Origin: Gemmatimonadota bacterium
GTDB lineage: Bacteria; Gemmatimonadota; Gemmatimonadetes; Gemmatimonadales; Gemmatimonadaceae
Length of the DNA: 64,000 bases
Assembly: GCA_016182795.1 (NCBI GenBank)
Contig: JACPFW010000001.1
Span: forward strand, 16,248 to 80,247
Direction: 5' to 3'
The notes beneath the pieces are model-generated. The model made no database searches, was not told the origin of the DNA, and saw only the letters and a program-made list of their open reading frames with translations. Of this stretch, positions 1-64,000 are shown piece by piece (the first letter of the stretch is position 1; every line of letters starts with the position of its first letter). The translations under genes were made by a program, and so were the position numbers.

Positions 1-1435
1 GGTTGACCAAGGCGAGGAGAAGACCAAGAGCGCCGCGGACTCGCTGGGCAAGATGTTGAACGGCGAGCGGGCGGCCCTGCTCGACAAGCTCGTGCAGACG
101 TCGACGGCGTGGGCGCAGGTGCGCGACGAGGTGAAAGTGCTGGCCGAAGGAGGCAAGCAGGCGGAGGCGCGCGAACTGCTGGCGACGAAGGGGGCAGAAA
201 CGTTCGATGAAGCGATCGGTCGCCAGTCGGCGCTGGAGAACGCGGTGGGCATGACGACCGTCGAGATCTACACCAGGGTGCAGGCAGAGTCGGCGAAGGC
301 CGTGCGGAACGCCAAGATTCTGGCGGCGGCGGTGGTGCTCGTCGTGCTGGCGCTGGCGCTCTGGATGGCGTGGAAGCTGACGCAGCCACTGGTGGAGACG
401 GTGCGCGTGCTGGAGAAAGTGGCGCGTGGCGACTTGTCGCCGCGCCTGGCGGTGCGCTCGACGGACGAGATCGGCCAGATGGGACGCGCCATGAACACGG
501 CCCTCGACGCGTTGAGTGGCGCCATGGCGTCCATTGCGCAGAATGCGCAGTCGCTGGCTGGTTCGGCGGAGGCGCTGACGGTGGTGAGCACGCAGATGGG
601 GGCGAACGCCGGAGAGACGTCGGCGCAGGCCAGTGTCGTGTCGGCGGCGGCCGAGCAGGTGAGCAAGAATGTGCAGACGGTGGCCACGGGCGCCGAGGAA
701 ATGAGCGCGAGCATCCGCGAGATTGCGGCGAACGCGACGGATGCGGCGAAGGTGGCCAACTCCGCCGTGGCGGTGGCGGAAGGGACAAACCGCAGCATCG
801 CGAAGCTGGGCGAGTCGAGCGCCGAGATCGGCAATGTGGTGAAGGTGATCACGTCGATTGCCCAGCAGACGAACCTGCTGGCGCTGAACGCGACGATCGA
901 GGCGGCGCGGGCGGGCGAGGCCGGCAAGGGCTTTGCCGTGGTGGCCAACGAAGTGAAGGAATTGGCCAAGGAGACGGCCAAGGCGACCGAGGACATCAGC
1001 CAGAAGATCGAGGTCATCCAGTCGGACACGCGCGCGGCGATTGACGCCATCAGCCAGATCACGGCGGTGATTGCGCAGATCAACGACTCGCAGAACACGA
1101 TTGCGAGCGCCGTGGAAGAGCAGACGGCGACGATGAACGAGATGGCGCGGAACGTGGAGGAGGCGGCGAAGGGGAGCGCGGAGATCGCGCAGAACATCAC
1201 CGGCGTGGCGCAGGCCGCGGAGAGCACGTCGGGCGGCGCGGGCGAGAGCCACGCCGCGGCGATGACGCTGTCCGAGATGGCGACCCAACTGCAGCAGATC
1301 GTCGCGAAGTTCGAGTTCAGCACGAGCGGAGCGGCGGACGCGACCGATGGAGCGACGCCGGTGCGTGCGCTGGATCTGGTGCCGGGCGAGAGTCGGCGGC
1401 GCGGGCCCGAGAGCGGAACGAAGCGGGCCGCGTGA
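1..1435 (+). CDS. Methyl-accepting chemotaxis protein, 5' end missing
   Basis: Chemoreceptor that passes ligand signals to CheA/CheW at the inner membrane. The reading frame is already open at base 2, so the N-terminus and most of the sensor region lie outside the window. Visible in order: the end of a helical sensor region, one membrane segment (about bases 315-375), a HAMP linker with a DEIGQM motif, and the long cytoplasmic signalling coiled coil. The hairpin tip region includes [20 protein letters not shown] followed by [11 protein letters not shown], which is diagnostic for the family. Alanine- and glutamate-rich flanks are the likely methylation helices served by CheR and CheB downstream. 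There is no C-terminal CheR-binding pentapeptide; the tail ends in Arg/Ala-rich sequence. It probably heads the plus-strand chemotaxis operon. Its ligand cannot be inferred. Confidence 0.95.
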
Positions 1436-1447
1436 GCAACGGGGTGC

Positions 1448-1486
1448 GCGCGGCCGGGGTGGCACGAATGCCGGTCCCGGCCGCGC
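1448..1486 (+). other. Strong GC stem-loop between the MCP and PilZ genes
   Basis: An 11-bp perfect inverted repeat (1448-1458 with 1476-1486) encloses a second small hairpin, GGCA-CGAA-TGCC. No T-run follows, so it is not a standard intrinsic terminator. It may attenuate read-through or protect the MCP mRNA end. Confidence 0.4.
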
Positions 1487-1511
1487 GGCGGATGGGGAGG
1501 GAGCGACCCAC

Positions 1512-1901
1512 ATGATGGACGGCAGGCGAGTGGATGAGCGGCGTACGAGCCGCGTGGCGCTGGGGATCCGGGCCGAGGTGTGGCAGGGGCGCCGTGTGCT
1601 CCACGGTCACGTGGTCAACCTCAGCCTTGGCGGTGTGGCGGTGGCGCTGGACGCCTTGGTGCCGGTTGGGGAGTGCTGCACGGTGACGCTGATGCTCGAT
1701 GGGGGCGCCGACTCGCCGCGCTGCACGCTCGAGGCCACGGTGGTGCGCAGCGGGCCGACGGAGGCGGATCTGGCTCTTACGGCGGTGGTGGGACTGGACG
1801 GGATGGAGCATCTCCGCCAGCTGGTGCTATTCAACGCGAGCGAGCCTGATCGCGTGGCCGGCGAGTTCGAGCGGTTCGTCGGGCTGCGGCCCCGGGATTG
1901 A
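1512..1901 (+). CDS. PilZ-domain protein, probable c-di-GMP receptor
   Basis: A single PilZ domain of 129 residues. The N-terminus has the RRTSR (RxxxR-type) element and about 25 residues later NLSLGG (the D/NxSxxG element), the two halves of the c-di-GMP site. Proteins of this type link c-di-GMP to motor speed or receptor output. The frame is open further upstream, but the ATG at 1512 is preceded by a purine-rich ribosome-binding site (GGGGAGGGAG), so it is preferred. It lies between the MCP and a CheY-like gene, in the same direction, so a role in chemotaxis or motor control is likely. The target is unknown. Confidence 0.85.
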   Translation: MMDGRRVDERRTSRVALGIRAEVWQGRRVLHGHVVNLSLGGVAVALDALVPVGECCTVTLMLDGGADSPRCTLEATVVRSGPTEADLALTAVVGLDGMEHLRQLVLFNASEPDRVAGEFERFVGLRPRD

Positions 1902-1927
1902 CGAAGGTCGAGAGGAGGAACGGCGAC

Positions 1928-2299
1928 ATGCAAGCGCTCATCGTGGATGACTCGCGGGCGGTTCGTGCCATGGTCGGACGGATCGTGCGCGAGTTGGGTT
2001 TTACCGTCATGGAGGCGGGGAACGGCGTGGAGGCGCTGCGCCGACTCGCCGAGGCGGGTCCCGTAGAGGTGGCGTTGGTGGACTGGAACATGCCCGAGAT
2101 GAGCGGCGTGGAGTTCGTGTCGGCCGCCCGGGCAATTCCGGCGTACGCGGCCATGCGCATCGTGATGGTGACGTCAGAAAGCGAACTCGAGCGCGTGACC
2201 ACGGCACTCGACGCGGGGGCCAACGAGTACCTCATGAAACCGTTCGACGCCGAGGCGCTGCGCGACAAGCTGATGCTGGCCGGCGTGGCGGTCGACTGA
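1928..2299 (+). CDS. cheY: CheY-like single-domain response regulator
   Basis: A 123-residue stand-alone receiver. Visible residues are the acidic pair DD (7-8), phospho-acceptor D52 in [11 protein letters not shown]82 in the VTSES strand and K104 in LMKPF, all in canonical places. There is no output domain, so it probably acts by binding another protein, either the FliM switch or a chemotaxis component. The ATG at 1928 is chosen over a start ten codons earlier because AGAGGAGG sits just upstream. It ends two bases before cheB. A second canonical CheY lies at 55763; which one binds FliM cannot be decided from sequence. Confidence 0.9.
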
Positions 2300-2301
2300 C
2301 C

Positions 2302-3432
2302 ATGGCGCGGATTCGCGTGCTGGTGGTCGATGACGCAGTGGTGGTGCGCCGACTCGTTGCCGACGCATTGTCCGCCGACCCCGAGCTGGAGGTGGTGGGC
2401 ACGGCGTCCAACGGACGGCTGGCGCTCGCCCGGCTCGACCAGCTCAATCCCGACGTCGTGACCCTCGACATCGAGATGCCGGAGATGTCCGGACTTGAGG
2501 CGCTGCGTGAGTTGCGCCGGACGCGTCCACTGCTTCCCGTCATCATGTTCAGCACGCTGACGGAGCGCGGCGCTTCGGCCACGCTCGACGCGCTGTCGCT
2601 TGGGGCCAGTGACTACGTGACGAAGCCGTCGAACGTGGGAAGCGTGGCGGCCGCGCAGCAGCGCATCCGGAGCGAGTTGATTCCCAAGCTGAAGGCGCTC
2701 TGCACCAAGCGGCTCGGCCGGCCGGCGGCCACGCTGGCCCTACCAAAGACCGGCCCGGTGGCGATGCGGCATCGCGCGCCGGCCGCCACGCCGCGTGTCG
2801 GTGCGCGCATTGACGTCGTGGCCATCGGTGTCTCCACGGGCGGGCCGAACGCGCTCGCCAAGCTGCTGCCGGCGCTGCCGGCCGACTTCCCGGTTCCGAT
2901 CGTGATCGTGCAGCACATGCCGCCGCTGTTCACGAAGCTGCTGGCCGACCGCTTGCGGCTCTCCTCGAAGCTCGATGTGCGGGAGGGCGCTGCCGGCGGC
3001 GCCGTCGAGGCCGGGCGCGTCTGGATAGCCCCTGGCGACCATCACATGACGATTCGCCGCGCCGCTGACGGCGTGCGGCTGACACTCAATCAGGATCCGC
3101 CGCAGAACTCGTGCCGGCCAGCGGTGGATCCGCTCTTCCAGTCAGTGCGCGACGTGTATGGCGCGAACGCGCTGGGCGTGATTCTCACGGGCATGGGAAA
3201 GGACGGCCTCCGCGGTTGCCAGCTGCTGTCCGAGGCTGGGGCGTCGATTCTGGCGCAGGATGAGGCGTCGTCGGTCGTGTGGGGGATGCCGGGATTTGTT
3301 GCGGGCGCGGGGCTCGCCGAGCGCGTGCTGCCGATTGGCGACATGGCCGCTGAACTCGTGCGTCGCGTGGGCGTGGGCCGGTTCGGCAGCGCGGGGTCGG
3401 CGGTGCCGATGGCCGCCGTGGGGGCTGGCTGA
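2302..3432 (+). CDS. cheB: Chemotaxis protein-glutamate methylesterase CheB
   Basis: Demethylates or deamidates receptor glutamates as the adaptation arm of chemotaxis, once phosphorylated by CheA. The N-terminal receiver (1-120) has DD at 10-11, D56 in [11 protein letters not shown] and K108. After a linker the C-terminal esterase domain shows the Ser-His-Asp triad: S178 in GVSTGGPN, H205 in VQHMPP and D301 in TGMGKDG. The length of 376 residues is normal. Its stop overlaps the cheR start by one base (TGATG), so the two adaptation enzymes are translationally coupled. Confidence 0.97.
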
Positions 3433-4268
3433 TGGGTATCTCTCCCGCAGACTTCGACTTCGTGCGCGCGATTGTGCGCACCGACTCGGCCATCGTCCTG
3501 GAACCCGGCAAGGAATATCTCGTCGAGTCGCGTCTGCTGTCCTTGGCGCGCGCGGAAGGGGCAGGCTCGGTGGATGCCGTGATCGACGCGCTGCGGCAAC
3601 GCCCCACGGGGGAGTTGCGCTACAAGGTCGTCGAGGCGATGACGACCAACGAGACGTCGTTCTTTCGCGACATCACGCCGTTCGATGCGTTGCGCCTGCA
3701 CATCATTCCGGACTTGATGTCGCGGCGCGCCGACCGGCAGCAGCTGCGCATTTGGTGCGGAGCGGCGTCGACGGGGCAGGAGCCGTACAGCCTCGCGATG
3801 CTGCTGCGCGAGCATTTCCCGGCACTGCACTCGTGGCGCGTGACCATCACGGCCACCGATTTGTCGCGGACGGTGCTCGCCAAGGCGCGCGCCGGACGCT
3901 TCTCGCAGCTCGAGGTCAATCGTGGCCTGCCCGCGCCGCTGCTCGTGAAGTACTTCGAACGCGAGGGCGTCGCCTGGCGTGTGAAGCCCGTGCTGCGGGA
4001 CATGATTGCGTTTCGCGAGATGAACCTCGTGGGACCGTGGACGGTGCCCGATGCCGATCTCATCCTGCTGCGCAACGTCCTGATCTACTTCGACGTCGCC
4101 ACGAAACGGCAGATCCTCGGGAACCTGCGGCGCATCCTGAGCCCGAACGGCTACCTGCTGCTGGGCAGCGCAGAGTCCACGATGAACATCGACGATACCT
4201 TCCGCCGCGTGCTGGTGGGGCGAATGACCAGTTACCAGCCGCTGACGACGCGAGGACAGGCCGCATGA
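3432..4268 (+). CDS. cheR: Chemotaxis methyltransferase CheR
   Basis: Transfers methyl groups from S-adenosylmethionine to receptor glutamates. 278 residues. An N-terminal all-helical domain is followed by the SAM-binding fold with GAASTGQEPYSLAMLL near residue 110 and NVLIYFD near 215, both CheR signatures. There is no TPR or other fused domain. It is coupled to cheB upstream and overlaps cheX by four bases (ATGA) downstream. Confidence 0.97.
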   Translation: MGISPADFDFVRAIVRTDSAIVLEPGKEYLVESRLLSLARAEGAGSVDAVIDALRQRPTGELRYKVVEAMTTNETSFFRDITPFDALRLHIIPDLMSRRADRQQLRIWCGAASTGQEPYSLAMLLREHFPALHSWRVTITATDLSRTVLAKARAGRFSQLEVNRGLPAPLLVKYFEREGVAWRVKPVLRDMIAFREMNLVGPWTVPDADLILLRNVLIYFDVATKRQILGNLRRILSPNGYLLLGSAESTMNIDDTFRRVLVGRMTSYQPLTTRGQAA

Positions 4269-4723
4269 CAGAGCTCGACGAGGTGCTGGCACCGACGATC
4301 CTTGACATCTGTCGGTCCGTGATGGCGCTCGACGTCGCGGCGCTCGATGGCGACGCGGCCGAGGACACCGCGACCTACGCCGGGTGCGTCCACCTGGACA
4401 CCGAGCCGCCGGGCACGGTGGTGCTCGAGTGCGACGAAGCGCTCGCACGCCTCATGGCCGCGCGGATGTTCGACGCGGCCGCCGAGACGTTAACCGATGC
4501 CGACGTGTGCGACGCCATTGGAGAACTGGCCAACATGGCGGCGGGCAACCTGAAGGCGGCGCTCCCGCACGCGGCGCGGCTATCGCTGCCGACGGTCACG
4601 CGGGGCAGCGAGTTGAAGACCTATCTTCCGCAGAGCACGCGGGTGGGGTGGCGGCGGTTCGCGTGCGGTGACGACCGGTTCAGCGTCAGCGTGTACGAGC
4701 GCGCGGAGCCGGCGGGCGCCTGA
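4265..4723 (+). CDS. cheX: CheX/CheC-family CheY-P phosphatase
   Basis: 152 residues. The motif ELANMAAGNLK, at about residues 87-97, is the Exx-N active-site helix of the CheC/CheX/FliY phosphatase family, which dephosphorylates CheY-P. Only one such helix is seen, as in CheX (CheC has two). The frame is open far upstream through cheR, but the ATG overlapping the cheR stop is the natural start. A CheZ-like phosphatase is also encoded nearby (10680), so the locus has two unrelated candidate CheY-P phosphatases. Confidence 0.88.
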   Translation: MTELDEVLAPTILDICRSVMALDVAALDGDAAEDTATYAGCVHLDTEPPGTVVLECDEALARLMAARMFDAAAETLTDADVCDAIGELANMAAGNLKAALPHAARLSLPTVTRGSELKTYLPQSTRVGWRRFACGDDRFSVSVYERAEPAGA

Positions 4724-4740
4724 CCCACGAGAGGTGGCGC

Positions 4741-4768
4741 TCATCTTTGCCCATCCCACTGCCGATAC
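4741..4768 (+). promoter_or_regulatory. Possible sigma-28 (FliA) promoter
   Basis: The -10-like box GCCGATAC (4761-4768) matches the FliA consensus at 7 of 8 bases. A weak -35-like TCATCTTT lies 12 bases upstream. It sits in the 124-base gap before the response-regulator gene at 4848, giving a leader of about 73 bases. The same -10 octamer occurs before motA and fliS in this window. Confidence 0.35.
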
Positions 4769-4847
4769 TCCCTATCGACGGGCGCGCGCGGCACTGGCGC
4801 CGCCGCGCGGAGCGGAAGGCAGACCACAGGGACTGAGAGAGGGCGTG

Positions 4848-5375
4848 ATGAACCGTCACGGCGCACGAGCCGATGGATCGGCGGTCCGACGGCTGGAGCT
4901 CGGCCTGAGCGCTTGCCCGGCGACTCCGGTTGAGCAACGCCGGGCGCGGCGCGCGCTCGTGGTGGATGATGAGCGTGCGCTGATGACCGTCGTCTGCCGC
5001 GTGGTTGAGACCATCGGCTGGGTGAGCGACGGCTACGCCGATCCCGCCGAAGCCATCGCCTCGCTCGTCAGCGATCCCGCGGCGTACGACATCGTGCTGA
5101 CGGACCTGCGCCTCGGCGACCAGACCGGGTTGGACGTGGCGACCGCCGCCGTGCGCGTACGGCCGGGGATTCCCGTGATCCTGCTGTCCGGGGCACCGCT
5201 GTCGGCGGCCATGTGGGATGCCGCCGCGGATGTCGGCGTCCAGATGGTGCTCTACAAGCCGTTTCACATCCATGAGCTCCTCGACGCGGTGCGCAGTCTG
5301 ACCGACGCGCCCTCCGAAGAGCCGCGGCCATCGGCACCGCGCCTCGCAGTCCTCTCGGGCGCGCTCGCGGACTAG
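4848..5375 (+). CDS. Response regulator, receiver domain with N-terminal extension
   Basis: 175 residues: about 35 unmodelled basic residues, one receiver (VVDDE near 40, phospho-Asp in VLTDLRLGDQTG, Lys in LYKPFH) and a short Pro/Ala-rich tail. There is no DNA-binding or enzymatic output. The ATG at 4848 follows GAGAGAGGG and is preferred to a longer reading with a low-complexity head. It precedes a hybrid kinase by three bases and is probably its partner or is co-transcribed with it. Confidence 0.82.
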   Translation: MNRHGARADGSAVRRLELGLSACPATPVEQRRARRALVVDDERALMTVVCRVVETIGWVSDGYADPAEAIASLVSDPAAYDIVLTDLRLGDQTGLDVATAAVRVRPGIPVILLSGAPLSAAMWDAAADVGVQMVLYKPFHIHELLDAVRSLTDAPSEEPRPSAPRLAVLSGALAD

Positions 5376-5378
5376 GCC

Positions 5379-6968
5379 ATGCCCAGTACTCCGCCGCGGT
5401 CGCGCGGGGTCCGCCTGCGACAAGGGGCGAACCAGGCGGCCGCCGCCTTCGCCGCCGCCTTCGCCGACGCCCCCGACGCCGTGCTGGTGGTCGATGCCTG
5501 CGGGTGCATCGCCGGTGCCAACGCGCGCGCCGTGGCGCAGTTTGGCGCGGATCACGCTGGCATCGGCCGACCATGCCTGGGGCTGTTCACGCTCGATCAC
5601 GACACGGTGCTCGCCGAGTCGACGAGCGCCTGGCCGGAGCTTGCCGCACGGGCGCGGCACCGTGCCCTGCGCGTCACGGCCACGGCGCACCCAGCCGATG
5701 CCGATCCACTGCCCGTGGAGCTCTCGCTGTGGAACGCGCGACAGCACACACACGACATGACGGTGGTGGTGGTGCGGGACATGAGTGACACCGTGCGTCA
5801 GGCGCGTCGCGGGGAGGAACTGGCGCGCCTCCTGCACCAGAGCCAGAAGCTGGAGACGATGGGGCGATTGACCGGCGGCATTGCGCATGACTTCAACAAC
5901 CTGCTGACCATCATCTCCGGGTACTCGGAGCTGCTGGCGGCATCGCCGCACACTGCGCCGGCGATGCGCGAGTCGCTGGCGCAGGTGTGCCAGGCCGCCG
6001 GACGCGCCGCACAGTTGACGGGGCAGCTGCTCGCCTTCAGCCGGCAGCGCAGCGCGACGCCGGTGCTCGTCGACGTCAACCGCCTGGTGCGTCGCGAGTG
6101 TGAGATGTTGCGGCGCATCGTGGATGAGGACATCGCGTTCATCACGCAGCTGGCGCCAGAACTTCCCGAAATCAGGGGCGACGCCGGACGCTTGGCGCAG
6201 GTGGTGATGAACCTGGTGCTCAACGCCCGCGATGCGATGCCTTCGGGTGGGCAGCTGGCTGTACGCACCACGGCGGTCTGCGTTCGCGCGCGTGATCCCG
6301 ACCATCCAGCGGTCACGGTGCCAGGGACGTACGTGCGGCTGTCGGTGGACGACACCGGGTGCGGCATGACGCCGGATGAATGCGAGCACGTGTTCGAGCC
6401 GTTCTACACCACCAAGGGCGCCGGCCTCGGAACTGGCCTGGGGATGACGACGGTGCGTTCCATTGTGGAGGAGAGCGGCGGCATCATCGCGCTCACCAGC
6501 ACGGTCGGCGTGGGCACCAGTGTGCAGGTCTATGTGCCGGCGGCTGCGCCAGCGCCGCTCGCCGCGTCCGTCGCGACTGGCGGACCGGCGGTGCCGGGAG
6601 GACGCGAGACCATCCTCGTGGTCGAGGACAACGCGGCGGTGCGTGCGCTGACCGAGACCGTTCTGTGCGATCACGGCTACACCGTGCTGAGTGCGGTGGA
6701 TGGCGACGACGCTGTTCGCCAGCTGGACCGCGCCCCACTGGCGGTGCAGTTGATCGTCAGCGACGTGGTGATGCCGCACCGGAACGGACGCGCCGTGGTG
6801 GCGCACGCCCAGCGTCTGAACCCGATGATTCGCGCGCTGTATCTCAGCGGGTACACTGAGGACGCCATCGTGCGACAGGGCATCCTGCGCGACGACGTGC
6901 GGTTTCTGCAGAAGCCCTTTACGCCGACGGTGCTGCTGTGCGCGGTCCGCGAGGCGCTTGACGCGTGA
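5379..6968 (+). CDS. Hybrid sensor histidine kinase (PAS-HisKA-HATPase-REC)
   Basis: 529 residues, with no membrane segment, so a cytosolic sensor. A PAS-like fold (about 25-140) precedes the dimerisation helix with the H-box GGIAHDFNNLL (H170), then the ATPase with N-box NLVLNARDAMP, G1 DTGCGM and G2 GLGTGLGM. The C-terminal receiver has VVEDN, D462 in IVSDVVMP and QKPF. The HDFNN box type is common in large one-piece environmental kinases. Its stop overlaps the GTG start of the caspase gene, so the two are probably translationally coupled. The signal is unknown. Confidence 0.92.
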   Translation: MPSTPPRSRGVRLRQGANQAAAAFAAAFADAPDAVLVVDACGCIAGANARAVAQFGADHAGIGRPCLGLFTLDHDTVLAESTSAWPELAARARHRALRVTATAHPADADPLPVELSLWNARQHTHDMTVVVVRDMSDTVRQARRGEELARLLHQSQKLETMGRLTGGIAHDFNNLLTIISGYSELLAASPHTAPAMRESLAQVCQAAGRAAQLTGQLLAFSRQRSATPVLVDVNRLVRRECEMLRRIVDEDIAFITQLAPELPEIRGDAGRLAQVVMNLVLNARDAMPSGGQLAVRTTAVCVRARDPDHPAVTVPGTYVRLSVDDTGCGMTPDECEHVFEPFYTTKGAGLGTGLGMTTVRSIVEESGGIIALTSTVGVGTSVQVYVPAAAPAPLAASVATGGPAVPGGRETILVVEDNAAVRALTETVLCDHGYTVLSAVDGDDAVRQLDRAPLAVQLIVSDVVMPHRNGRAVVAHAQRLNPMIRALYLSGYTEDAIVRQGILRDDVRFLQKPFTPTVLLCAVREALDA

Positions 6969-9076
6969 GGCGTGCCGCGGCGGCCGCGCTGATGTGGCTT
7001 GGCGCACTCGGCGTCACGCCGGTGCGGGGACAGGAGTCCTCGAGCGGGGCGCGCCCTCGGCCCGCGGCCAGCTGGACGCTGGGGTCGCCGGCCGACCTGG
7101 TGCGCCGCATTGAGGGCGACGCCGCGCGTGTCGACGCACTCGTATCGCTCGGTTATCAGACGTGGCACTACGGCGCGGGATGGGTGCGCCTTGCGTACGC
7201 GGGGGACACGGTCATTGGCTGGTCGAACCCCGAGGGGCGCCTAGCCGTGGTGTTCAGGGGCGGCGCCGACTCGATCCACGTGACCGCGGTGGCTCGTGAC
7301 GCAACGCTGGCCAGCGTGCTGCGTGCGCGTGGCACCCCGGAGGAATACCTGCCCGACCGCCTGCGCGGCACCGTGCTGCTGCGCTATGGCCGCATCCGCA
7401 TCACGGTCGATGCGATGACGCAGCGCGTGCTTGCCACCGTGGATCCGGGCGGCGTGGGCGGCGGAGACCCCGGTGTGCCGAGCAGGGCCGCGCCGGCCGC
7501 ACCGCGCTGGCCGGCTACGTTGCACGCGCGCGTGGCGCTGGTGAGCACAGGAGACCAGGGGCGGGTGGAGGCGGATGACGTACTTGCTCTCGACGTGACC
7601 GTGACCAACACCGGTCCCGGCGTGGCCCGCGCGCTGCACCTCGAGGTCCACGGCACGGGCGCCGCGATGCAACCGCCGGCGGTCGTGCCCAGCCTCGACT
7701 CCCTCGCGGCTGGCGCCTCGCAGGTGATGCCCCTCGTGCTTCGCGTGGCCGACGTACCGCGCGACACGGTGCTCAGTCTGGAGATCGGCGTGCGGGAAGG
7801 GCAGCGCTTCGACCTCGATCCGCCGATGCGCGTGCAGATTCCGCTTCGTCCCGCGCGCGCGCCGCGGTTGGTGCTTGCCGCCGTCGCGGTCGACGATCCT
7901 TCGGGCGACCACCGCATCGGGCCTCGCGAGGTGGTGGACCTGGTGGCCCGCGTGCAGAACACGGGAGAAGGCACCGCCCGTGACGTGCGGGTGCGCATCG
8001 TGCCCGGCGCCGGTGTCCACCTGGCCACGGATCCGGGAGAGCAGACGTTGGGTCGGGTGCCGCCGGGCGCCTCACACGAGGTCCGATTCTCGGCGTTTAG
8101 TGATTCGCGCGCCCGCGGTTTTCCAGTGACGCTCGAGGTGCGCGAAGCGCGGGCGCGCTTCGACACCTCGCTCGCGCTCCCGTTGACCCTGAACCGTCCG
8201 GTGGCGTCCGCCGCGCGACTCTTGCGGCCGGGCGAGGAACCCTCGGTGTCCGCGGCTTCCACCGCGCCGCTTATCTCACCCGTGGACACTGGCGTGCCGC
8301 GTGCCCCACTGCGGCCTGGGACGCTCGCCGTGGTGCTGGGCGTGGAGCGGTATTCGCGCGCCCCCGATGCCCTCTTCGCCGAACGTGATGCACGCGCCTT
8401 TCGGCAATACGCCCAGAATCTGTTTGGCACCGGGGATGACGCATCGCGCCTGTTCTACGCGACGAACGAGGAGGTGTCGCGCAGCGCTCTGCACAAGCTC
8501 TTTGACCCCGAGGGGTGGCTCGCGCGCCGCACGGATGCCAGCACCGATGTAGTGGTCTTCATCGCCGCGCATGGCACGGTGGATGGCAAGACGCGCATGG
8601 CCTATCTGCTGCCCAGCGATGCGGATCCGGCGTATCCCGCGCAGACGGGGATGCCAATCGACTCGCTGCTCGACCGGCTGGGGGCACTGCCCGCCCGTTC
8701 GATCACGGTCCTGCTCGACGCGTGCTTCAGCGGCACGACGCGCGACGGGACGGCGCTCGTGCCGTGGGCGCGCGACGTGGGGGTGAGCATCGAGCACCCC
8801 GCACTCAAGTATCCGCACCTCGTGCTGTTGACCGCCTCCGGATCGGGCGAGGTGGCCATGGGGTGGAGTGACCAGCGGCACGGACTCTTCACGTACTGGC
8901 TGCTGACCGGGCTGCGTGGTGGCGCCGATGCCGACCGCGATGGCGTGGTGGATGCTGGGGAACTCGGCGCCTTCGTGGCGCGCCACGTCGCGGAGACGGC
9001 GCAGCAACTCGGTCGCGAGCAGACGCCACGGCTGTTCACGCGTGATCGTCGCGCGCCGCTGGTGCACCTGCCGTGA
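6965..9076 (+). CDS. Secreted caspase-like (peptidase C14) protein with CARDB-like domains and an EF-hand loop
   Basis: 703 residues from a GTG start that overlaps the previous stop (GTGA). A signal peptide (AAAAALMWLGALGVTPVRG) is followed by an unassigned region and two beta-rich segments that look like CARDB/NEW3 modules (about 180-290 and 295-400), each with an NTG/NTGEG 'V(T/Q)NTG' strand. The C-terminal caspase fold has its start at LAVVLGVERYS, catalytic His536 in IAAHGT and Cys587 in LLDACFSG. After it comes DADRDGVVDAGE (655-666), a complete 12-residue EF-hand loop with acids at 1, 3, 5, 9 and 12. Export to the periplasm or cell surface is inferred from the signal peptide. Prokaryotic metacaspases can be calcium-dependent, which fits the loop. 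Why it lies in a chemotaxis operon is unclear. Confidence 0.85.
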   Translation: MRRAAAAALMWLGALGVTPVRGQESSSGARPRPAASWTLGSPADLVRRIEGDAARVDALVSLGYQTWHYGAGWVRLAYAGDTVIGWSNPEGRLAVVFRGGADSIHVTAVARDATLASVLRARGTPEEYLPDRLRGTVLLRYGRIRITVDAMTQRVLATVDPGGVGGGDPGVPSRAAPAAPRWPATLHARVALVSTGDQGRVEADDVLALDVTVTNTGPGVARALHLEVHGTGAAMQPPAVVPSLDSLAAGASQVMPLVLRVADVPRDTVLSLEIGVREGQRFDLDPPMRVQIPLRPARAPRLVLAAVAVDDPSGDHRIGPREVVDLVARVQNTGEGTARDVRVRIVPGAGVHLATDPGEQTLGRVPPGASHEVRFSAFSDSRARGFPVTLEVREARARFDTSLALPLTLNRPVASAARLLRPGEEPSVSAASTAPLISPVDTGVPRAPLRPGTLAVVLGVERYSRAPDALFAERDARAFRQYAQNLFGTGDDASRLFYATNEEVSRSALHKLFDPEGWLARRTDASTDVVVFIAAHGTVDGKTRMAYLLPSDADPAYPAQTGMPIDSLLDRLGALPARSITVLLDACFSGTTRDGTALVPWARDVGVSIEHPALKYPHLVLLTASGSGEVAMGWSDQRHGLFTYWLLTGLRGGADADRDGVVDAGELGAFVARHVAETAQQLGREQTPRLFTRDRRAPLVHLP

Positions 9077-9999
9077 TGCACGGACGGCTGGCGAGGCGCG
9101 CGGTGCTCGGGGCCTGGGTTGTGGCGCTCGGCCTCGGCGCGACGGTGGCGCGTCCGGCCGCGGCGGCGCGGCACCGCTCCGACGCGGCGCCTGACAGCGT
9201 CTGGGTGACGGTGGAGCGCGAGGCGACGCTGGGGAGCGGCGGCAGCGCAGCGGAGGTGCGACGCGAGGCGCTGTTTGGCGCGCTGGCCGACGCGGTGGCG
9301 CAGGTGGGTGGCGTTGAGGTGCAGAGTCGCACGCTGTCGCTGCGTCGCGACACCGGCGGAGACGTGGAGGACCGCTTCGTCCGCGCGCTGCATGTGGAGG
9401 GGCGCGGCACGGCGATCGCGTGGTCCGTGCTGGCCGAACGCTGGGACGTACGTCGCATTCCGGGGGGGGCGGGGGTCCCGACGTTTCACATCCGCGTGCG
9501 GGTCCTGGTGCAGCGTACCCGCGAACGCCCCGATCCCGCGTTTCAGGCGTCGCTGCGCTTGTCCACTCCGGTGTGCGTGGCACGGGGCGGCACCCTTGCT
9601 GACGGCGATGAGGTGCAGGCCTCGGTCATGGCGACCGAGGACGCGCACTGGCTGCTGGTGAGTATCACCGACGACTCGGTGGACGTGCTCGCCCCGAACA
9701 TCGCGGAACCGCGGTTGGCCAGTCGCGGCGGCGAGTGGCGTGCCGTCCCCGCCGATTCCCTGCGAGCCATCGGGGTGCGTCTTCGCTGTGCCCTGCCGCC
9801 CGGTCGTCACGCGGCTCATGAGACGTTGGTGGCTGTCGCCACGCGGCACCCGCCGCCGCCGCTCACCGGCGCCAGTCACGGCGCCAGCGCGGACACGCCG
9901 CGGCTGAGCCTTGCCGCTTTCAACCAGTGGCTCGCGGCGATTCCGCCGCGCGAACGGACGCTGGCCGAGGCTGCGCTGGAAGTACGGAGCCAGCGCTGA
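9076..9999 (+). CDS. Exported protein with FlgT-N-like and DUF4384-like regions
   Basis: 307 residues with a signal peptide (LGAWVVALGLGATVARPAAA). The N-terminal part (AEVRREALFGALADAVAQVG) resembles the FlgT N-terminal/LPP20-type fold, where an alanine-rich helix follows a V.VE.EA.L strand. A middle strand HWLLVSITDDSVDVLAPN resembles the DUF4384 core, which elsewhere is often found with caspase-like proteins. The start overlaps the caspase stop (TGATG). The domain assignments are by eye and need profile searches. It could be a partner of the caspase, a basal-body accessory factor, or both. Confidence 0.6.
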   Translation: MHGRLARRAVLGAWVVALGLGATVARPAAAARHRSDAAPDSVWVTVEREATLGSGGSAAEVRREALFGALADAVAQVGGVEVQSRTLSLRRDTGGDVEDRFVRALHVEGRGTAIAWSVLAERWDVRRIPGGAGVPTFHIRVRVLVQRTRERPDPAFQASLRLSTPVCVARGGTLADGDEVQASVMATEDAHWLLVSITDDSVDVLAPNIAEPRLASRGGEWRAVPADSLRAIGVRLRCALPPGRHAAHETLVAVATRHPPPPLTGASHGASADTPRLSLAAFNQWLAAIPPRERTLAEAALEVRSQR

Positions 10000-10028
10000 C
10001 GTGCCGACACTATAGGAAAGGGAGCCCA

Positions 10029-10619
10029 ATGACCATGAGAGCTTACTCCGCACTCGCGGCGGCGGCCATCGCACTCGCCGCATCCGCCTGCCGCACCACG
10101 CATACGCCGGATCACGGCGCGGCGAGTGCGGCGCCGCTGAAGTCGATGCCCGGCTGGTACAAGACACCGCCCAAGTCGGATGCCGAGTGGGTTTTCGCGC
10201 CGGCCACCGCCGCGTCGCGAGACCTTCAGATGGCGATGGACCGGGCGGAGATGGAGGGGCGCCTCGGTCTCGCCACCCAGCTCGAGGTCAAGTACGCGGC
10301 GTTGACGCGTCGCTTTTCCGAGGAGACCGGACTTGCGCAGGACGCCGAGGTGCTGCGCACGTATGAGCAGTCGTACAAGGCGGTGGTGAGCCAGGTGCTC
10401 GTGGGCAGTCGTGCGCGCGAACGGCAGGTTGGGCGTGAGGACGGCGTGTATCGCGCCTGGGTGCTGATGGTCCTGCCCCTGGGCGAGGCCAACCGGCAGC
10501 TGCTCGAGCGTCTTGCCCAGCAGCAGGCCGCGTATACGCGCCTTCGCGCGACCGACGCATACAAGGAACTCACGCGCGAAGTGGAGAAGTACGAGGCCTC
10601 GCGGGGCCGCCAACCGTAG
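10029..10619 (+). CDS. LPP20-family outer-membrane lipoprotein, FlgP-like
   Basis: 196 residues. The lipobox LAASAC places the lipidated Cys at 21. The mature part begins with PGWYKTPP and continues with an alternating helix/strand pattern (an AMDRAEMEGRLGLATQL helix, then an AWVLMVLPLGEAN strand) typical of LPP20 proteins such as FlgP, the basal-disk or H-ring lipoprotein of Vibrio and Campylobacter. AAAGGGAG lies just before the ATG. It is one of three consecutive exported proteins. The family call is from pattern recognition; the flagellar role is inference. Confidence 0.68.
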   Translation: MTMRAYSALAAAAIALAASACRTTHTPDHGAASAAPLKSMPGWYKTPPKSDAEWVFAPATAASRDLQMAMDRAEMEGRLGLATQLEVKYAALTRRFSEETGLAQDAEVLRTYEQSYKAVVSQVLVGSRARERQVGREDGVYRAWVLMVLPLGEANRQLLERLAQQQAAYTRLRATDAYKELTREVEKYEASRGRQP

Positions 10620-10633
10620 TCTGACCTCATCGG

Positions 10634-10652
10634 GGCGGCGCGCGGCGCCGCC
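10634..10652 (+). other. Small GC hairpin between the LPP20 and CheZ-like genes
   Basis: GGCGGCGC-GCG-GCGCCGCC forms an 8-bp stem in the 60-base gap. No T-run follows. It could be a weak attenuator or an mRNA stabiliser. Confidence 0.3.
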
Positions 10653-10679
10653 GTGAACCCAAGCTCCAGCGAGGATGTG

Positions 10680-11246
10680 ATGTTGCCTCAATCCGACAAG
10701 CCGGAACCCCCTTCCGACGCGCTCGTGCAAGCGTACGCCGAGATCCGCGTGATGATCGAGAACCTTCGGCACAGTCGCGAGCTGCTGCGGCAGGCGGCCA
10801 ACGAACGCCTGCGCGTGACCAGTGAGAAGCTGCGCGAGGTGACGACGGCCACCGAGACGGCGGCGATCGACATTCTCGACCGGCTCGACCGCGCGCTGGG
10901 GATCATCGACGAACTCGACGTGCTCGACGCGAGCGGCGCTTCGGACGCTACGGAGGCCCGCAACCGACTGCGCGAGGAGTTGTTCATGGCCCAGGGGGGG
11001 CTGCAGTTCCAGGACATTACGGCGCAGCAGCTGGCGCACGCCACGATGACCATCGAACAGCTGGAGCTTCGGCTGGCCGCCCTGGCCGAACTGCTGGAGC
11101 CGCGCGCCCTCGTCTCGCCGCACGAGATGGAGTCGCCCGAGGCGAAGGTGGTCCAGACGCTCGCGTTCGCGGCGAACGCGACGATGGCGAACCCGGAAGT
11201 GCGTCAGGCGCTGGCCGACAGCATCTTCGAAGCCCCCGCGGCGTGA
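10680..11246 (+). CDS. cheZ: CheZ-like CheY-P phosphatase
   Basis: 188 residues, almost wholly helical. The helix LQFQDITAQQLAHA matches the catalytic helix of CheZ: D112 and Q116 in a DxxxQ pattern correspond to the Asp and Gln that activate CheY-P hydrolysis. A C-terminal amphipathic segment (VRQALADSIF) may be the CheY-binding tail. The ATG at 10680 follows GAGG at good spacing, so it is preferred to a GTG nine codons earlier. CheZ was long thought mainly proteobacterial; divergent forms occur more widely. Having it next to a CheX is unusual. Confidence 0.82.
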   Translation: MLPQSDKPEPPSDALVQAYAEIRVMIENLRHSRELLRQAANERLRVTSEKLREVTTATETAAIDILDRLDRALGIIDELDVLDASGASDATEARNRLREELFMAQGGLQFQDITAQQLAHATMTIEQLELRLAALAELLEPRALVSPHEMESPEAKVVQTLAFAANATMANPEVRQALADSIFEAPAA

Positions 11247-11247
11247 C

Positions 11248-12480
11248 GTGACCGCCAGCGCCGCCGCCCTGAGCGCGCCGACCGCTCCGGCGTTTGCAGT
11301 CCGGAGTCCCCTCTTTGACCGTGACCTTCGGTTGGCCGGGCATTGCCTCTCGAGAGGGCACGCGGTGGGCGCGGGCGAACGCGCCAGCGTGGTCACGCCA
11401 GCGGCGTGGCCCTCGCGCGGCCTGCTCACGGCGCTCACGGGCGGCGTGCCGGCATGGATCACGTTGCCCCTCGAGGCGCTGCTCGGTCGTGACTTCCCGA
11501 CCGCGTTGCGCAGCGAGGTGGTGCTGGAAGTGCCGGCCAGCGTGCTCGCCGACCAGGAGACCGTGCGGGGCTGCCGCGACTGGCGTGACGCGGGGTTCCG
11601 GCTGGCGGTGTGCGCCAATCCCGAGGATCACGCGCGTCCAGCACTGTATGCGGTGGCCGATCTCGTGCGCGCACACCTGCCGCCCGGCCCGGCCGACGGG
11701 GTGGCGTCGGCCGTGGCGGTCGTTGGCGGATTCCACGGTCCCCTCGCGGTCTCCGGCGTCGACACGATGGAGACGCAACGGGTCCTGCGTGACCTGGGCG
11801 TCGCATACTTTCACGGGCGCTTCTACACCACACCGCACGCCGTCCTGCCGACGCGTCCATCGGTAAGCTTCGCGACCGTGGCGCGCCTGCTGAGCATGCT
11901 GGAGCGGGCGGAACTGAGCGATCGCGCCATCGAACAGGAACTGCGCGCCGATCCGGCGCTGAGCCTGAATCTGCTGCGCATGGCGAACTCCGCGGCCAGC
12001 GGCATGCGGGCCGTCGGCTCGATCCTGCATGCCATCCAGATCATCGGCCGCAACGGGCTGCGGCGATGGTTAGCGCTGCTGGCGGTGGAAGGGAGCGTGG
12101 CGGGTACGGCCGTTGAACGCGAGCGGCGTCTGCGCGTCCTCGAGCAGGCACGGTTTTGCGAGCATATCGCGGAGGGCATCGGGCTCCGTCGGCACGCGAA
12201 CTCGCTATTCCTGACGGGCATGCTGGCCGCGCTGGCGCCGATGACGGACGCGTCGCCGTCGAGCCTCGTGACCGACCTGCATGTCAATAGCGACGTGGCC
12301 GATGCGCTCACCGGACGCGGCGGCCTGTACGCGCCCGTGCTGGCGCTGGCGACGGCCTATGCCAACGGGGAGTGGCGGACAGTCGCCGCGCTCGGCCAGC
12401 AGCTCCCCGTGCTCGCGCACCTGCCCGCCTGGTACGAAGCGGCTATCGCGTGGGCACGCGAGTCGCTCGCACGCACCTAG
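11248..12480 (+). CDS. HDOD-domain protein with degenerate EAL-like N-terminus
   Basis: 410 residues from a GTG start one base after the cheZ stop. The N-terminal half begins with RSPLFDRDLRLAG and aligns by eye with the EAL-like half of the 49222 protein (ARQPLFDRTLDVVGYELLYR). It lacks that YELLYR element, so it should not be an active c-di-GMP phosphodiesterase. The C-terminal half is an HDOD domain (RADPALSLNLLRMANSAA), a fold used in signalling scaffolds. It ends the plus-strand chemotaxis run and converges on motB. Confidence 0.85.
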   Translation: MTASAAALSAPTAPAFAVRSPLFDRDLRLAGHCLSRGHAVGAGERASVVTPAAWPSRGLLTALTGGVPAWITLPLEALLGRDFPTALRSEVVLEVPASVLADQETVRGCRDWRDAGFRLAVCANPEDHARPALYAVADLVRAHLPPGPADGVASAVAVVGGFHGPLAVSGVDTMETQRVLRDLGVAYFHGRFYTTPHAVLPTRPSVSFATVARLLSMLERAELSDRAIEQELRADPALSLNLLRMANSAASGMRAVGSILHAIQIIGRNGLRRWLALLAVEGSVAGTAVERERRLRVLEQARFCEHIAEGIGLRRHANSLFLTGMLAALAPMTDASPSSLVTDLHVNSDVADALTGRGGLYAPVLALATAYANGEWRTVAALGQQLPVLAHLPAWYEAAIAWARESLART

Positions 12481-12514
12481 CGTGCGACGCGCCTGGTAAC
12501 CGTCGCTGCGCGGG

Positions 12515-13333
12515 CTACGGGCCGGCGGACGACACGACCTTATCGGCAGGATCACCGGCGCCGGTCGTGAACGGCAGCATGATGGTAATGCGGCGATTGA
12601 CGCCCGCTGTAGGTGCGTCGGGCACGCGTGGCTGGCGGTCGGCAAAACCGCGCACCTCGACGATCCGCCCGCGGGAGACACCGGCCGCCTCCAGTGTCCG
12701 TCGGGCTGCGTTGGCGCGGTCGGTGCTCAGTTCCCAGTTCGAGTAGTCCACCGTCGTCCCGTATGCCGTGGCGTCGGTGTGCCCCTCCACGACGATGGGA
12801 TTGCGGAGCGCGATGAGCTCTCCGGCCACCAGCACCAGCGCACGCTCTCCCACCGACTGCAGTTCGGCGGAACCGCGCTGGAAGAACAAGTCAGTGGTGC
12901 CGCCGTCGATGAGTTCGATGCGCAGGCCGGTGTCGAGCACCTGCACCTCGATCTTGGCCGCCCCGAGCGCGCCGCGCACCGAGTCCACCTTGGCGCGCAG
13001 TCGGTCGGCCATCTGCTCGAACGCGCGCCGCTCCGCATTGTGCACGATGAGGCGGAACCGGCTCGACTGGATCTGCGTGGGGGTTGTCCCGGCGCTGATG
13101 GGCGAGGTCCCTGCGCCGTACCCGTGCTTGTAGCCGGCCGGGTTGGAGAAGTAGCCCTCGATTGCATCCTTCGTCTTGTCGTCCATGCCGACAATCCACA
13201 TGACCAAGAAGAACGCCATCATCGCGGTGACGAAGTCGGCGTACGCCACCTTCCACGAGCCGCCGTGGTGTGCGTGCCCCCGCTTCACGGTGCGCTTGAC
13301 GATGACGGGGCCGTCACTGCGACGGCTGGTCAC
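12515..13333 (-). CDS. motB: Flagellar stator protein MotB
   Basis: 272 residues. Short basic N-terminus, then one membrane segment YADFVTAMMAFFLVMWIVG with the ion-carrying Asp33, then the plug/linker and a C-terminal OmpA-like peptidoglycan-binding domain (VVEGHTDATAYG and DRANAARRTLEAAGV). It forms the stator with MotA. The GTG start overlaps the motA stop (GTGA), so the pair is coupled. Residues deciding proton or sodium use cannot be read safely. It ends 34 bases from the converging HDOD gene. Confidence 0.95.
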   Translation of the reverse strand: MTSRRSDGPVIVKRTVKRGHAHHGGSWKVAYADFVTAMMAFFLVMWIVGMDDKTKDAIEGYFSNPAGYKHGYGAGTSPISAGTTPTQIQSSRFRLIVHNAERRAFEQMADRLRAKVDSVRGALGAAKIEVQVLDTGLRIELIDGGTTDLFFQRGSAELQSVGERALVLVAGELIALRNPIVVEGHTDATAYGTTVDYSNWELSTDRANAARRTLEAAGVSRGRIVEVRGFADRQPRVPDAPTAGVNRRITIMLPFTTGAGDPADKVVSSAGP

Positions 13334-14187
13334 GCGCTGGGCCCCCGCGTCATGGTCTCCATCTGGGCGAACGACGGACGCTCGTCGGGTTGGATGTTGC
13401 GGCGCGCAAATTCTATCGCCGACATGGGGGCGTCGCCGCGCGCGAAGGCCAGCAGCGCGGTCTTGATGACGAGCAGGTACGAATGCTCCGCGTCGATGCG
13501 TTCCTCAATGGACTGGGCGATGGGGCCCAGCACGCCATATGACAGCAGGATCCCCAGGAACGTGCCGACCAGCGCGGCGGCGACCTTCTCGCCCACCTCG
13601 GTGGCCGAACCGCCGATGGCGCCCATTGTGACGACGACGCCGAGCACGGCGGCGACGATGCCGAAGCCCGGCATCGCGTCGGCCACCTTGGCAATGGCGG
13701 TTGGCCCGGCGAGCGCCTCGTGATGATGGCGGTCGAGATCAAGCGTCAGGATGTCATCCAGGTGGTGGTTCTCGACCGTCCCCGTGAGCAGCACCTTAAG
13801 CGTGTCGCAGAGAATCGCGACGGCGTGGTGGTTCTGCAGAAACCGCGGGTGCTCCTGGAAGATGCTGCTGGTTTCGGGGTGCTCCACATGCGACTCAATG
13901 CCCATCAGGCCATCCTTGCGCGCCTTCTGAAAGACCTTGTAGAGCAGGTGCAGCAGGTCAACGTAGGCCGCGGTGCCGAACGGCGACGGCTTGAGGAGGT
14001 CCTTGACTTGGTTCAGCGCCCGCTTGAGTGTTCCCGGAGAGTTGCCGACGATCATCGAGCCCAGCCCGGCGCCCCCGATAATGAGGTACTCGTTCGGCTG
14101 GAAGAGGACGAGCAGATTGCCATGGTGCATGAGGTAGCCACCAATGATGCTGCCGAAGACGAGAAGGGTGCCGACGATCAGGAACAC
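13330..14187 (-). CDS. motA: Flagellar stator protein MotA
   Basis: 285 residues, from a GTG start reading MFLIVGTLLVFG, as usual for MotA. There are four membrane segments, including the pair carrying PGFGIVAAVLGVVVTMGAI and VAAALVGTFLGILLSYGVL. The large cytoplasmic loop that touches FliG lies between segments 2 and 3. The length is that of the MotA group rather than the shorter PomA group. It has its own upstream region with a FliA-like -10 box. Confidence 0.95.
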   Translation of the reverse strand: MFLIVGTLLVFGSIIGGYLMHHGNLLVLFQPNEYLIIGGAGLGSMIVGNSPGTLKRALNQVKDLLKPSPFGTAAYVDLLHLLYKVFQKARKDGLMGIESHVEHPETSSIFQEHPRFLQNHHAVAILCDTLKVLLTGTVENHHLDDILTLDLDRHHHEALAGPTAIAKVADAMPGFGIVAAVLGVVVTMGAIGGSATEVGEKVAAALVGTFLGILLSYGVLGPIAQSIEERIDAEHSYLLVIKTALLAFARGDAPMSAIEFARRNIQPDERPSFAQMETMTRGPSA

Positions 14188-14242
14188 GGGATTGGGGACG
14201 ATAATGAGGAGGACGGCCAGCGGGGTGCTGCCCCATACTGCA

Positions 14243-14269
14243 GTATCGGCCGATCGCCTCGACCTTGCG
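14243..14269 (-). promoter_or_regulatory. Probable sigma-28 promoter of motAB
   Basis: On the minus strand the -10 box GCCGATAC (14250-14243) has 7 of 8 consensus bases. A CAAGGT element about 10-11 bases upstream resembles part of the -35. The position, about 56 bases before the motA start, fits late-class control of stator genes. Confidence 0.5.
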
Positions 14270-14280
14270 CCGAACTTTCC

Positions 14281-14949
14281 ATGATTTCCCCTCCCGTCTC
14301 ATCCGGCGTCGACGCGGCCGGCGCGGCCGACGGCCGCAATGCCTGGCTGCAGATTCATCATGCGCTGTTCGCTGGGCTCAACCATGCGCTCAGCAACCGC
14401 GTCATGGGGATCGAGAGTGCTCTCACGATCTCCGAGCGCCGTGGGGTCGTGGACTGGAGCCTGATGACCGGCGAACAGGCCCGTCTGGAGCGACTGCTGC
14501 AGTTGTATCGCCTGCTGGAAGTGGTGGAGGGTGAACGAGCGGAGCCGATGCATATATCGGAGCCCGTTGCCGACGCCAACGACCTGCTGGCCCATCACCT
14601 CGAGTTGCGCGACGTCGCCGTGGAGAGCGACCCGGTGCCGCCCACGGCGGTGGTATCGCTGCCACGGCGCCTCGCGGCGCGGTCTTTTCTGGTGCTTCTG
14701 TACGAGGCAGCGCGACGCGCGCATCCCGAGGCGCCGAGCGTGCGGTGGAGCTTTGAGGCCGGCGTCGACGACATCACCGTGATGGCCACCGTGCGACCGG
14801 CGCCGGATGCCGATCCGGGCGACGCGATGCTGGCGGCGGCGCTGCTGGTGGGCGCGGCGCCGGGGGCGGTGTGGAGCGTGCGCGATCCCGGGCGCTCGTA
14901 CGCGGCCGCGATGAAGCTGCCGTTGCTACACGCGGGACGCCGGCACTGA
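14281..14949 (+). CDS. Histidine-kinase-like protein lacking the ATPase motifs (possible phosphotransfer protein)
   Basis: 222 residues. The N-terminal helix HHALFAGLNHALSNRVMGIE resembles the H-box helix of kinases of the HELNN type, with H-A-L-S-N around the putative phospho-His, and a second long helix follows. The rest looks like a shrunken ATPase-type fold, but no N, G1 or G2 box is visible, so it should not bind ATP. Structurally similar two-part proteins act as ChpT-type phosphotransferases; the resemblance is by eye. The open frame extends upstream over motA, but the ATG at 14281 starts the sensible protein. No good Shine-Dalgarno is seen. Its last 24 bases overlap the 3' end of csrA. 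Confidence 0.6.
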   Translation: MISPPVSSGVDAAGAADGRNAWLQIHHALFAGLNHALSNRVMGIESALTISERRGVVDWSLMTGEQARLERLLQLYRLLEVVEGERAEPMHISEPVADANDLLAHHLELRDVAVESDPVPPTAVVSLPRRLAARSFLVLLYEAARRAHPEAPSVRWSFEAGVDDITVMATVRPAPDADPGDAMLAAALLVGAAPGAVWSVRDPGRSYAAAMKLPLLHAGRRH

Positions 14950-15186
14950 GGGGATCGGCGGCGGCGTCAGCGTACGCCCGTCGGGCAGCGTGACCGACCC
15001 GGGCACCGCCCCGGCCCGCACGTTCTCTTCCGCGATCTGCGCCACCAACTCACCGCGCAGGATGCGCGTCCCCGCCGGCGCCTCGATGCCAACGCGCACG
15101 CCGCGGCGGTCGCTGCCGAAAATCACCAGGCGGATCCCGCCGTCGATGAGAATCGACTCGCCTGCGGTGCGGGAGAGAATGAGCAC
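14926..15186 (-). CDS. csrA: Carbon storage regulator CsrA
   Basis: RNA-binding translational regulator, 86 residues. It has the MLILSRTAGESI start, the VRVGIEAP strand and R44 in ILRGEL, the arginine that contacts GGA in target RNAs. A 25-residue Pro-rich tail after the canonical fold is unusual but common in long CsrA variants. It is the last gene after flgK, the usual place where FliW-CsrA control operates. The partner FliW is encoded at 53551, and the fliC leader has GGA hairpins. Its 3' end overlaps the converging 14281 gene. Confidence 0.95.
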   Translation of the reverse strand: MLILSRTAGESILIDGGIRLVIFGSDRRGVRVGIEAPAGTRILRGELVAQIAEENVRAGAVPGSVTLPDGRTLTPPPIPSVPASRV

Positions 15187-15194
15187 GGGGCGAC

Positions 15195-16601
15195 TTACCG
15201 GCTGATGGACATCAGCGCGTCGTACAATGCACGCGCCGTTTCAATGACGCGAGTGGAGGCCGCGTACGCCTGCTGGTGTCGAATCAGGGCGACGAGTTCC
15301 TCGTCGGTGCTCACTCCGGCGGCCGATTGCAGGCGCGTCTTGGCGTGCGACGCCAGCGACGAATTGACGGACGCCTCGGCGGTGGCTGCGTTGGCGGCAC
15401 CAGCGACTTGCGCGATGAGCGCCTGATACTCGCTGGCGAACGACCCAACGGGCGACGTCGGCGCGGTGGTGCGCAGGGCCGAGATGGCCAGGGCGATGCG
15501 GTTGTTCCCCGTGCCGTCGAGCGCGTCGCCGGACGCGATGCTCGCCGCGTCGGTCGCGACGGTTCCCGAGAGACGCATGGTGCGCGCCGTCGCGGCTGTG
15601 GGGTCAAAGAACAACACTCCCGACCCAGTAGGGCCCGCCAGCGGATCCCAGTTGCCAGCGACGCCGGCGGTCGGCGACCAGCCACTCGTGTGCAGCGCGT
15701 TGACTCCCGATATCAGGCCGCTCGCCAATTGATCGAGGTTGGCCTGCGCCTGCGGCAAGTCGGTGGCGAGGATTTCGAGGCGGGCCTGCAGGGCGCCGCC
15801 GCTCAGACGCAGGGGCGTCGCGCTTCCGTTAAACCTCACCACCGGTGAGAGCGTGCCGGAGAGCGTGAGAGCCTTGCCGCTGTTTCCATCCACCAGTGGC
15901 ATGCCATTGAGCAGCACCACATCCGTGCCGTCGGGGCGATCCATCACCGTCACGGGGACCAGCGTGGAGAGCTCATCGATCAACCGGTCGCGTGCATCGC
16001 GCAGGTCGCTGGCCTGATGCCCACCGGACTCCGCCGGCAGAATCTGGTCGTTCGTCGCGGCGATCTGAGTCACGAGCTCGTTGATCCGGCGCACGTCCTG
16101 GGCCACGGCGGTCCGCGTATCGTCCGACAACGTCAAGAGTTGATTGGCGACGGTGTTGAACTGCCGCGCCAGCGCGTCGCCGCGCCGCTGCACCGTGACC
16201 CGCGCCGTATGATCGGCGGGGGCGTTGGCGAGATCCGACCAGGCATTCCAAAAGGCGTCCATGCCCGCCAGCAGGCCGGTATCTGACGGCTCGCCGAACA
16301 CCGACTCAACCTGCGCCAGCAGATCGCGCCGTGCCGCCGTGCCCTCCGCTGCCGTGCCCGTCGTGCGGGCATTCTGCGCCAGCTGGGCGTCGCGCGCGCT
16401 GCGCACGTCCACGACCCCCACGCCGCGGCCGAACACTCCGCTCGGCGTGCGCAGTGGGTCGAGCGCCGACAGCACGGCCGTCTGCCGCGTGTAGCCGGGC
16501 GTCGTGGCGTTCGCGATGTTGTGGCCGGTCGTGTCGATGGCGGTCTGCTGGGCCAGCATGGCCGTGCGCGCGATACTCAGGATACTCTCGATGGAGCCCA
16601 T
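15195..16601 (-). CDS. flgK: Hook-filament junction protein FlgK
   Basis: HAP1, which joins hook to filament. 468 residues. N-terminal D0 helix with AMLAQQTAIDTTGHNIANAT and TPGYTRQ (flagellar rod/hook signature), a variable middle, and a C-terminal helix LVALIRHQQAYAASTRVIE ending in the DALMSI type tail. The frame is open 79 codons further upstream inside flgN, but the ATG overlapping the flgN stop (TGATG) gives the canonical N-terminus. csrA follows within 10 bases. Confidence 0.95.
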   Translation of the reverse strand: MGSIESILSIARTAMLAQQTAIDTTGHNIANATTPGYTRQTAVLSALDPLRTPSGVFGRGVGVVDVRSARDAQLAQNARTTGTAAEGTAARRDLLAQVESVFGEPSDTGLLAGMDAFWNAWSDLANAPADHTARVTVQRRGDALARQFNTVANQLLTLSDDTRTAVAQDVRRINELVTQIAATNDQILPAESGGHQASDLRDARDRLIDELSTLVPVTVMDRPDGTDVVLLNGMPLVDGNSGKALTLSGTLSPVVRFNGSATPLRLSGGALQARLEILATDLPQAQANLDQLASGLISGVNALHTSGWSPTAGVAGNWDPLAGPTGSGVLFFDPTAATARTMRLSGTVATDAASIASGDALDGTGNNRIALAISALRTTAPTSPVGSFASEYQALIAQVAGAANAATAEASVNSSLASHAKTRLQSAAGVSTDEELVALIRHQQAYAASTRVIETARALYDALMSISR

Positions 16602-17128
16602 CAGCCCCTCCAGTCCAGGAGCACACCGCGGCCGAAGCGCGAGGACGCGTCCGCACCATACCCGGCGGGAGCGGGAGCGTCCGCCCCGAGCAGTACGCGC
16701 ACCTGCCGGTCCGCCGATGCCGCCACGGCACGAAAGACGATCTGATTGATCGACAGCTCCGCGTCGAGCACACGTGCCGCCTGCGCCAGCTGCGTCACGG
16801 CCGCCTCCAACGCCGGCGGCGTCATGCCGCCAAACCACTCGGCGATGGCGCTAAGGCGCAACTCGCCCGACTCCCCCAGACGTTCGTTCAGCGCGCTCCG
16901 GTGAATGCGCGCTTCGTTGAGCGTGGTGAGAATGCGATGGGCGGCGCCGTTCGCCGTCTCGAGGCCATCCACGTCATCGCCGGCGACAGCCCGCCGTTGC
17001 GACCGCACCACGTCGAGCAGGGCATGTACCAGTCGCGTCTCCGTTTCGAGCGCGCCGACGAGCATGGCTGTGAGTTGCGCCGTGGACCGCGGGGTGGCGA
17101 GGGTCACGGAAGGCGCCTTGGGCGTCAC
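16601..17128 (-). CDS. flgN: FlgN-like export chaperone for FlgK/FlgL
   Basis: 175 residues and mostly helical, with the pattern of PF05130 (FlgN): LVGALETETRLVHALLDVV near the start, then heptad-like helices. The position directly before flgK supports the call more than the sequence does. The GTG start overlaps the flgJ stop by four bases (GTGA). It would keep hook-associated proteins soluble before export. Confidence 0.75.
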   Translation of the reverse strand: MTPKAPSVTLATPRSTAQLTAMLVGALETETRLVHALLDVVRSQRRAVAGDDVDGLETANGAAHRILTTLNEARIHRSALNERLGESGELRLSAIAEWFGGMTPPALEAAVTQLAQAARVLDAELSINQIVFRAVAASADRQVRVLLGADAPAPAGYGADASSRFGRGVLLDWRG

Positions 17129-17409
17129 GGGCGGTCTCCGAGCTGTCGGGCGATGGCCGCGGCGATGCCGCGCGACCACGCGGTGGGCACGGTCGCTGCC
17201 ACGTGGCCATCCATCATGCCCGTGAAGATCTCCTCGCCCGTGCCACCGCTGGCGAGTCCACCGTCAGGCACCGTGGCGCGCATCGCCTTGAACATCTCGG
17301 TGACGAACACGCCTTCGAGTTGTCCGGCGACGTCGCGCAGTGGGCGGGGATCGCGCGTGGGCGGCGCCATCGAGGCGTCGCGCGAGACAGTGGCGTCAAT
17401 GCGCGTCAT
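17125..17409 (-). CDS. flgJ: FlgJ-type rod-binding protein, single domain
   Basis: 94 residues comprising only the rod-binding module (LEGVFVTEMFKAMRATVPDG followed by EEIFTGMMDGHVA). The C-terminal muramidase domain found in gamma-proteobacterial FlgJ is absent. It probably caps the growing rod. The ATG overlaps the flgI stop (ATGA). The lack of a hydrolase here matters because FliK in this locus carries a peptidoglycan peptidase domain. Confidence 0.88.
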   Translation of the reverse strand: MTRIDATVSRDASMAPPTRDPRPLRDVAGQLEGVFVTEMFKAMRATVPDGGLASGGTGEEIFTGMMDGHVAATVPTAWSRGIAAAIARQLGDRP

Positions 17410-18464
17410 CGGACCACGACCTCCGCGGCGAGGGCGCCGGCGTCGTGCAGGGCCGACAAGATGGCGGCGATTTCGGGGGCGGAGGCGCGCAGGCCGTGCA
17501 GCGCCGCGACGATGGCCTGCACCGTGGTCCCGCGACGCAGGCGGACCGTGCCGTCGGTGGCGGTCGAGTCGGTGCCCTCGCCGACGGTAATCGTAAGTCC
17601 GCCCTGGCTGACCATGCCCTCGCCCACGGTGAGGATGCCACCGGCGACCACCGTGCCATTGCGTGCGTCGATGACGACCCGTGCAGCGCCGGCCACTTGC
17701 ACCCGCACGTCGAGCACACGTGCCACCCACGACGTCAGGCCGCCGGTCGTGTCGCGCGGCGTCAGCAGGATGGCGCCGGGATCCTCCACCACGGCGTTGC
17801 CGCGCCCGCCGATGGCCGAGTCGATGGCGGCCACGATGCGCGCGGCCGTTACGGCGTCCGGACTGCGCAGTGCGAGCCGTGCCGTGGCGTCGGGCTGCGG
17901 GCGCGGCAGGTCCCCCTCCAGCACGCCGCCGCCGGGAATCGTGCCGGCGTTGGATGCGTCGCCGAAGCGACGCACGCCGCGCTCGAGTGCTTCGGTGGTA
18001 AGGAGCGCGCCTTGCGCGCCAGCCAGCGGTTCGCCATTCGCGTCCGCCAGGAGCGGCGTCATCCACAGCACGCCGCCGCGCAACGACTGCGCGTCTCCGA
18101 TAGAGGAGACCCGCACGTCAAATCGTCCGCCCGCGCGAAGGTACGGTGACACTTCGGCGGTGACGAGCACGGCGGCGACATTCCGCACGCGCAGGCTGGC
18201 GGGCGGAACGTCGATGCCGAACCGTGCGAGCAGGTTCGCCACGGACTGTACCGTGTGCCGGGCCCCGGCCCCCGCAGCAGCACGATCCCCCGTGCCGGCG
18301 AGCCCGGTGACCAGGCCGTATCCCATGAGCCGCACCGGCGCGGCGCCGCCCGCGATGACAAGATCGCGCACCGCCGGCGTCTGCGCCTGCAGGGCACGCG
18401 TCATCGAGCACAAGAGCGCGACGCGCAGCACAACACCAGCCGTCCCGCGCCAGGTCATGGCCAC
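17406..18464 (-). CDS. flgI: Flagellar P-ring protein FlgI
   Basis: Periplasmic bushing ring around the rod in the peptidoglycan layer. 352 residues with a signal peptide (LRVALLCSMTRALQA). Family marks include VRLMGYGLVTGLAGTGD near the N-terminus and VARVVIDARNGTVVAGG in the second half (reads VVIDARNGTVV). FlgI needs FlgA as chaperone, encoded two genes upstream. Its start overlaps the 3' end of flgH. Confidence 0.95.
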   Translation of the reverse strand: MAMTWRGTAGVVLRVALLCSMTRALQAQTPAVRDLVIAGGAAPVRLMGYGLVTGLAGTGDRAAAGAGARHTVQSVANLLARFGIDVPPASLRVRNVAAVLVTAEVSPYLRAGGRFDVRVSSIGDAQSLRGGVLWMTPLLADANGEPLAGAQGALLTTEALERGVRRFGDASNAGTIPGGGVLEGDLPRPQPDATARLALRSPDAVTAARIVAAIDSAIGGRGNAVVEDPGAILLTPRDTTGGLTSWVARVLDVRVQVAGAARVVIDARNGTVVAGGILTVGEGMVSQGGLTITVGEGTDSTATDGTVRLRRGTTVQAIVAALHGLRASAPEIAAILSALHDAGALAAEVVVR

Positions 18465-19150
18465 ACCATCCCGAGCACGCGGGACACGATGCCGCTGCGC
18501 GGCTTGCCGAGACTTCCCTTGCTCGTGTAGGTGATGGACGCGTCGGCGAGGCGCGACGACTCCACGACGTGCGCGCCGGGGGCAACGTCCTGTGGCCGGA
18601 TCCAGCCCTTCACCACGACATCTTGCCGGTTGCGGTCCATCTGGAGTGTCGAGCGGCCTTCAAGGCGCAGCATGCCGGTAGGCGATATGGCCACTACGCG
18701 TGTCGTGACGGTCGTGCGAAACTCATTGCCGCGCAGCATTTCACCGCTCCGGCGCGAGTCGCCCGCCTGGTCAAAGCGAACGTCGGCGCTGATGGGCACG
18801 CTCGGCCCCGTTGGACTCGCCGGCGGCTGCACATCGGCACCCAGCGTCTTGCGGCGCGCGTCGGCGGCGACGTCGCGCACGTTGGCCGCGGCGCTGGTGC
18901 GATTGACCACCAACACCGTGACAATGTCGCCAATGGCGTATCGGTAATTGTCCGACGTCCAGGAACGCAGGCGCGCGGGCTGGCTGGCGCTGGAATCCAA
19001 CGATGCCCGTGGTGCGGCGGACGGGCGTGCCTGGGCGGCGAGCGACGACGTCATCACGGTGCCGAGCGCGACGAGCACGCTCGCGCGGCGGAGTGCGCAA
19101 CGTGCCGCGCCCGGAATGCGCGATAGGCGAGAGCAGGCGGAGCGACTCAT
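18455..19150 (-). CDS. flgH: Flagellar L-ring protein FlgH, apparently not a lipoprotein
   Basis: Outer-membrane ring protein, 231 residues. The core RYAIGDIVTVLVVNRTSA and FRTTVTTRVVAISPTGMLRLEG (quoted in part) is typical of FlgH, as is the YTSKGSLG tail. The N-terminus is a signal peptide ending SSLAAQA with no Cys at the cleavage site, whereas most FlgH proteins are lipoproteins. The ring genes confirm that the organism has an outer membrane. Confidence 0.93.
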   Translation of the reverse strand: MSRSACSRLSRIPGAARCALRRASVLVALGTVMTSSLAAQARPSAAPRASLDSSASQPARLRSWTSDNYRYAIGDIVTVLVVNRTSAAANVRDVAADARRKTLGADVQPPASPTGPSVPISADVRFDQAGDSRRSGEMLRGNEFRTTVTTRVVAISPTGMLRLEGRSTLQMDRNRQDVVVKGWIRPQDVAPGAHVVESSRLADASITYTSKGSLGKPRSGIVSRVLGMVWP

Positions 19151-19617
19151 GGTATGGTGGCTTCGGAGGGGCCGGTCACAGTGGCGACGAGGATGCGTGT
19201 GCCTTCGAGGCGCACGCGAATGCGTTCGCCACGGGCGCCACCCGAAAGCGCGGTACCGCTGCGGGTGATACTGACGCCGTCCACGGAAGAAACGACGGTC
19301 ACATCCGCGCCGGCGACGACCAGCGCGGGGCGGCCGATGGCGGGATAGCGCAACGGTTCGCCGGCGCGCAGGCGGCGGCGCGCGACCCAGCCGGTGAGGG
19401 AATCGGCCGCCGCGGAGTCACCCGCGATGTCGCTGCGCAGCAGCGCTTGGTCGCGGGCGAGGTCTCGGGCCGCGCGTGGCCCAACGACACTGAGGGCGCC
19501 CGCGGGTGCGGCGGGCAACGCCGGTGACGGCGTCGTCGGCGGGGATTGCGCGAGCAAGGCCGACGACGCGCCGTACGCGAGGAGTGCTCCCAGGGCGCGT
19601 CGTACGAGTGCGGACAT
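19147..19617 (-). CDS. flgA: P-ring assembly chaperone FlgA
   Basis: 156 residues, short for the family. Signal peptide (LGALLAYGASSALLAQ), then a SAF-type region (RRRLRAGEPLRYPAIG) and a C-terminal beta segment (ERIRVRLEGTRILVATVTGP) that corresponds to the FlgA end motif. It overlaps flgG upstream and flgH downstream by one and four bases. Confidence 0.88.
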   Translation of the reverse strand: MSALVRRALGALLAYGASSALLAQSPPTTPSPALPAAPAGALSVVGPRAARDLARDQALLRSDIAGDSAAADSLTGWVARRRLRAGEPLRYPAIGRPALVVAGADVTVVSSVDGVSITRSGTALSGGARGERIRVRLEGTRILVATVTGPSEATIP

Positions 19618-20405
19618 CAGCGCACCAGGTTGTTGGCGATCTCGGCCATCGACTCGCTGTTCTTGATGGCCTTGGAGGTCAGTTCGTAGGCGCGCATGGC
19701 GCTGATCATGTCGACCATCTCCTGCACGACCTCGACATTGCTCGACTCGAGGTAGCCCTGTTGGATCTGCCCAAGCCCGTCGTCGAGCGGGAGCCCTGCG
19801 GACGGCTCACCGGAGGCGGGGGTCGCGAGGAACAGATTCGAGCCCTGAGCCTGCAGGCCCGCGGGATTCATGAATCGCGCCAGTTCGATGGTGCCGAGCT
19901 CGATGGGCTGCGTAGTCTGCGCCGGCGTGCAGGTGACGATGCCGGCGGGTGAGACGGCGATGTTGGCGGCATCCGGCGGGATGCGAATCCCCGGCATCAC
20001 CGTGTAGCCCTCGGCGGTGGCGAGCATGCCCTGATCGGAGACGTGGAACGATCCATCGCGCGTGAAGGCGATCTGGCCGCTGGGAAGCTGCACCTGGAAG
20101 TAGCCGTCGCCGTTGATAGCCAGGTCGAGCGCGCGATTGGTCTGCTCGAGAGCGCCCTGCGTCTCGAGTCGCTGCACGCCGGCGAGCCGAGTGCCGCGAC
20201 CGACCTGAATGGCCGGAATCGTGCCGGCGTCCGGGCCGGCGACGGCGGTGGATGCCTGCACGGTCTGATAGAGCAGGTCCACGAAGTGCGCCCGGCTGCG
20301 CTTGAACGCCGTGGTGTTGACGTTGGCGAGGTTGTTGGCGATGACCTCGGTGCGAAGCTGCTGGGCCATCATGCCGGTGGCGGCGGTGCGGAGTGCCGGA
20401 TCCAT
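19617..20405 (-). CDS. flgG: Distal rod protein FlgG
   Basis: 262 residues. N-terminal ALRTAATGMMAQQLRTEVIA and NNLANVNTTAFKRSRAHF (rod signature), central LDLAINGDGYFQVQLPSG, and C-terminal SNVEVVQEMVDMISAMRAYE. This motif order and length are canonical for FlgG. It forms the distal rod through the ring bushings. Confidence 0.95.
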   Translation of the reverse strand: MDPALRTAATGMMAQQLRTEVIANNLANVNTTAFKRSRAHFVDLLYQTVQASTAVAGPDAGTIPAIQVGRGTRLAGVQRLETQGALEQTNRALDLAINGDGYFQVQLPSGQIAFTRDGSFHVSDQGMLATAEGYTVMPGIRIPPDAANIAVSPAGIVTCTPAQTTQPIELGTIELARFMNPAGLQAQGSNLFLATPASGEPSAGLPLDDGLGQIQQGYLESSNVEVVQEMVDMISAMRAYELTSKAIKNSESMAEIANNLVR

Positions 20406-20428
20406 GGAGAGGTGTGCCTTCGAGGCGG

Positions 20429-21160
20429 CTAGAGAGGTTTGCCGATTTCCGTCACCGCGATGCCGCGCACGGCATCGACGGCGCTCAGCGCGCGCTGCGC
20501 CGTGGCGTAGAGGCGCTGCACATTGATCATCTGCACCAAAGCGTCGACGGACTGGACGTTGCTTTCCTCGAGCGCCCCCTGTCGCACCGTACGGGACGCG
20601 GGTGCCATCGCGACGGAAGGCACGCTCGGCGCCAGCAGGCCGTCGGCCTCATGCGCCACGGCGGCGCCGTTGGGAATGCTGTGGATGGCGAGTCGCGCGA
20701 CGACCGTGCCATCCGCGGCGACGGTGCCGTCGGCGGCAACCGTGATGTCGCGTGCGCCGGCGGGCAGGCGAATTGGGCGACGCTGCTCGGGCGCCGCGGC
20801 GTCATCGAGCACGAGATGCCCAGCGGCATCGACCAGATCGCCGTCGCCGTTCTGCGCGAACTGGCCTGCCCGCGTGAGGCGCTCGCCGTTCGGTGTCCGC
20901 ACCACGAAGTAACCGTTGCCCGTGAGCGCGACATCGAGCGGGTTGCCGGTGGTGGTCACCGGGCCGACGCGCAGGTCGGTAGCCACTTCGACGGTGGGGG
21001 TCGCCCCATCGGCGAGGAGGGACGTGAACGTGCGAGAGGCCTTGAACCCTACCGTGGAGACATTGGCGAGGTTGTTGGCCAGCGTGGCCTGCCGCCGCTC
21101 CAGCACGGAGAGTGCCGTCGCGAGTCTGTCCTTCGCCGTTGGTGGAATGCTCACGCCCAT
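20429..21160 (-). CDS. flgF: Proximal rod protein FlgF
   Basis: 243 residues. It has the same fold as FlgG: RRQATLANNLANVSTVGFKA at the N-terminus, DVALTGNGYFVVRTPNGERL centrally and SVDALVQMINVQRLYATAQ at the C-terminus. The frame runs 125 codons further upstream, but the ATG at 21160 follows AGGAG and gives the right N-terminus. It is the first gene of an operon with its own sigma-54 promoter, leaving a leader of about 15-20 bases. Confidence 0.92.
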   Translation of the reverse strand: MGVSIPPTAKDRLATALSVLERRQATLANNLANVSTVGFKASRTFTSLLADGATPTVEVATDLRVGPVTTTGNPLDVALTGNGYFVVRTPNGERLTRAGQFAQNGDGDLVDAAGHLVLDDAAAPEQRRPIRLPAGARDITVAADGTVAADGTVVARLAIHSIPNGAAVAHEADGLLAPSVPSVAMAPASRTVRQGALEESNVQSVDALVQMINVQRLYATAQRALSAVDAVRGIAVTEIGKPL

Positions 21161-21188
21161 CGAGGTTCTCCTGTTGCGGAGATAGGGA

Positions 21189-21204
21189 AGCAAGGCATGT
21201 GCCA
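21189..21204 (-). promoter_or_regulatory. Sigma-54 promoter of the flgF-csrA operon
   Basis: On the minus strand TGGCACATGCCTTGCT is an essentially perfect -24/-12 element (TGGCAC-N5-TTGCT), with GG and GC separated by exactly 10 bases. It lies in the 49-base gap between the 21210 gene and flgF. Confidence 0.88.
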
Positions 21205-21209
21205 CGCGC

Positions 21210-21554
21210 TCATCGGGCCGCCGCCACCGGCGTCGGGCGGGGCGCGGGTGTAGCGCGCGCAGGACGGCGCGCGGGTGAGGCCGGCCTTGCCGAGGACCCG
21301 GCAGACGGTGCCTTGGCGTGCGATTCCTGCCGGGCGTCTGGCGCGCGCTCCATCGTACCGATGGCGGTTCGAACCACGTCCAGGGGCAGGCCGGTACGCT
21401 GCGCGATGCGGGCCACCGGAGTATTGCGGCGGGCCAGCGCGCGCACGGCCTCTCGAGGCGATCGCGCCGCGCGCGAAGCGAATCCGGCCACCGCGGCGAC
21501 CAGCAGGACGGCGACGGTGAGCGCGGCGAGCACAAGTGGTGTCAGGGGCATCAT
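21210..21554 (-). CDS. Membrane-anchored protein with HTH-like helix pair (DUF2802/SwrB-like position)
   Basis: 114 residues. One N-terminal membrane segment (LVLAALTVAVLLVAAVAGFA), then EAVRALARRNTPVARIAQRT and GLPLDVVRTAI, an IA..TGL..DVV pattern like that in DUF2802 and SwrB proteins of other flagellar loci. The rest is an Ala/Pro-rich basic tail. It follows fliA by nine bases and ends the fliL operon. SwrB in Bacillus helps activate flagellar export; the equivalence here is inference from size, topology and position. Confidence 0.65.
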   Translation of the reverse strand: MMPLTPLVLAALTVAVLLVAAVAGFASRAARSPREAVRALARRNTPVARIAQRTGLPLDVVRTAIGTMERAPDARQESHAKAPSAGSSARPASPARRPARATPAPRPTPVAAAR

Positions 21555-21563
21555 TGACCGGGA

Positions 21564-22301
21564 CTAGCGGTACGCCGCCAGCGCCTTGCGCAGCTTCGCA
21601 AGCGCGCGCGTGCGGATCTGCGAGACGCGGCTTTCGGTGAGCTCGAGGACCTCGGCGATCTCGCGCAGGCGCAGCTCCTCGTAATAATTGAGGGTAATGA
21701 CGATGCGCTCGGACTCGTTGAGTTCCAGGATGGCGTGCTTCATGGCTTCCACCTGACGCTCGCGCGTGAGCCGCGACTCGAGGTCGTCGGCGTCGGTCGC
21801 CGCCACCATGTCCAGCAGGGGCACCGCGCTTTCCGACTCTTCGTCGACGTGACTGAGCGGAATCTGAATGCTGCCGTCGACGTCGCGCTCCCATTGCCAG
21901 AACGTGCTGAGGTCAACACCAAGCGCGTCGGCCATCTCGCGAGCGGTGGCGTGGCCGCCCTTGTTGCCGGCAATCTGACTGCGCGCCGACGCGATGGCGC
22001 GTGCCTTGCGACGGGTCGACCGTGATGACGGGGCTTGGCGTCGCAGCTCGTCGAGCATCGCGCCGCGAATGCGCGGGATCGCAAAGGTGCTGAAGGCAAG
22101 GCCGCGTGAAACATCGAATGCGTCCGCCGCCGACATCAGGCCGAGCGCGCCGGCGCCGACCAACTCGTCGGGATCAATGTCCGCATCGAGCGATCGGGTC
22201 ACCTGGCGCGCCACGTGATGCACGAGCGCGATGTTGGCGTCTACGAGCTGCTGGCGGGTGTCGGCGCCATGGCGCGATGCGAAGATGGCACGTGGCAGCA
22301 T
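21564..22301 (-). CDS. fliA: Flagellar sigma factor FliA (sigma-28)
   Basis: Directs RNA polymerase to late flagellar and chemotaxis promoters. 245 residues. Region 2 has DELVGAGALGLMSAADAFDV and FSTFAIPRIRGAMLDELRR (split around the characteristic Y/F-A-x-x-RIRGA). Region 4 has LRLREIAEVLELTESRVSQI. Its antagonist FlgM is encoded at 55434. Candidate FliA sites lie before fliC, fliS and motA. Confidence 0.96.
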   Translation of the reverse strand: MLPRAIFASRHGADTRQQLVDANIALVHHVARQVTRSLDADIDPDELVGAGALGLMSAADAFDVSRGLAFSTFAIPRIRGAMLDELRRQAPSSRSTRRKARAIASARSQIAGNKGGHATAREMADALGVDLSTFWQWERDVDGSIQIPLSHVDEESESAVPLLDMVAATDADDLESRLTRERQVEAMKHAILELNESERIVITLNYYEELRLREIAEVLELTESRVSQIRTRALAKLRKALAAYR

Positions 22302-22313
22302 AACGAGGAGGGG

Positions 22314-23150
22314 TCAGGCGTTGGCGGCGGCCGGGGGGGCAGCCGTCTCGGCGTGGGGTGAGGCCAGTAGGGCCCGGAGGACAGGCTCGATGGCGCCAAG
22401 CGCGTCGCTGTCGAGGAGCTCCGACAGCGGCAGGCCGCCACCAAGACGGGGTGCGTCCGGTATGAAGCCGGCGAGCGCAATGGAACGGCGCAGAAACCGA
22501 TGCACGGCAGTGGCGAGATGCGCGAATGCCGACACCGCGGGCGGTGCGTCGACACGGTTGAAGACGGCGCGCACGGGAATACCGCGCGATTGCGCCTCCA
22601 CCGCCTTGACCATGGCGAAGGCGGCGGCGATGGCAATCGCGTCGCAGCCGCTGACCAGCAGCATCTGCTGCACCGGGCGTGACGTGGCGGCCAGCACGCG
22701 CGAGACGCTGGCGCCGGCATCCAGGAAAACACAGTCGTACCCGGCGGCGAGCGGCGCGCACCGCGCAAGCAAGGCGCGACGGTCAGACACCGTCATCATC
22801 GGGCGCAGTTCTCCCTGCACGGCCGAGCCGCCGGCCACCAGATCCAGCTGCGGCCCCACGTGAAGCACCGCGTCGCTTGGCGACACCGCGCCGTGCGCGA
22901 TGGCATCGAGGGCATGCCCGGCCTCCACGCCCGCGAGGCGGTGCAAGCTTCCGCTCAGCTCATCCGTATCGATGAGCAGGGTGGAGTAGCCGAGACGCGC
23001 GGCCGTGAGACCGAGCAGGAGCGTGATGGTGGAGGTGCCGACACCGCCCTTGCCGCTGGCCACCACCACCACGGGACTGCGGGAGGCACGCCACGGCTGA
23101 CTGCCGCGCGACGCCATGTACCGGCGCAGGCCCTGGAGCTGTTCGCTCAT
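22314..23150 (-). CDS. flhG: FlhG (MinD/ParA-like ATPase) controlling flagellar number
   Basis: 278 residues. The deviant Walker A is SGKGGVGTSTIT with K34, followed by LLIDTDELSGSLHRL and a DAGAS motif. A short N-terminal stretch (QLQGLRRYMASR) may contain the DQAxxLR-type helix that stimulates FlhF. The ATG overlaps the flhF stop. Together they set flagellar site and number. Confidence 0.93.
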   Translation of the reverse strand: MSEQLQGLRRYMASRGSQPWRASRSPVVVVASGKGGVGTSTITLLLGLTAARLGYSTLLIDTDELSGSLHRLAGVEAGHALDAIAHGAVSPSDAVLHVGPQLDLVAGGSAVQGELRPMMTVSDRRALLARCAPLAAGYDCVFLDAGASVSRVLAATSRPVQQMLLVSGCDAIAIAAAFAMVKAVEAQSRGIPVRAVFNRVDAPPAVSAFAHLATAVHRFLRRSIALAGFIPDAPRLGGGLPLSELLDSDALGAIEPVLRALLASPHAETAAPPAAANA

Positions 23151-23980
23151 GGCGTGACCGTCATCGCGGCGCCGCCGCTGCTGAGCAGGGTGGAGGCGGC
23201 CAGATGAAAGTCGGCGGGCACGCGCTGTCCATCGGTGACCCAGCGGATCGGAAGCGACAGTGTGCCGGCGATGCTGACCGCGGCGGACTTGTCGGCGACC
23301 TCGTCCAGCTTGGTCAGCAGGGCGTGCGTGGGACGCGTGGCCATTTCGGCACGATGCGCGTCGGCGAGCACGTCGAGACGTGAGGTCGCGGCGACCACGA
23401 AATGCGTTTCATCTGGGGCAACCGCCCGCATGAGCTCGCGCCAGCTGTCGTCCTCCGGGCCGCGACGCGGTCCACGCCCCGGGGTGTCAATGACCACCAC
23501 GTCGCAGGATGACAGGCGCCGCATCGCGCCAGCCAGTTCACGACGGTCGTGCACCACTTCGCACGGCGCATTGGCGATGTCGGCGTAGGCCTGCAGCTGC
23601 TCAACGGCACCCGCGCGGTGCGTGTCGAGCGTCATGAATCCCGCCCGCAGGCGACCGAAGGCCGCGTCGTTCACGGCCAGCTTGGCCGCGGTCGTTGTTT
23701 TGCCTGCCCCTGTGGGTCCGACCAGCGCCACGCAATAGGGGCGGCGGCGCGGCGACACGCGATGCGCCGCTGGATGTGCCGCGCGCAACGGCACGTCCAG
23801 CGCGCAGAGGTCGCGCAACCGCTCGATGTCGGCCGCGGCGCCCGCCACCACCTCGATCATCGGCACCGCGTTAATGGTCGTGGTGCGCGAATGGAGAATC
23901 ATCGCGTCGTCGCCAAACGCGCGACGCGCTTCGGCGGCCACGGCGCGCAGGTCGCGTCCGCGCAGGGTCTCAAGCCGCAT
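23147..23980 (-). CDS. flhF: Signal-recognition-type GTPase FlhF
   Basis: 277 residues. P-loop GPTGAGKTTTAAK at 88-100, later DTPGRGPR and LTKLDE motifs of the SRP GTPase family. The N-terminal domain is reduced to about 80 residues, so the protein is shorter than the FlhF of Bacillus or Vibrio. It marks the site of flagellar assembly at the membrane. It overlaps the 3' end of flhA by 11 bases. Confidence 0.95.
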   Translation of the reverse strand: MRLETLRGRDLRAVAAEARRAFGDDAMILHSRTTTINAVPMIEVVAGAAADIERLRDLCALDVPLRAAHPAAHRVSPRRRPYCVALVGPTGAGKTTTAAKLAVNDAAFGRLRAGFMTLDTHRAGAVEQLQAYADIANAPCEVVHDRRELAGAMRRLSSCDVVVIDTPGRGPRRGPEDDSWRELMRAVAPDETHFVVAATSRLDVLADAHRAEMATRPTHALLTKLDEVADKSAAVSIAGTLSLPIRWVTDGQRVPADFHLAASTLLSSGGAAMTVTP

Positions 23981-26057
23981 GCGACACCTCCCAGATGCCC
24001 GTACTGCGCAGGTTTGTGGTGATCGGCAGCTCTGCCAGCGACAAGACCGGCAGTTCGGGCATGACCGGCTCGACGAGGCGGCGTACGCCGATGCGTAGTC
24101 CTGGTGGTACGATCAGCGGGGTTGGCATCCCGTCGGCGCCGGCGAGGCTCATGGCCTGCAGGTCGCCAAGCAGCGCGGCCAGCGAATCGGCCGTGAGCAA
24201 CGCCGAGCCGGCGGTCCCACCGCGCGGAGAAAAGAGGGTCATCAGGGCGGCCTCCAAGCGCGGCCCGAGGGTGATGCCGACGACGACGTTCTGCTGGTCG
24301 GTCCATTGTCTTGCAATGACCGGGCCAAGCGCGCGCCGGGCATGCTCCGCCAGTTGCTCGGGGTCCTTGGTCTGCTCGGCGAAGTCACCCACCGCCTCGA
24401 GAATCGTGACGAGGTCACGGATGGGAACTCGTTCCCGGAGAAGGCGTTGCAGCACGCGATGGAGGGTGCCAATGGCGAGCCGCGTGGGAATGAGCTCGTT
24501 GACCAGGGTGGGGTGCGACTTCTTCACCATGTCCACCATGTCCTGCACATCTTGCCGCCCCAGCAGCTCGGCAGCATTTGCCTTCAGCGTCTCCATTAGG
24601 TGCGTGGCGATCATCGTCGTCGGATCCACCACGACGTAGCCGAGCGCCTCGGCCTCTTCGCGAAGGCCGGGGGAGACCCAGCGCGCCGGCATGCCAAAGC
24701 TCGGATCGCGCGCTTCCGCGCCGTCCACCGGCGCCGCGACACTGCCGGTGTCGAGCGCGAGTAGATGGCGCGGCATCACTTCGGCTCGTGCGACCTCGTG
24801 GCCGCGCAGCTTAATGACGTACTCGGTGGACGGGAGCCGAATGTCGTCGCGAATGCGCACCGGCGGTACGAGCATGCCCGCGTCGATTGCGGCCTGCTTG
24901 CGCAGCAAACCCACCCGCGCGAGCAGGTCGCCGCCCTGGGACTCGTCCACCAGTGGGACGAGCGCGTATCCCACTTCGATTTCGATCGGATCAAGCTGCA
25001 CCAGTTCCTGCAGCGGCGTCGGCGCGGCCGCCGTCTCGGCGGCCTCGGGCGCCTTGGCCTCCTGGGCCGCGCGCACGCGGGCCCGCTCGGCGTCGGAGGC
25101 CAGGCGTCCGGTGACGCCGAGGAGGCCGCCGAGGGCGAGGAAGGGAACCGTGGGAAGGCCTGGGAGCAGGGCGAAGAACGTCAGCGTTCCCGCCGCGATA
25201 TAGAGCGCGCGCGGCTGTGCTCCGAGTTGCGCGGTCAGGACGCGGCTCAGGCGCGTGCCTCCCGCGGCGTGCGTGACCATGAGGCCGGCCGCGGTCGATA
25301 CGATCAGCGCCGGAATCTGCGCCACCAATCCCTCGCCGACCGTGAGCACGGTGTACGTGGAGGCGGCCTGCGTGAGCGTCATGCCGCGTTGCGCCACGGC
25401 AATCACGATGCCGCCGATGATGTTGATGCCGGTGATCAACAGGCTGGCAATCGCGTCACCCTTCACGAACTTGGACGCGCCGTCCATCGCGCCGTAGAAA
25501 TCGGCCTGTCGCGAGATCCCTGAGCGCCGCGTGCGTGCGGTGGCCTCATCAATCAGGCCGGCGCCGAGGTCGGCGTCGATGGCCATCTGGCGGCCGGGCA
25601 TCGCGTCCAGGGTAAAGCGCGCGGCCACCTCGGCCACGCGCCCCGCGCCCTTGGTGATCACGATGAAGTTGATGCCGACGAGAATCAGGAACAGTACCAG
25701 GCCGACGACATAGTTGCCGCCGATCACGACCTGCCCGAAGACCTGAATCACCTCGCCGGCGTGTCCGCGCGACAGGATGAGCCGCGTGGAACTGACGTTC
25801 AGCGCCAGCCGAAAGAGCGTGAGCAGCAGCAGGAGCGACGGAAACGAGCTGAATTCGAGCGGATCCGTGGTGTACAGCGAGACGAGCAGCACCACCAGCG
25901 ACGCGCCAATCGACAGCGAGATGAACAGGTCGAGCAGGATGGGAGGGAGCGGCAAGATGAGCAGCGCTACCACGCCGACGATCACGAGTGTCGCGCCGAG
26001 CTCCACCGCGCGGGCGCGATTCGTGCCTGGGCTCATGTCGACGGCGGCGGCGGTCAC
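23970..26057 (-). CDS. flhA: Flagellar export gate protein FlhA
   Basis: 695 residues. Eight membrane segments in the first 330 residues, with the FHIPEP-family loop VAARFTLDAMPGRQMAID, then the cytoplasmic domain that docks substrates and chaperones. The GTG overlapping the flhB stop (GTGA) is taken as start; an ATG seven codons later is possible. A much longer open frame upstream only repeats flhB out of frame. Confidence 0.95.
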   Translation of the reverse strand: MTAAAVDMSPGTNRARAVELGATLVIVGVVALLILPLPPILLDLFISLSIGASLVVLLVSLYTTDPLEFSSFPSLLLLLTLFRLALNVSSTRLILSRGHAGEVIQVFGQVVIGGNYVVGLVLFLILVGINFIVITKGAGRVAEVAARFTLDAMPGRQMAIDADLGAGLIDEATARTRRSGISRQADFYGAMDGASKFVKGDAIASLLITGINIIGGIVIAVAQRGMTLTQAASTYTVLTVGEGLVAQIPALIVSTAAGLMVTHAAGGTRLSRVLTAQLGAQPRALYIAAGTLTFFALLPGLPTVPFLALGGLLGVTGRLASDAERARVRAAQEAKAPEAAETAAAPTPLQELVQLDPIEIEVGYALVPLVDESQGGDLLARVGLLRKQAAIDAGMLVPPVRIRDDIRLPSTEYVIKLRGHEVARAEVMPRHLLALDTGSVAAPVDGAEARDPSFGMPARWVSPGLREEAEALGYVVVDPTTMIATHLMETLKANAAELLGRQDVQDMVDMVKKSHPTLVNELIPTRLAIGTLHRVLQRLLRERVPIRDLVTILEAVGDFAEQTKDPEQLAEHARRALGPVIARQWTDQQNVVVGITLGPRLEAALMTLFSPRGGTAGSALLTADSLAALLGDLQAMSLAGADGMPTPLIVPPGLRIGVRRLVEPVMPELPVLSLAELPITTNLRSTGIWEVSHAA

Positions 26058-27139
26058 CGAGCCTCCCCGGACTGGCCCAGCGCGCGGCGGCTGCGGAACA
26101 CGAACGCCAGCACTTCGGCGACGGCCGCATAGAGTTCCGCCGGGATCACCGACCCGACGCGCGCCGAGGCCAGCAGGGCGCGCGCCAACGGCTTGTTCTG
26201 CACGATCGTGATGTGGTGCGACTCGGCAATGTCGCGAATCCGCTGAGCGATGAGGCGCTCGCCCATCGCCACAATCACCGGGGCTGGCGCCACGAGGGGA
26301 TCGTAGCGCAGCGCCACGGCCACGTGCGTCGGGTTGACGATCACCACGTCGGCCTTCGGCACATCCTGCATCATGCGGCGGCGCAGGCGGCTGCGGCCGA
26401 TGGCGCGAATGCGGGCCTTGAGCATTGGGTCGCCCTCCTGGCGCTTCATCTCCTCGCGCACCTCGGCCTTCGTCATCAGCATGCTCTGGCGGTGACGCCA
26501 CAGCTGCCAGCCGTAGTCGAGCGCGGCGAAGGCGAGATAGGCGATCCCTGTGCTGCGCAGCAGCGCCACGCCGGTTTGGTGCACCGAGTCGAGCAGCGCG
26601 ATCGGCGCACGCCCGGCGAGGGCGGCCAGCTCCGGCCAACGCGCGCCCACCACGCGCCACGTCACGCCGGCCACGATGGCGAGCTTGAAGAGCGATCGCA
26701 GCAGCTCGGCCAGTGTGCCGATGCCGACGACGCGCTTGAAGTTCGCCATCGGGTCGAGGCGGTTCCATTGCGGCGTCACCGGCTTCCAGGTCAGGACGCC
26801 CCGCGCCTGCACCGCGCTCACGACGAGGGCCCCGAGGGCCACCGACGCCGCGAGCACCGCCGCCACGCCCACGGCATTCCGTGCCGTCTGGGTGAGCAGC
26901 GTGAGCAGGGCGCCGCCCCCTTCGGCGGCGCCGTCGTAAGTGCGCAGCGCGCCGCGAAACGACGAGGCCAGCGCCGGGGCGCCGGTGGTCCCGAGCCGCT
27001 GCAGCATCACGGCGCCGCCGAGAAACAGCATGGCGGTGATGAGCTCCTGCGAGCGCGGCACACGCCCTTCCTGGCGCGCTTCGTCCCGCCGACGTTGGGT
27101 CGGTTCCTCGGTGCGTTCGAGGTCGGAGTCTTCGGCCAT
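26054..27139 (-). CDS. flhB: Export switch protein FlhB
   Basis: 361 residues. Standard N-terminus (ERTEEPTQRRRDEARQEG), four membrane segments, and the autocleavage site NPTH near 268 (VIVNPTHVAVALRYDP). Cleavage there switches export from rod/hook to filament substrates together with FliK. It is five bases from fliR. Confidence 0.96.
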   Translation of the reverse strand: MAEDSDLERTEEPTQRRRDEARQEGRVPRSQELITAMLFLGGAVMLQRLGTTGAPALASSFRGALRTYDGAAEGGGALLTLLTQTARNAVGVAAVLAASVALGALVVSAVQARGVLTWKPVTPQWNRLDPMANFKRVVGIGTLAELLRSLFKLAIVAGVTWRVVGARWPELAALAGRAPIALLDSVHQTGVALLRSTGIAYLAFAALDYGWQLWRHRQSMLMTKAEVREEMKRQEGDPMLKARIRAIGRSRLRRRMMQDVPKADVVIVNPTHVAVALRYDPLVAPAPVIVAMGERLIAQRIRDIAESHHITIVQNKPLARALLASARVGSVIPAELYAAVAEVLAFVFRSRRALGQSGEAR

Positions 27140-27143
27140 GACC

Positions 27144-27929
27144 TTACGGAGCGAGCAGCGGGCTGAGCACGCGGGCGACGAGTTCGTGGTACGGACCGCG
27201 CCAGTGGCTCGTGGTGTAGGTCATGCCGGCCACCGCGGCGCCAACGGCCAGCAGGCCCGTGCCGATCTGCACGGGGAAGGCGAGCGCGAAGGCGTTAAAC
27301 TGCGGCGACGCGCGAGTCAGCAGCGCGAGTGCCAGCGTGACCATGAGCGCCGCGGCGATAACCGGAGCCGCGAACTGCGCGCCAAGAACAAAGAGCGCGG
27401 CCGCCGCGTGCAGCGCCGCCGCGGCGCTGTCGGCCAGATGACCAGCCGTGCCGAGGGGCACCGTCGCGATCGAGTCGGCGAGCGCGTCGATCATTACGAC
27501 GTGCAGGTCGAGCGAGAGCAGCAGCGTCAGCGTCGTGAGCCGCAGCAGTGGCGTCACGACCAAGGTCGACACCCCCTGCAGTGGGTCGAGCAGGGCGGCG
27601 CCGCTGAGTCCCATCTGAATGGTCATCACGTCGCCGGCGATCTCGGCGGCGACCACCAGCATCGCGGCCCCCGCGCCAAGCAGGAGGCCAACGGCGGCTT
27701 CCGTCGCGAGGCCCGGTGCGGTGAGCGCCACCGGCGTGCGCATCGCCGCGGCCGCCGGGAGCAGCAGCAAGGTGAGCAGAAGGCCCACCGCCACCCGCAC
27801 GCGTCGCGGCACGACCATCACCGAAAACGCCGGCGCGACCAGCAACATCGCGGTCACGCGCGTGCCGAGCAGGACGGCACGCTCCGCGACGCCCGGAGCA
27901 AACAGGTCGATGCCGCCCGCCGCCATCAC
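27144..27929 (-). CDS. fliR: Flagellar export protein FliR
   Basis: 261 residues, six hydrophobic segments. The central motif AGDVMTIQMGLSGAALLDPL matches the FliR signature (...G..iG...g...dP). Its start overlaps the fliQ stop. It forms the export gate with FliP and FliQ. Confidence 0.94.
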   Translation of the reverse strand: MMAAGGIDLFAPGVAERAVLLGTRVTAMLLVAPAFSVMVVPRRVRVAVGLLLTLLLLPAAAAMRTPVALTAPGLATEAAVGLLLGAGAAMLVVAAEIAGDVMTIQMGLSGAALLDPLQGVSTLVVTPLLRLTTLTLLLSLDLHVVMIDALADSIATVPLGTAGHLADSAAAALHAAAALFVLGAQFAAPVIAAALMVTLALALLTRASPQFNAFALAFPVQIGTGLLAVGAAVAGMTYTTSHWRGPYHELVARVLSPLLAP

Positions 27930-28195
27930 GAGACCAGTCCGGGCAGACTGCGCAGCAGCTCGGTGGTGTACCGCACCGCGGTCTGCACAAGCCAGGGCAG
28001 GGCGAGCAGGGCCACGGCGCTCACGGCGACCAGCTTGGGGACGAAACTCAGCGTCGCTTCCTGGATCTGCGTCACCGCCTGCAGCACGCTGATGGCGATG
28101 CCGACGAGCAATGCCGCCGCCAGCATGGGCGCCGACAGCAGGAGCGCCATCGTCATTGCCTGCTGCGCCAGATTCACGACCGTGGCGTCCGACAT
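27926..28195 (-). CDS. fliQ: Flagellar export protein FliQ
   Basis: 89 residues with two membrane helices. AAALLVGIAISVLQAVTQIQ and TLSFVPKLVAV carry the family signature. The ATG at 28195 overlaps the preceding stop (TGATG); a longer reading adds non-homologous residues and is not used. Confidence 0.95.
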   Translation of the reverse strand: MSDATVVNLAQQAMTMALLLSAPMLAAALLVGIAISVLQAVTQIQEATLSFVPKLVAVSAVALLALPWLVQTAVRYTTELLRSLPGLVS

Positions 28196-29412
28196 CAGTG
28201 GAAGCTCCGGATCAGGCCCTGCACGACGAGGTTCCATCCGTCCACCAGCACGAAGAGCAGCAGCTTGAATGGCAAGGACACCATCGTCGGCGGAAGCATC
28301 ATCATCCCCATGGACATCAGCACTGACGCCACGACGATGTCGATGACGATGAAGGGCAGGAACAGCGCGAACCCCATCTGGAAGGCGATGCGCACCTCGC
28401 TGGTGACGAAGGCCGTCATGAGCACCGACAGCGGGATGTCATTCGGCGTCGCGACTGGTGGATGGTCGGCGAGGTTGAGGTACAGCTGGACGTCTGACGG
28501 GCGTGTTTCGCGGAGCATGAACGCGCGGAACGGCTGCGCGCCCAGCGAGAGCATCTGCGCCTGCTCGATGCGGCCGTCGAGCCACGGCGTGAGCGCGGTG
28601 CGATTGACCTCATTCAGCGTCGGCGCCATCACGAAGCCCGTGATCAGCAGCGCCATGGCGGTCACGACCTGCGGTGGCGGCACGTTCTGCGCGCCGATGG
28701 CTTGTCGCAGCAGCTGCAGCACGATCAGCACGCGGGTGAAGCCGGTCATCAACAGCACGAGCATCGGCAGCAGCGACAGCAGGCCGAGCATGACGACGAC
28801 ACCCACGGTGCCCGACAACCGCAGGCCGCCGGCGCCGCCGGCGCCGCCGCTGGCCACCGACAAGTCGATGCGCGGTGCGAGACGGCCGAGGGCGGTGTCG
28901 GCACGCGCGGCGGCACGGATGCGACGTCGCGTGGTCGCCGAACTGTCGGCCGGGCGTGCCATGGCCGGCGCGGCCGCGGAGTCGCGAACGCCGACTGAGG
29001 CCGAGGGGGCCGCCGCGCCCGCCGCCTGTGCCGCGGCTGGCTGCGCGGCGCCGAGGAGCGCCATGCCGAGCACGGCGGCGCCGAACGCGCGGCGAACGAT
29101 CTGCGCGATGGGGTGGAGTGGCGTCTCCGTTCGCTGCGTCGCCTCAACGGTCGGCGCGTCATCCAGCGGATCGAGTTCGGCGAGCGCGCGCACGCCACCC
29201 TCGCCCACCGACAGCGCGAGCAGGCGGTCCCCGATCTCGACGAGCACGATCCCCTGCCGCGGACCGAGCGCCAGCCGCCGCACGATGCGGAGCCCCGGCG
29301 CGCCGGGCGCGCCGCGCACGCCAGCCAGCCGACGGACCGCGGCCAGCGCAAGGACCACGAGCCCAACCACCAGCAGGGTGGCGCCGATGACGCCGCCGAA
29401 GGACGTGAACAT
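28195..29412 (-). CDS. fliP: FliO-FliP fusion protein
   Basis: 405 residues where FliP alone would be about 250. Residues 1-90 are FliO: one N-terminal membrane segment (VIGATLLVVGLVVLALAAV) and the cytoplasmic RIVRRLALGPRQGIVLVEIG core. Around 108-132 there is a signal-peptide-like stretch, FGAAVLGMALLGAAQPAAAQ, then a low-complexity linker. From about 200 it is FliP (SLLPMLVLLMTGFTRVLIVL, then NDIPLSVLMTAFVTSEVRIA). FliO is an assembly chaperone for the FliP ring, so the fusion makes functional sense. No good internal start codon or ribosome site for a separate FliP is visible. Processing at the internal signal sequence could release FliP. Confidence 0.9.
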   Translation of the reverse strand: MFTSFGGVIGATLLVVGLVVLALAAVRRLAGVRGAPGAPGLRIVRRLALGPRQGIVLVEIGDRLLALSVGEGGVRALAELDPLDDAPTVEATQRTETPLHPIAQIVRRAFGAAVLGMALLGAAQPAAAQAAGAAAPSASVGVRDSAAAPAMARPADSSATTRRRIRAAARADTALGRLAPRIDLSVASGGAGGAGGLRLSGTVGVVVMLGLLSLLPMLVLLMTGFTRVLIVLQLLRQAIGAQNVPPPQVVTAMALLITGFVMAPTLNEVNRTALTPWLDGRIEQAQMLSLGAQPFRAFMLRETRPSDVQLYLNLADHPPVATPNDIPLSVLMTAFVTSEVRIAFQMGFALFLPFIVIDIVVASVLMSMGMMMLPPTMVSLPFKLLLFVLVDGWNLVVQGLIRSFH

Positions 29413-29424
29413 CTCGCGCGCCGG

Positions 29425-29766
29425 CTATGCCGAGGGAACGAGCGATGGAAGGCGCGCGAGGAGGCGCGTGATCCGGATGCCGAAATGCTCGTTGATCACC
29501 ACCACTTCGCCCTCAGCGAACCGGCGGTCGCCAACAATGATGTCCACCGGCTCGCCGGCCATGCGCTCGAGCTGGATCACCGAGCCGCGGCCGAGCCGCA
29601 GGATGTCCTGAACCGTCATGCGCGTCTTCCCGAGCTCGATGGTCACCGGGATCGGCAGGTCGAGCAGCGTGTCGAGAGGCACTTCGGAACTGGCGCCCGA
29701 TCCCTGCGCGAACTCGGTCAGCGAGGGCGGGGCAGGCGGGGTCGCGGCGGTGTGCGGATCGGTCAT
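29425..29766 (-). CDS. fliN: Flagellar switch protein FliN
   Basis: 113 residues. SPOA domain: LLDLPIPVTIELGKTRMTVQ, DILRLGRGSVIQLERMAGEP and FAEGEVVVINEHFGIRITRL (each in order). The ATG at 29766 is chosen; the frame is open upstream inside fliM but offers no family residues. It builds the C-ring base with FliM and FliG. Confidence 0.95.
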   Translation of the reverse strand: MTDPHTAATPPAPPSLTEFAQGSGASSEVPLDTLLDLPIPVTIELGKTRMTVQDILRLGRGSVIQLERMAGEPVDIIVGDRRFAEGEVVVINEHFGIRITRLLARLPSLVPSA

Positions 29767-29782
29767 GTGAACACTCGGGTCA

Positions 29783-30784
29783 TCAGACGGGACCAGCAGA
29801 GATGGAGTCCGGGATGTCGGCTGGGTCGAGCAGGCGCACCGCCACCTGGCTGCGCACGCGCCCCGGGATGCCGCGGAAGCGCGGCTCGCCGGAGACGTAC
29901 ACGTCGAGCCCCGCGTGCGTCGGAATGCCGGTGGGCAGCACGCGCCCCTGCGCGGCCCGCAGGAGATCGGACATGCGGACATGCGCAGTCGGGAGCCGCA
30001 CTGCGACATCAATCGAGGTGTGGCGCAGCGAATCTTCGATCACCGTGCGATTGACGCGCCGTTCGTCGGGTGACAACGCGCGCTCCTTCACGCGCCCGTC
30101 GTCTCCGGAGGCGAAGAATCGGTCGAGCGAGAGGAACGGCAGGCACACCAGCAGCAGCGAGGACACGCCCTCGCAGGTGACCTCGAGCGTCGCCACCAGC
30201 ACCGGATCCTCGCGGTTGCCCAGCTGCAGCAGGTCGGGTGACGCCTCGAAGCTGGCGATCTCGCAGGGGAGGCGCACGTAGTCCTGCCAGACCTCGGTGA
30301 GCGTGCTGAGCGCGCGCTCGACGAACGTGCGAATGGCCAGCCGCTCAATGGGGGTGAGCGCCCGCGGCATGCTCACCGGCGATCCCGCACCGCCGAACAG
30401 CCGGTCGACGAGCAGGAAGGCGAGCGGATACCCAACGTCGAGCGCGCCGCGCTGGCCGTTGCCGTCGCGCACGTCGAACCCGAACGTGGCGCAGGGCATT
30501 GGGAGCGACAGGGTAAACTCGCCGAAGCTGTACGGCTCGACGCCCGCCAGTCGGATCTCCACCGGGTGCCGGACGCGTCCGACGAGCCACGCTTCCAGCG
30601 ACTTGGCGAAACGTTCGTAAATGCCTTCGAGGAGACGCAGCCGTTCCTTGGAGACGCGGCGGGGACGGCTGAAGTCGTAGAGCTGCGCGTCCACATTCGT
30701 CGACCCGCGAGTTGGCGTGCCGGCGCCGACGCCCCGCGAGAGCAGCAGATCAATGTCAGTCTGGGAAAGATTCTCGCCAACCAT
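29783..30784 (-). CDS. fliM: Flagellar switch protein FliM
   Basis: 333 residues. The N-terminal ENLSQTDIDLLLS is the CheY-P-binding helix, followed by a CheC-like middle domain and a C-terminal SPOA domain. It receives CheY-P from the chemotaxis system. It sits between fliL and fliN in the fliL operon. Confidence 0.95.
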   Translation of the reverse strand: MVGENLSQTDIDLLLSRGVGAGTPTRGSTNVDAQLYDFSRPRRVSKERLRLLEGIYERFAKSLEAWLVGRVRHPVEIRLAGVEPYSFGEFTLSLPMPCATFGFDVRDGNGQRGALDVGYPLAFLLVDRLFGGAGSPVSMPRALTPIERLAIRTFVERALSTLTEVWQDYVRLPCEIASFEASPDLLQLGNREDPVLVATLEVTCEGVSSLLLVCLPFLSLDRFFASGDDGRVKERALSPDERRVNRTVIEDSLRHTSIDVAVRLPTAHVRMSDLLRAAQGRVLPTGIPTHAGLDVYVSGEPRFRGIPGRVRSQVAVRLLDPADIPDSISAGPV

Positions 30785-30798
30785 GTCGCGGCCTCGCG

Positions 30799-31353
30799 TT
30801 ATTGGATGACGAACTGCGGGAAGTAGACGGCCGTCACGACGTGATCGCCGGAGAGCGAGTCAATCGCGGCCCGAATGCGGGTGCGCAGCACATCCCGCTG
30901 CGACATGTCGCTCAGCTCCTCCACGCGACGCGCACCGAGAATGCGGAGCACGATGTCGCGCACGGCCGCGTCCCTGGCCTTGAGCGTTGTGAGCGCCGCT
31001 TCGTCGTGGAGCTGCAGGGCGACCGAAATCAGCAGGAACCGCGACGCGCCGCTCTCGGCCGGATTGAGCACCATGTTGTCGAGCACGTGCATCGGTCCCG
31101 CCTGCGCGTCGCGCCGGTCGCCGGTTCCCGACGAGTCGGCGGCCGGGACCGCAGCCGGCTCGACCGTGCGGCGCGCGAGCATCGGCGCCCCAATCCACGC
31201 ACCCGTGCCGCCCCCAGCGGCGATGCCCATCGAGGCCGCGACCGCCATCGCGACCGCCCCGACACGGCGGCGCGGCGTCTCGGTGGATTCCGTGGACTCG
31301 GCGCCCCCGTCGAGTGGGGTGTCTTCGGTGGTCGGGAGCGGTTCGATAGACAT
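30799..31353 (-). CDS. fliL: Basal-body protein FliL
   Basis: 184 residues. Cytoplasmic N-terminus rich in Thr/Glu, one membrane segment starting after RRR at about 31, then the periplasmic stomatin-like domain (FLLISVALQLHDEAA, DIVLRILGARRVEELSD, VYFPQFVIQ). It surrounds the stator. It is the first gene of its operon, about 24 bases after a predicted sigma-54 start point. No clear Shine-Dalgarno is present. Confidence 0.93.
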   Translation of the reverse strand: MSIEPLPTTEDTPLDGGAESTESTETPRRRVGAVAMAVAASMGIAAGGGTGAWIGAPMLARRTVEPAAVPAADSSGTGDRRDAQAGPMHVLDNMVLNPAESGASRFLLISVALQLHDEAALTTLKARDAAVRDIVLRILGARRVEELSDMSQRDVLRTRIRAAIDSLSGDHVVTAVYFPQFVIQ

Positions 31354-31387
31354 GGTCAGGTGGCGGGCGGTGTTGTCCCGCTGACTG

Positions 31388-31403
31388 TGCACAAGGCATG
31401 CCA
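31388..31403 (-). promoter_or_regulatory. Probable sigma-54 promoter of the fliL operon
   Basis: Minus-strand TGGCATGCCTTGTGCA has the invariant GG and GC 10 bases apart. The -12 half is GTGC instead of TTGC, as at two other sites in this window. It lies between the flgE terminator and fliL. Confidence 0.7.
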
Positions 31404-31455
31404 CGCCGACATCTGCATTGCGGCGCCGTCTGCCTGGCGGCGTCGTGGCAACACG

Positions 31456-31479
31456 AAAGGGCCGGCGTCATGCCGGCCC
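31456..31479 (-). terminator. Intrinsic terminator after flgE
   Basis: GGGCCGGC, a 5-base loop, GCCGGCCC, then TTTCG on the minus strand. It lies 20 bases after the flgE stop and separates the flgB and fliL transcription units. Confidence 0.72.
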
Positions 31480-31499
31480 GATCCGTGGCGTGCGTCGCG

Positions 31500-32825
31500 C
31501 TACCGCTTCAGCGCCACCAACTCCTGCAGCATCTCGTCGCTGGTGGTGATCATCTTGCTGTTGGCCTGGAACCCGCGCTGGGCGACGATCATGGCGGTGA
31601 ACTCATTGGCCAGGTCCACATTCGACATCTCCAGCGCGCCGCTCGTGAGCGTGCTCTGGCTCCCCTCGAGCGCGTAGCCGAGCACCGCACCGCCCGAGTT
31701 GCCGGACTCCTGGTACATGTTGTCGCCAATGCGCAGCAGACCGGCCGGGTTGTTGAAGTCAGCCAGCACGATCTGCGCGAGCGGCACGTTCACGCCGTTC
31801 GTGAAGGATCCGCTCAGCAGGCCAGTCCGATCGATCGTGAAGTTCTGCAGCGTGCCCGACGTGTACCCGTTCTGGTCACGGAGCACGGCCGTGGTGGTCG
31901 ATGAGAACTGCGTGAGCCCGTCCACGTCGCTGCCGAAGTCCAGCGAGATGCTCAGGTCGCCGGCGCCGGGCGGCGAGAATGACACGGTCCCGGCAGTCGT
32001 TGCCGGATCAAGTGTGCCGTCTGACAGGAACGTGAGGGTTCCGCTGCCACTGATCGATCCGGCGGGCACGCCCGCGTCTTCAAGGCTCGACTCGTCCACT
32101 TGCCAGTCCCAGGTGTTGTCGCCGGTCTTGTACATCTGGATCTTGACGTCGTACTTCGTGCCGAGCGAGTCGAACACCGTCACGGACGTCTCCGCCCACG
32201 AGAGCTTGTTGGCCGACAAGGCCTGCGTGTCGGGTCCGAAGCCGCCCGTCAGCGGCCCCGCGCCGTCCGGATCAGCGATGTCGAAGGTGGGCACCGCGGC
32301 GTCAAGGTTGCCGCGCAGCTTCGCCGACGTCGTCTGCTTCGCCGCCGTCTTCTGGCCGAACGGCAGCTGGATATCCTCGATGCCGTTCTGAAAGACACCG
32401 TTCACGGCGCGTCGCCCCTGCACGATGAAGCCATTCGTGGGCGCGACGAGCTTGCCGTCGGCATCCACCTGGAAGTTGCCGGAGCGCGTGAAGTAGCTCT
32501 GGTTGCCCTTGCGCACGACGAAGTACGAATCGCCCTGGATCGCGACGTCGGTGTTGAGGCCCGTCGTCTCGAGGTTGCCCTGCGAGGCGATGGTGTCCAC
32601 CGAGCCGATCTGCATCCCGAGCCCCACCTGGATGGGGTTGATGCCGCCCTGGTTGCCCGGTGGACGGCTGGCGCCCTGCAGCAGCTGCGCGAAGCCTTCC
32701 TTGAACGTCACGCGTCCCGCCTTGAAGGCCACGGTGTTGACGTTCGAGATGTTGTTGCCGATCACGTCAAGCCGAGTCTGGTGATTGCGCAGACCGGACA
32801 CGCCGGCAAATAGCGAGCGAAGCAT
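31500..32825 (-). CDS. flgE: Flagellar hook protein FlgE
   Basis: 441 residues. N-terminal SLFAGVSGLRNHQTRLDVIG and NNISNVNTVAFKAGRVTFKE (signature), mid region DVAIQGDSYFVVRKGNQSYF, and C-terminal NVDLANEFTAMIVAQRGFQA with the NSKMITTSDEML ending. It builds the hook whose length FliK controls. Preceded by flgD with an 18-base gap. Confidence 0.96.
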   Translation of the reverse strand: MLRSLFAGVSGLRNHQTRLDVIGNNISNVNTVAFKAGRVTFKEGFAQLLQGASRPPGNQGGINPIQVGLGMQIGSVDTIASQGNLETTGLNTDVAIQGDSYFVVRKGNQSYFTRSGNFQVDADGKLVAPTNGFIVQGRRAVNGVFQNGIEDIQLPFGQKTAAKQTTSAKLRGNLDAAVPTFDIADPDGAGPLTGGFGPDTQALSANKLSWAETSVTVFDSLGTKYDVKIQMYKTGDNTWDWQVDESSLEDAGVPAGSISGSGTLTFLSDGTLDPATTAGTVSFSPPGAGDLSISLDFGSDVDGLTQFSSTTTAVLRDQNGYTSGTLQNFTIDRTGLLSGSFTNGVNVPLAQIVLADFNNPAGLLRIGDNMYQESGNSGGAVLGYALEGSQSTLTSGALEMSNVDLANEFTAMIVAQRGFQANSKMITTSDEMLQELVALKR

Positions 32826-32842
32826 CGAAAGCTCCCGACAGG

Positions 32843-33517
32843 TTAGGGACGGGCCGTCACGGACTGCACGGCAGAGAGGAGGTACGCGAGCGCGCCAGAG
32901 GTAATGACAATCGCGCCGTCGCGCACGCCGATGCCGTCGACGGCAACGGGCACGGATGCGGACGGATGGGTGACGGTGTCACCGGACGTCAAATCGAACT
33001 CGACGTGGTAGCGGCCGGCGGGGAGGCCGCTCGTGATCGCATCCAGCGCGACGCGCTGGGGGCCCGCCGTGACGCTGCCGACGTCCTGAGTGGCCATGGT
33101 CTTTCCCGCGTCATCGACCACGCGCAGCGTGAGCGATCCGCCGGTGCCGTCAATCGTGGCGGAGGCCCACGGCGTGGCGCCGTCGCCCACCGTGATACCA
33201 CTGTCCTGCACGATGGCCGTCTTGCCGATCATCGAAAGCGCCGATGAGCGGTCCATCGCCGCGATCAATCCCGACGAGTCACTCCCTTGCGTGCGCAGCA
33301 GGTCGCCGATGTTGATCAACTGCTCAAGCGAGGAGAATTGTGCCAATTGCGCGGCCATCGCCGTGCCATCGGCCGGGTTGAGCGGATCCTGATGGCGCAT
33401 CTGCGCCACCAGCAGTTTCATGAAGGCGCTCTTGTCGAGCGCGCCGCCGGCGACGGCGGCTGCCGTCGTCGTTGCACCGGCACTGCTCCCCTGTGGGGCT
33501 GAGACTGCCGAGATCAT
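32843..33517 (-). CDS. flgD: Hook-capping protein FlgD
   Basis: 224 residues. FMKLLVAQMRHQDPLNPADG and QLAQFSSLEQLINIGDLL (signature sequences) are followed by a C-terminal Ig/FlgD-Tudor-like part. Export substrate that caps the growing hook. The ATG overlaps the fliK stop. Confidence 0.95.
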   Translation of the reverse strand: MISAVSAPQGSSAGATTTAAAVAGGALDKSAFMKLLVAQMRHQDPLNPADGTAMAAQLAQFSSLEQLINIGDLLRTQGSDSSGLIAAMDRSSALSMIGKTAIVQDSGITVGDGATPWASATIDGTGGSLTLRVVDDAGKTMATQDVGSVTAGPQRVALDAITSGLPAGRYHVEFDLTSGDTVTHPSASVPVAVDGIGVRDGAIVITSGALAYLLSAVQSVTARP

Positions 33518-35400
33518 GCATGCTCCTGGTGCGAAGGCCGGCGCGAGCGGTCGCCCTGCCGGTGCTCGCCGGGAAACTGTCGTGGCGAGCGCCGATCCTG
33601 ATCGGCACGCGCCTCATGACCATTCTGCCTTGCGAAGATCGTGCCAGACGCTGCGCGAGCGTCGCCGGCAGCGTCCACCAGCGTGGTTCGCCACTCCGGT
33701 GGGAGCGGCGCAGGCTCCGTCGTCGCCGTGGCCGCGCCTGCGTGCCGAACGCTGATGGCGTCGGTGCGCAGCCCAAGCTCGGCCAGCGCGTCGTGCAGTT
33801 GCGCCGTTGATGCGGAAAGTTCTGCCGCTCGGCCAGAGTTGTCCGTCTGGATCGCAGCGCGAACCGCCGAGCCGCGCAGGGTGACGAGAATACGAGTCAC
33901 CTCGCCGTTGTCATTCGCCACCTGCAGCGACATGTGAGACAGCGATGCTTCCGTGCGTGCCGATAAGAGCGCGGCCACGTGGGCCACGCGCAGTGCCACC
34001 TCCGCGTGCGGCACTGCGACACTGGCGGGAGCTGCCGGCACGGACGGCACGGTGTTGGTCGCGAGTGCTCCCGCTGGTGTGACCGTGGCAGTCGCGAGCG
34101 GCTCGCGGGCGTCGGCTGGAGTGGGCGCTGCCGGTGCCGGAGACAGGGTCGTCGATATCCGGCGCGCGAGGCGTGCCGATTCGCGGGCCGGCAACGCCTC
34201 GGGAGTCACGCGGGTCAATTCCACGTGCCCCGGGTCTCGGCGGCCCAGCGTGCGCAGCCCTTCTTCTGCGGCGATGGCGCGGAGGCGCTCATAGCCGCGC
34301 CCCGAGCTGCTGGTGTTATCCACCACGAGATCGGCGGCTGTGCCATCGCGATGATGCGAGCGCCGGGTCCATGTGACAATCGGTCCCGGCGCCGTGCGCC
34401 CCTGCGCGTACAGCGTCTCCTGCCGCGCCTGCGACCGCACGGTTTCGTTCACCCGCACATCGTAGCCTTCGTCGCGAAGCCGCGTGATTACCCGCGACAA
34501 TGGACGTCGAAATGCGGGCGCCAGCACGTCGAGATCACGTACGACGGACCGCGCGTGCGTGGTCCGATGGATGCCCGTCGCCGTTTCCGCCGCGGTGCTG
34601 GAACCATCGGCGTCGCGCGCCGCCGCACGGTCGGCGGTTTCACCATCCTGACGCCGCGCCTCGCGGAGCAGATCTCGCCAATTATCGCCGCGCGGCTCGA
34701 TGGACGCCGCGTCAGGCGCGGAGACTTCCGACGCCGCGTCAGCGAGCAACGCCGACGATGCGTCGCCAGCGCCGCCGTCGTCGGGAGTGCGGGGGAACAC
34801 ACTGCTGGCAGGCACGTCGGCGGGTTTCGACGCGGGCGCGGCGGAAAGCTCGCCAGCCGGCGAGCGGTTCACGGCATGGGTCCACAGCACCCGCGAGGCG
34901 TCGGGGTCCGCCCACGGCGTGCGATGCACCACGGTCTCGTACAGTGTGCGCGCTGCGGGCTCGGTCGGTGCAGAAATTTCGTTGTCGCGCTCGCCGTCCG
35001 TCGGCACCACATGGTCGTCGATGACGCGCGCGACTGGCGAGGAGATGTTGCCGACCGATGGCATCGCACCGCTCAACGTCGCCGGTGTGAGCGTGGCGAG
35101 CGGCGTGGGCACCGGACGGCTCACGTGCCCCCACGTCCCCACGATCGAACCGGCGTCGGATTCCGCGTCGTCGGGGCGCTCAGCCCCCAGTCCGTCGCGC
35201 ACCGCGTCGGTCGCTTCGGCATCGGTGGGCGACGCGCGACCCGTCGCATCCTCGGCCGCCGCGGCATTCAGAAGCGAGAGGAAATCGAGCGTGGCGTCCG
35301 TCGATGCGTCGCCGAGCGATGCCTTTCCTTCCAGCCCGGCACGCGCGGCCCCAAGGCCCGGCGGCGCGAAGCGCGGCGTGGCGACAATACTCGTGCTCAT
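33514..35400 (-). CDS. fliK: Hook-length control protein FliK with an embedded M15 peptidoglycan peptidase domain
   Basis: 628 residues. Residues 1-280 are disordered and Ala/Asp-rich, as in FliK. Residues about 285-395 form a full M15 (VanY/endolysin L-Ala-D-Glu type) peptidase: QETLYAQGRTAPGPIVTWT, then the zinc motif SxHxxGxAxD at 348-357 (ligands H350 and D357), and DPGH at 389-392 with the third ligand H392. Residues about 465-550 are the FliK C-terminal (Flg_hook) domain, and the tail is Gln/His/Arg-rich as usual. The ATG right after the motE stop (TAAGATG) is preferred to a GTG four codons earlier. Position between motE and flgD confirms the fliK slot. A peptidase inside FliK would be exported through the rod; what it cuts is inference. 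Confidence 0.9.
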   Translation of the reverse strand: MSTSIVATPRFAPPGLGAARAGLEGKASLGDASTDATLDFLSLLNAAAAEDATGRASPTDAEATDAVRDGLGAERPDDAESDAGSIVGTWGHVSRPVPTPLATLTPATLSGAMPSVGNISSPVARVIDDHVVPTDGERDNEISAPTEPAARTLYETVVHRTPWADPDASRVLWTHAVNRSPAGELSAAPASKPADVPASSVFPRTPDDGGAGDASSALLADAASEVSAPDAASIEPRGDNWRDLLREARRQDGETADRAAARDADGSSTAAETATGIHRTTHARSVVRDLDVLAPAFRRPLSRVITRLRDEGYDVRVNETVRSQARQETLYAQGRTAPGPIVTWTRRSHHRDGTAADLVVDNTSSSGRGYERLRAIAAEEGLRTLGRRDPGHVELTRVTPEALPARESARLARRISTTLSPAPAAPTPADAREPLATATVTPAGALATNTVPSVPAAPASVAVPHAEVALRVAHVAALLSARTEASLSHMSLQVANDNGEVTRILVTLRGSAVRAAIQTDNSGRAAELSASTAQLHDALAELGLRTDAISVRHAGAATATTEPAPLPPEWRTTLVDAAGDARAASGTIFARQNGHEARADQDRRSPRQFPGEHRQGDRSRRPSHQEHA

Positions 35401-35401
35401 C

Positions 35402-36031
35402 TTACCGGCCACTCGGGCGCATCAGGCCGCGGCTCACCGCCGCGGCGCGCTCTGGCGGAAGCAGCGAGAGAATCTCACCGGCGCGGCGCTCCGGGAGCGC
35501 ACCGAGAATTGTACGCGCGTCGTCATCGGTCATCTGTGAGAGCACCTGCGCCGCCCGCTTCGGCTCCATCGCGTTGAACATCTTCGAGAGCCGGCTGCCG
35601 GCGACGAGCGCCGAGGGACGCGCGCCGCTGTCGGGCAATGGCGTCGCGCGCGCCGCGGTTTGCTGCGCGGCCGGCCCGGCACGTTCTGCCGGCGTGACCG
35701 CCCCGGTGGTTGCCGGGGTGGCAATCGGCCGAGCCGGCGGCACCGTCGCTGACGCTTTCACCGAGGGCTCCGCCGTGGGTGCCGGCGCGGGTGAATGCCC
35801 CATCGGCGCGGTTGCGGGAGCAGACGCTGTCGAATCTGCCGGCGGCGCGGGGACGATGGACGTATCGGTTTGTACGGAGTCGCCCGGCGCGCGGGCGGCG
35901 AGTGAGTCACGCGTTGTGGTGATGTCGCCAACGCTGGCGGCGGGCTGCTGCGTCCGGCCGGCGAGCACGTACGACGTCCCCGCCGTCGCGAGGACGAATG
36001 CCGCCAGAAACAGGATCACCAGCTGCTTCAT
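35402..36031 (-). CDS. motE: MotE-like flagellar chaperone (MgtE-N domain)
   Basis: 209 residues. One N-terminal membrane segment (LVILFLAAFVLATAGTSYVL), a long Pro/Ala/Thr linker, and a C-terminal helical MgtE-N-like domain (MFNAMEPKRAAQVLSQMTDD and ILSLLPPERAA). Proteins of this layout between fliJ and fliK are named MotE and help stabilise the stator protein MotC or export components. The ATG overlaps the fliJ stop. Confidence 0.8.
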   Translation of the reverse strand: MKQLVILFLAAFVLATAGTSYVLAGRTQQPAASVGDITTTRDSLAARAPGDSVQTDTSIVPAPPADSTASAPATAPMGHSPAPAPTAEPSVKASATVPPARPIATPATTGAVTPAERAGPAAQQTAARATPLPDSGARPSALVAGSRLSKMFNAMEPKRAAQVLSQMTDDDARTILGALPERRAGEILSLLPPERAAAVSRGLMRPSGR

Positions 36032-36501
36032 TGCGTGGCTTCCTCCGAATGCCCCTCGCCCTGACGTCGCAGGAATCGAGCCTGCGCGATGCCATCCATC
36101 GTGACCTGCTCGATGCGCGCCGCCTCCACCTGCCATGCTTCGTGCTGCCGATCGCGCAGGCGTTCGAGTACGCGCGTGTCTCGGGTACGCGCGTGGAGCT
36201 GGGCCAACTGCTGGTGCATCTCCCGCGACCGCGTGGCGACGACCACCTGCGACACCTCGAGGTGCTGCTGCAGCGAATCGCGTACGATGGCGGCCTGCCG
36301 CAGCACGGCGACGTGCGCCTCCACATCGACCGCCGGCTGCATCCTCGCCCGCGCGGCATCGCATTGCGCCGCCACGTCGTCGCGCGAACCCTCCGCCTCG
36401 GTGAGCAACGCCTGGGCGCGCGCCGTCTGCACGGCCGCGTCCTGCTGCGCGCGCTGCCGTAGCGCGAGCAGGCGATCCAGGGAGAATCGGAAGGCGCCCA
36501 T
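36028..36501 (-). CDS. fliJ: Export chaperone FliJ
   Basis: 157 residues. Begins FRFSLDRLLALRQRAQQDAA, the usual FliJ opening, and is one long antiparallel coiled coil. It links the FliI ATPase to FlhA. Overlaps fliI by one base (TGATG). Confidence 0.9.
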   Translation of the reverse strand: MGAFRFSLDRLLALRQRAQQDAAVQTARAQALLTEAEGSRDDVAAQCDAARARMQPAVDVEAHVAVLRQAAIVRDSLQQHLEVSQVVVATRSREMHQQLAQLHARTRDTRVLERLRDRQHEAWQVEAARIEQVTMDGIAQARFLRRQGEGHSEEATQ

Positions 36502-37841
36502 CAGCCCGCGGTCCTCACGAGCGGCAGGGCGGCGTCGAGCTGCTGCGCGAGCCCGTGCACCTGGCGCACCGTCGTCTCAATCGGCGTGTGCTCCGTGACC
36601 GACTGACGCAGGAACCCGAGCATCGGCTCGCGGCACTGCAACGCCGAGTCCATGATGGGGTCGGCCCCGCGCTGATAGGCACCGACGAGCACGAGATCCT
36701 CCTTCTCGCGGTACGCCGCTTCGGAGCGCAGGAACCGCTGGGCCGCCACGCGGTGGCTCGCGGTGATCACATGGTCGCGCACCCGGCTCTTGCTCTCGAG
36801 GACGTCGATGGCCGGATAGTGCCCAACGGCCGCCAGCTTGCGGCTCAGCACGAAATGTCCATCGAGAATCGAGCGCGTCGCGTCGGCCACCGGTTCATTG
36901 AAGTCGTCGCCGTCCACCAGCACCGTGTAGAGGCCGGTGATGCCGCCGTGGCCGGCGTTGCCGGCGCGCTCGAGGAGCCGCGGCAGCGAGGCGAACACGC
37001 TGGGGGGATAGCCCTTCGTCGTCGGCGGCTCGCCCACGGCCAGGCCGATCTCACGCCACGCCATGGCCACGCGCGTGATGGAGTCCACCATGAGGAGCAC
37101 CTGCTTGCCGGCGTCGCGGAAATACTCGGCGATCGCCGTGGCGACCAACGCTCCGCGCGCGCGCACCAGCGCGGCCTCGTCGCCGGTCGCGACCACCAGC
37201 ACCGAGCGCGCCAGCCCCTCAGGCCCCAGCGAACCGTCGATGAAGTCGCGCACCTCGCGTCCCCGCTCGCCCAGCAGGGCGATCACGTTCACGTCGGCCT
37301 CGGCGCGGCGCGCGATCATCCCCAAGAGCGAACTCTTGCCGACGCCGGAGCCGGCGAAAATGCCAACGCGCTGACCGCGGCCGATGGTGAGCAGGCCGTC
37401 GATGGCGCGCACGCCCGTTTCGAGCGGCGCATCGATGACGCGCCGCTGCAGCGGGTTCGGCGGCGACGACGAGAGGGGCATCCGGTCCTCGAACCGCACG
37501 GGCGGTCCACCGTCGATGAGCTCGCCGAGGCCATTGAAGACGCGCCCCAACATACCCGGACCGACGCGCACGTCGAACGCGCGTCCCATGGGGACGACCA
37601 TCGCCCCGGGGTGCACGCCGTCGAGTTCGCCGAGTGACATCAACAACGCCGAGCCGTCCTGAAATCCGCACGCCTCGGCGAGCACGGTCCGGCCGCCGGT
37701 CAGCGAGGCAATGCGGCAGATCTCGCCAACACCGATATCGATGCCCACCACTTCCACGACCAGCCCGGTGATGCGCACCACGCGGCCGTAGCGGACGACG
37801 CGCGGAAGCTGCGCAATGCGGCGCTCGAGTAGTTCACGCAT
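36501..37841 (-). CDS. fliI: Flagellar export ATPase FliI
   Basis: 446 residues. P-loop AGSGVGKSS near 163-171, GERGREVRDFIDG, and the DSITRVAMAWREIGLAVGEP motif with PPTTKGYPPSVF. The ATG at 37841 is used; the long frame upstream overlaps fliH out of frame. Forms the soluble ATPase ring of the export apparatus with FliH and FliJ. Confidence 0.96.
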   Translation of the reverse strand: MRELLERRIAQLPRVVRYGRVVRITGLVVEVVGIDIGVGEICRIASLTGGRTVLAEACGFQDGSALLMSLGELDGVHPGAMVVPMGRAFDVRVGPGMLGRVFNGLGELIDGGPPVRFEDRMPLSSSPPNPLQRRVIDAPLETGVRAIDGLLTIGRGQRVGIFAGSGVGKSSLLGMIARRAEADVNVIALLGERGREVRDFIDGSLGPEGLARSVLVVATGDEAALVRARGALVATAIAEYFRDAGKQVLLMVDSITRVAMAWREIGLAVGEPPTTKGYPPSVFASLPRLLERAGNAGHGGITGLYTVLVDGDDFNEPVADATRSILDGHFVLSRKLAAVGHYPAIDVLESKSRVRDHVITASHRVAAQRFLRSEAAYREKEDLVLVGAYQRGADPIMDSALQCREPMLGFLRQSVTEHTPIETTVRQVHGLAQQLDAALPLVRTAG

Positions 37842-38466
37842 GCTGATGCACCAGCCGCCGATAGACGCGCTCCAACGCACTGTCCACCCGGCCATCGACG
37901 ATGCGCTCGCGTCCCGCCACGATGCAGCCGCCGGGAAGGATCTGTCCGTCCGCCATCCACCGGCACCGCCCGAACGATGCCATGCGGGGCGCGCCCTCCG
38001 ATGCGTCGAGCGCGTGCAGGATGGCCAGGTCGTTGGGGTTGATGCGCACCTGCACGGGCTCGTCCACGCTGAACTCCGCCAGGGCGCGGGTGACAATCCG
38101 CAGGATCGTCTCCGGGTCCGTCGACAGTTCGCGATCCACGACGAAGCGCGCCGTGGCCACGGCGAGCGCCGCCACATTCTCCTCAAGGGCATCGGTCCAG
38201 TCGGCCGACGAGCGGCTGAATTCCTCCACCGCCTCCTCGAGCGCCCGCAGGCAGGTCTGCAACCGTTCACGCTCCAGGCGCGCTCCCTGCTCGCGGCCCG
38301 CACCCAGACCTTCCTCGTATGCGTGCATCAGCTCGACTTCACGCCGCTCTTCCGCCGATTCGGGCGGCGGATCCGCCTGCCGGTCGCGCAAGTCGGCGAG
38401 GACCCAGGCCTCGGTGCTGCTGGAGCGAGGAGTGGGCGGGGCAAAGCCCTCATGCCACGAGCACAT
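37834..38466 (-). CDS. fliH: FliI regulator FliH
   Basis: 210 residues. A short N-terminus with Trp residues, a coiled coil (AYEEGLGAGREQGARLERER shows the GxxxG-like repeat) and a C-terminal V-ATPase-E-like domain ending in VDSALERVYRRLVHQHA. It overlaps fliG by 17 bases and fliI by 8. Confidence 0.9.
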   Translation of the reverse strand: MCSWHEGFAPPTPRSSSTEAWVLADLRDRQADPPPESAEERREVELMHAYEEGLGAGREQGARLERERLQTCLRALEEAVEEFSRSSADWTDALEENVAALAVATARFVVDRELSTDPETILRIVTRALAEFSVDEPVQVRINPNDLAILHALDASEGAPRMASFGRCRWMADGQILPGGCIVAGRERIVDGRVDSALERVYRRLVHQHA

Positions 38467-39490
38467 CGTCGCCGCCTCCGCTGAGCACCACCTCGCCCGA
38501 CTCCTCGAGCGCCCGGATCTGTGTCACGATGGCGCTTTGGGCCGCCTCGACATCGCGCATGCGCGTCGGGCCGAGCATCTCGATTTCCTCGGTGACGGCC
38601 CGGCTCGCACGCTGCGACATCTGCGAGAGGACGCGATCGCGGAGTTCGGCGCTGGCGCCCTTGAGCGCCAAGGCCAGCGTCTTCGTCTCCACGTCGCGCA
38701 GTACGCGCTGCAGTGAACGGTCGTCGAGGATGCGCACGTCCTCGAACGTGAACATCAGGTTCTTGATCTGGTCGGCGAGCACCTGGTCGGCGCGGGCCAC
38801 GCCATCGAGGATCTGCTTCTCGACGCTGGTTTGCAGCAGGTTCAGCACCGCGGCCACCGCGGCCGGACCGCCAGCCGTCGCCATGCCGCGCTGGAACTCG
38901 AGCGCGGAGTCCGCCCCGATCGACTTGTCGATGACCACCAGCATGTCGGGCGACACTTTCTCCATCCGGGCGATGCGCACCATCAAGTCGGCGGCGAGCG
39001 CGGGCTCGAACTCCTTCAGCACGCTCGCGGCTTGCGCCGACGACAGATGCGCGAGCACCAGGGCGATGGTCTGCGGGTGCTCAGCGCGAAACATGGTGGC
39101 GATCTGCACGCCGTCCGCGCTGCGCAGGCGCTGGAGACCGTCGGTGTCGGCGAGTAGGCTGACGACGCGCTTCAGGATCGTGGAGGCCTTCTGCGGCGCG
39201 AACGCCTTCTCCAGAATCTCGCGCGCGTACTCCACGCCGCCGGACGACAGGGCGGCGCTTGCCAGCACCGATTCCACCCACTCGACCAGCACCACCTCCG
39301 CCATTGACGGGTCCACACGCTCGAGCCGCGCGATCTCAAACGAAATCAGCTCCACCTCGTCGGTGGAGAGTTTCTGCGTGATGCGCGCGGCGTGCTCGGC
39401 GCCGAGCGCGAGGCAGAGAATGGCGGCCTTCTGGCGTCCCGTGAACTGCTCAAACGGCATCAGCTTGGCGGTGGCGGTTGTCGGCGTCAT
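38450..39490 (-). CDS. fliG: Flagellar switch protein FliG
   Basis: 346 residues. AAILCLALGAEHAARITQKL N-terminal domain binding FliF, EHPQTIALVLAHLSSAQAAS in the middle domain, and the C-terminal torque domain with VEDVRILDDRSLQRVLRDVE-like sequence (FEDVRILDD). It contacts MotA. Charged torque helix present. Confidence 0.96.
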   Translation of the reverse strand: MTPTTATAKLMPFEQFTGRQKAAILCLALGAEHAARITQKLSTDEVELISFEIARLERVDPSMAEVVLVEWVESVLASAALSSGGVEYAREILEKAFAPQKASTILKRVVSLLADTDGLQRLRSADGVQIATMFRAEHPQTIALVLAHLSSAQAASVLKEFEPALAADLMVRIARMEKVSPDMLVVIDKSIGADSALEFQRGMATAGGPAAVAAVLNLLQTSVEKQILDGVARADQVLADQIKNLMFTFEDVRILDDRSLQRVLRDVETKTLALALKGASAELRDRVLSQMSQRASRAVTEEIEMLGPTRMRDVEAAQSAIVTQIRALEESGEVVLSGGGDDVLVA

Positions 39491-39491
39491 C

Positions 39492-41054
39492 TCATGACTC
39501 CTTCAACCAGGCCTTCACCAGCCGTGCCGCCGCCTCGGGATGCTCGACGACCGTCGACACGACCTTGTCGCGAATCTCGGTGTCGGCCTCGCGGAAGGCG
39601 AACCGCGGCGCGTTGGATTTCGGCGCGGCGGCCGCCGCAAGGGAGGCCGCCGAGGCGCCGCCAGCCACCGCGGCGGCGGCCGCCGGTGCCTCGATCGCGG
39701 CAGCACTCGACGCCGACGCCGCCGGCAGGGTGCGCGGGCCGCTCGAGGCCGACGCGCGAACGACACCGAGCGTGCGATACATCAAGGCGAAGGCAAGCAA
39801 CAGGCCGAGCGCCGTCAGCACCGGCTGGATGAAGGGACGCACCCGCTCCAGCGCGGGAACCGGCGCCGGCGTGGCGACCGCGATGCGCGGGGAATCAAAG
39901 CGCAGGCTCACCACCGTCACCTGGTCGCCGCGCGCCGCATCGGCCCCCACGGTGGCGCGCACCAAGGTGTCGATGCGCGCCATCTCGGCCGCTGAGCGCG
40001 ACGTGAAGCGTGGCACCGTATCGCTGGCACCAGTCGCCGGCTCGCGGCGCTCGTTCACCAGTACCGCCACTGACAACCGCCGCACCGTGCCCACCGATCC
40101 GGCATACGTCTCGGTGCTGCGCGTGTTCTCATAGGTGTGTGACACGCTTGACGAGCTGGCGCCGCCCTCCTCTCCCGGCGTCGACTCCGATTTCTGCTCC
40201 GTGGCGATCGCTTGGCGGTCGGGATCCACGCTTTGGGTGGTGCGCTCGAGCCGGTCAAAGTTCAGCGGCGCGCTCACCGTAACCCGGGAGTTCCCCGCGC
40301 CCACCACGCCCTGCAGCAAGCTCGTCACCTTCTGCTCCAGGGTGCGCTCCACTTCAAGCTGCGCGCGCAACTGCGCGCTGCTCAGCCCTGCCGAGCTGGA
40401 GTCGGCGCGTTCCGACCACTCTCGGCCGGTCTCGTCGTGGATGCTCACGCGGTCGGCTCCCAGGCCGTCGACGCTCGAGGAGACGAGATTGGCGATGCCG
40501 CGCACGACATCGGGCGACGGCGAGGCGCCGGACTGCACGGCGATGAGCACCGACGCGGTCATTGGTCGGGCGATGGCTCGGCGATACGACACGTCTTCCG
40601 GAAGGCCGAGGTGCACCTCCGCGCGTTCGATGCCCGTCATCCGGCCGATCGTGCGCTCCAGCTCGCCTTCGAGGGCGCGCCGGTAGTTGACGCGTTCGGT
40701 GAATTCGTTCCATCCCCAGGTCGGGCGGTCGAACAGCTCGAGCCCGGGTCGCCCTGTGCCCGGCAAGCCGTCCTTTGCCAGCGTGACGCGCGCCCGCGCC
40801 AGATCCGTCTCGGCAACATCAATCTCGGTGCCGCCACGCGCGAACTGATACGCGATGCCCGCCGCCGACAACCGCTCGGTCAGCGTGGAGGCGTGCTCCA
40901 GCGGCACATTCGCCACCGCCGGCACCCACGTTGGCGCCGACGCCACGCGCGACGCAAGAAAGATCACCGCGGCGAGGCCCACACCGACGGCCATCAGCAG
41001 GGCGCGACGTCCGCCGCCCACGCGATCCGCGAAGTTCGACCAGAGCGTGTTCAT
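39492..41054 (-). CDS. fliF: MS-ring protein FliF
   Basis: 520 residues. Two membrane segments, one near residue 20 and one near 430, flank the periplasmic ring-building domains (YERTIGRM-type helices; RVNYRRALEGELERTIGRM). The C-terminal tail (VVEHPEAAARLVKAWLKES) is the FliG-binding motif. First structure of the flagellum to assemble. Confidence 0.96.
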   Translation of the reverse strand: MNTLWSNFADRVGGGRRALLMAVGVGLAAVIFLASRVASAPTWVPAVANVPLEHASTLTERLSAAGIAYQFARGGTEIDVAETDLARARVTLAKDGLPGTGRPGLELFDRPTWGWNEFTERVNYRRALEGELERTIGRMTGIERAEVHLGLPEDVSYRRAIARPMTASVLIAVQSGASPSPDVVRGIANLVSSSVDGLGADRVSIHDETGREWSERADSSSAGLSSAQLRAQLEVERTLEQKVTSLLQGVVGAGNSRVTVSAPLNFDRLERTTQSVDPDRQAIATEQKSESTPGEEGGASSSSVSHTYENTRSTETYAGSVGTVRRLSVAVLVNERREPATGASDTVPRFTSRSAAEMARIDTLVRATVGADAARGDQVTVVSLRFDSPRIAVATPAPVPALERVRPFIQPVLTALGLLLAFALMYRTLGVVRASASSGPRTLPAASASSAAAIEAPAAAAAVAGGASAASLAAAAAPKSNAPRFAFREADTEIRDKVVSTVVEHPEAAARLVKAWLKES

Positions 41055-41413
41055 CCTTGCATGTTCGACAGCGTGCGATACGCGTCAATAAACTTGTTGC
41101 GCACCTGCACCAGCAGTTCGAGCGAGAGCTGCGCCTCCTCGGCGGCGGCCACCACCTGGTGCAGCTCGACATCGTCGCCGCGCAGGTAGGATGCAATCGC
41201 GTCCGTGGCCCGCGTTTGGTCACCGGACACCGCATTCAGCGTACGAGTCAGCGTGTCGGCGAAAGACGGCGTGTCGGGGTCGCGTGGGCGCAGCACGGGC
41301 ACCGGACGCGACCGATCGTCCGTCCCGCCAATGGAAAACCCGGCTGACGCACCCACAGGAGACGCAGCGCCTCCCGCGAGCGATTGCAGCGCCGCGCCAA
41401 TGGGATCGCTCAT
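41051..41413 (-). CDS. fliE: Hook-basal body adaptor FliE
   Basis: 120 residues. C-terminal helix pair VELHQVVAAAEEAQLSLELL and QVRNKFIDAYRTLSNMQ is the family signature. FliE joins the MS ring to the rod. The ATG at 41413 opens MSDPIGAAL; the longer reading is not supported. Overlaps fliF by four bases. Confidence 0.94.
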   Translation of the reverse strand: MSDPIGAALQSLAGGAASPVGASAGFSIGGTDDRSRPVPVLRPRDPDTPSFADTLTRTLNAVSGDQTRATDAIASYLRGDDVELHQVVAAAEEAQLSLELLVQVRNKFIDAYRTLSNMQG

Positions 41414-41414
41414 C

Positions 41415-41765
41415 TCAGCCTCGTACGTCCAGCCGGCCGCCGCGCACCACGGGCGGCGTTGGCGCACGCTGTGGCGACATGACCTTGAGGTACGTCAGCG
41501 GTCCACGCGTGGCCGAATTCGCGAAGAAGGCGCGCTCGTCGGCGGTGAGAATGCTCCACAGTTCCGGGTCGGTGCCGGGCGGCGCCTCGACGGGCACTGC
41601 CGGTCCTCTGCTCGCGGCCGCTGGAGCGGCGGCCGGCGATCCCGTGGACACTGGTGGCTCTGCGGAATGCTGCGGCGGCGCGCCGGCTGGCGCGCGTGGC
41701 GCGGCTGGCGCTGGCCGGCTGAGCGGGCCTGCGGGGAGTGGGCGGAAGGTGCCGTCGATTTGCAT
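41415..41765 (-). CDS. Small Pro/Ala-rich protein of the rod operon, unknown function
   Basis: 116 residues. The first 65 are Pro/Ala-rich and likely disordered. The C-terminal part holds DPELWSILTADERAFFANSA and GPLTYLKV, which looks like a conserved short module. It lies one base from fliE and 11 bases from flgC. GAGGG precedes the ATG at 41765. I do not recognise a named family. Context suggests a basal-body accessory or export-related protein. Confidence 0.72.
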   Translation of the reverse strand: MQIDGTFRPLPAGPLSRPAPAAPRAPAGAPPQHSAEPPVSTGSPAAAPAAASRGPAVPVEAPPGTDPELWSILTADERAFFANSATRGPLTYLKVMSPQRAPTPPVVRGGRLDVRG

Positions 41766-41776
41766 CACAGGAGCCC

Positions 41777-42295
41777 TCAGATGTCCATGGCGCGCCGGAG
41801 CATCGCCTTCACGGACTGGAACACGGTGGCATTCGCCTCGAACAGACGGCGCGCGTCCATCATGTCGACCATTTCCTGGGTGACATTGACGTTCGGGTAG
41901 CGTACGTAGCCGTCGGCATCCGCATCGGGATGTCCGGGCTCGTAGACGCGGGGACCCTCTGACGGGTCCTCGGTGATGGCGGTGACGTACGCCCCCGGCG
42001 CGCGCAACGTGCTGCCGTCCGTCGGTGTCGGCGGCACCGCCGGTTGCGTCCCGTTGCGCGCGCCGGCATCTGCCACCGGCGCTGGCGTACGGTCGCCGGC
42101 GCTGATCTCCACCACACGTCGGCGATACGGGCCGCCCCCTTCAGTGCGCGTGGTTTCCGCGTTCGCGACGTTCGTGGCGATCGTCTCCATGCGCTGGCGC
42201 TGCACGCTCATGCCGCTCGCCGCGATGTCGAGTGCGCGGGTGCGCAGCCCGCTTGCCTGGCCAACGGCCCCAATCGCTCCCGTGGGATCACTCAT
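41777..42295 (-). CDS. flgC: Proximal rod protein FlgC
   Basis: 172 residues. RTRALDIAASGMSVQRQRME and TIATNVANAETTRTEGGGPY (rod signature with expected GGPYRRR), then YVRYPNVNVTQEMVDMMDAR and a final helix ANATVFQSVKAMLRRAMDI. Canonical. Confidence 0.95.
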   Translation of the reverse strand: MSDPTGAIGAVGQASGLRTRALDIAASGMSVQRQRMETIATNVANAETTRTEGGGPYRRRVVEISAGDRTPAPVADAGARNGTQPAVPPTPTDGSTLRAPGAYVTAITEDPSEGPRVYEPGHPDADADGYVRYPNVNVTQEMVDMMDARRLFEANATVFQSVKAMLRRAMDI

Positions 42296-42300
42296 GCCGA

Positions 42301-42585
42301 CTACTCGTGCATGCTGGTGCGGAACCCAGCATAGACTTTGGACAGCAGGCGGGCTGTCGCCTCGTACCGAGACTGCTCGTCGGCGAGGCGGGCCATTTCC
42401 GCATCTATATCAATTGGCGCCACGGGCGCGCCTTGGACTGCGCCGGACGCGGGCACCGTGAATGCAGAAGGCGTCGACGCATTGGCCACACGGTCGGCGA
42501 TGGCGCGCACGCGAGACGAGGCTGCATCGAGCCCCTGCTTGAGCGCTCCCGCCATCGTTGTCCGTCCAATCACGTCAATCGGCAT
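42301..42585 (-). CDS. flgB: Short proximal rod protein FlgB
   Basis: 94 residues, where FlgB usually has 120-140. The N-terminal helix ends RAIADRVANASTP (cf. NIANADTP), and the C-terminal helix DAEMARLADEQSRYEATARL is clearly FlgB. The mid region with the usual YKARDV-type motif is missing. The ATG at 42585 gives a leader of about 22 bases from the sigma-54 start. First gene of the operon. Confidence 0.85.
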   Translation of the reverse strand: MPIDVIGRTTMAGALKQGLDAASSRVRAIADRVANASTPSAFTVPASGAVQGAPVAPIDIDAEMARLADEQSRYEATARLLSKVYAGFRTSMHE

Positions 42586-42617
42586 TTGGGCCTCGTGGCT
42601 GACTGCGCCCAACAAGA

Positions 42618-42633
42618 AGCAATACCGATGCCA
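42618..42633 (-). promoter_or_regulatory. Sigma-54 promoter of the flgB operon
   Basis: Minus-strand TGGCATCGGTATTGCT fits TGGCAY-N5-TTGCW with GG and GC 10 bases apart. It sits 33 bases before flgB. The 255-base gap up to 42840 contains nothing else I can name; enhancer sites for the 42841 activator would be expected there. Confidence 0.85.
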
Positions 42634-42840
42634 CGCGCAGGCCCGCCTCGCCGTGCGATGAATGCCGAGCAACGATGCCGTTGTGTGTGAACGAGTTAGC
42701 GCACGATGAGGTGCGCGTTGCCCCGGTCGCGGGGTGTCGTCGGGTCCGGAAACTTCTGCCGGGGCGGAGTCGTCACGCCTCCCTGTGCTGCCAAACGACT
42801 GGCGCAGCGCGACGCCGGGCGCGCAGGGCCAACGCGCAGG

Positions 42841-44334
42841 CTAGACTATGCGCTCGTCGTCCGCAGGCGCGTTGAGCTTGTTGCGCAGCGTGCGAACGCT
42901 GATCCCGAGCAACTCCGCCGCCCGCGTCCGATTGCCCTGCGACGCCACCAGCGCTCGATCAATCAGCTGTCGCTCGGCTTCGGCCACGTTGAACGACGAA
43001 AGGACCAGCAGTCCGCCCCCGCGGTCGCCCGACGTAGTCGCGGTTTCCACGGAGGTCGGCGATGGGCGCGACGCTGGGGGCGTCGTCGGTCGCGGCAGGG
43101 GCGCGGCCGGCGGCGTGACCACCGGCGGTGACTGCTCGACCGACTGCATCCCATGCACCGGGGTCAGTCCGTAGCGGGCGCTCTCAAAGGCTTGCGGCTG
43201 CAGTATTGCATCGGCGGTGAAGATGACCGCACGTTCCACCGCGTGCTGGAGCTCGCGCACATTGCCCGGCCAGCGCTGTGTGTTGAGGTATTCGAGCGTC
43301 TCCGGCGCGATGCCGTCCACCGCCTTGCCAATTTCGGCGGCCGCGCGCATGGCGAAGCGGTGGGCGAGCAGCGGAATGTCGTCCGGACGTTCGCGCAGCG
43401 GCGGAATCAGCATCGGGATGACGCTGAGCCGGTAGTACAAGTCCTGCCGGAACTGCCCCTGGGCCACGTCGGCCCCGAGGTCACGATTCGTGGTGGCGAT
43501 GATGCGCACGTCGACGCGCACCGGCGAACTGCCACCCACACGCTCAAACTCCCGTTCCTGCAGCACGCGGAGCAGCTTGGCCTGCAGGTCGAGCCGCATC
43601 TCGCTGATCTCATCGAGCAGCAGTGTCCCGCCGTCCGCGCGCTCGAACGCGCCTTCGACGCGCCTCACCGCTCCCGTGAAGGCCCCGCGCTCGTGGCCAA
43701 ACAGCGCGCTCTCAATCAGCCCCTCGGGAAGGGCCGCGCAATTCAGCTGGACGAAGGGATGGTCACGGCGCTCGCTCTGGTCGTGAATGGCGCGGGCAAA
43801 CAGCTCCTTGCCGGTGCCGCTTTCGCCCTGCAGGAGCACCGTCGCCTTGGTTGGCGCCGCCATCGCCACCGTGCGCATGAGCCGGCGAATCGGCTCCGAG
43901 TCGCCGATGATCTGGCGCTCGCTGCGGAACTCCATGACCTCCCGGCGCAGCGCCTCGTTTTCGCGCTTCAGACGCACCAGTTCCAGCGCCTGGGTGACGG
44001 CCAGCTCCAGCTGCTGCGGGCGGACGGGCTTGGTGATGTAGTCCACGGCCCCCGCGCGGATGCTGGCTACCGCGTGCTCGATGCTGGCGTAGCCAGTGAG
44101 CATGATCAGCGGCACTTCGCAGGCGTCGCGCCGCAGCATCGCCAGGAACTCGAGCCCGGTCAGTCCCGGCATCCGGTAGTCCGAGATGATCAGGTCGATG
44201 CCGCCCTTGGCGAGCACCTGGAGCGCCTCTGGCACACTGTGCGCGCCGACCACCGAGTGTCCGACTTGCGTCAGCGCATCTTCAATTATCAGCGCGACCG
44301 ACGGCTCGTCGTCGACGCAAAGGATAGTGGCCAT
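42841..44334 (-). CDS. Sigma-54-dependent response regulator (FlrC/FleR/FlgR type)
   Basis: 497 residues. Receiver with VDDE (8-9 acidic), D52 in ISDYRMPGLTG and K102 in TKP; AAA+ domain with Walker A GESGTGKELF (170-179), GAFTGA (217-222) which contacts sigma-54, and Walker B GGTLLLDEISEM; C-terminal Fis-type HTH (GNRTRAAELLGISVRTLRNK). The ATG at 44334 starts MATILCVDDE. Genes of this class activate early and middle flagellar promoters, and five -24/-12 elements occur in this window. A dedicated kinase is not adjacent. Confidence 0.93.
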   Translation of the reverse strand: MATILCVDDEPSVALIIEDALTQVGHSVVGAHSVPEALQVLAKGGIDLIISDYRMPGLTGLEFLAMLRRDACEVPLIMLTGYASIEHAVASIRAGAVDYITKPVRPQQLELAVTQALELVRLKRENEALRREVMEFRSERQIIGDSEPIRRLMRTVAMAAPTKATVLLQGESGTGKELFARAIHDQSERRDHPFVQLNCAALPEGLIESALFGHERGAFTGAVRRVEGAFERADGGTLLLDEISEMRLDLQAKLLRVLQEREFERVGGSSPVRVDVRIIATTNRDLGADVAQGQFRQDLYYRLSVIPMLIPPLRERPDDIPLLAHRFAMRAAAEIGKAVDGIAPETLEYLNTQRWPGNVRELQHAVERAVIFTADAILQPQAFESARYGLTPVHGMQSVEQSPPVVTPPAAPLPRPTTPPASRPSPTSVETATTSGDRGGGLLVLSSFNVAEAERQLIDRALVASQGNRTRAAELLGISVRTLRNKLNAPADDERIV

Positions 44335-44437
44335 GAGACGGGGCGGGGGGTTTGGTGCGATTCTTGCACCGTAAATTGGCACCGCCCCTGCAGAGAAGCA
44401 ATCGTCCGGCGTCCCGCCGCGTCGCGCCGCCGACAGT

Positions 44438-44794
44438 TCAGCAGAGCCGGTCGACGAGACGCGCGTGCCCCACTGACAGGCCGCCGTATCGCGAGATCGC
44501 GTCCGATACCGCCTGCAGTTCGGCGCTCTCGTCGCGCAGCGCGGCCGAGCGCGCCTCCAGCATGTGCAGCAGATCGGCATGGCTGCGCCGCACCCGTTCG
44601 GCCGCCGCCTCGGTGCGGCCATCCACCGGGCGTCCTTCCAGTCGCAGCCGTTGCGAGATGCGGTCGACGACCGCGTCCACGGAATCGAGCAGCTCTACGG
44701 CGCTCTCGATGTCGTCGTTCACCTTGTCCCGTGCCGCGTCGAGCACCCGCGCGAGGTGCTCAAAGTGGTCGGCCGCCGATCGCCGGTCGCTCAT
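44438..44794 (-). CDS. FliT-like helical protein downstream of fliS
   Basis: 118 residues, all-helical, charged (DIESAVELLDSVDAVVDRIS and LLHMLEARSAALRDESAE). The size and place directly after fliS fit FliT, the FliD chaperone, but no diagnostic motif is visible. Its start overlaps the fliS stop by four bases. Confidence 0.65.
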   Translation of the reverse strand: MSDRRSAADHFEHLARVLDAARDKVNDDIESAVELLDSVDAVVDRISQRLRLEGRPVDGRTEAAAERVRRSHADLLHMLEARSAALRDESAELQAVSDAISRYGGLSVGHARLVDRLC

Positions 44795-45186
44795 GCGACG
44801 GCCACGTGCTCCGGCTTGGCCTGCGCAACCTCCGCAAAGGCGTCGCGCAGCTGCCGCAGCATGCTGATGATGCGGTCGAGCCGGCCAAGATCGGGGTGCA
44901 CGCCGAGCGCGCTCAGTTCGCCGAGGGTGAAGGCGTAGACCGAGGCGAGGCGGTCCGCCAGATCGCCGCCGCGCTCGCGGTCGAGTGCCGCCAGCAGGTC
45001 GCCGAGCAGCAGCCGCGACCGGTCGAGCGCGGGCAGCGTGACGGCCAGATTACCCATGGTGACGCCCGTCCGCGCCCGCGTCAGCGCGCTCAGGGTGGCG
45101 TCGAAGGTGATGACAACGAGCCGCGCTGGCGATGAGGACAGCACTTCCATTTCACGGTACGCCTGCGCATTCGCGGGCAGTGGCAT
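44791..45186 (-). CDS. fliS: Flagellin export chaperone FliS
   Basis: 131 residues. ANAQAYREMEVLSSSPARLV and ITFDATLSALTRART match the FliS core (NaYrq.ev.tasp..Li..lydga), with the VYAFTLGELSALGV helix at the C-terminal half. GGGAG precedes the ATG at 45186. Keeps flagellin unfolded for export. Confidence 0.93.
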   Translation of the reverse strand: MPLPANAQAYREMEVLSSSPARLVVITFDATLSALTRARTGVTMGNLAVTLPALDRSRLLLGDLLAALDRERGGDLADRLASVYAFTLGELSALGVHPDLGRLDRIISMLRQLRDAFAEVAQAKPEHVAVA

Positions 45187-45215
45187 CGAAGGACTCCCGG
45201 TGGTGTTCGCTCTCA

Positions 45216-45242
45216 GTATCGGCTGATGTCGCGTCAATTCTG
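45216..45242 (-). promoter_or_regulatory. Probable sigma-28 promoter of fliS
   Basis: Minus-strand -10 GCCGATAC (45223-45216) with a weak -35-like CAGAATTG 11 bases upstream, inside the fliD-fliS gap and fliD end. The leader would be about 22 bases. Confidence 0.5.
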
Positions 45243-47915
45243 CTTCGTATTGAGCGCCGATCCGAGCGCCATCCCAAGCGACTGCGCCTTCGCCATTGCC
45301 GCCTCCATTGCAATGAACTGCCGCGTCAGCGCGGCCCGCCGTTCAGCGAGCATTTGCTCCGCGCGCGACGCGCGCGCGCCCAGGCGGTCGGACTGCGCCG
45401 TCAGCGAGTTTAACTGCTGGTCAACGCTACCCGTCCCAGTGGCGACCACCGCCTCGGCCAGTTGCTGCACCAATCCTCCGACGCCGAGGCTCACTTGTAC
45501 GGTGCCCATCGCGCCCGCCGTTGCGCCGGTGTAGCGCAGGACAAGGCCCTCGGTGTTGTCGCCCGTGCCACCCGTCAGCAGTTGGCCGCGTCCCGTGGCT
45601 GTAGCGCCGTTGATGGTGCCCGCCACGTCGAGGCCGACATATGCTTGTGCGGCGATGCCCAAGCTGGCCGTGCCGTCGCCGCTGCCAGGCGCATACGAGA
45701 CCGTGAAGCCGCCGGTGGCGCCGTAGTCGGTGGACTGCAGTGTCAGCTGGGAATTGTCGACGGCGGCCGTGAGGTGCATCCGCGACAGCGCGAACGCCGC
45801 GTTGAGCCGCGCCGCGACGTTGGCGATGCTGTCGCCATTGGTCAGCGTGAGGTTCGTCGAGACGCCGGTGGCGGCATCGAGGACGGTCATCGTGTCCGGC
45901 GTCCCCGTCGTGGCATAGGTATTCCACGCCGCGCCCGTCACCGTGGCGAGCGTCGCGGCCCGCGTGATGTCCACTGCATATGGGGTATCACTGGCCTTGG
46001 TGGCGGTGCTGGCCGACACGAAGCTCACGTCCGCGCTCGACGGCGTCGCGCGCAGCGAAAGGACGGCGCGCGCGGCATCGAAGTCCGCGGCCAGTGCCGC
46101 CGAGAGCGTACTCTCTGTGAGCGAGAGGACGCCGTTGGCATCGTGTTGGAGCCCGACGAGCGGCGCAGCGGTGTAGACGCCTGAGAGCCCGGTGAGCGTG
46201 CCCGTGAGGCTCGACGTCAGTGAGCTGGCGATGGAGCGCACGGTGGCGTTGTTGCGAAGGACGCCGCCGGACGCCGTGGCCGTCTTCACAAACGTGCGCA
46301 GTGCGTTGTACGACGTCACAAACTCCTTCACCAGCCCGTTGACGCCCGCGCTGTCTTGCGCCACCGACACCGTGAGCGACTCGCCGGGCGTGGCCTGCAG
46401 CAGGCTCAGCGACACGCCGGCCACGGCATCGGTGAGGGTGTTGGCGTTGCTCTGTATGCGCTGGCCGTCGATGGTCGCGTCCGCATCCGCGCCCGTCACG
46501 AGCACGCGGCTCACCCCGGCCTGACCGCCGTGGCCGGTGTCGAAGGCGCCGAGCGCCACGGTGTCGCCGCCGACCGTCGCCACACCCAGACTGAGCGTCA
46601 GCATCGACTCACCGGCGGTGTCGTCCGTGAGAATTAGCCGGCCCGACGACAGCGTGGCCGTTGCCGGGCGCGTGCCGCTGCCAAAACCGGACGCGGCATT
46701 CAACGCGCTGAGCACGTCGCCGAGCGTCGTGGACGCGGAGATCGCCACGGTGGTTGAGACCGCCGTGCCGTCGCCGCGACGGCCGCTGATGCGCAAGGAG
46801 TCGCCGTCGCCGATACCCAGCGTGCCGCCGCTGGCCTGCAGATCGGTGAGCAGGGTACCGCTGGTCGCCTCTAGGCCCGAGACGGCGTCGGAAAAGCTAT
46901 TGCTCGACACGAGCACCTGCGCTGTGCCCGCGCGACCGCCGCGCAGCACCCCCAGCAGGCCGAGCGCCTGCGCGCTGTCCGGCTGGCTTACCGTGCCGTC
47001 AGCCGAGATCGCCACGTTCGACTCGAGTCGGTACCACGTGACCCCGCTGATCGACTCCGACACCACGCGCGCCGCGCTGGCGTCCCCGACCGCGCTGTTG
47101 ATGCGATCGGCGAGGTCGGTCAGCGAGTCGGTGGCGGTGTCGATCGCGACCGTGCGCCCGGCCACATTGATGGTGGCGGCGGCGGGTGCCGTGGCGCCGA
47201 GCAGCTCGGCGACGGCGGCGTCGGCACTGCGAAACCGCGCCGACTGCACCGCACCGGCGTCGCCGACATTGGTCACTGTCGTGCCGTCACTGAACCCCAA
47301 CGCCGCGAGTGTGCCGGCGGAGGTATCGGTGAGGTCGATGCCGGCGCGACCGGTGCTGTCGCTGGTCAATACCAGCCGATATCCCGTGGTCGACCGCACC
47401 ACCGTAGCGCTGACGCCCGATGGCGAGGTGCCGCTGTCTGCCGCCACCAGCTTGTCGCGCAGTGCAGTCAGTGAATCTGTCGCATCCACGGTGATCGCGC
47501 GCCCATTCACCGCAAACACGCCGCTCACGCCGAGCGCGGTCGTCGACGAGGCAAACGCGGCGCCCCCGAGCTTTTCGGCCGCCGCCAAGCTGCGCACGCT
47601 GACGCTGAAGGACCCGGGGCTGGCCGTGGCCGATGCCGCGGCGCGCACCGCCGAATCGCCGGAGGAGGTGGGGGTGGCGCTGGCGGTGAACAACCGCAGG
47701 GCATCCGGCGCGGCGAGTGCCTTGGCGGCCACGGCGAGCCGGGCCGCCACGCTGCGGAAGTCGTTCCATCCCTTCTGCGCGCTGGCCACAGACGACTGCG
47801 CGGCAGTGATCTGTCCGAGCGTGCGCGACCGGTCGGCCGCGCTGATCTGGTCGAGCAAGTCGCGCCATTGCACGCCGCTGCTCAGGCCGCTGATCGTGCC
47901 AATCGGGTCGCTCAT
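45234..47915 (-). CDS. fliD: Filament cap protein FliD, extended form
   Basis: 893 residues, against 450-650 usually. N-terminal IGTISGLSSGVQWRDLLDQI is the FliD_N start. The C-terminus (NSLTAQSDRLGARASRAEQM and RQFIAMEAAMAKAQSLG) is the FliD_C coiled coil. Between them are at least four segments of the flagellin hook IN type, near residues 145, 265, 398 and 693 (for example SLTALRDKLVAADSG and NVAARLNAAF). The extra domains would protrude from the cap. GGAGG lies 8 bases before the ATG. Preceded by a terminator after fliC, so it depends on read-through or its own promoter. Confidence 0.93.
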   Translation of the reverse strand: MSDPIGTISGLSSGVQWRDLLDQISAADRSRTLGQITAAQSSVASAQKGWNDFRSVAARLAVAAKALAAPDALRLFTASATPTSSGDSAVRAAASATASPGSFSVSVRSLAAAEKLGGAAFASSTTALGVSGVFAVNGRAITVDATDSLTALRDKLVAADSGTSPSGVSATVVRSTTGYRLVLTSDSTGRAGIDLTDTSAGTLAALGFSDGTTVTNVGDAGAVQSARFRSADAAVAELLGATAPAAATINVAGRTVAIDTATDSLTDLADRINSAVGDASAARVVSESISGVTWYRLESNVAISADGTVSQPDSAQALGLLGVLRGGRAGTAQVLVSSNSFSDAVSGLEATSGTLLTDLQASGGTLGIGDGDSLRISGRRGDGTAVSTTVAISASTTLGDVLSALNAASGFGSGTRPATATLSSGRLILTDDTAGESMLTLSLGVATVGGDTVALGAFDTGHGGQAGVSRVLVTGADADATIDGQRIQSNANTLTDAVAGVSLSLLQATPGESLTVSVAQDSAGVNGLVKEFVTSYNALRTFVKTATASGGVLRNNATVRSIASSLTSSLTGTLTGLSGVYTAAPLVGLQHDANGVLSLTESTLSAALAADFDAARAVLSLRATPSSADVSFVSASTATKASDTPYAVDITRAATLATVTGAAWNTYATTGTPDTMTVLDAATGVSTNLTLTNGDSIANVAARLNAAFALSRMHLTAAVDNSQLTLQSTDYGATGGFTVSYAPGSGDGTASLGIAAQAYVGLDVAGTINGATATGRGQLLTGGTGDNTEGLVLRYTGATAGAMGTVQVSLGVGGLVQQLAEAVVATGTGSVDQQLNSLTAQSDRLGARASRAEQMLAERRAALTRQFIAMEAAMAKAQSLGMALGSALNTKQN

Positions 47916-47940
47916 TGGTCACACCTCCGAAAAGGAGCCA

Positions 47941-47966
47941 CCCCGGGGCCGTTGCCGGCCCCGGGG
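47941..47966 (-). terminator. Terminator between fliC and fliD
   Basis: CCCCGGGGCCG-TTGC-CGGCCCCGGGG, an 11-bp perfect stem, 38 bases after the fliC stop. TTTT comes about 7 bases after the stem on the minus strand, so it may be leaky. Confidence 0.7.
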
Positions 47967-48004
47967 ATTCACGATGCCTCGCGGCGTCGTGGGCTTGTCG
48001 ATCA

Positions 48005-49105
48005 TCAGCTGAGCAGGCGGAGCACGCCCTGGCCCGACTGGTTGGCCTGCGCCAGCATGGCGACGCCGGCCTGCGACAGGATCTGGTTCTTCGAGAACTT
48101 GGTCATCTCTTCCGCCATGTCGACGTCACGGATCGTGCTCTCGGCCGCGGCGAAGTTCTGCACCGTGGTCTTGAGGTTCGAGATGGCGTTGTCGATGCGG
48201 CTCTGGCCGGCGCCGATGACGCCGAGGGCCGTGTTGACTTTGCCGATGGCGGTGTCGATTGCGCTGAGCGCGGTGGCGGCGTTGGCACGCGTGTCCACCG
48301 TGGACGCGTTCACGCCCAGCGTGGACGTCGTCAGGTCGAGCGAGCTGCCGCTGATCGAGATCACGTCGTTCGTGGTGTACGCGCCCGACGCGCCGACGAG
48401 GAAGGTGCCCGAACCGCCGCCGACCGTGACGTTCATGCCGTTCAGGGTCCCGTCATTGACGCTGGTGTTGGTGCGCACGGTGATGCCGAACTGCGAGAAG
48501 TTCAGCGACTGGTTGGCGCCGGAGGTGACGGCGAGCGTCTGGTTTACCGACCCGTTGGACAGCGTGGCCACGCCAGCGGCGGCCGACAGCGTGTACGAAC
48601 CGGCGGCGGCGCCGCTGAGCTGCACGTCATAGACGCCAGCGGTGGCGGTGGAGAGCGCCGTGGAGGACGAGTTCACGGTGGCGCCAAAGCCGCCGTTGAG
48701 CAGGGTCTGGCCCTGGAACTTCGTGGTGTCAACCGTGCGGCTGATTTCCGACTGCAGCGCCGTGAACTCGGCGTTGATGCGCGACCGGCCGGCCGAGTCG
48801 ACGCTGTCGGACGCGGCCTGCGCCGACAGTTCCTTCATGCGCTCGAGCATGTTCTGGATCGCGCTCGCCGCGCCTTCGGCGATGGCGTACACCGAGTTGG
48901 CCTGCTCGGCATTGCGGGACGCCTGGTTGTACGCGCGAATGTCCGACCGCAGGACGTTCGCGATGCCGAGGCCGGCGGCGTCGTCGCTGGCCTTGTTGAT
49001 GCGGAAGCCGCTTGAAAGCTTCTCGGTCGAGGACGCGAGGGCCTTGTTCACGTTTCCGAGATTCCGCGCCGCCTGCAGTGCGGGGACGTTCGTGTTGATG
49101 CGCAT
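48005..49105 (-). CDS. fliC: Flagellin
   Basis: 366 residues. N-terminal D0/D1 MRINTNVPALQAARNLGNVN, LSSGFRINKASDDAAGLGIA and the C-terminal ETVVQNFAAAESTIRDVDMA-like region (FAAAESTIRDVDMAEEMTKF, then QANQSGQGVLRLLS). The central variable domain is Ser/Thr/Gly-rich, giving many possible O-glycosylation sites. It is the only flagellin in the window, followed by a terminator. GGGAG is the ribosome site. Confidence 0.97.
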   Translation of the reverse strand: MRINTNVPALQAARNLGNVNKALASSTEKLSSGFRINKASDDAAGLGIANVLRSDIRAYNQASRNAEQANSVYAIAEGAASAIQNMLERMKELSAQAASDSVDSAGRSRINAEFTALQSEISRTVDTTKFQGQTLLNGGFGATVNSSSTALSTATAGVYDVQLSGAAAGSYTLSAAAGVATLSNGSVNQTLAVTSGANQSLNFSQFGITVRTNTSVNDGTLNGMNVTVGGGSGTFLVGASGAYTTNDVISISGSSLDLTTSTLGVNASTVDTRANAATALSAIDTAIGKVNTALGVIGAGQSRIDNAISNLKTTVQNFAAAESTIRDVDMAEEMTKFSKNQILSQAGVAMLAQANQSGQGVLRLLS

Positions 49106-49122
49106 AGCCTACTCCCTGGGCT
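49106..49122 (-). promoter_or_regulatory. GGA hairpin over the fliC ribosome-binding site (candidate CsrA site)
   Basis: Minus-strand AGCC-CAGGGAGTA-GGCT: a 4-bp stem exposes GGGAG, which is both the Shine-Dalgarno and a GGA motif, directly before the ATG. This resembles the second CsrA site of the Bacillus hag leader. Confidence 0.55.
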
Positions 49123-49128
49123 GGTCGT

Positions 49129-49148
49129 CGAGGGATTCCGTTCCCTCG
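49129..49148 (-). promoter_or_regulatory. Upstream GGA hairpin in the fliC leader (candidate CsrA site)
   Basis: Minus-strand CGAGGGA-ACGGAA-TCCCTCG: a 7-bp perfect stem with a six-base loop that contains GGA, the classical CsrA target layout. It lies 24 bases before the start codon. Confidence 0.65.
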
Positions 49149-49184
49149 TGCCGCTCCGCCGAGGTGCGGGGCGGGCATTCTCCA

Positions 49185-49211
49185 GTATCGGGGCACCTCG
49201 GTACAACTTGA
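49185..49211 (-). promoter_or_regulatory. Sigma-28 promoter of fliC
   Basis: Minus-strand TCAAGTTG-N11-CCCGATAC against the consensus TAAAGTTT-N11-GCCGATAA, with the correct 11-base spacing. The leader of about 73 bases contains the two GGA hairpins. It starts in the gap right after the 49222 gene. Confidence 0.82.
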
Positions 49212-49221
49212 GTGGGGTGCA

Positions 49222-50493
49222 TCACGACGACCCAAGAGTCGCGCGAATGGACGCGGCCCAGTGTGTGCTTTCCGCCGTCGCTTCACGCAGGCGAGATCCC
49301 ACGCCCAGCGCGTTGGCCATGTCGCGCGCCTCGAGGAAACGCGCATGCTCCACGGCGTTCGCGAGGTGCAGCACGTGGGCGAGCTTGCCCTCGCCTTGCA
49401 GAAGCGCCGTGCATACCGCCGGCGGCGCGTGCACGCGCTCCAGCAGCTGGTCGAGGGGCACGCCCATGAGCGCATCGAGCATCGAAAGCAGACCGCCGAG
49501 GAAGTACGGCGAGGCGTCCGCCCCGTGCTCCACATACCCGCCAATCACCTCACAGAAGCGCGCCCGCTCCAGTGCGACGCGCAGGTGCTCCTCGTCCACG
49601 CCTGACCGTCGCGGGATGCTCGCCACCAGGAGAATAGCGAGCCACTGATAGAGCGCGTCGCGCCCGACGAGCTGCAGGGCTTTGCGCGCCGACGTGACGC
49701 CGCGGAATCCGTACGCCGCGCTGTTGGCCAGCCGCAGCAGTTTGATCATCAGCGTGGGATCGGCATGGAATCCCGCCTCCACGTACGCGTCGCTCGCGGC
49801 GGTGTTGCGCAGGCGCTGCATCACCATGGCGACGGCGGCAATCACCGGAGGCATGTCCCGGCCGCTGACGGTCTCGGCGCGACCGAAGTGCCATCCTTGG
49901 AACAGGTCGAAGCCCACCTCGTAGGCGAGTTCAAACTCCTCGGGCGTCTCCACCTTCTCGGCCACCAGCGTCAGCGCATGCCGCCGTCGCAGATCGCGCA
50001 CCGTGTTGATCAGGCGATCGGTCGGCATCGACATCTCGAGCTTCACGATGTGCGCGAGGTGCATCAGCGGCGCCGTTGGACCTTGCGGCTCGAAGTCGTC
50101 GAGGGCGAGGCGAAAGCCGGCCGCGCGCGCGCGTTGCATGGCCGCGAATACGCCGTCGGTGGCCGTCGTATCCTCGAGAATCTCCAGGACGTACTGCGAC
50201 GGATCCAGCACGCTCCACACGTCCTGTACGAGCAGTTGTTGCGGCACATTCACCCACGCGTGGGCCCGGCCCACCAACTCCTCGAGGCCGATGCCGAGGA
50301 CCGCGTTGGCCAGCGTGATGTTGGTCATCAGACTGGCGTCGAGCGAGCCGGCCTCGTCACGCGTGGTGCTGTCGCGGTACAGCAACTCGTACCCGACGAC
50401 GTCGAGCGTGCGGTCAAACAAGGGTTGTCGGGCGACTAGCAGCTCGACCTGCGAATCGGTAGTGACATGCATGGCGGTGGCGTCCAAGGTCAC
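49222..50493 (-). CDS. EAL-like/HDOD signalling protein
   Basis: 423 residues. The EAL-like N-terminal half starts ARQPLFDRTLDVVGYELLYR (with YELLYR in place of the EALLR motif) and ends near FQGWHFGRAETVSG. Several catalytic acids of active EAL domains are not evident, so phosphodiesterase activity is doubtful. The C-terminal HDOD half (DPTLMIKLLRLANSAAYGFR) matches the 11248 protein. The GTG at 50493 and an ATG seven codons later are both possible starts. It lies between the glycosyltransferase and fliC. Confidence 0.85.
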   Translation of the reverse strand: MTLDATAMHVTTDSQVELLVARQPLFDRTLDVVGYELLYRDSTTRDEAGSLDASLMTNITLANAVLGIGLEELVGRAHAWVNVPQQLLVQDVWSVLDPSQYVLEILEDTTATDGVFAAMQRARAAGFRLALDDFEPQGPTAPLMHLAHIVKLEMSMPTDRLINTVRDLRRRHALTLVAEKVETPEEFELAYEVGFDLFQGWHFGRAETVSGRDMPPVIAAVAMVMQRLRNTAASDAYVEAGFHADPTLMIKLLRLANSAAYGFRGVTSARKALQLVGRDALYQWLAILLVASIPRRSGVDEEHLRVALERARFCEVIGGYVEHGADASPYFLGGLLSMLDALMGVPLDQLLERVHAPPAVCTALLQGEGKLAHVLHLANAVEHARFLEARDMANALGVGSRLREATAESTHWAASIRATLGSS

Positions 50494-50554
50494 GAAGAAC
50501 GTCTCACCCTAAGGATCGGCCGCCCGCGCCGTTTCCAAAGGAAGCCGAGCGGTC

Positions 50555-53551
50555 TCACGGCGCGACCGTCAGCCCGAGTTGGGTGACGAGCCGATCGGCT
50601 TGGCGCGGCCACGGCAGTTCGTGCATCAGCGCTGCGCCGGCGGCTCCCCGTCGGCGCGCGCCAACCCGGTCGTCGTACGCCGCTTCCATCCGTTCGACGA
50701 GTTCATCGGGGTCCGACTCGCCCCAGCAGAGCGTGCCGCCGTATAGCGCCGGCGCGCGCACGATCGGAGCCTGCTGCCCAAGGGCATAGCACGTGTCGAC
50801 TCCGATGAGATTGAGGTGCCCGGTGTTGGCCGCGAGCACCACGGGCGCCCCGCAGGCCATCGCTTCCATCGCGACCAGATTGGTGCCGCCCTCGCAGCGG
50901 TTCGGGAAGACGGCCACGTCCACGTCGCGCAGCACCGACGCGATCACGGCATGCGTCTGCAGGCCGAGATCGAGCACGGACTCGGGCGGAATGCCGTGTC
51001 GCGCGAGCCAGGGCACCACCTGCAGCTGCCCGGCCACGACGTCGGGCAACCCGTGTACGTACCCCATCGCATCGAGGCCGGCCATCGTCGCCGGCCAATG
51101 GTTGTGCCACGCGGTCACCAGCACGGCGTCGTCGTGCCGCGCGCGGAACCGGCGAAAGGCCTCCACGACGATATCCTGCCCTTTGCGATACTCGAGCTTG
51201 CCGCCGCTGAACACGAGGAACCGGTCGCCGAGCGTGCCGCTGGGCGGGCCGGGGTGGAACAGGGCAGGGTCCACGCCCTGCAGCAGCAGCGACACCTGGC
51301 GCACGCCAAGTGCCTTGAGGTACTCCGCGTTCCACGTGGAGCCGGCAATGATGCTGTCGTACGCGTTGACGCGCGCGAGCGCCGCTGCATCCCACGCGGT
51401 GTCTTCAAAGAAGATCGTCCCCACATGCGGCGCGCCACGCGGCGCTTCGGCGGTCGGGTCACCCAGGGCATGGTTGCCGAGCGCCACCAGCCGCGCGCGC
51501 ACGTTGCCCGCGGCGCGTGGCGCGACACGCAGGTCGCCGACCGCCGCGCGCTGCAGCGGCGACAACCCGTCGAGCACCGGCGGCGACGCAAGAACCGGCT
51601 CCACGTGCGCGCTGCGCCGCAGCGCGATGGCGAGATGCATGCCGTACGTCCCCCAGCCGGACTGCACCCCAATTGGCCACGCGATCTCCAACGGCCTCCG
51701 GTCGCTGGTCAGCGCGCGCCCGGCCGGGGCGCGTCCCGTCGGCGCCATGTCGCGCCGCGGCGCGAGATCCGCGCACACCGCGGCGATCACGTCGGCCCAG
51801 GCGCCGTGGCGCGGCTGTCGGTAGATGCGCATCGACTCGTACCACGGCGAATCGGTGCGGTCCACCATCCACCGCCAGTCGGGGACGTGCGGGCATAGCA
51901 TCCAGACGGGAGCCCCGAGCGCGCCGGCAAGGTGCGCGATCGACGTGTCGACCGTGATCACCAGATCGAGCGCGGCGATGGCTGCCGCGCTGTCGGAGAA
52001 GTCGTGCAGTGCCGGGTCGAGGTCAATCACACCTGCGGCGCCGGGCGCGCTGGCGAGCTGCGCCGCGGCCGGCCCTTTCTGCAGGCTCACGAAGGTGACA
52101 TCCTCCAAGGCCAGCAGCGGATCCAGCGTCGCGAGCGGCACCGAGCGCAGCAGGTCGCGCTGATGCGACGGATTCCCTGCCCACACCAGCCCCACGCGCA
52201 GCCGTCCGGGCAGGGAAGCCACGCGCTCGCCCACCGGGCGGGCCGGCGCGCGCAGATAGCCCGCGGCGTGGGGCACCGAGTCGGGTGTCGTGCCGCACAG
52301 CATCGGCAGACTCATGACGTATGCAAACGTGTCGAACGGAGGCAGCGGCTCACCCGGCGACACCGTCGCATCCACCCCCGTCATGTCGCGAAGCAGCGGC
52401 ACGAGCGACGCCGGACACTCAAGCAGCACACGCCCGGCGCCTCGCGCCTTGAGCACTGTGGCATACCGCGCGCACTGGATCACGTCGCCGATCCCCTGCT
52501 CGGCAATTATCAGAATCGAGCGGCCGGCCAGCGGCGCGCCATTCCACTCCTCAACCGCGAACCGCCGGCGCGTGAAGAGCACCGAGATGAGCCGCTTGCG
52601 CGCCTCAAAGGCCCGGAAGCCGTTCGCAAAGTCGCCGCGCAGCAGCGTGAGCACCGCGAGATTCCATAGGGCGTTGCGGTTGTCGGGCTCCAGCGCCAGC
52701 ACCTCGCGATGCAGCCGCTCCGCCTCCGCCCAATCCGCGCGCTCGAACGCGCAGTTTCCCAGCACGTTGAGCGCCTCGGCGTGGCCCGGATGCTCGGCCA
52801 CGAGTTGCGCGGCAATCTCGTGCGCCGCGTCAAGCTGGTTCATCTCCATTAAGAGCACGGCGAGATTCACGCGCGCCGCGGCGTGCGTGGGCGCCAGCGC
52901 GAGCGCTGCGTCGATTGCTGCGCGGGCGTCGTCGAACCGGCGTCGTTCCTTCTCGATGATTCCCAGATTGCTGAGCGCGTCGACATACGAGGCATCGACC
53001 ACCAGCGCCGCCCGCATGGCGTCGGCAGCCTCGTCCAGACGGCGCAGCCCGCGCAGGGCGATGCCGCGGTTGGCAATGGCGGGCGCGCTCGCTGGGTCGA
53101 GCTCGACGGCCCGATCGTAGGCCGCCAACGCCTCGTCGCAACGCTGTTCGCCGAGCAGCAGATTGCCGAGATCGATCCACCAGGCGGAGCGACCGGCGTC
53201 GCGCGCCACGGCCGCGGTGAGGGCTGCGATACCTTCGTCCGGACGCCGCAGCGCACCGAGCGCGAGGCCAAGGTTGTGGTGCGCCTCCGCATCCGACGGA
53301 TCGTGCGCGACCGACTGGCGGAAGCACCGCTCCGCCTCGGCGAGTTCGCCGCGGTCAGCGAGGATCGCGCCGAGGTTGTTCAGCGCGGGCGCGCACAGTG
53401 GGTCGAGCGCGAGCACCTGCCGGTAGCCGTCGGCGGCGTCGTTCAACGCGCCGCGCATGTGGCGGCGTGTGGCAGCGTCGAGCAGCGTGCGCGCCTGCGG
53501 CGCCGCGGTCGGCCGCGCTGCGCGCGGATGCGCCGTGCGCTGGCGCGACAT
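50555..53551 (-). CDS. TPR-GT9-GT4 protein, probable flagellin glycosyltransferase
   Basis: 998 residues. About eight TPR repeats cover 25-340 (ALNNLGAILADRGELAEAER is a clear one). A GT9/heptosyltransferase-like domain spans about 350-600 (SILIIAEQGIGDVIQCARYA and LVITVDTSIAHLAGALGAPV). A GT4-like domain occupies about 620-998 (LEYRKGQDIVVEAFRRFRAR, then CEGGTNLVAMEAMACGAPVV with the E-x7-E region). TPR plus glycosyltransferase is the layout of many protein O-glycosyltransferases. The ATG overlaps the fliW stop, and fliC follows after one gene, so flagellin is the likely substrate. The donor sugar is unknown. Confidence 0.85.
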   Translation of the reverse strand: MSRQRTAHPRAARPTAAPQARTLLDAATRRHMRGALNDAADGYRQVLALDPLCAPALNNLGAILADRGELAEAERCFRQSVAHDPSDAEAHHNLGLALGALRRPDEGIAALTAAVARDAGRSAWWIDLGNLLLGEQRCDEALAAYDRAVELDPASAPAIANRGIALRGLRRLDEAADAMRAALVVDASYVDALSNLGIIEKERRRFDDARAAIDAALALAPTHAAARVNLAVLLMEMNQLDAAHEIAAQLVAEHPGHAEALNVLGNCAFERADWAEAERLHREVLALEPDNRNALWNLAVLTLLRGDFANGFRAFEARKRLISVLFTRRRFAVEEWNGAPLAGRSILIIAEQGIGDVIQCARYATVLKARGAGRVLLECPASLVPLLRDMTGVDATVSPGEPLPPFDTFAYVMSLPMLCGTTPDSVPHAAGYLRAPARPVGERVASLPGRLRVGLVWAGNPSHQRDLLRSVPLATLDPLLALEDVTFVSLQKGPAAAQLASAPGAAGVIDLDPALHDFSDSAAAIAALDLVITVDTSIAHLAGALGAPVWMLCPHVPDWRWMVDRTDSPWYESMRIYRQPRHGAWADVIAAVCADLAPRRDMAPTGRAPAGRALTSDRRPLEIAWPIGVQSGWGTYGMHLAIALRRSAHVEPVLASPPVLDGLSPLQRAAVGDLRVAPRAAGNVRARLVALGNHALGDPTAEAPRGAPHVGTIFFEDTAWDAAALARVNAYDSIIAGSTWNAEYLKALGVRQVSLLLQGVDPALFHPGPPSGTLGDRFLVFSGGKLEYRKGQDIVVEAFRRFRARHDDAVLVTAWHNHWPATMAGLDAMGYVHGLPDVVAGQLQVVPWLARHGIPPESVLDLGLQTHAVIASVLRDVDVAVFPNRCEGGTNLVAMEAMACGAPVVLAANTGHLNLIGVDTCYALGQQAPIVRAPALYGGTLCWGESDPDELVERMEAAYDDRVGARRRGAAGAALMHELPWPRQADRLVTQLGLTVAP

Positions 53552-54021
53552 CAGCCGATCGATCCGAGATCGATTGGGTATCGCAGACCCAGCGCGTTCT
53601 CGGCGAGCACCAGCTGCACGCCGCGCCGGGAGCGCACGTCGAGGACCAGCGGCCCCTGCAAATTGATGGTTGCCGGTTCCCCGGCGCTGCGTGGCAGCGT
53701 GACAACCCCCAGCACGGCAATGCTGTCGGCGCTCGACGCGCCCAGCCGGGACAGCTGCTCGTCGGGAATGTCGAGTGTGTAACCCGGCACGGCGCGGAAC
53801 GGATCGAGCACGAAGAACGTGACCAGGCGCTCCGTCACCGCTTGCAGCCACGCGCATCCCGGATACCCGGCGTCGACCAGAATCCACTGCCGGCACGAGG
53901 GGAAGCCGGGAAGTCCGTCGGGAAACTCAAACATGCGTGCTTCCTCCACCGCAAACCGGCCGAGCAGCGAAGACTCCACGAGGCGCGTCGCGCCTGTGAA
54001 AAGCGGGGCGGCGGCGGTCAT
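53551..54021 (-). CDS. fliW: Flagellar assembly factor FliW
   Basis: 156 residues. EARMFEFPDGLPGFPSCRQW and FFVLDPFRAVPGYTLDI are family signatures, with RRGVQLVLAENALGLRYPI at the end. FliW binds flagellin and antagonises CsrA without competing for RNA. It overlaps flgL and the glycosyltransferase, so all three are co-translated. Confidence 0.94.
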   Translation of the reverse strand: MTAAAPLFTGATRLVESSLLGRFAVEEARMFEFPDGLPGFPSCRQWILVDAGYPGCAWLQAVTERLVTFFVLDPFRAVPGYTLDIPDEQLSRLGASSADSIAVLGVVTLPRSAGEPATINLQGPLVLDVRSRRGVQLVLAENALGLRYPIDLGSIG

Positions 54022-54923
54022 CGTAGGTAGTCCGTGAGTGACGTGTTCAGAATGCGCGACGTGGCGGCCAGCGCCGCCTGATACGCGGTCTGCCGGCTGA
54101 CCAGATCGGAGAGCGCCTCTTCGATATCCACATCCCGCAGGTCCGAAGCCGCTGCGGCGTGTTGCATGGCCAACGACTGGAGATTCGTATCGGCCACGTC
54201 GAGTGCGTTGACCCGCGCCCCCGTTTCGGCCGTCAGCGTCTGAACCGTGTCGAGGGCCCGGTCCACGCTCGGCAGCACGTCCGCCACCGAGCTGCGCTGT
54301 CCGGAGTTCAGCGCCGTCGCCAACCCCTGCAGCGCGGCGAGCACCCCGGTCGTCGCCGTGCCAAAGACCTGCGTGCCATCATGTCCGGTCGCCGCGCTCT
54401 GTGCGGCGCCGATTTCCACTGATCGCGTGCCGCTCGGTGCCGGTGTCGCAACCATGAACTGGTACACGGAGCCGCTGGTGTCCATGCTGAACGGCGCCGT
54501 CGTCGACCGATCGCCGCCGAACAGGTATTCGCCGCCGCTCTTCGTATTGGCGACCTGCACCGCCTGGGCCAACATTTGATTGAGTTCCGCTGCCATCGAC
54601 TGGCGCGCCGCATCATTAACCGTATCGGTGCCACCGGCCAGCCCCAGCTCCTTCGCGCGCGTGATGAGATCGGTGAGGCGATCCAGCGACCCCTGCTCGA
54701 GATTCAGGCGCGACGAGGCGGCGCGGATATTCCGTTGGTACTGCGTGACCGCGCGCGACTGCGAGTCGATCCGGATCACGGCGGACGCCGCCGTGGGATC
54801 CTCGGAGGCGCGTTCAAACCGGTGTCCGCTTGTGACGCGGAGTTGCGCGGCATCCATCTTCTCGCGTGCCGCGGTGAACTCCGCGAGGGCGCGCGCCGCC
54901 ATCTGATTATCGGTAATCCGCAT
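54018..54923 (-). CDS. flgL: Hook-filament junction protein FlgL
   Basis: HAP3, 301 residues. RITDNQMAARALAEFTAARE and RVTSGHRFERASEDPTAASA at the N-terminus, and DVDIEEALSDLVSRQTAYQA with AATSRILNTSLTDYLR at the C-terminus. First gene of an operon with fliW, behind its own sigma-54-type promoter. GGGGTAGG precedes the ATG. Confidence 0.95.
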   Translation of the reverse strand: MRITDNQMAARALAEFTAAREKMDAAQLRVTSGHRFERASEDPTAASAVIRIDSQSRAVTQYQRNIRAASSRLNLEQGSLDRLTDLITRAKELGLAGGTDTVNDAARQSMAAELNQMLAQAVQVANTKSGGEYLFGGDRSTTAPFSMDTSGSVYQFMVATPAPSGTRSVEIGAAQSAATGHDGTQVFGTATTGVLAALQGLATALNSGQRSSVADVLPSVDRALDTVQTLTAETGARVNALDVADTNLQSLAMQHAAAASDLRDVDIEEALSDLVSRQTAYQAALAATSRILNTSLTDYLR

Positions 54924-54962
54924 GACCTACCCCGTGGGGTGGATTTGTCCGCGATAGGGATA

Positions 54963-54978
54963 TGCACGATCCATGCCA
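54963..54978 (-). promoter_or_regulatory. Probable sigma-54 promoter of the flgL operon
   Basis: Minus-strand TGGCATGGATCGTGCA has GG and GC 10 bases apart. The -12 half is GTGC as at fliL and FkbM. It lies 40 bases before flgL. Confidence 0.7.
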
Positions 54979-54999
54979 CGAGAAATTTTGGCTGAAGGC

Positions 55000-55026
55000 T
55001 CAAGTTCTCTCGGCAGCGACCGACGC
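55000..55026 (+). promoter_or_regulatory. Possible sigma-28 promoter toward flgM
   Basis: TCAAGTTC-N11-ACCGACGC. The -35 equals that of fliC in 7 of 8 bases with the same spacing; the -10 is poorer. It would transcribe the small gene at 55029 and flgM. Confidence 0.4.
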
Positions 55027-55028
55027 TA

Positions 55029-55351
55029 TGAGCATGAGAAGCTCTCGTTGGCCCGACGCCAGTGCTCCGGTGCAGCGTTGGCCCGATCTGTTGCGGACGT
55101 TCTGCAATGGATCGGGCGGCGCGGTCGTCGATATCAACGCGCGCGAGGCCGACCGCGACGACGCCGTGCACGACGACGCCGGTGTGACCTCGGCGCTGGA
55201 GACCGCGCTGACCGTCGCCATGCGCAGCCGCGACGGTGCGGCGATCGCTCGCCGTCGGCGCGCCGCGTCGACGCCGCGCGCGCGCTGGAAGACCGCGTTG
55301 TCGCGCGACGCCGACGCATCCGGGCATCGTCACATCGATGCCACCCGATAG
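55029..55351 (+). CDS. Small hypothetical protein upstream of flgM
   Basis: 107 residues from the ATG at 55029; a start six bases later is equally possible. Composition is Arg/Ala/Asp-rich with a helix ALETALTVAMRSRDGAAIAR. Third codon positions are strongly GC, as in neighbouring genes, but there is no clear Shine-Dalgarno. Another frame is also open here but is far more Arg-rich. If this is not a gene, then the 510 bases from 54924 to 55433 hold only the two divergent promoters. Confidence 0.4.
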
Positions 55352-55433
55352 TGCGGAGGCACGCGCCGGCAGAATTCCCACGGTGTCTGGCAGCGCGCCA
55401 CGACACCACGCCCCAGACGGAGGACGCTAAAAG

Positions 55434-55724
55434 ATGAAGATAGGGCCACGCGTACCATCAGAATCGAGCGTCCCGCTCGACACCACGCGCGCCACGGAAC
55501 CGAAACGCGGCGAACCGCTGGCGACGACGCCGGCGTCGACCGCCCGCGTGCAGGTCGGCGACCGCGTGGAGCTGTCGCACGCGGCGCGCACGATGGCCGA
55601 AGCGACGCCACTCACCAAGTCGCAGGTCGAAGCGATTCGCAGTCGCATCGCCAGCGGCGTGTACGATGATCCGCGCGTGCTCGACGTCGTGGCCAGTCGC
55701 ATCCTGGCTCGAGGCGACGTCTAG
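55434..55724 (+). CDS. flgM: Anti-sigma-28 factor FlgM
   Basis: 96 residues. Disordered N-terminal half, then VELSHAARTMAEATPLTKSQ and a C-terminal helix pair EAIRSRIASGVYDD-PRVLDVVASRIL, typical of FlgM. GGAGG precedes the ATG by about 10 bases. It binds FliA until exported through the completed hook. Encoded opposite to flgL and well apart from fliA. Confidence 0.88.
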   Translation: MKIGPRVPSESSVPLDTTRATEPKRGEPLATTPASTARVQVGDRVELSHAARTMAEATPLTKSQVEAIRSRIASGVYDDPRVLDVVASRILARGDV

Positions 55725-55762
55725 GCCGTCGCGTCCACCCGTCCCTCTCCCAGGATCCGACC

Positions 55763-56137
55763 ATGAAGTTCCTCGTCGTCGATGACAGCGCCACCATGCG
55801 GCGCATCGTCGTGAACTCCCTCAGCCGCATCGGTTTCCAGTCCGTCGTCGAGGCCTGCGATGGCGCTGAGGCGCTGGAGAAGCTCGATGATTCCGTCGAG
55901 TTCGTGATCACGGACTGGAACATGCCGCGCATGACAGGGCTCGAACTGACTCAGGCCATTCGGGCGCTCCCCGGCCGGCAGCAGCTGCCCGTGCTGATGA
56001 TCACGGCGCGCTCGGCCAAGGAGGACATCGTCTCCGCCCTGGAATCGCACGTCAACAACTACATCGTCAAACCCTTCACGCCGCAGGTGCTGAAGGAGAA
56101 GATCGACGCGATGCGGGCGCAGGCGACGGCGGCCTGA
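55763..56137 (+). CDS. cheY: CheY, single-domain response regulator
   Basis: 124 residues. D7-D8, D51 in ITDWNMPRMTGLEL, T81, Y100 and K103 in NNYIVKPFTP. All receiver landmarks are canonical, including the NxYxxKPF loop of FliM-binding CheY proteins. It follows flgM by 38 bases. This is the better candidate of the two CheY genes for the motor signal. Confidence 0.92.
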   Translation: MKFLVVDDSATMRRIVVNSLSRIGFQSVVEACDGAEALEKLDDSVEFVITDWNMPRMTGLELTQAIRALPGRQQLPVLMITARSAKEDIVSALESHVNNYIVKPFTPQVLKEKIDAMRAQATAA

Positions 56138-56141
56138 CCCC

Positions 56142-56387
56142 ATGTCGAATCCGCGCCGCGACGACCTGCTCTTCGACGCCGAAACGCTCCTCCGCGTCGT
56201 GCGGGGTGAGATGCGCGTGCTCGACGCGCCCTCCTGCGCCGAGGCGCGAGAGCCTGCCCCGATGACGCGCGCGCCACACGGCGCCGAGCTCGGGAGCGCG
56301 CGCGTTGCGCCGCCGGCGTCCCACGGCGTGACGCGGGCGTCCCAGGGAGCCTGCCCGGGACGCCCGCTATCACCTGCGTCAGTCTGA
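56142..56387 (+). CDS. Small hypothetical protein after cheY
   Basis: 81 residues beginning four bases after the cheY stop. The first 28 residues (LLFDAETLLRVVRGEMRVLD) look like a real helix; the rest is low-complexity Ala/Pro/Arg. No family recognised. Confidence 0.4.
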   Translation: MSNPRRDDLLFDAETLLRVVRGEMRVLDAPSCAEAREPAPMTRAPHGAELGSARVAPPASHGVTRASQGACPGRPLSPASV

Positions 56388-56423
56388 CATCCTCAAGCAT
56401 CGGCCATCCCCAGGAGAACGTGA

Positions 56424-56834
56424 ATGTCGTCGCCAGCAACCTCGCGGACTCCATCCGGATGCGCCCCGATCGTCATCGTGGCTGAAGACGAGCCGACGAT
56501 TGGCGAAATGATCAGCATGCTGCTCGAGGAGCGCGGCTACGACGTGCGCCTGACCCGCGACGGCGTGGAGTGCTTGCGCCTGCTCGAAGACGCGCATCAC
56601 ACCGCCGCCGCGCTCCTGCTCGATCTGGGGCTCCCGCGGCTGGGAGGCGCCGAGGTGCTGCGCCGTCTGCGGGGCTTCGCGCCGGAACTGCCGGTGATTG
56701 TGATGAGCGGGGACCAGAGCCCCGCGACGATGGCGGCGCTGACCAGCCAGCCAGCGGTTTCGCTTCTCGCCAAACCGTTCGGGGGCAGTGCGCTCCGGTC
56801 GAGTCTGGCGCTGGCGGTCAGCGCAAGCCGGTAA
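56424..56834 (+). CDS. Receiver-only response regulator
   Basis: 136 residues. AEDE (acidic pair), D-L-G-L in LLLDLGLPRLGGAE as phospho-site, VMSGD and AKPFGG. There is no output domain. Possibly served by the large kinase at 57841, or part of the chemotaxis set. The ATG at 56424 gives a short Ser/Pro leader. Confidence 0.85.
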   Translation: MSSPATSRTPSGCAPIVIVAEDEPTIGEMISMLLEERGYDVRLTRDGVECLRLLEDAHHTAAALLLDLGLPRLGGAEVLRRLRGFAPELPVIVMSGDQSPATMAALTSQPAVSLLAKPFGGSALRSSLALAVSASR

Positions 56835-56912
56835 AGTCTGCCGGGAGAGGCCGTTTCTGCCGCCCGCAGGCTCGGTTCGACGCACGAAAAAGCGGAATAT
56901 CCGCCGAGCGCG

Positions 56913-56928
56913 TGGCATGATCTGTGCA
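56913..56928 (+). promoter_or_regulatory. Probable sigma-54 promoter of the FkbM gene
   Basis: TGGCATGATCTGTGCA on the plus strand has GG and GC 10 bases apart, with the same GTGC -12 variant as at fliL and flgL. It lies 49 bases before the GTG start. Confidence 0.7.
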
Positions 56929-56976
56929 GTGGACAAGGTGCGAGTCTCTAATGATCTCCCGCACCGTTGAGGGCCT

Positions 56977-57813
56977 GTGAGCGTTCCGCTACACGACCCC
57001 GTGTTCACGCCCCTGCCTATCTCGCTGCGGACCCCCCGCGGCGAATGCGCGGTCACGTTCGAGTTCGACCTCGAGAGCGACGTCCAGCGCCACATGCACG
57101 CGGTGCTCTCGAGCGGCGCCTTCTACGAGCCCGAGACGACGCTGCTGTTGCTCAGCGTGCTGCGGCCCGGCGATCGCTTCGTCGACGTCGGTGGGCACAT
57201 CGGCTACTTCTCGGTCATCGCGTCGCAGGTGGTCGGAGCGGCGGGGCGCGTATTCACGTTCGAGCCGGCGCCGGCAAACTACGCGCGTCTGGTGCGCCAC
57301 CTGACGCTGAACGCCTGCGTCAATGTCGTGCCGCTGCACCTGGCGGCGTCGGCGGAGGCGCGTGGCGTCACCCTACACCTGAACAGCGACAACGACGGGG
57401 GCCACGCGCTGTGGGATGTGCGCCAGCATCCGCTGAACGCGCGGTCGCGCGCGCTGCCACAGGCGCATGCCACGTGGGCGGTGCGCCTTGCGGACGTCGT
57501 CGGACGCGAGCCGGTGCGCGCCATGAAACTCGACATCGAGGGCGCCGAACTCGAGGCGCTGCACGGGGCCGAGCCGCTGCTCACCGGCGATGACGGCGTG
57601 CCGTTTATCATCGCCGAGATCAATCGCGGCGCGCTGCATGCCCTCGGCGCCAGTGAGGAGGCGCTGCGCGCGTACATGCACGACTGCGGCTACGATACCT
57701 GGCTGATGCGGGTCGAGGAGCCGCAGCTTTCGCGCCTCGAGCCCGGCACCAGTTTGCAGACTGAGAGCGTCTTCAATGTGCTGTTCTGGAAGCGCGGAGT
57801 CGCCCTTGGTTAA
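56977..57813 (+). CDS. FkbM-family methyltransferase
   Basis: 278 residues. SAM-binding DRFVDVGGHIGYFSVIASQV near 65-85, and MKLDIEGAELEALHGAEPLL in the second half, which are the two FkbM marks. FkbM enzymes O-methylate sugars or other small hydroxyls and are frequent in flagellin glycosylation clusters. A GTG start follows GAGGG closely. It has a sigma-54-type promoter of its own, which ties it to the flagellar regulon. Confidence 0.88.
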   Translation: MSVPLHDPVFTPLPISLRTPRGECAVTFEFDLESDVQRHMHAVLSSGAFYEPETTLLLLSVLRPGDRFVDVGGHIGYFSVIASQVVGAAGRVFTFEPAPANYARLVRHLTLNACVNVVPLHLAASAEARGVTLHLNSDNDGGHALWDVRQHPLNARSRALPQAHATWAVRLADVVGREPVRAMKLDIEGAELEALHGAEPLLTGDDGVPFIIAEINRGALHALGASEEALRAYMHDCGYDTWLMRVEEPQLSRLEPGTSLQTESVFNVLFWKRGVALG

Positions 57814-57840
57814 GCGTCGGCGCTCGGTGACGGTGGCGAC

Positions 57841-60800
57841 ATGAGCGACACCCCCCGGCTCTACATCGCCGCGCACGACGCCGGCGTTGCCCACGCGCTC
57901 TCCGACCGGCTCGGGCCACTCGGCTTTGACGTGCGCGGCGCGGCAACCGACGGCAAGCGGGCGCTGGACGAGATCATCGAGCAGCGGCCCGACCTCGTGC
58001 TGATCGATCTCCGGCTGGCCGGCGAGCTTGACCGCATTGCAGCCTCGCGCTCCGATCAGCGCGCGCACGACGCGGCGGTGGTCTTTCTCACCCAGGGTGC
58101 CGACGAGTCGGAGCTCCGTCGCGCCGCGGCGGGGCGGCCGTACGGCCAGCTCGTTTCGCCATTTGACGATCGCCAACTCCACGCCACGCTGCTCGACGCG
58201 CTGCAGCGGCGGCGGCTGGAGCGCGCGGTGCACGAGGCCAACGCCCGCCTGGAATCGATGGTGGCCGAGCGCACCGAGCAGTACCGCGAGGCCAACGCGC
58301 GGTTGCTGACCAGCGAGGAGCGGTATCGCAACCTCGTGTCCGCCATGACCGACATGGTCTTCGTCGTCGACCGTGATGACCGGTTCGTCGATGCGCATTA
58401 CCCGTCGGAGCACCTGCTCGCCATGCCGCCCGCTGCGTTTCTCGGGCGACGGGTGGCGGAGGTCCTGCCCGCCTCGGTCAGCGAACCCTTCGCCTCGTGC
58501 GCGGCCGTCGTGCGGGCCACCGGCAAGCGCGGATGGTTTGAGTACGGCATGGATCTCGGCGACAAGCCGCGGCACTTCCTTGCCTCCGTCGAGCCGCCCG
58601 CGGCCGATGGCCGCATCGCCATCGGCATCGTGGACATCACGGGTCGCCACCAGATCGAAGAGGCGCTCCGCCGCAGCGAAGAGCGGCTGACGATCACCCT
58701 GAAGTCCATCGGCGACGCCGTGCTGACGACTGACGCCGCCCGTCAGATCACACAAATGAACCCGGTGGCCGAGCGTCTCACCGGATGGAGCGTCGGCGAG
58801 GCGTGCGGGCGTCCTGTCGACGATGTGCTGCAGCTCGTGGATGAGCGCACGCGCGCGCCCGTGAAGGTGCCGGTCCACGACGTGCTCACCACCGGCGAGG
58901 CGCGCGACCTGCCCGTGCACACGATGCTCCGGACGCGTGACGGACGTGAGGTCCCGATCGCCGACAGCGCGGCGCCGCTGCGCGCCGCCGACGGCTCCGT
59001 AAGCGGCGCCGTGCTGGTATTCCGCGACGTCACCGAGGAGCGCCTCGCCGAGCATGAGCGCAGCCAGCGCCTGCGCCTGCTCGCGGCGCTCAACGAGATC
59101 ACGCTCGATCTCCTCGCCCGGCGCAGCCATGACGAGCTGCTGCAGGCCATCGTGGCTCGCAGCGCGGAGCTGTTTGACGCCCAGCACGTGGACGTGCTCC
59201 TGCTGGAGGGCGAGGAGTTGGTGTCGCTCGCGCGCCTCGGCCCGGCGAGCGCGTCGCGCGGCGAGCGCCTGACCCGCGCCGACGCACCGCTCGCGTGGCA
59301 GGCGGTCGACATGCGGGCGCCGCTCTTTCTCGACGACTACTCCACGCATCCGGCGCATCGCGCGGCCTTCCACCCGCTCGGGTTCCAGGCCACCGCCTTT
59401 CTGCCCATCGTGCACGGCGCGGGGTGCCTGGGTGTGCTCGCCCTCGCGCGCACCGCACACCGTCGCCCGTTCCTGGAATCCGAGGTGTCGGCGGGTCAGC
59501 TCTTCGCCCAGCTCATCGCGCTCGTCCTGAACCAGGCCGATATCTATGCCGATGCGGTGCGGCGGGCCGACCACAAGACGGCGGAGCTGCGGGCGAGCGA
59601 GGAGATGTTCGAGGCGATGGCCACGGTTGTGCCGACCGGTCTGTTCCGCACCGACGCGAACGGAAGCTGCGAGTACGTCAATCCGCAGTTCTGCCAGGTC
59701 GCTGGGTTGTCGGCGTCGCAGGCGATGGGCAACGGCTGGATGCAGGTGATCCACGCCGCCGATCGGGACCGCCTGCTGGGTACAATGCGGACCGCCATCA
59801 CGGAGCTCAAGCCCTTCCATGTGCAGGGGCGGTTCGTGCGTCCCGACGGCGAGTCCGGGTGGTTCGAAACCGACGCCGTGCCGTGGCTCGACGGTCACGC
59901 CGTACTGCGCGGATTCGTCGGCTCCGTGTACGACGTCACCCAGCGCGTGCGCGCCGAGTCGATGATGCACGCGCTGACGGTGGAGGCCGCCGGCCTCAGC
60001 GTCGATGCGTATCTGCAGCTCAGCGTCCGACGCCTCGCCGAGACGCTCGATGTCGCCGTGGCGTACGTGACGCGCTTCACGACGGAGGCGCCGTGCACGG
60101 CGCAAACGCTGGCGATCTGGAAGGACGGCGGCGTCACGCCGATCGTCGAGTACCCGCTGTGCGACGCGTTGTGCGAGGAGTCCGTTCGACTGGGCGATGC
60201 GCACGTCATCGCCGACGGCGTGCGGACACAGTTTCCAGACATCGCGTTCGTGCAGGCGAATCGCATCGAGGCGTGGGCGGGTATCCCGCTGAAGGACCAC
60301 GTCGGTTCGCTGTGGGGGATGCTGGTGGTGATGGACCGGCGTGCGTTCCGCCACGGCGGCGCGCCGGTGCTCGCCCTGCTGCGACTTGTGGCCGGACACC
60401 TCTCGGCCGAGCTGGAGCGCCAGCGCGTGGAGGGACGCTTCAACAGCCTCTTCGAGTACGCGCCCGATGCCGCGCTGATGACGGACGCGCAGGGTCGCAT
60501 CGTGCTGGCCAATCTCAAGGCGCAGGAACTCTTCGGGTATTCGCGGCCCGAGCTCATCGGCCAGCCGGTGGAGATGCTCGTCCCCGCGTCGTACCGCAAG
60601 GCCCATGTGCGGCGCCGGACGCGCGCCCTCGCCGACGCGATCCCGCTCCCGACGCACGCGGGTCGTCCGCTCCTCTTCGCCCTGCGAAAGGACGGCTCCA
60701 CATTCCCCGCCGATATCAGCCTCGGGCCGCTTGAGGGCGAACACGGCCCGCTGGTGGTGGCCTCGGTGCGCGACATGACGCTGCAGCAGCGCGTGGAGGA

Positions 60801-63219
60801 GACGCTGCGCCAGCGCGACGCGATTCTCGCCGCCGTCACCCACGCCGCGAATCGGTTGCTGGGGGCGGCGGCGTGGCGGGGTGAAATGCCGCAGTTCCTG
60901 GCGCGCGTGGGCGACGCCGCACGGGCCAACCGGGCCTATCTGCTGTCGCACGGCGAGGGCGCGCCGGCGGTCGGCGGATGGACGCGCCAGTTCGAATGGT
61001 GCCGCGCGGACGTGGAGTCCTCGTCGCGACGCGTTGGCGATACGTTGGGTGACTTCGACACCGAGGGCATTCGCATCCTGCAAGGCCGACCGCAGACCGG
61101 TGAGGGCGTGGTGCTGACGGTCGACAACGTGACCGACTTCGCGCGCGACGTGCTGCGGGCGCTGGATGTGAGTGCCTTGGCCCTCATGCCGATTCTCTGC
61201 GGCGGGCAATTCTGGGGGGCCCTGGCCCTGGAGCGCGACACCGAGGCGCGCGACTGGTCGCCGCCTGAACTCGATGCGCTCAACGCGGCCGCCAGCGCCA
61301 TCGCGGCCGCGTTCGAGCGTGAGCGCGCCGATACGGCGTTGCGGGCCAGTGAGGAGCGCCTGCGCATGGTGGTCGACCATATCGGCGAGGGGCTCATCGT
61401 CGATGACGAGGCCGGCCGGGTGACGTTCTTCAACGAGCGCTTCGCCGAGATCTTCGGATTCGACAAGCAGGCGCCCGGCCCGATCCAGCTCGAGGACTAC
61501 GTTGCGCCAACGCACCAGGCCCAGCTGCGCGCGCGGCACGAGCGTCGGCTGCGCGGCTTGCCGGTCCCCTCCCAGTTCGAATACCAGGGCCGACGCGTCA
61601 ATGGCGAGCTGCTGTGGATCGATGTCCACGTCGTCGAGATCCGCGACCGCAACGGGCGCATCGTCGGGACGCAGTCCACCATTCGCGACATCACGGCGCG
61701 CAAGAAGGTGAACCTGCAGATCAGCGAGGCGCTGGCCACGCTCGACGCCACCGTGGACGCCGCCTACATCATCGATCCGCGCACCCTGCGGTTCCTCTAC
61801 GTCAATCAGGGCGCGGTTCGCACCCTGGGCTACTCGCGGGCCGAACTGCTCGGCATGTCGGCGATGGACATCGAACTCGCCGACAGCGAAGCGGCGCTTC
61901 GCACACTCATTGCCCCGCTCACCGAACTCGGGGCGTCGCCCTGCATGCTCGAAACCCGCCATCGGCGCAAGGACGGCAGCACCGTGCCCGTCGAGGTCAC
62001 GCTGCAGTTCGTGCGACTGGACCAGGGGTCCGAACGCCTCATCGCGCTCGCCCGCGACATCAGCGAACGCCTGATGCGGCAAGCCGGCGAGCGGCGCACG
62101 CAGCGGCTCGAGGCGATCGGCACGCTGGCCGGCGGCATCGCGCACGACCTCAACAACGCCCTCACGCCCATCCTGATGGGGCTCGAGGTGCTGCGCGATC
62201 AGCAGCCGGCACGATCGCGCACCGTCGACCAGGTTGCCTCCGGCGTCGAACGGGCCACCGCCATGGTGCGACAGCTGCTGAGCTTTGCCAAGGGAGCCGA
62301 AGGCGAGCGCACCGCGATCTACCCGGTGCGGCTGATCGACGAGATGCATCACCTCATCGCCAGCACCTTCCCCAAGAACATCGACGTGAAGGTCCGCTGC
62401 GAGTCAAACGCGCCGTCAGTGAGCGGCGACTCCACCCAGTTGCACCAGGTGCTGCTCAACCTGTGCGTCAATGCGCGCGACGCCATGCCGGGCGGCGGCA
62501 CGCTGATGCTCGAAGCGTCCGGGATCGAACTCGACGCCGGCCAGGCGCTCCGCCTGCCCGGCGCCTCGCCCGGCGCCTATCTCCGCCTGCAGGTGCACGA
62601 CACCGGCAGCGGCATCCCCGAGCGGGTGATCGACCGCATCTTCGACCCGTTCTTCACCACCAAGGGCGCCGACGGCGGAAGCGGCCTGGGGCTGTCTACC
62701 GCACTTGGCATCGTCAAAGGACACGGCGGGTTCATTCATGTGGAGTCGAATCCCGGCGTGCGGACGACGTTCGCGGCGTACCTGCCCAGCGGCGATGCGC
62801 CGAAGTCGCCGCGCGGCGTGACGGTCGCGCCGGCGTCGACCATCGTAGGGCGAGGCGAGCAAATCCTGTTTGTCGACGACGAACACCTGGTGCGCGAGAT
62901 GGCCACCATCGTGCTCGAGCGTCTGCACTTCTCGCCGCTCACCGCGTCGGACGGCGCCGAGGCGCTGGAGGTGCTCGCGAGCCACGGGTCGCGCATCGTG
63001 GCCGTCATCACCGATCTCCACATGCCGCGGCTCGACGGCGTGTCGATGGTCCGCGCGCTGCGACAGACACATCCGTGCATCCCCGTGGCCGTCGCCAGCG
63101 GGCGGCTCGACGACCAGCAGGCCGCCGAACTCGAGTCGCTCGGCGTCATCACACGCCTCGACAAGCCATTCACCGAGGCGCGCATGGTCGACGCCCTCAA
63201 GCGCCTGCTTGGCCGATGA
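57841..63219 (+). CDS. Multi-sensor hybrid histidine kinase (REC-PAS2-GAF-PAS-GAF-PAS-GAF-PAS2-HisKA-HATPase-REC)
   Basis: 1792 residues, soluble. Order: a receiver-like domain (1-125) that keeps the Asp in LVLIDLRL but lacks the acidic pair (AAHDAG) and the switch Lys (QLVSPFDD); PAS at about 160 and 281; GAF at 411; PAS at 589; GAF at 718; PAS at 866; GAF at 991; PAS at 1173 and 1295; H-box GGIAHDLNNAL with H1435; N-box NLCVNARDAMP; G-boxes DTGSGIP and GGSGLGL; final receiver with VDDE, D1725 in ITDLHMP and LDKPF. Six PAS and three GAF domains suggest sensing of several cytosolic signals. It may supply the 42841 regulator, but nothing in the sequence shows this. Confidence 0.92.
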   Translation: MSDTPRLYIAAHDAGVAHALSDRLGPLGFDVRGAATDGKRALDEIIEQRPDLVLIDLRLAGELDRIAASRSDQRAHDAAVVFLTQGADESELRRAAAGRPYGQLVSPFDDRQLHATLLDALQRRRLERAVHEANARLESMVAERTEQYREANARLLTSEERYRNLVSAMTDMVFVVDRDDRFVDAHYPSEHLLAMPPAAFLGRRVAEVLPASVSEPFASCAAVVRATGKRGWFEYGMDLGDKPRHFLASVEPPAADGRIAIGIVDITGRHQIEEALRRSEERLTITLKSIGDAVLTTDAARQITQMNPVAERLTGWSVGEACGRPVDDVLQLVDERTRAPVKVPVHDVLTTGEARDLPVHTMLRTRDGREVPIADSAAPLRAADGSVSGAVLVFRDVTEERLAEHERSQRLRLLAALNEITLDLLARRSHDELLQAIVARSAELFDAQHVDVLLLEGEELVSLARLGPASASRGERLTRADAPLAWQAVDMRAPLFLDDYSTHPAHRAAFHPLGFQATAFLPIVHGAGCLGVLALARTAHRRPFLESEVSAGQLFAQLIALVLNQADIYADAVRRADHKTAELRASEEMFEAMATVVPTGLFRTDANGSCEYVNPQFCQVAGLSASQAMGNGWMQVIHAADRDRLLGTMRTAITELKPFHVQGRFVRPDGESGWFETDAVPWLDGHAVLRGFVGSVYDVTQRVRAESMMHALTVEAAGLSVDAYLQLSVRRLAETLDVAVAYVTRFTTEAPCTAQTLAIWKDGGVTPIVEYPLCDALCEESVRLGDAHVIADGVRTQFPDIAFVQANRIEAWAGIPLKDHVGSLWGMLVVMDRRAFRHGGAPVLALLRLVAGHLSAELERQRVEGRFNSLFEYAPDAALMTDAQGRIVLANLKAQELFGYSRPELIGQPVEMLVPASYRKAHVRRRTRALADAIPLPTHAGRPLLFALRKDGSTFPADISLGPLEGEHGPLVVASVRDMTLQQRVEETLRQRDAILAAVTHAANRLLGAAAWRGEMPQFLARVGDAARANRAYLLSHGEGAPAVGGWTRQFEWCRADVESSSRRVGDTLGDFDTEGIRILQGRPQTGEGVVLTVDNVTDFARDVLRALDVSALALMPILCGGQFWGALALERDTEARDWSPPELDALNAAASAIAAAFERERADTALRASEERLRMVVDHIGEGLIVDDEAGRVTFFNERFAEIFGFDKQAPGPIQLEDYVAPTHQAQLRARHERRLRGLPVPSQFEYQGRRVNGELLWIDVHVVEIRDRNGRIVGTQSTIRDITARKKVNLQISEALATLDATVDAAYIIDPRTLRFLYVNQGAVRTLGYSRAELLGMSAMDIELADSEAALRTLIAPLTELGASPCMLETRHRRKDGSTVPVEVTLQFVRLDQGSERLIALARDISERLMRQAGERRTQRLEAIGTLAGGIAHDLNNALTPILMGLEVLRDQQPARSRTVDQVASGVERATAMVRQLLSFAKGAEGERTAIYPVRLIDEMHHLIASTFPKNIDVKVRCESNAPSVSGDSTQLHQVLLNLCVNARDAMPGGGTLMLEASGIELDAGQALRLPGASPGAYLRLQVHDTGSGIPERVIDRIFDPFFTTKGADGGSGLGLSTALGIVKGHGGFIHVESNPGVRTTFAAYLPSGDAPKSPRGVTVAPASTIVGRGEQILFVDDEHLVREMATIVLERLHFSPLTASDGAEALEVLASHGSRIVAVITDLHMPRLDGVSMVRALRQTHPCIPVAVASGRLDDQQAAELESLGVITRLDKPFTEARMVDALKRLLGR

Positions 63220-63242
63220 CGCCCCCGCGTGCGCGCAATCCG

Positions 63243-63271
63243 TTCACCCTCGGCGCGGGGCGCTGTATTAT
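63243..63271 (+). promoter_or_regulatory. Possible sigma-70 promoter of the amidase gene
   Basis: TTCACC, 17 bases, TATTAT (63266-63271). This is the only housekeeping-type pair I noted in the locus. It lies 45 bases before the ATG. Confidence 0.5.
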
Positions 63272-63315
63272 GAATGCACCGCGGCGTTCGCGACGCATGC
63301 CCTTTCGGAGCAGCG

Positions 63316-64000
63316 ATGAGCCTTCCCACCAACGCTGGTGACCTCCGCGTCACCCTCGTCCAGCCCGACACCGTGTGGCGCGAGCCGGCGGTCAACCGCG
63401 AGCGCATTGCGGCGTCGCTGCGATGTGCGGCGCCGACGGATCTCATTGTCCTGCCGGAGACGTTCACCACTGGCTTCTCGCATGAAGCGGCGGTGACCGC
63501 GGAATCGATGTCGGGAGAGAGCGTCGCGTGGATGCGCGAGTTCGCGCGCGCCAGCGACGCTGCCGTCGTCGGGAGCGTGCAGATTCGCGACGGTGGGGAC
63601 GTGTTCAATCGGCTTATCTTCGCCACGCCCGATGGCGCGCTCCGGCACTACGACAAGCGCCATCTGTTCCGCATGGCGCGCGAGCAGGACTGGTTTGCCT
63701 CCGGGCAGGCGCGGCTGGTGGTCGAGTTCCGTGACTGGCGCATCTGCCCGCTCGTCTGCTACGACCTGCGCTTTCCGGTCTTCGCCCGCAATCGGACCGA
63801 GGCGTCAGGCGACGGCTCCCTCGACTACGATCTTCTGCTGTTTGTCGCCAACTGGCCCGCCGCGCGGCACGACGCCTGGCGCACCCTCCTGCGCGCGCGG
63901 GCGATGGAGAATCTCTGCTACGTGGTTGGCGTGAACCGGACGGGCCGGGATGCGAACGGGCACCTCTATCGGGGCGGGTCGCTGGCCACCGATGCGGTGG
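63316..64000 (+). CDS. Nitrilase-superfamily amidase (omega-amidase/YafV type), 3' end missing
   Basis: The frame stays open to the window end (228 residues seen). Catalytic triad: E48 in LPETFTTGF, K114 in YDKRHLF and C148 in CPLVCYDLRFP. These flanks resemble YafV/NIT2 omega-amidases, which hydrolyse 2-oxoglutaramate-type amides. GGAG precedes the ATG. Unrelated to motility; it marks the end of the flagellar locus. Confidence 0.88.
   Translation, partial: MSLPTNAGDLRVTLVQPDTVWREPAVNRERIAASLRCAAPTDLIVLPETFTTGFSHEAAVTAESMSGESVAWMREFARASDAAVVGSVQIRDGGDVFNRLIFATPDGALRHYDKRHLFRMAREQDWFASGQARLVVEFRDWRICPLVCYDLRFPVFARNRTEASGDGSLDYDLLLFVANWPAARHDAWRTLLRARAMENLCYVVGVNRTGRDANGHLYRGGSLATDAV

Follow-up and report, generated by a model that had tools for sequence, protein, structure and literature searches.

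A FliK-type flagellar protein with an internal M15 peptidase domain in Gemmatimonadota: a candidate wall-opening enzyme carried by the hook-length ruler

The hook-length control and substrate-switch protein FliK (PF02120; structures 2rrl and, for the injectisome protein PscP, 5cuk) is characterized by a C-terminal switch fold and by an unstructured N-terminus devoid of a Sec signal, and its gene lies next to flgD and flgE. In Salmonella, FliK is secreted throughout the assembly of the rod and the hook, and a fusion of FliK to beta-lactamase is active in the periplasm (PMC13344023); an enzyme borne by FliK can therefore be delivered to this compartment. In most beta- and gamma-proteobacteria the wall is opened by a dual-domain FlgJ, which combines the rod cap with a wall hydrolase, while in bacteria whose FlgJ has a single domain the lytic enzymes are separate proteins (PMC8517470), such as the lytic transglycosylases SltF of Rhodobacter and BB0259 of Borrelia (PMC8517470). 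A further group of wall-cutting enzymes, the M15C L-Ala-D-Glu endopeptidases (Ply500, LysB4, LysECD7 and ChiX of Serratia), consists of endolysins or separate secreted enzymes.

The gene analyzed here is located at positions 33514-35400, on the minus strand of the window, which is a stretch of 64,000 nucleotides from a Gemmatimonadota genome. We confirm that it encodes one FliK-type protein carrying an internal M15 metallopeptidase domain in addition to the FliK C-terminal switch domain. It has the switch fold, the N-terminal properties and the gene neighborhood of the known FliK proteins, and differs from them by the internal metallopeptidase domain. The earlier note on this DNA named no described FliK of this kind; in a full-text literature search, with most subscription journals outside its reach, no publication was found in which a FliK carries a peptidase domain. 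Counted from an in-frame GTG at 35412, the open reading frame (33514-35412, minus strand) comprises 632 amino acids, and 628 if translation begins at the ATG at 35400. This ATG is likely the true start because the alignment of the relatives begins there. Residues are numbered hereafter in the 632-residue frame, and subtraction of 4 gives the 628-residue numbering of the earlier note.

The gene belongs to the large flagellar gene cluster of the window. As had been proposed, it is bordered upstream by a motE-like gene (MgtE_N; gene call at 35402-36031, minus strand; PF03448, E 5e-9) and downstream by flgD, coding for the hook cap (32843-33517, minus strand; PF03963, E 6e-21), whose start at 33517 is overlapped by the fliK stop. 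The same cluster contains two small open reading frames that match no Pfam family, one at 41415-41768 between fliE and flgC and the other at 44438-44794 beside fliS. Close to the flagellin gene, positions 50555-53458 encode a protein of 967 amino acids with TPR and glycosyltransferase regions, a candidate flagellin glycosyltransferase.

The N-terminal region of the protein (residues 5-287; 34552-35400, minus strand) is of low complexity and poorly conserved in the alignment of the relatives (A1), and we take it as the export and ruler segment. It is devoid of cysteines, and no hydrophobic signal of the Sec type was found in its first 60 residues (maximal hydropathy of 1.0 over 15 amino acids). 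The M15C-like peptidase domain follows (residues 288-400; 34213-34551, minus strand), as defined by phmmer, profile and PHROG searches and by the predicted fold. A linker (residues 401-463; 34024-34212, minus strand) then leads to the switch domain (residues 464-560; 33733-34023, minus strand). The C-terminal tail (residues 561-632; 33517-33732, minus strand) had been described as rich in Gln and Arg; its composition is indeed Arg-rich, with Gln being only moderately represented.

Several lines of evidence identify the internal domain. It contains the motif S352-x-H354-x-x-G357-x-A359-x-D361 (SHHRDGTAAD; 34330-34359, minus strand), of which S, H, G, A and D are invariant in A1 and in a second alignment (A2), and the motif D393-x-x-H396 (DPGH; 34225-34236, minus strand), in which D, G and H are invariant in both alignments. 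The residues that we take to be the M15 zinc ligands, H354, D361 and H396 (H350, D357 and H392 in the 628-residue numbering), and the acidic residue D393 are thus all present. A phmmer comparison with the PDB retrieved LysB4 (E 6.8e-6) and Ply500 (E 8.6e-6), which matched residues 307-365. The Ply500 match rose to E 1e-12 with the family profile, and PHROG endolysin families matched the domain with a best E value of 3.8e-19. These matches answer the doubt raised in the earlier note that a profile search might return no M15 protein. Pfam and NCBIfam scans of the FliK of the window did not name the domain, and we infer that it has probably been overlooked so far for this reason.

The predicted structure agrees with these sequence matches. 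The AlphaFold model of the domain (pLDDT 85) has the Hedgehog/DD-peptidase-type fold of M15, and its best four structural matches, LysECD7 (8q2g, Z 12.3), Ply500 (2vo9, Z 12.1), LysB4 (6akv, Z 11.7) and ChiX (5opz, Z 11.4), are all L-Ala-D-Glu endopeptidases or endolysin kin. Ply500 was aligned over 112 residues at 3.2 Å, with a Foldseek E value of 4e-8. Because these structures outscore the VanY/LdcB group (Z near 9.5), the M15C branch is the closest, and by homology the bond cut would be L-Ala-D-Glu. The fold, the two motifs and the segment LYAQGRTxPG are common to the FliK domain and the M15C enzymes. However, the FliK domain is compact (around 113 amino acids), is barely detected or missed by Pfam, and forms an internal part of a protein presumed to be exported by a type III system.

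In the C-terminal domain, Flg_hook (PF02120) matched residues 507-559 with an E value of 3e-4, which is below Pfam's own cutoff, but this cutoff was passed in 15 of 118 genomes of the family. A sequence search of the PDB for homologues of this domain gave nothing convincing. The predicted fold (pLDDT 80) nevertheless matched FliK-C (2rrl, Z 9.6) and PscP (5cuk, Z 8.6), with no other entry at Z 8 or above, in agreement with the Flg_hook domain previously proposed. In most relatives the linker preceding this domain is abundant in VA-x triplets, and 73 of 103 sequences have at least five of them consecutively (columns around 650-700 of A1; for example L036:8284-10176); they are weak in the protein of the window. 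Such a linker could be a ruler or a helical element.

To count the fusion without bias, FliK proteins were collected with the FliK domain alone (PF02120), blind to M15, in 50 genomes. After removal of four false matches and of two genes cut by contig ends, 44 FliK proteins of Gemmatimonadaceae could be judged. All 44 contain an M15-derived domain, and 43 of them retain both zinc motifs. This count is free of the bias affecting the zinc-site counts from a scan of 84,980 species, which was performed with one narrow peptide pattern that itself includes DxGH. The fusion was also found in two other families at the level of the class (f4 and f5), including records named Longimicrobiales. The gene order fliG-fliH-fliI-(fliJ)-(motE)-fliK-flgD-flgE is kept, and fliK is adjacent to flgD/flgE in nearly all loci whose contig extends to the neighbors. 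The fusion is thus present in the close relatives, where the earlier note had suggested looking for it. The alternative raised there, a sequencing join of two separate genes, was rejected since every relative of sufficient length has a single open frame, with the same architecture in dozens of genomes. A tree of the M15 domains (112 columns) does not discriminate between a single and a multiple origin of the FliK form.

Several candidates were discarded. Three apparent fusions outside Gemmatimonadota, L166 (Candidatus Kuenenia), L192 (Planctomycetota) and L170 (labeled only 'bacterium'), come from mislabeled or contaminated bins, because their flagellar genes are 85-99% identical to those of Gemmatimonadaceae. 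Two plasmid matches are similar to the M15 part only, and five Flg_hook matches (L107-L109, L111 and L112) were false. In a further class-level family (f6), the M15 matches are separate proteins lacking the SxHxxGxAxD motif and not FliK.

No other part of the protein is as conserved as the M15 domain or under purifying selection as strong. Invariant residues occupy 25 of the 122 columns of its alignment. Both motifs are intact in 79 of the 80 distinct domains of all collections, and in each of these 79 they are separated by 33-35 residues. In 24 close pairs, the dN/dS values of the M15 domain were mostly 0.02-0.13 (0 to 0.19 overall), as compared to 0.1-0.5 for the linker and the N-terminal region. 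This contrast is the one expected of a functional enzyme borne by a carrier under little constraint. The earlier note had also envisaged a folded ruler stop that has lost activity, and the retention of the catalytic residues together with the low dN/dS values disfavors it. In a related reading, the domain would act mainly mechanically: it would fold on emerging from the rod or hook and serve as a stop or as a sensor of wall contact, the switch being set by the linker length or by the contact, with catalysis incidental. The position of the domain between two low-complexity FliK segments fits this explanation, and the length of the linker is somewhat less variable than that of the N-terminal part (coefficient of variation 0.31 versus 0.44). 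However, the linker still ranges from 37 to 344 amino acids, and a stop has no need for invariant zinc ligands and a second motif, which are left unexplained. We consider a mainly mechanical role improbable.

The only exception among the judged FliK proteins comes from genome G035 (L217:4830-6551, minus strand), in which a remnant of the M15 domain has lost both zinc motifs within an otherwise normal flagellar cluster. A frameshift was rejected as the cause of this decay, because the motif was restored in no frame. In the sister genomes G085 and G105 the zinc site is preserved, and G035 represents a natural loss experiment. In a sister family of the same order (f2; L200-L204), FliK is plain, FlgJ is single-domain, and no M15C protein was detected in the genomes. 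The decay and the absence imply that the activity is dispensable in these bacteria or supplied by other hydrolases. They also lend something to the idea that the domain is a relic being lost and retained by chance; yet the strong purifying selection and the invariance across families of the class make this highly improbable.

The FlgJ encoded in the window (17125-17409, minus strand; PF10135, E 1.8e-10) is a rod-binding protein of about 94 amino acids and lacks a hydrolase domain, which bears out the contrast drawn earlier with the FlgJ-fused hydrolases. Each of the 30 genomes examined has a single-domain FlgJ and therefore lacks the usual flagellar wall hydrolase. No other wall-hydrolase domain was found among the Pfam-scanned genes of the window, nor was a second M15C of the FliK kind in the genome itself. 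Pfam detected no rod-binding domain in the FliK protein, which thus does not reproduce the rod-binding plus hydrolase arrangement of the dual-domain FlgJ. Compared with that system, the proposed role is common, namely a wall hydrolase exported by the flagellum for the passage of the rod; however, the enzyme is here carried by FliK and is a peptidase rather than a glycosidase. With SltF and BB0259 it has in common a hydrolase outside FlgJ, but these are separate SLT enzymes and not part of the ruler.

On balance we lean towards the view that this FliK, a ruler and switch with a built-in M15C-type zinc endopeptidase, delivers wall-cutting activity to the periplasm for the passage of the rod. The Salmonella precedent, the single-domain FlgJ, the lack of another hydrolase domain in the window and the sole M15C of the genome favor it. 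Lacking a Sec signal, FliK would be exported through the type III channel of the flagellum, starting at the rod stage, and the M15 domain would then fold in the periplasm and cut stem peptides near the rod tip, at the L-Ala-D-Glu bond if homology is a guide, so that the wall opens and the rod passes. When the rod-hook has reached a sufficient length, the C-terminal domain would still contact FlhB to switch export. The protein would stand in for the hydrolase portion of the dual-domain FlgJ. Concerning the initial proposal that the ruler itself delivers wall cutting, the domain assignment and the FlgJ contrast hold; the delivery is the best-supported explanation from sequence, fold, conservation and the published behavior of FliK.

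A counterpoint is that FliK secreted after the outer membrane has been passed would go to the medium. Since export of Salmonella FliK goes on through hook growth (PMC13344023), the later molecules end up outside the cell and could have a role there. With an intact catalytic site and endolysin-like predicted fold, the domain might then be active in another task, either remodeling the wall around the finished motor or acting on released or foreign peptidoglycan after leaving via the hook. However, the gene is strictly linked to the genes of flagellar assembly and FlgJ lacks a hydrolase, both of which point to assembly instead, and no further feature of an extracellular enzyme (signal, wall-binding domain) was seen; another task appears unlikely.

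Many bacteria have a FlgJ devoid of a hydrolase, which raises the question of how their rod traverses the wall. For Gemmatimonadota the conserved fusion offers a specific answer: the enzyme domain of FliK possibly replaces the FlgJ hydrolase, as a second, independent solution to its absence. The fusion also suggests that FliK can take a folded enzyme as cargo. More tentatively, the ruler may itself be the wall-opening enzyme across much of the class, a single type III substrate cutting peptidoglycan and measuring the rod-hook and thereby coupling penetration to the assembly clock. If true, wall opening would be tied to the molecule that times hook completion. In Gemmatimonadota, a widespread group of soil and water bacteria, wall opening and the timing of assembly may thus be united in one exported molecule.
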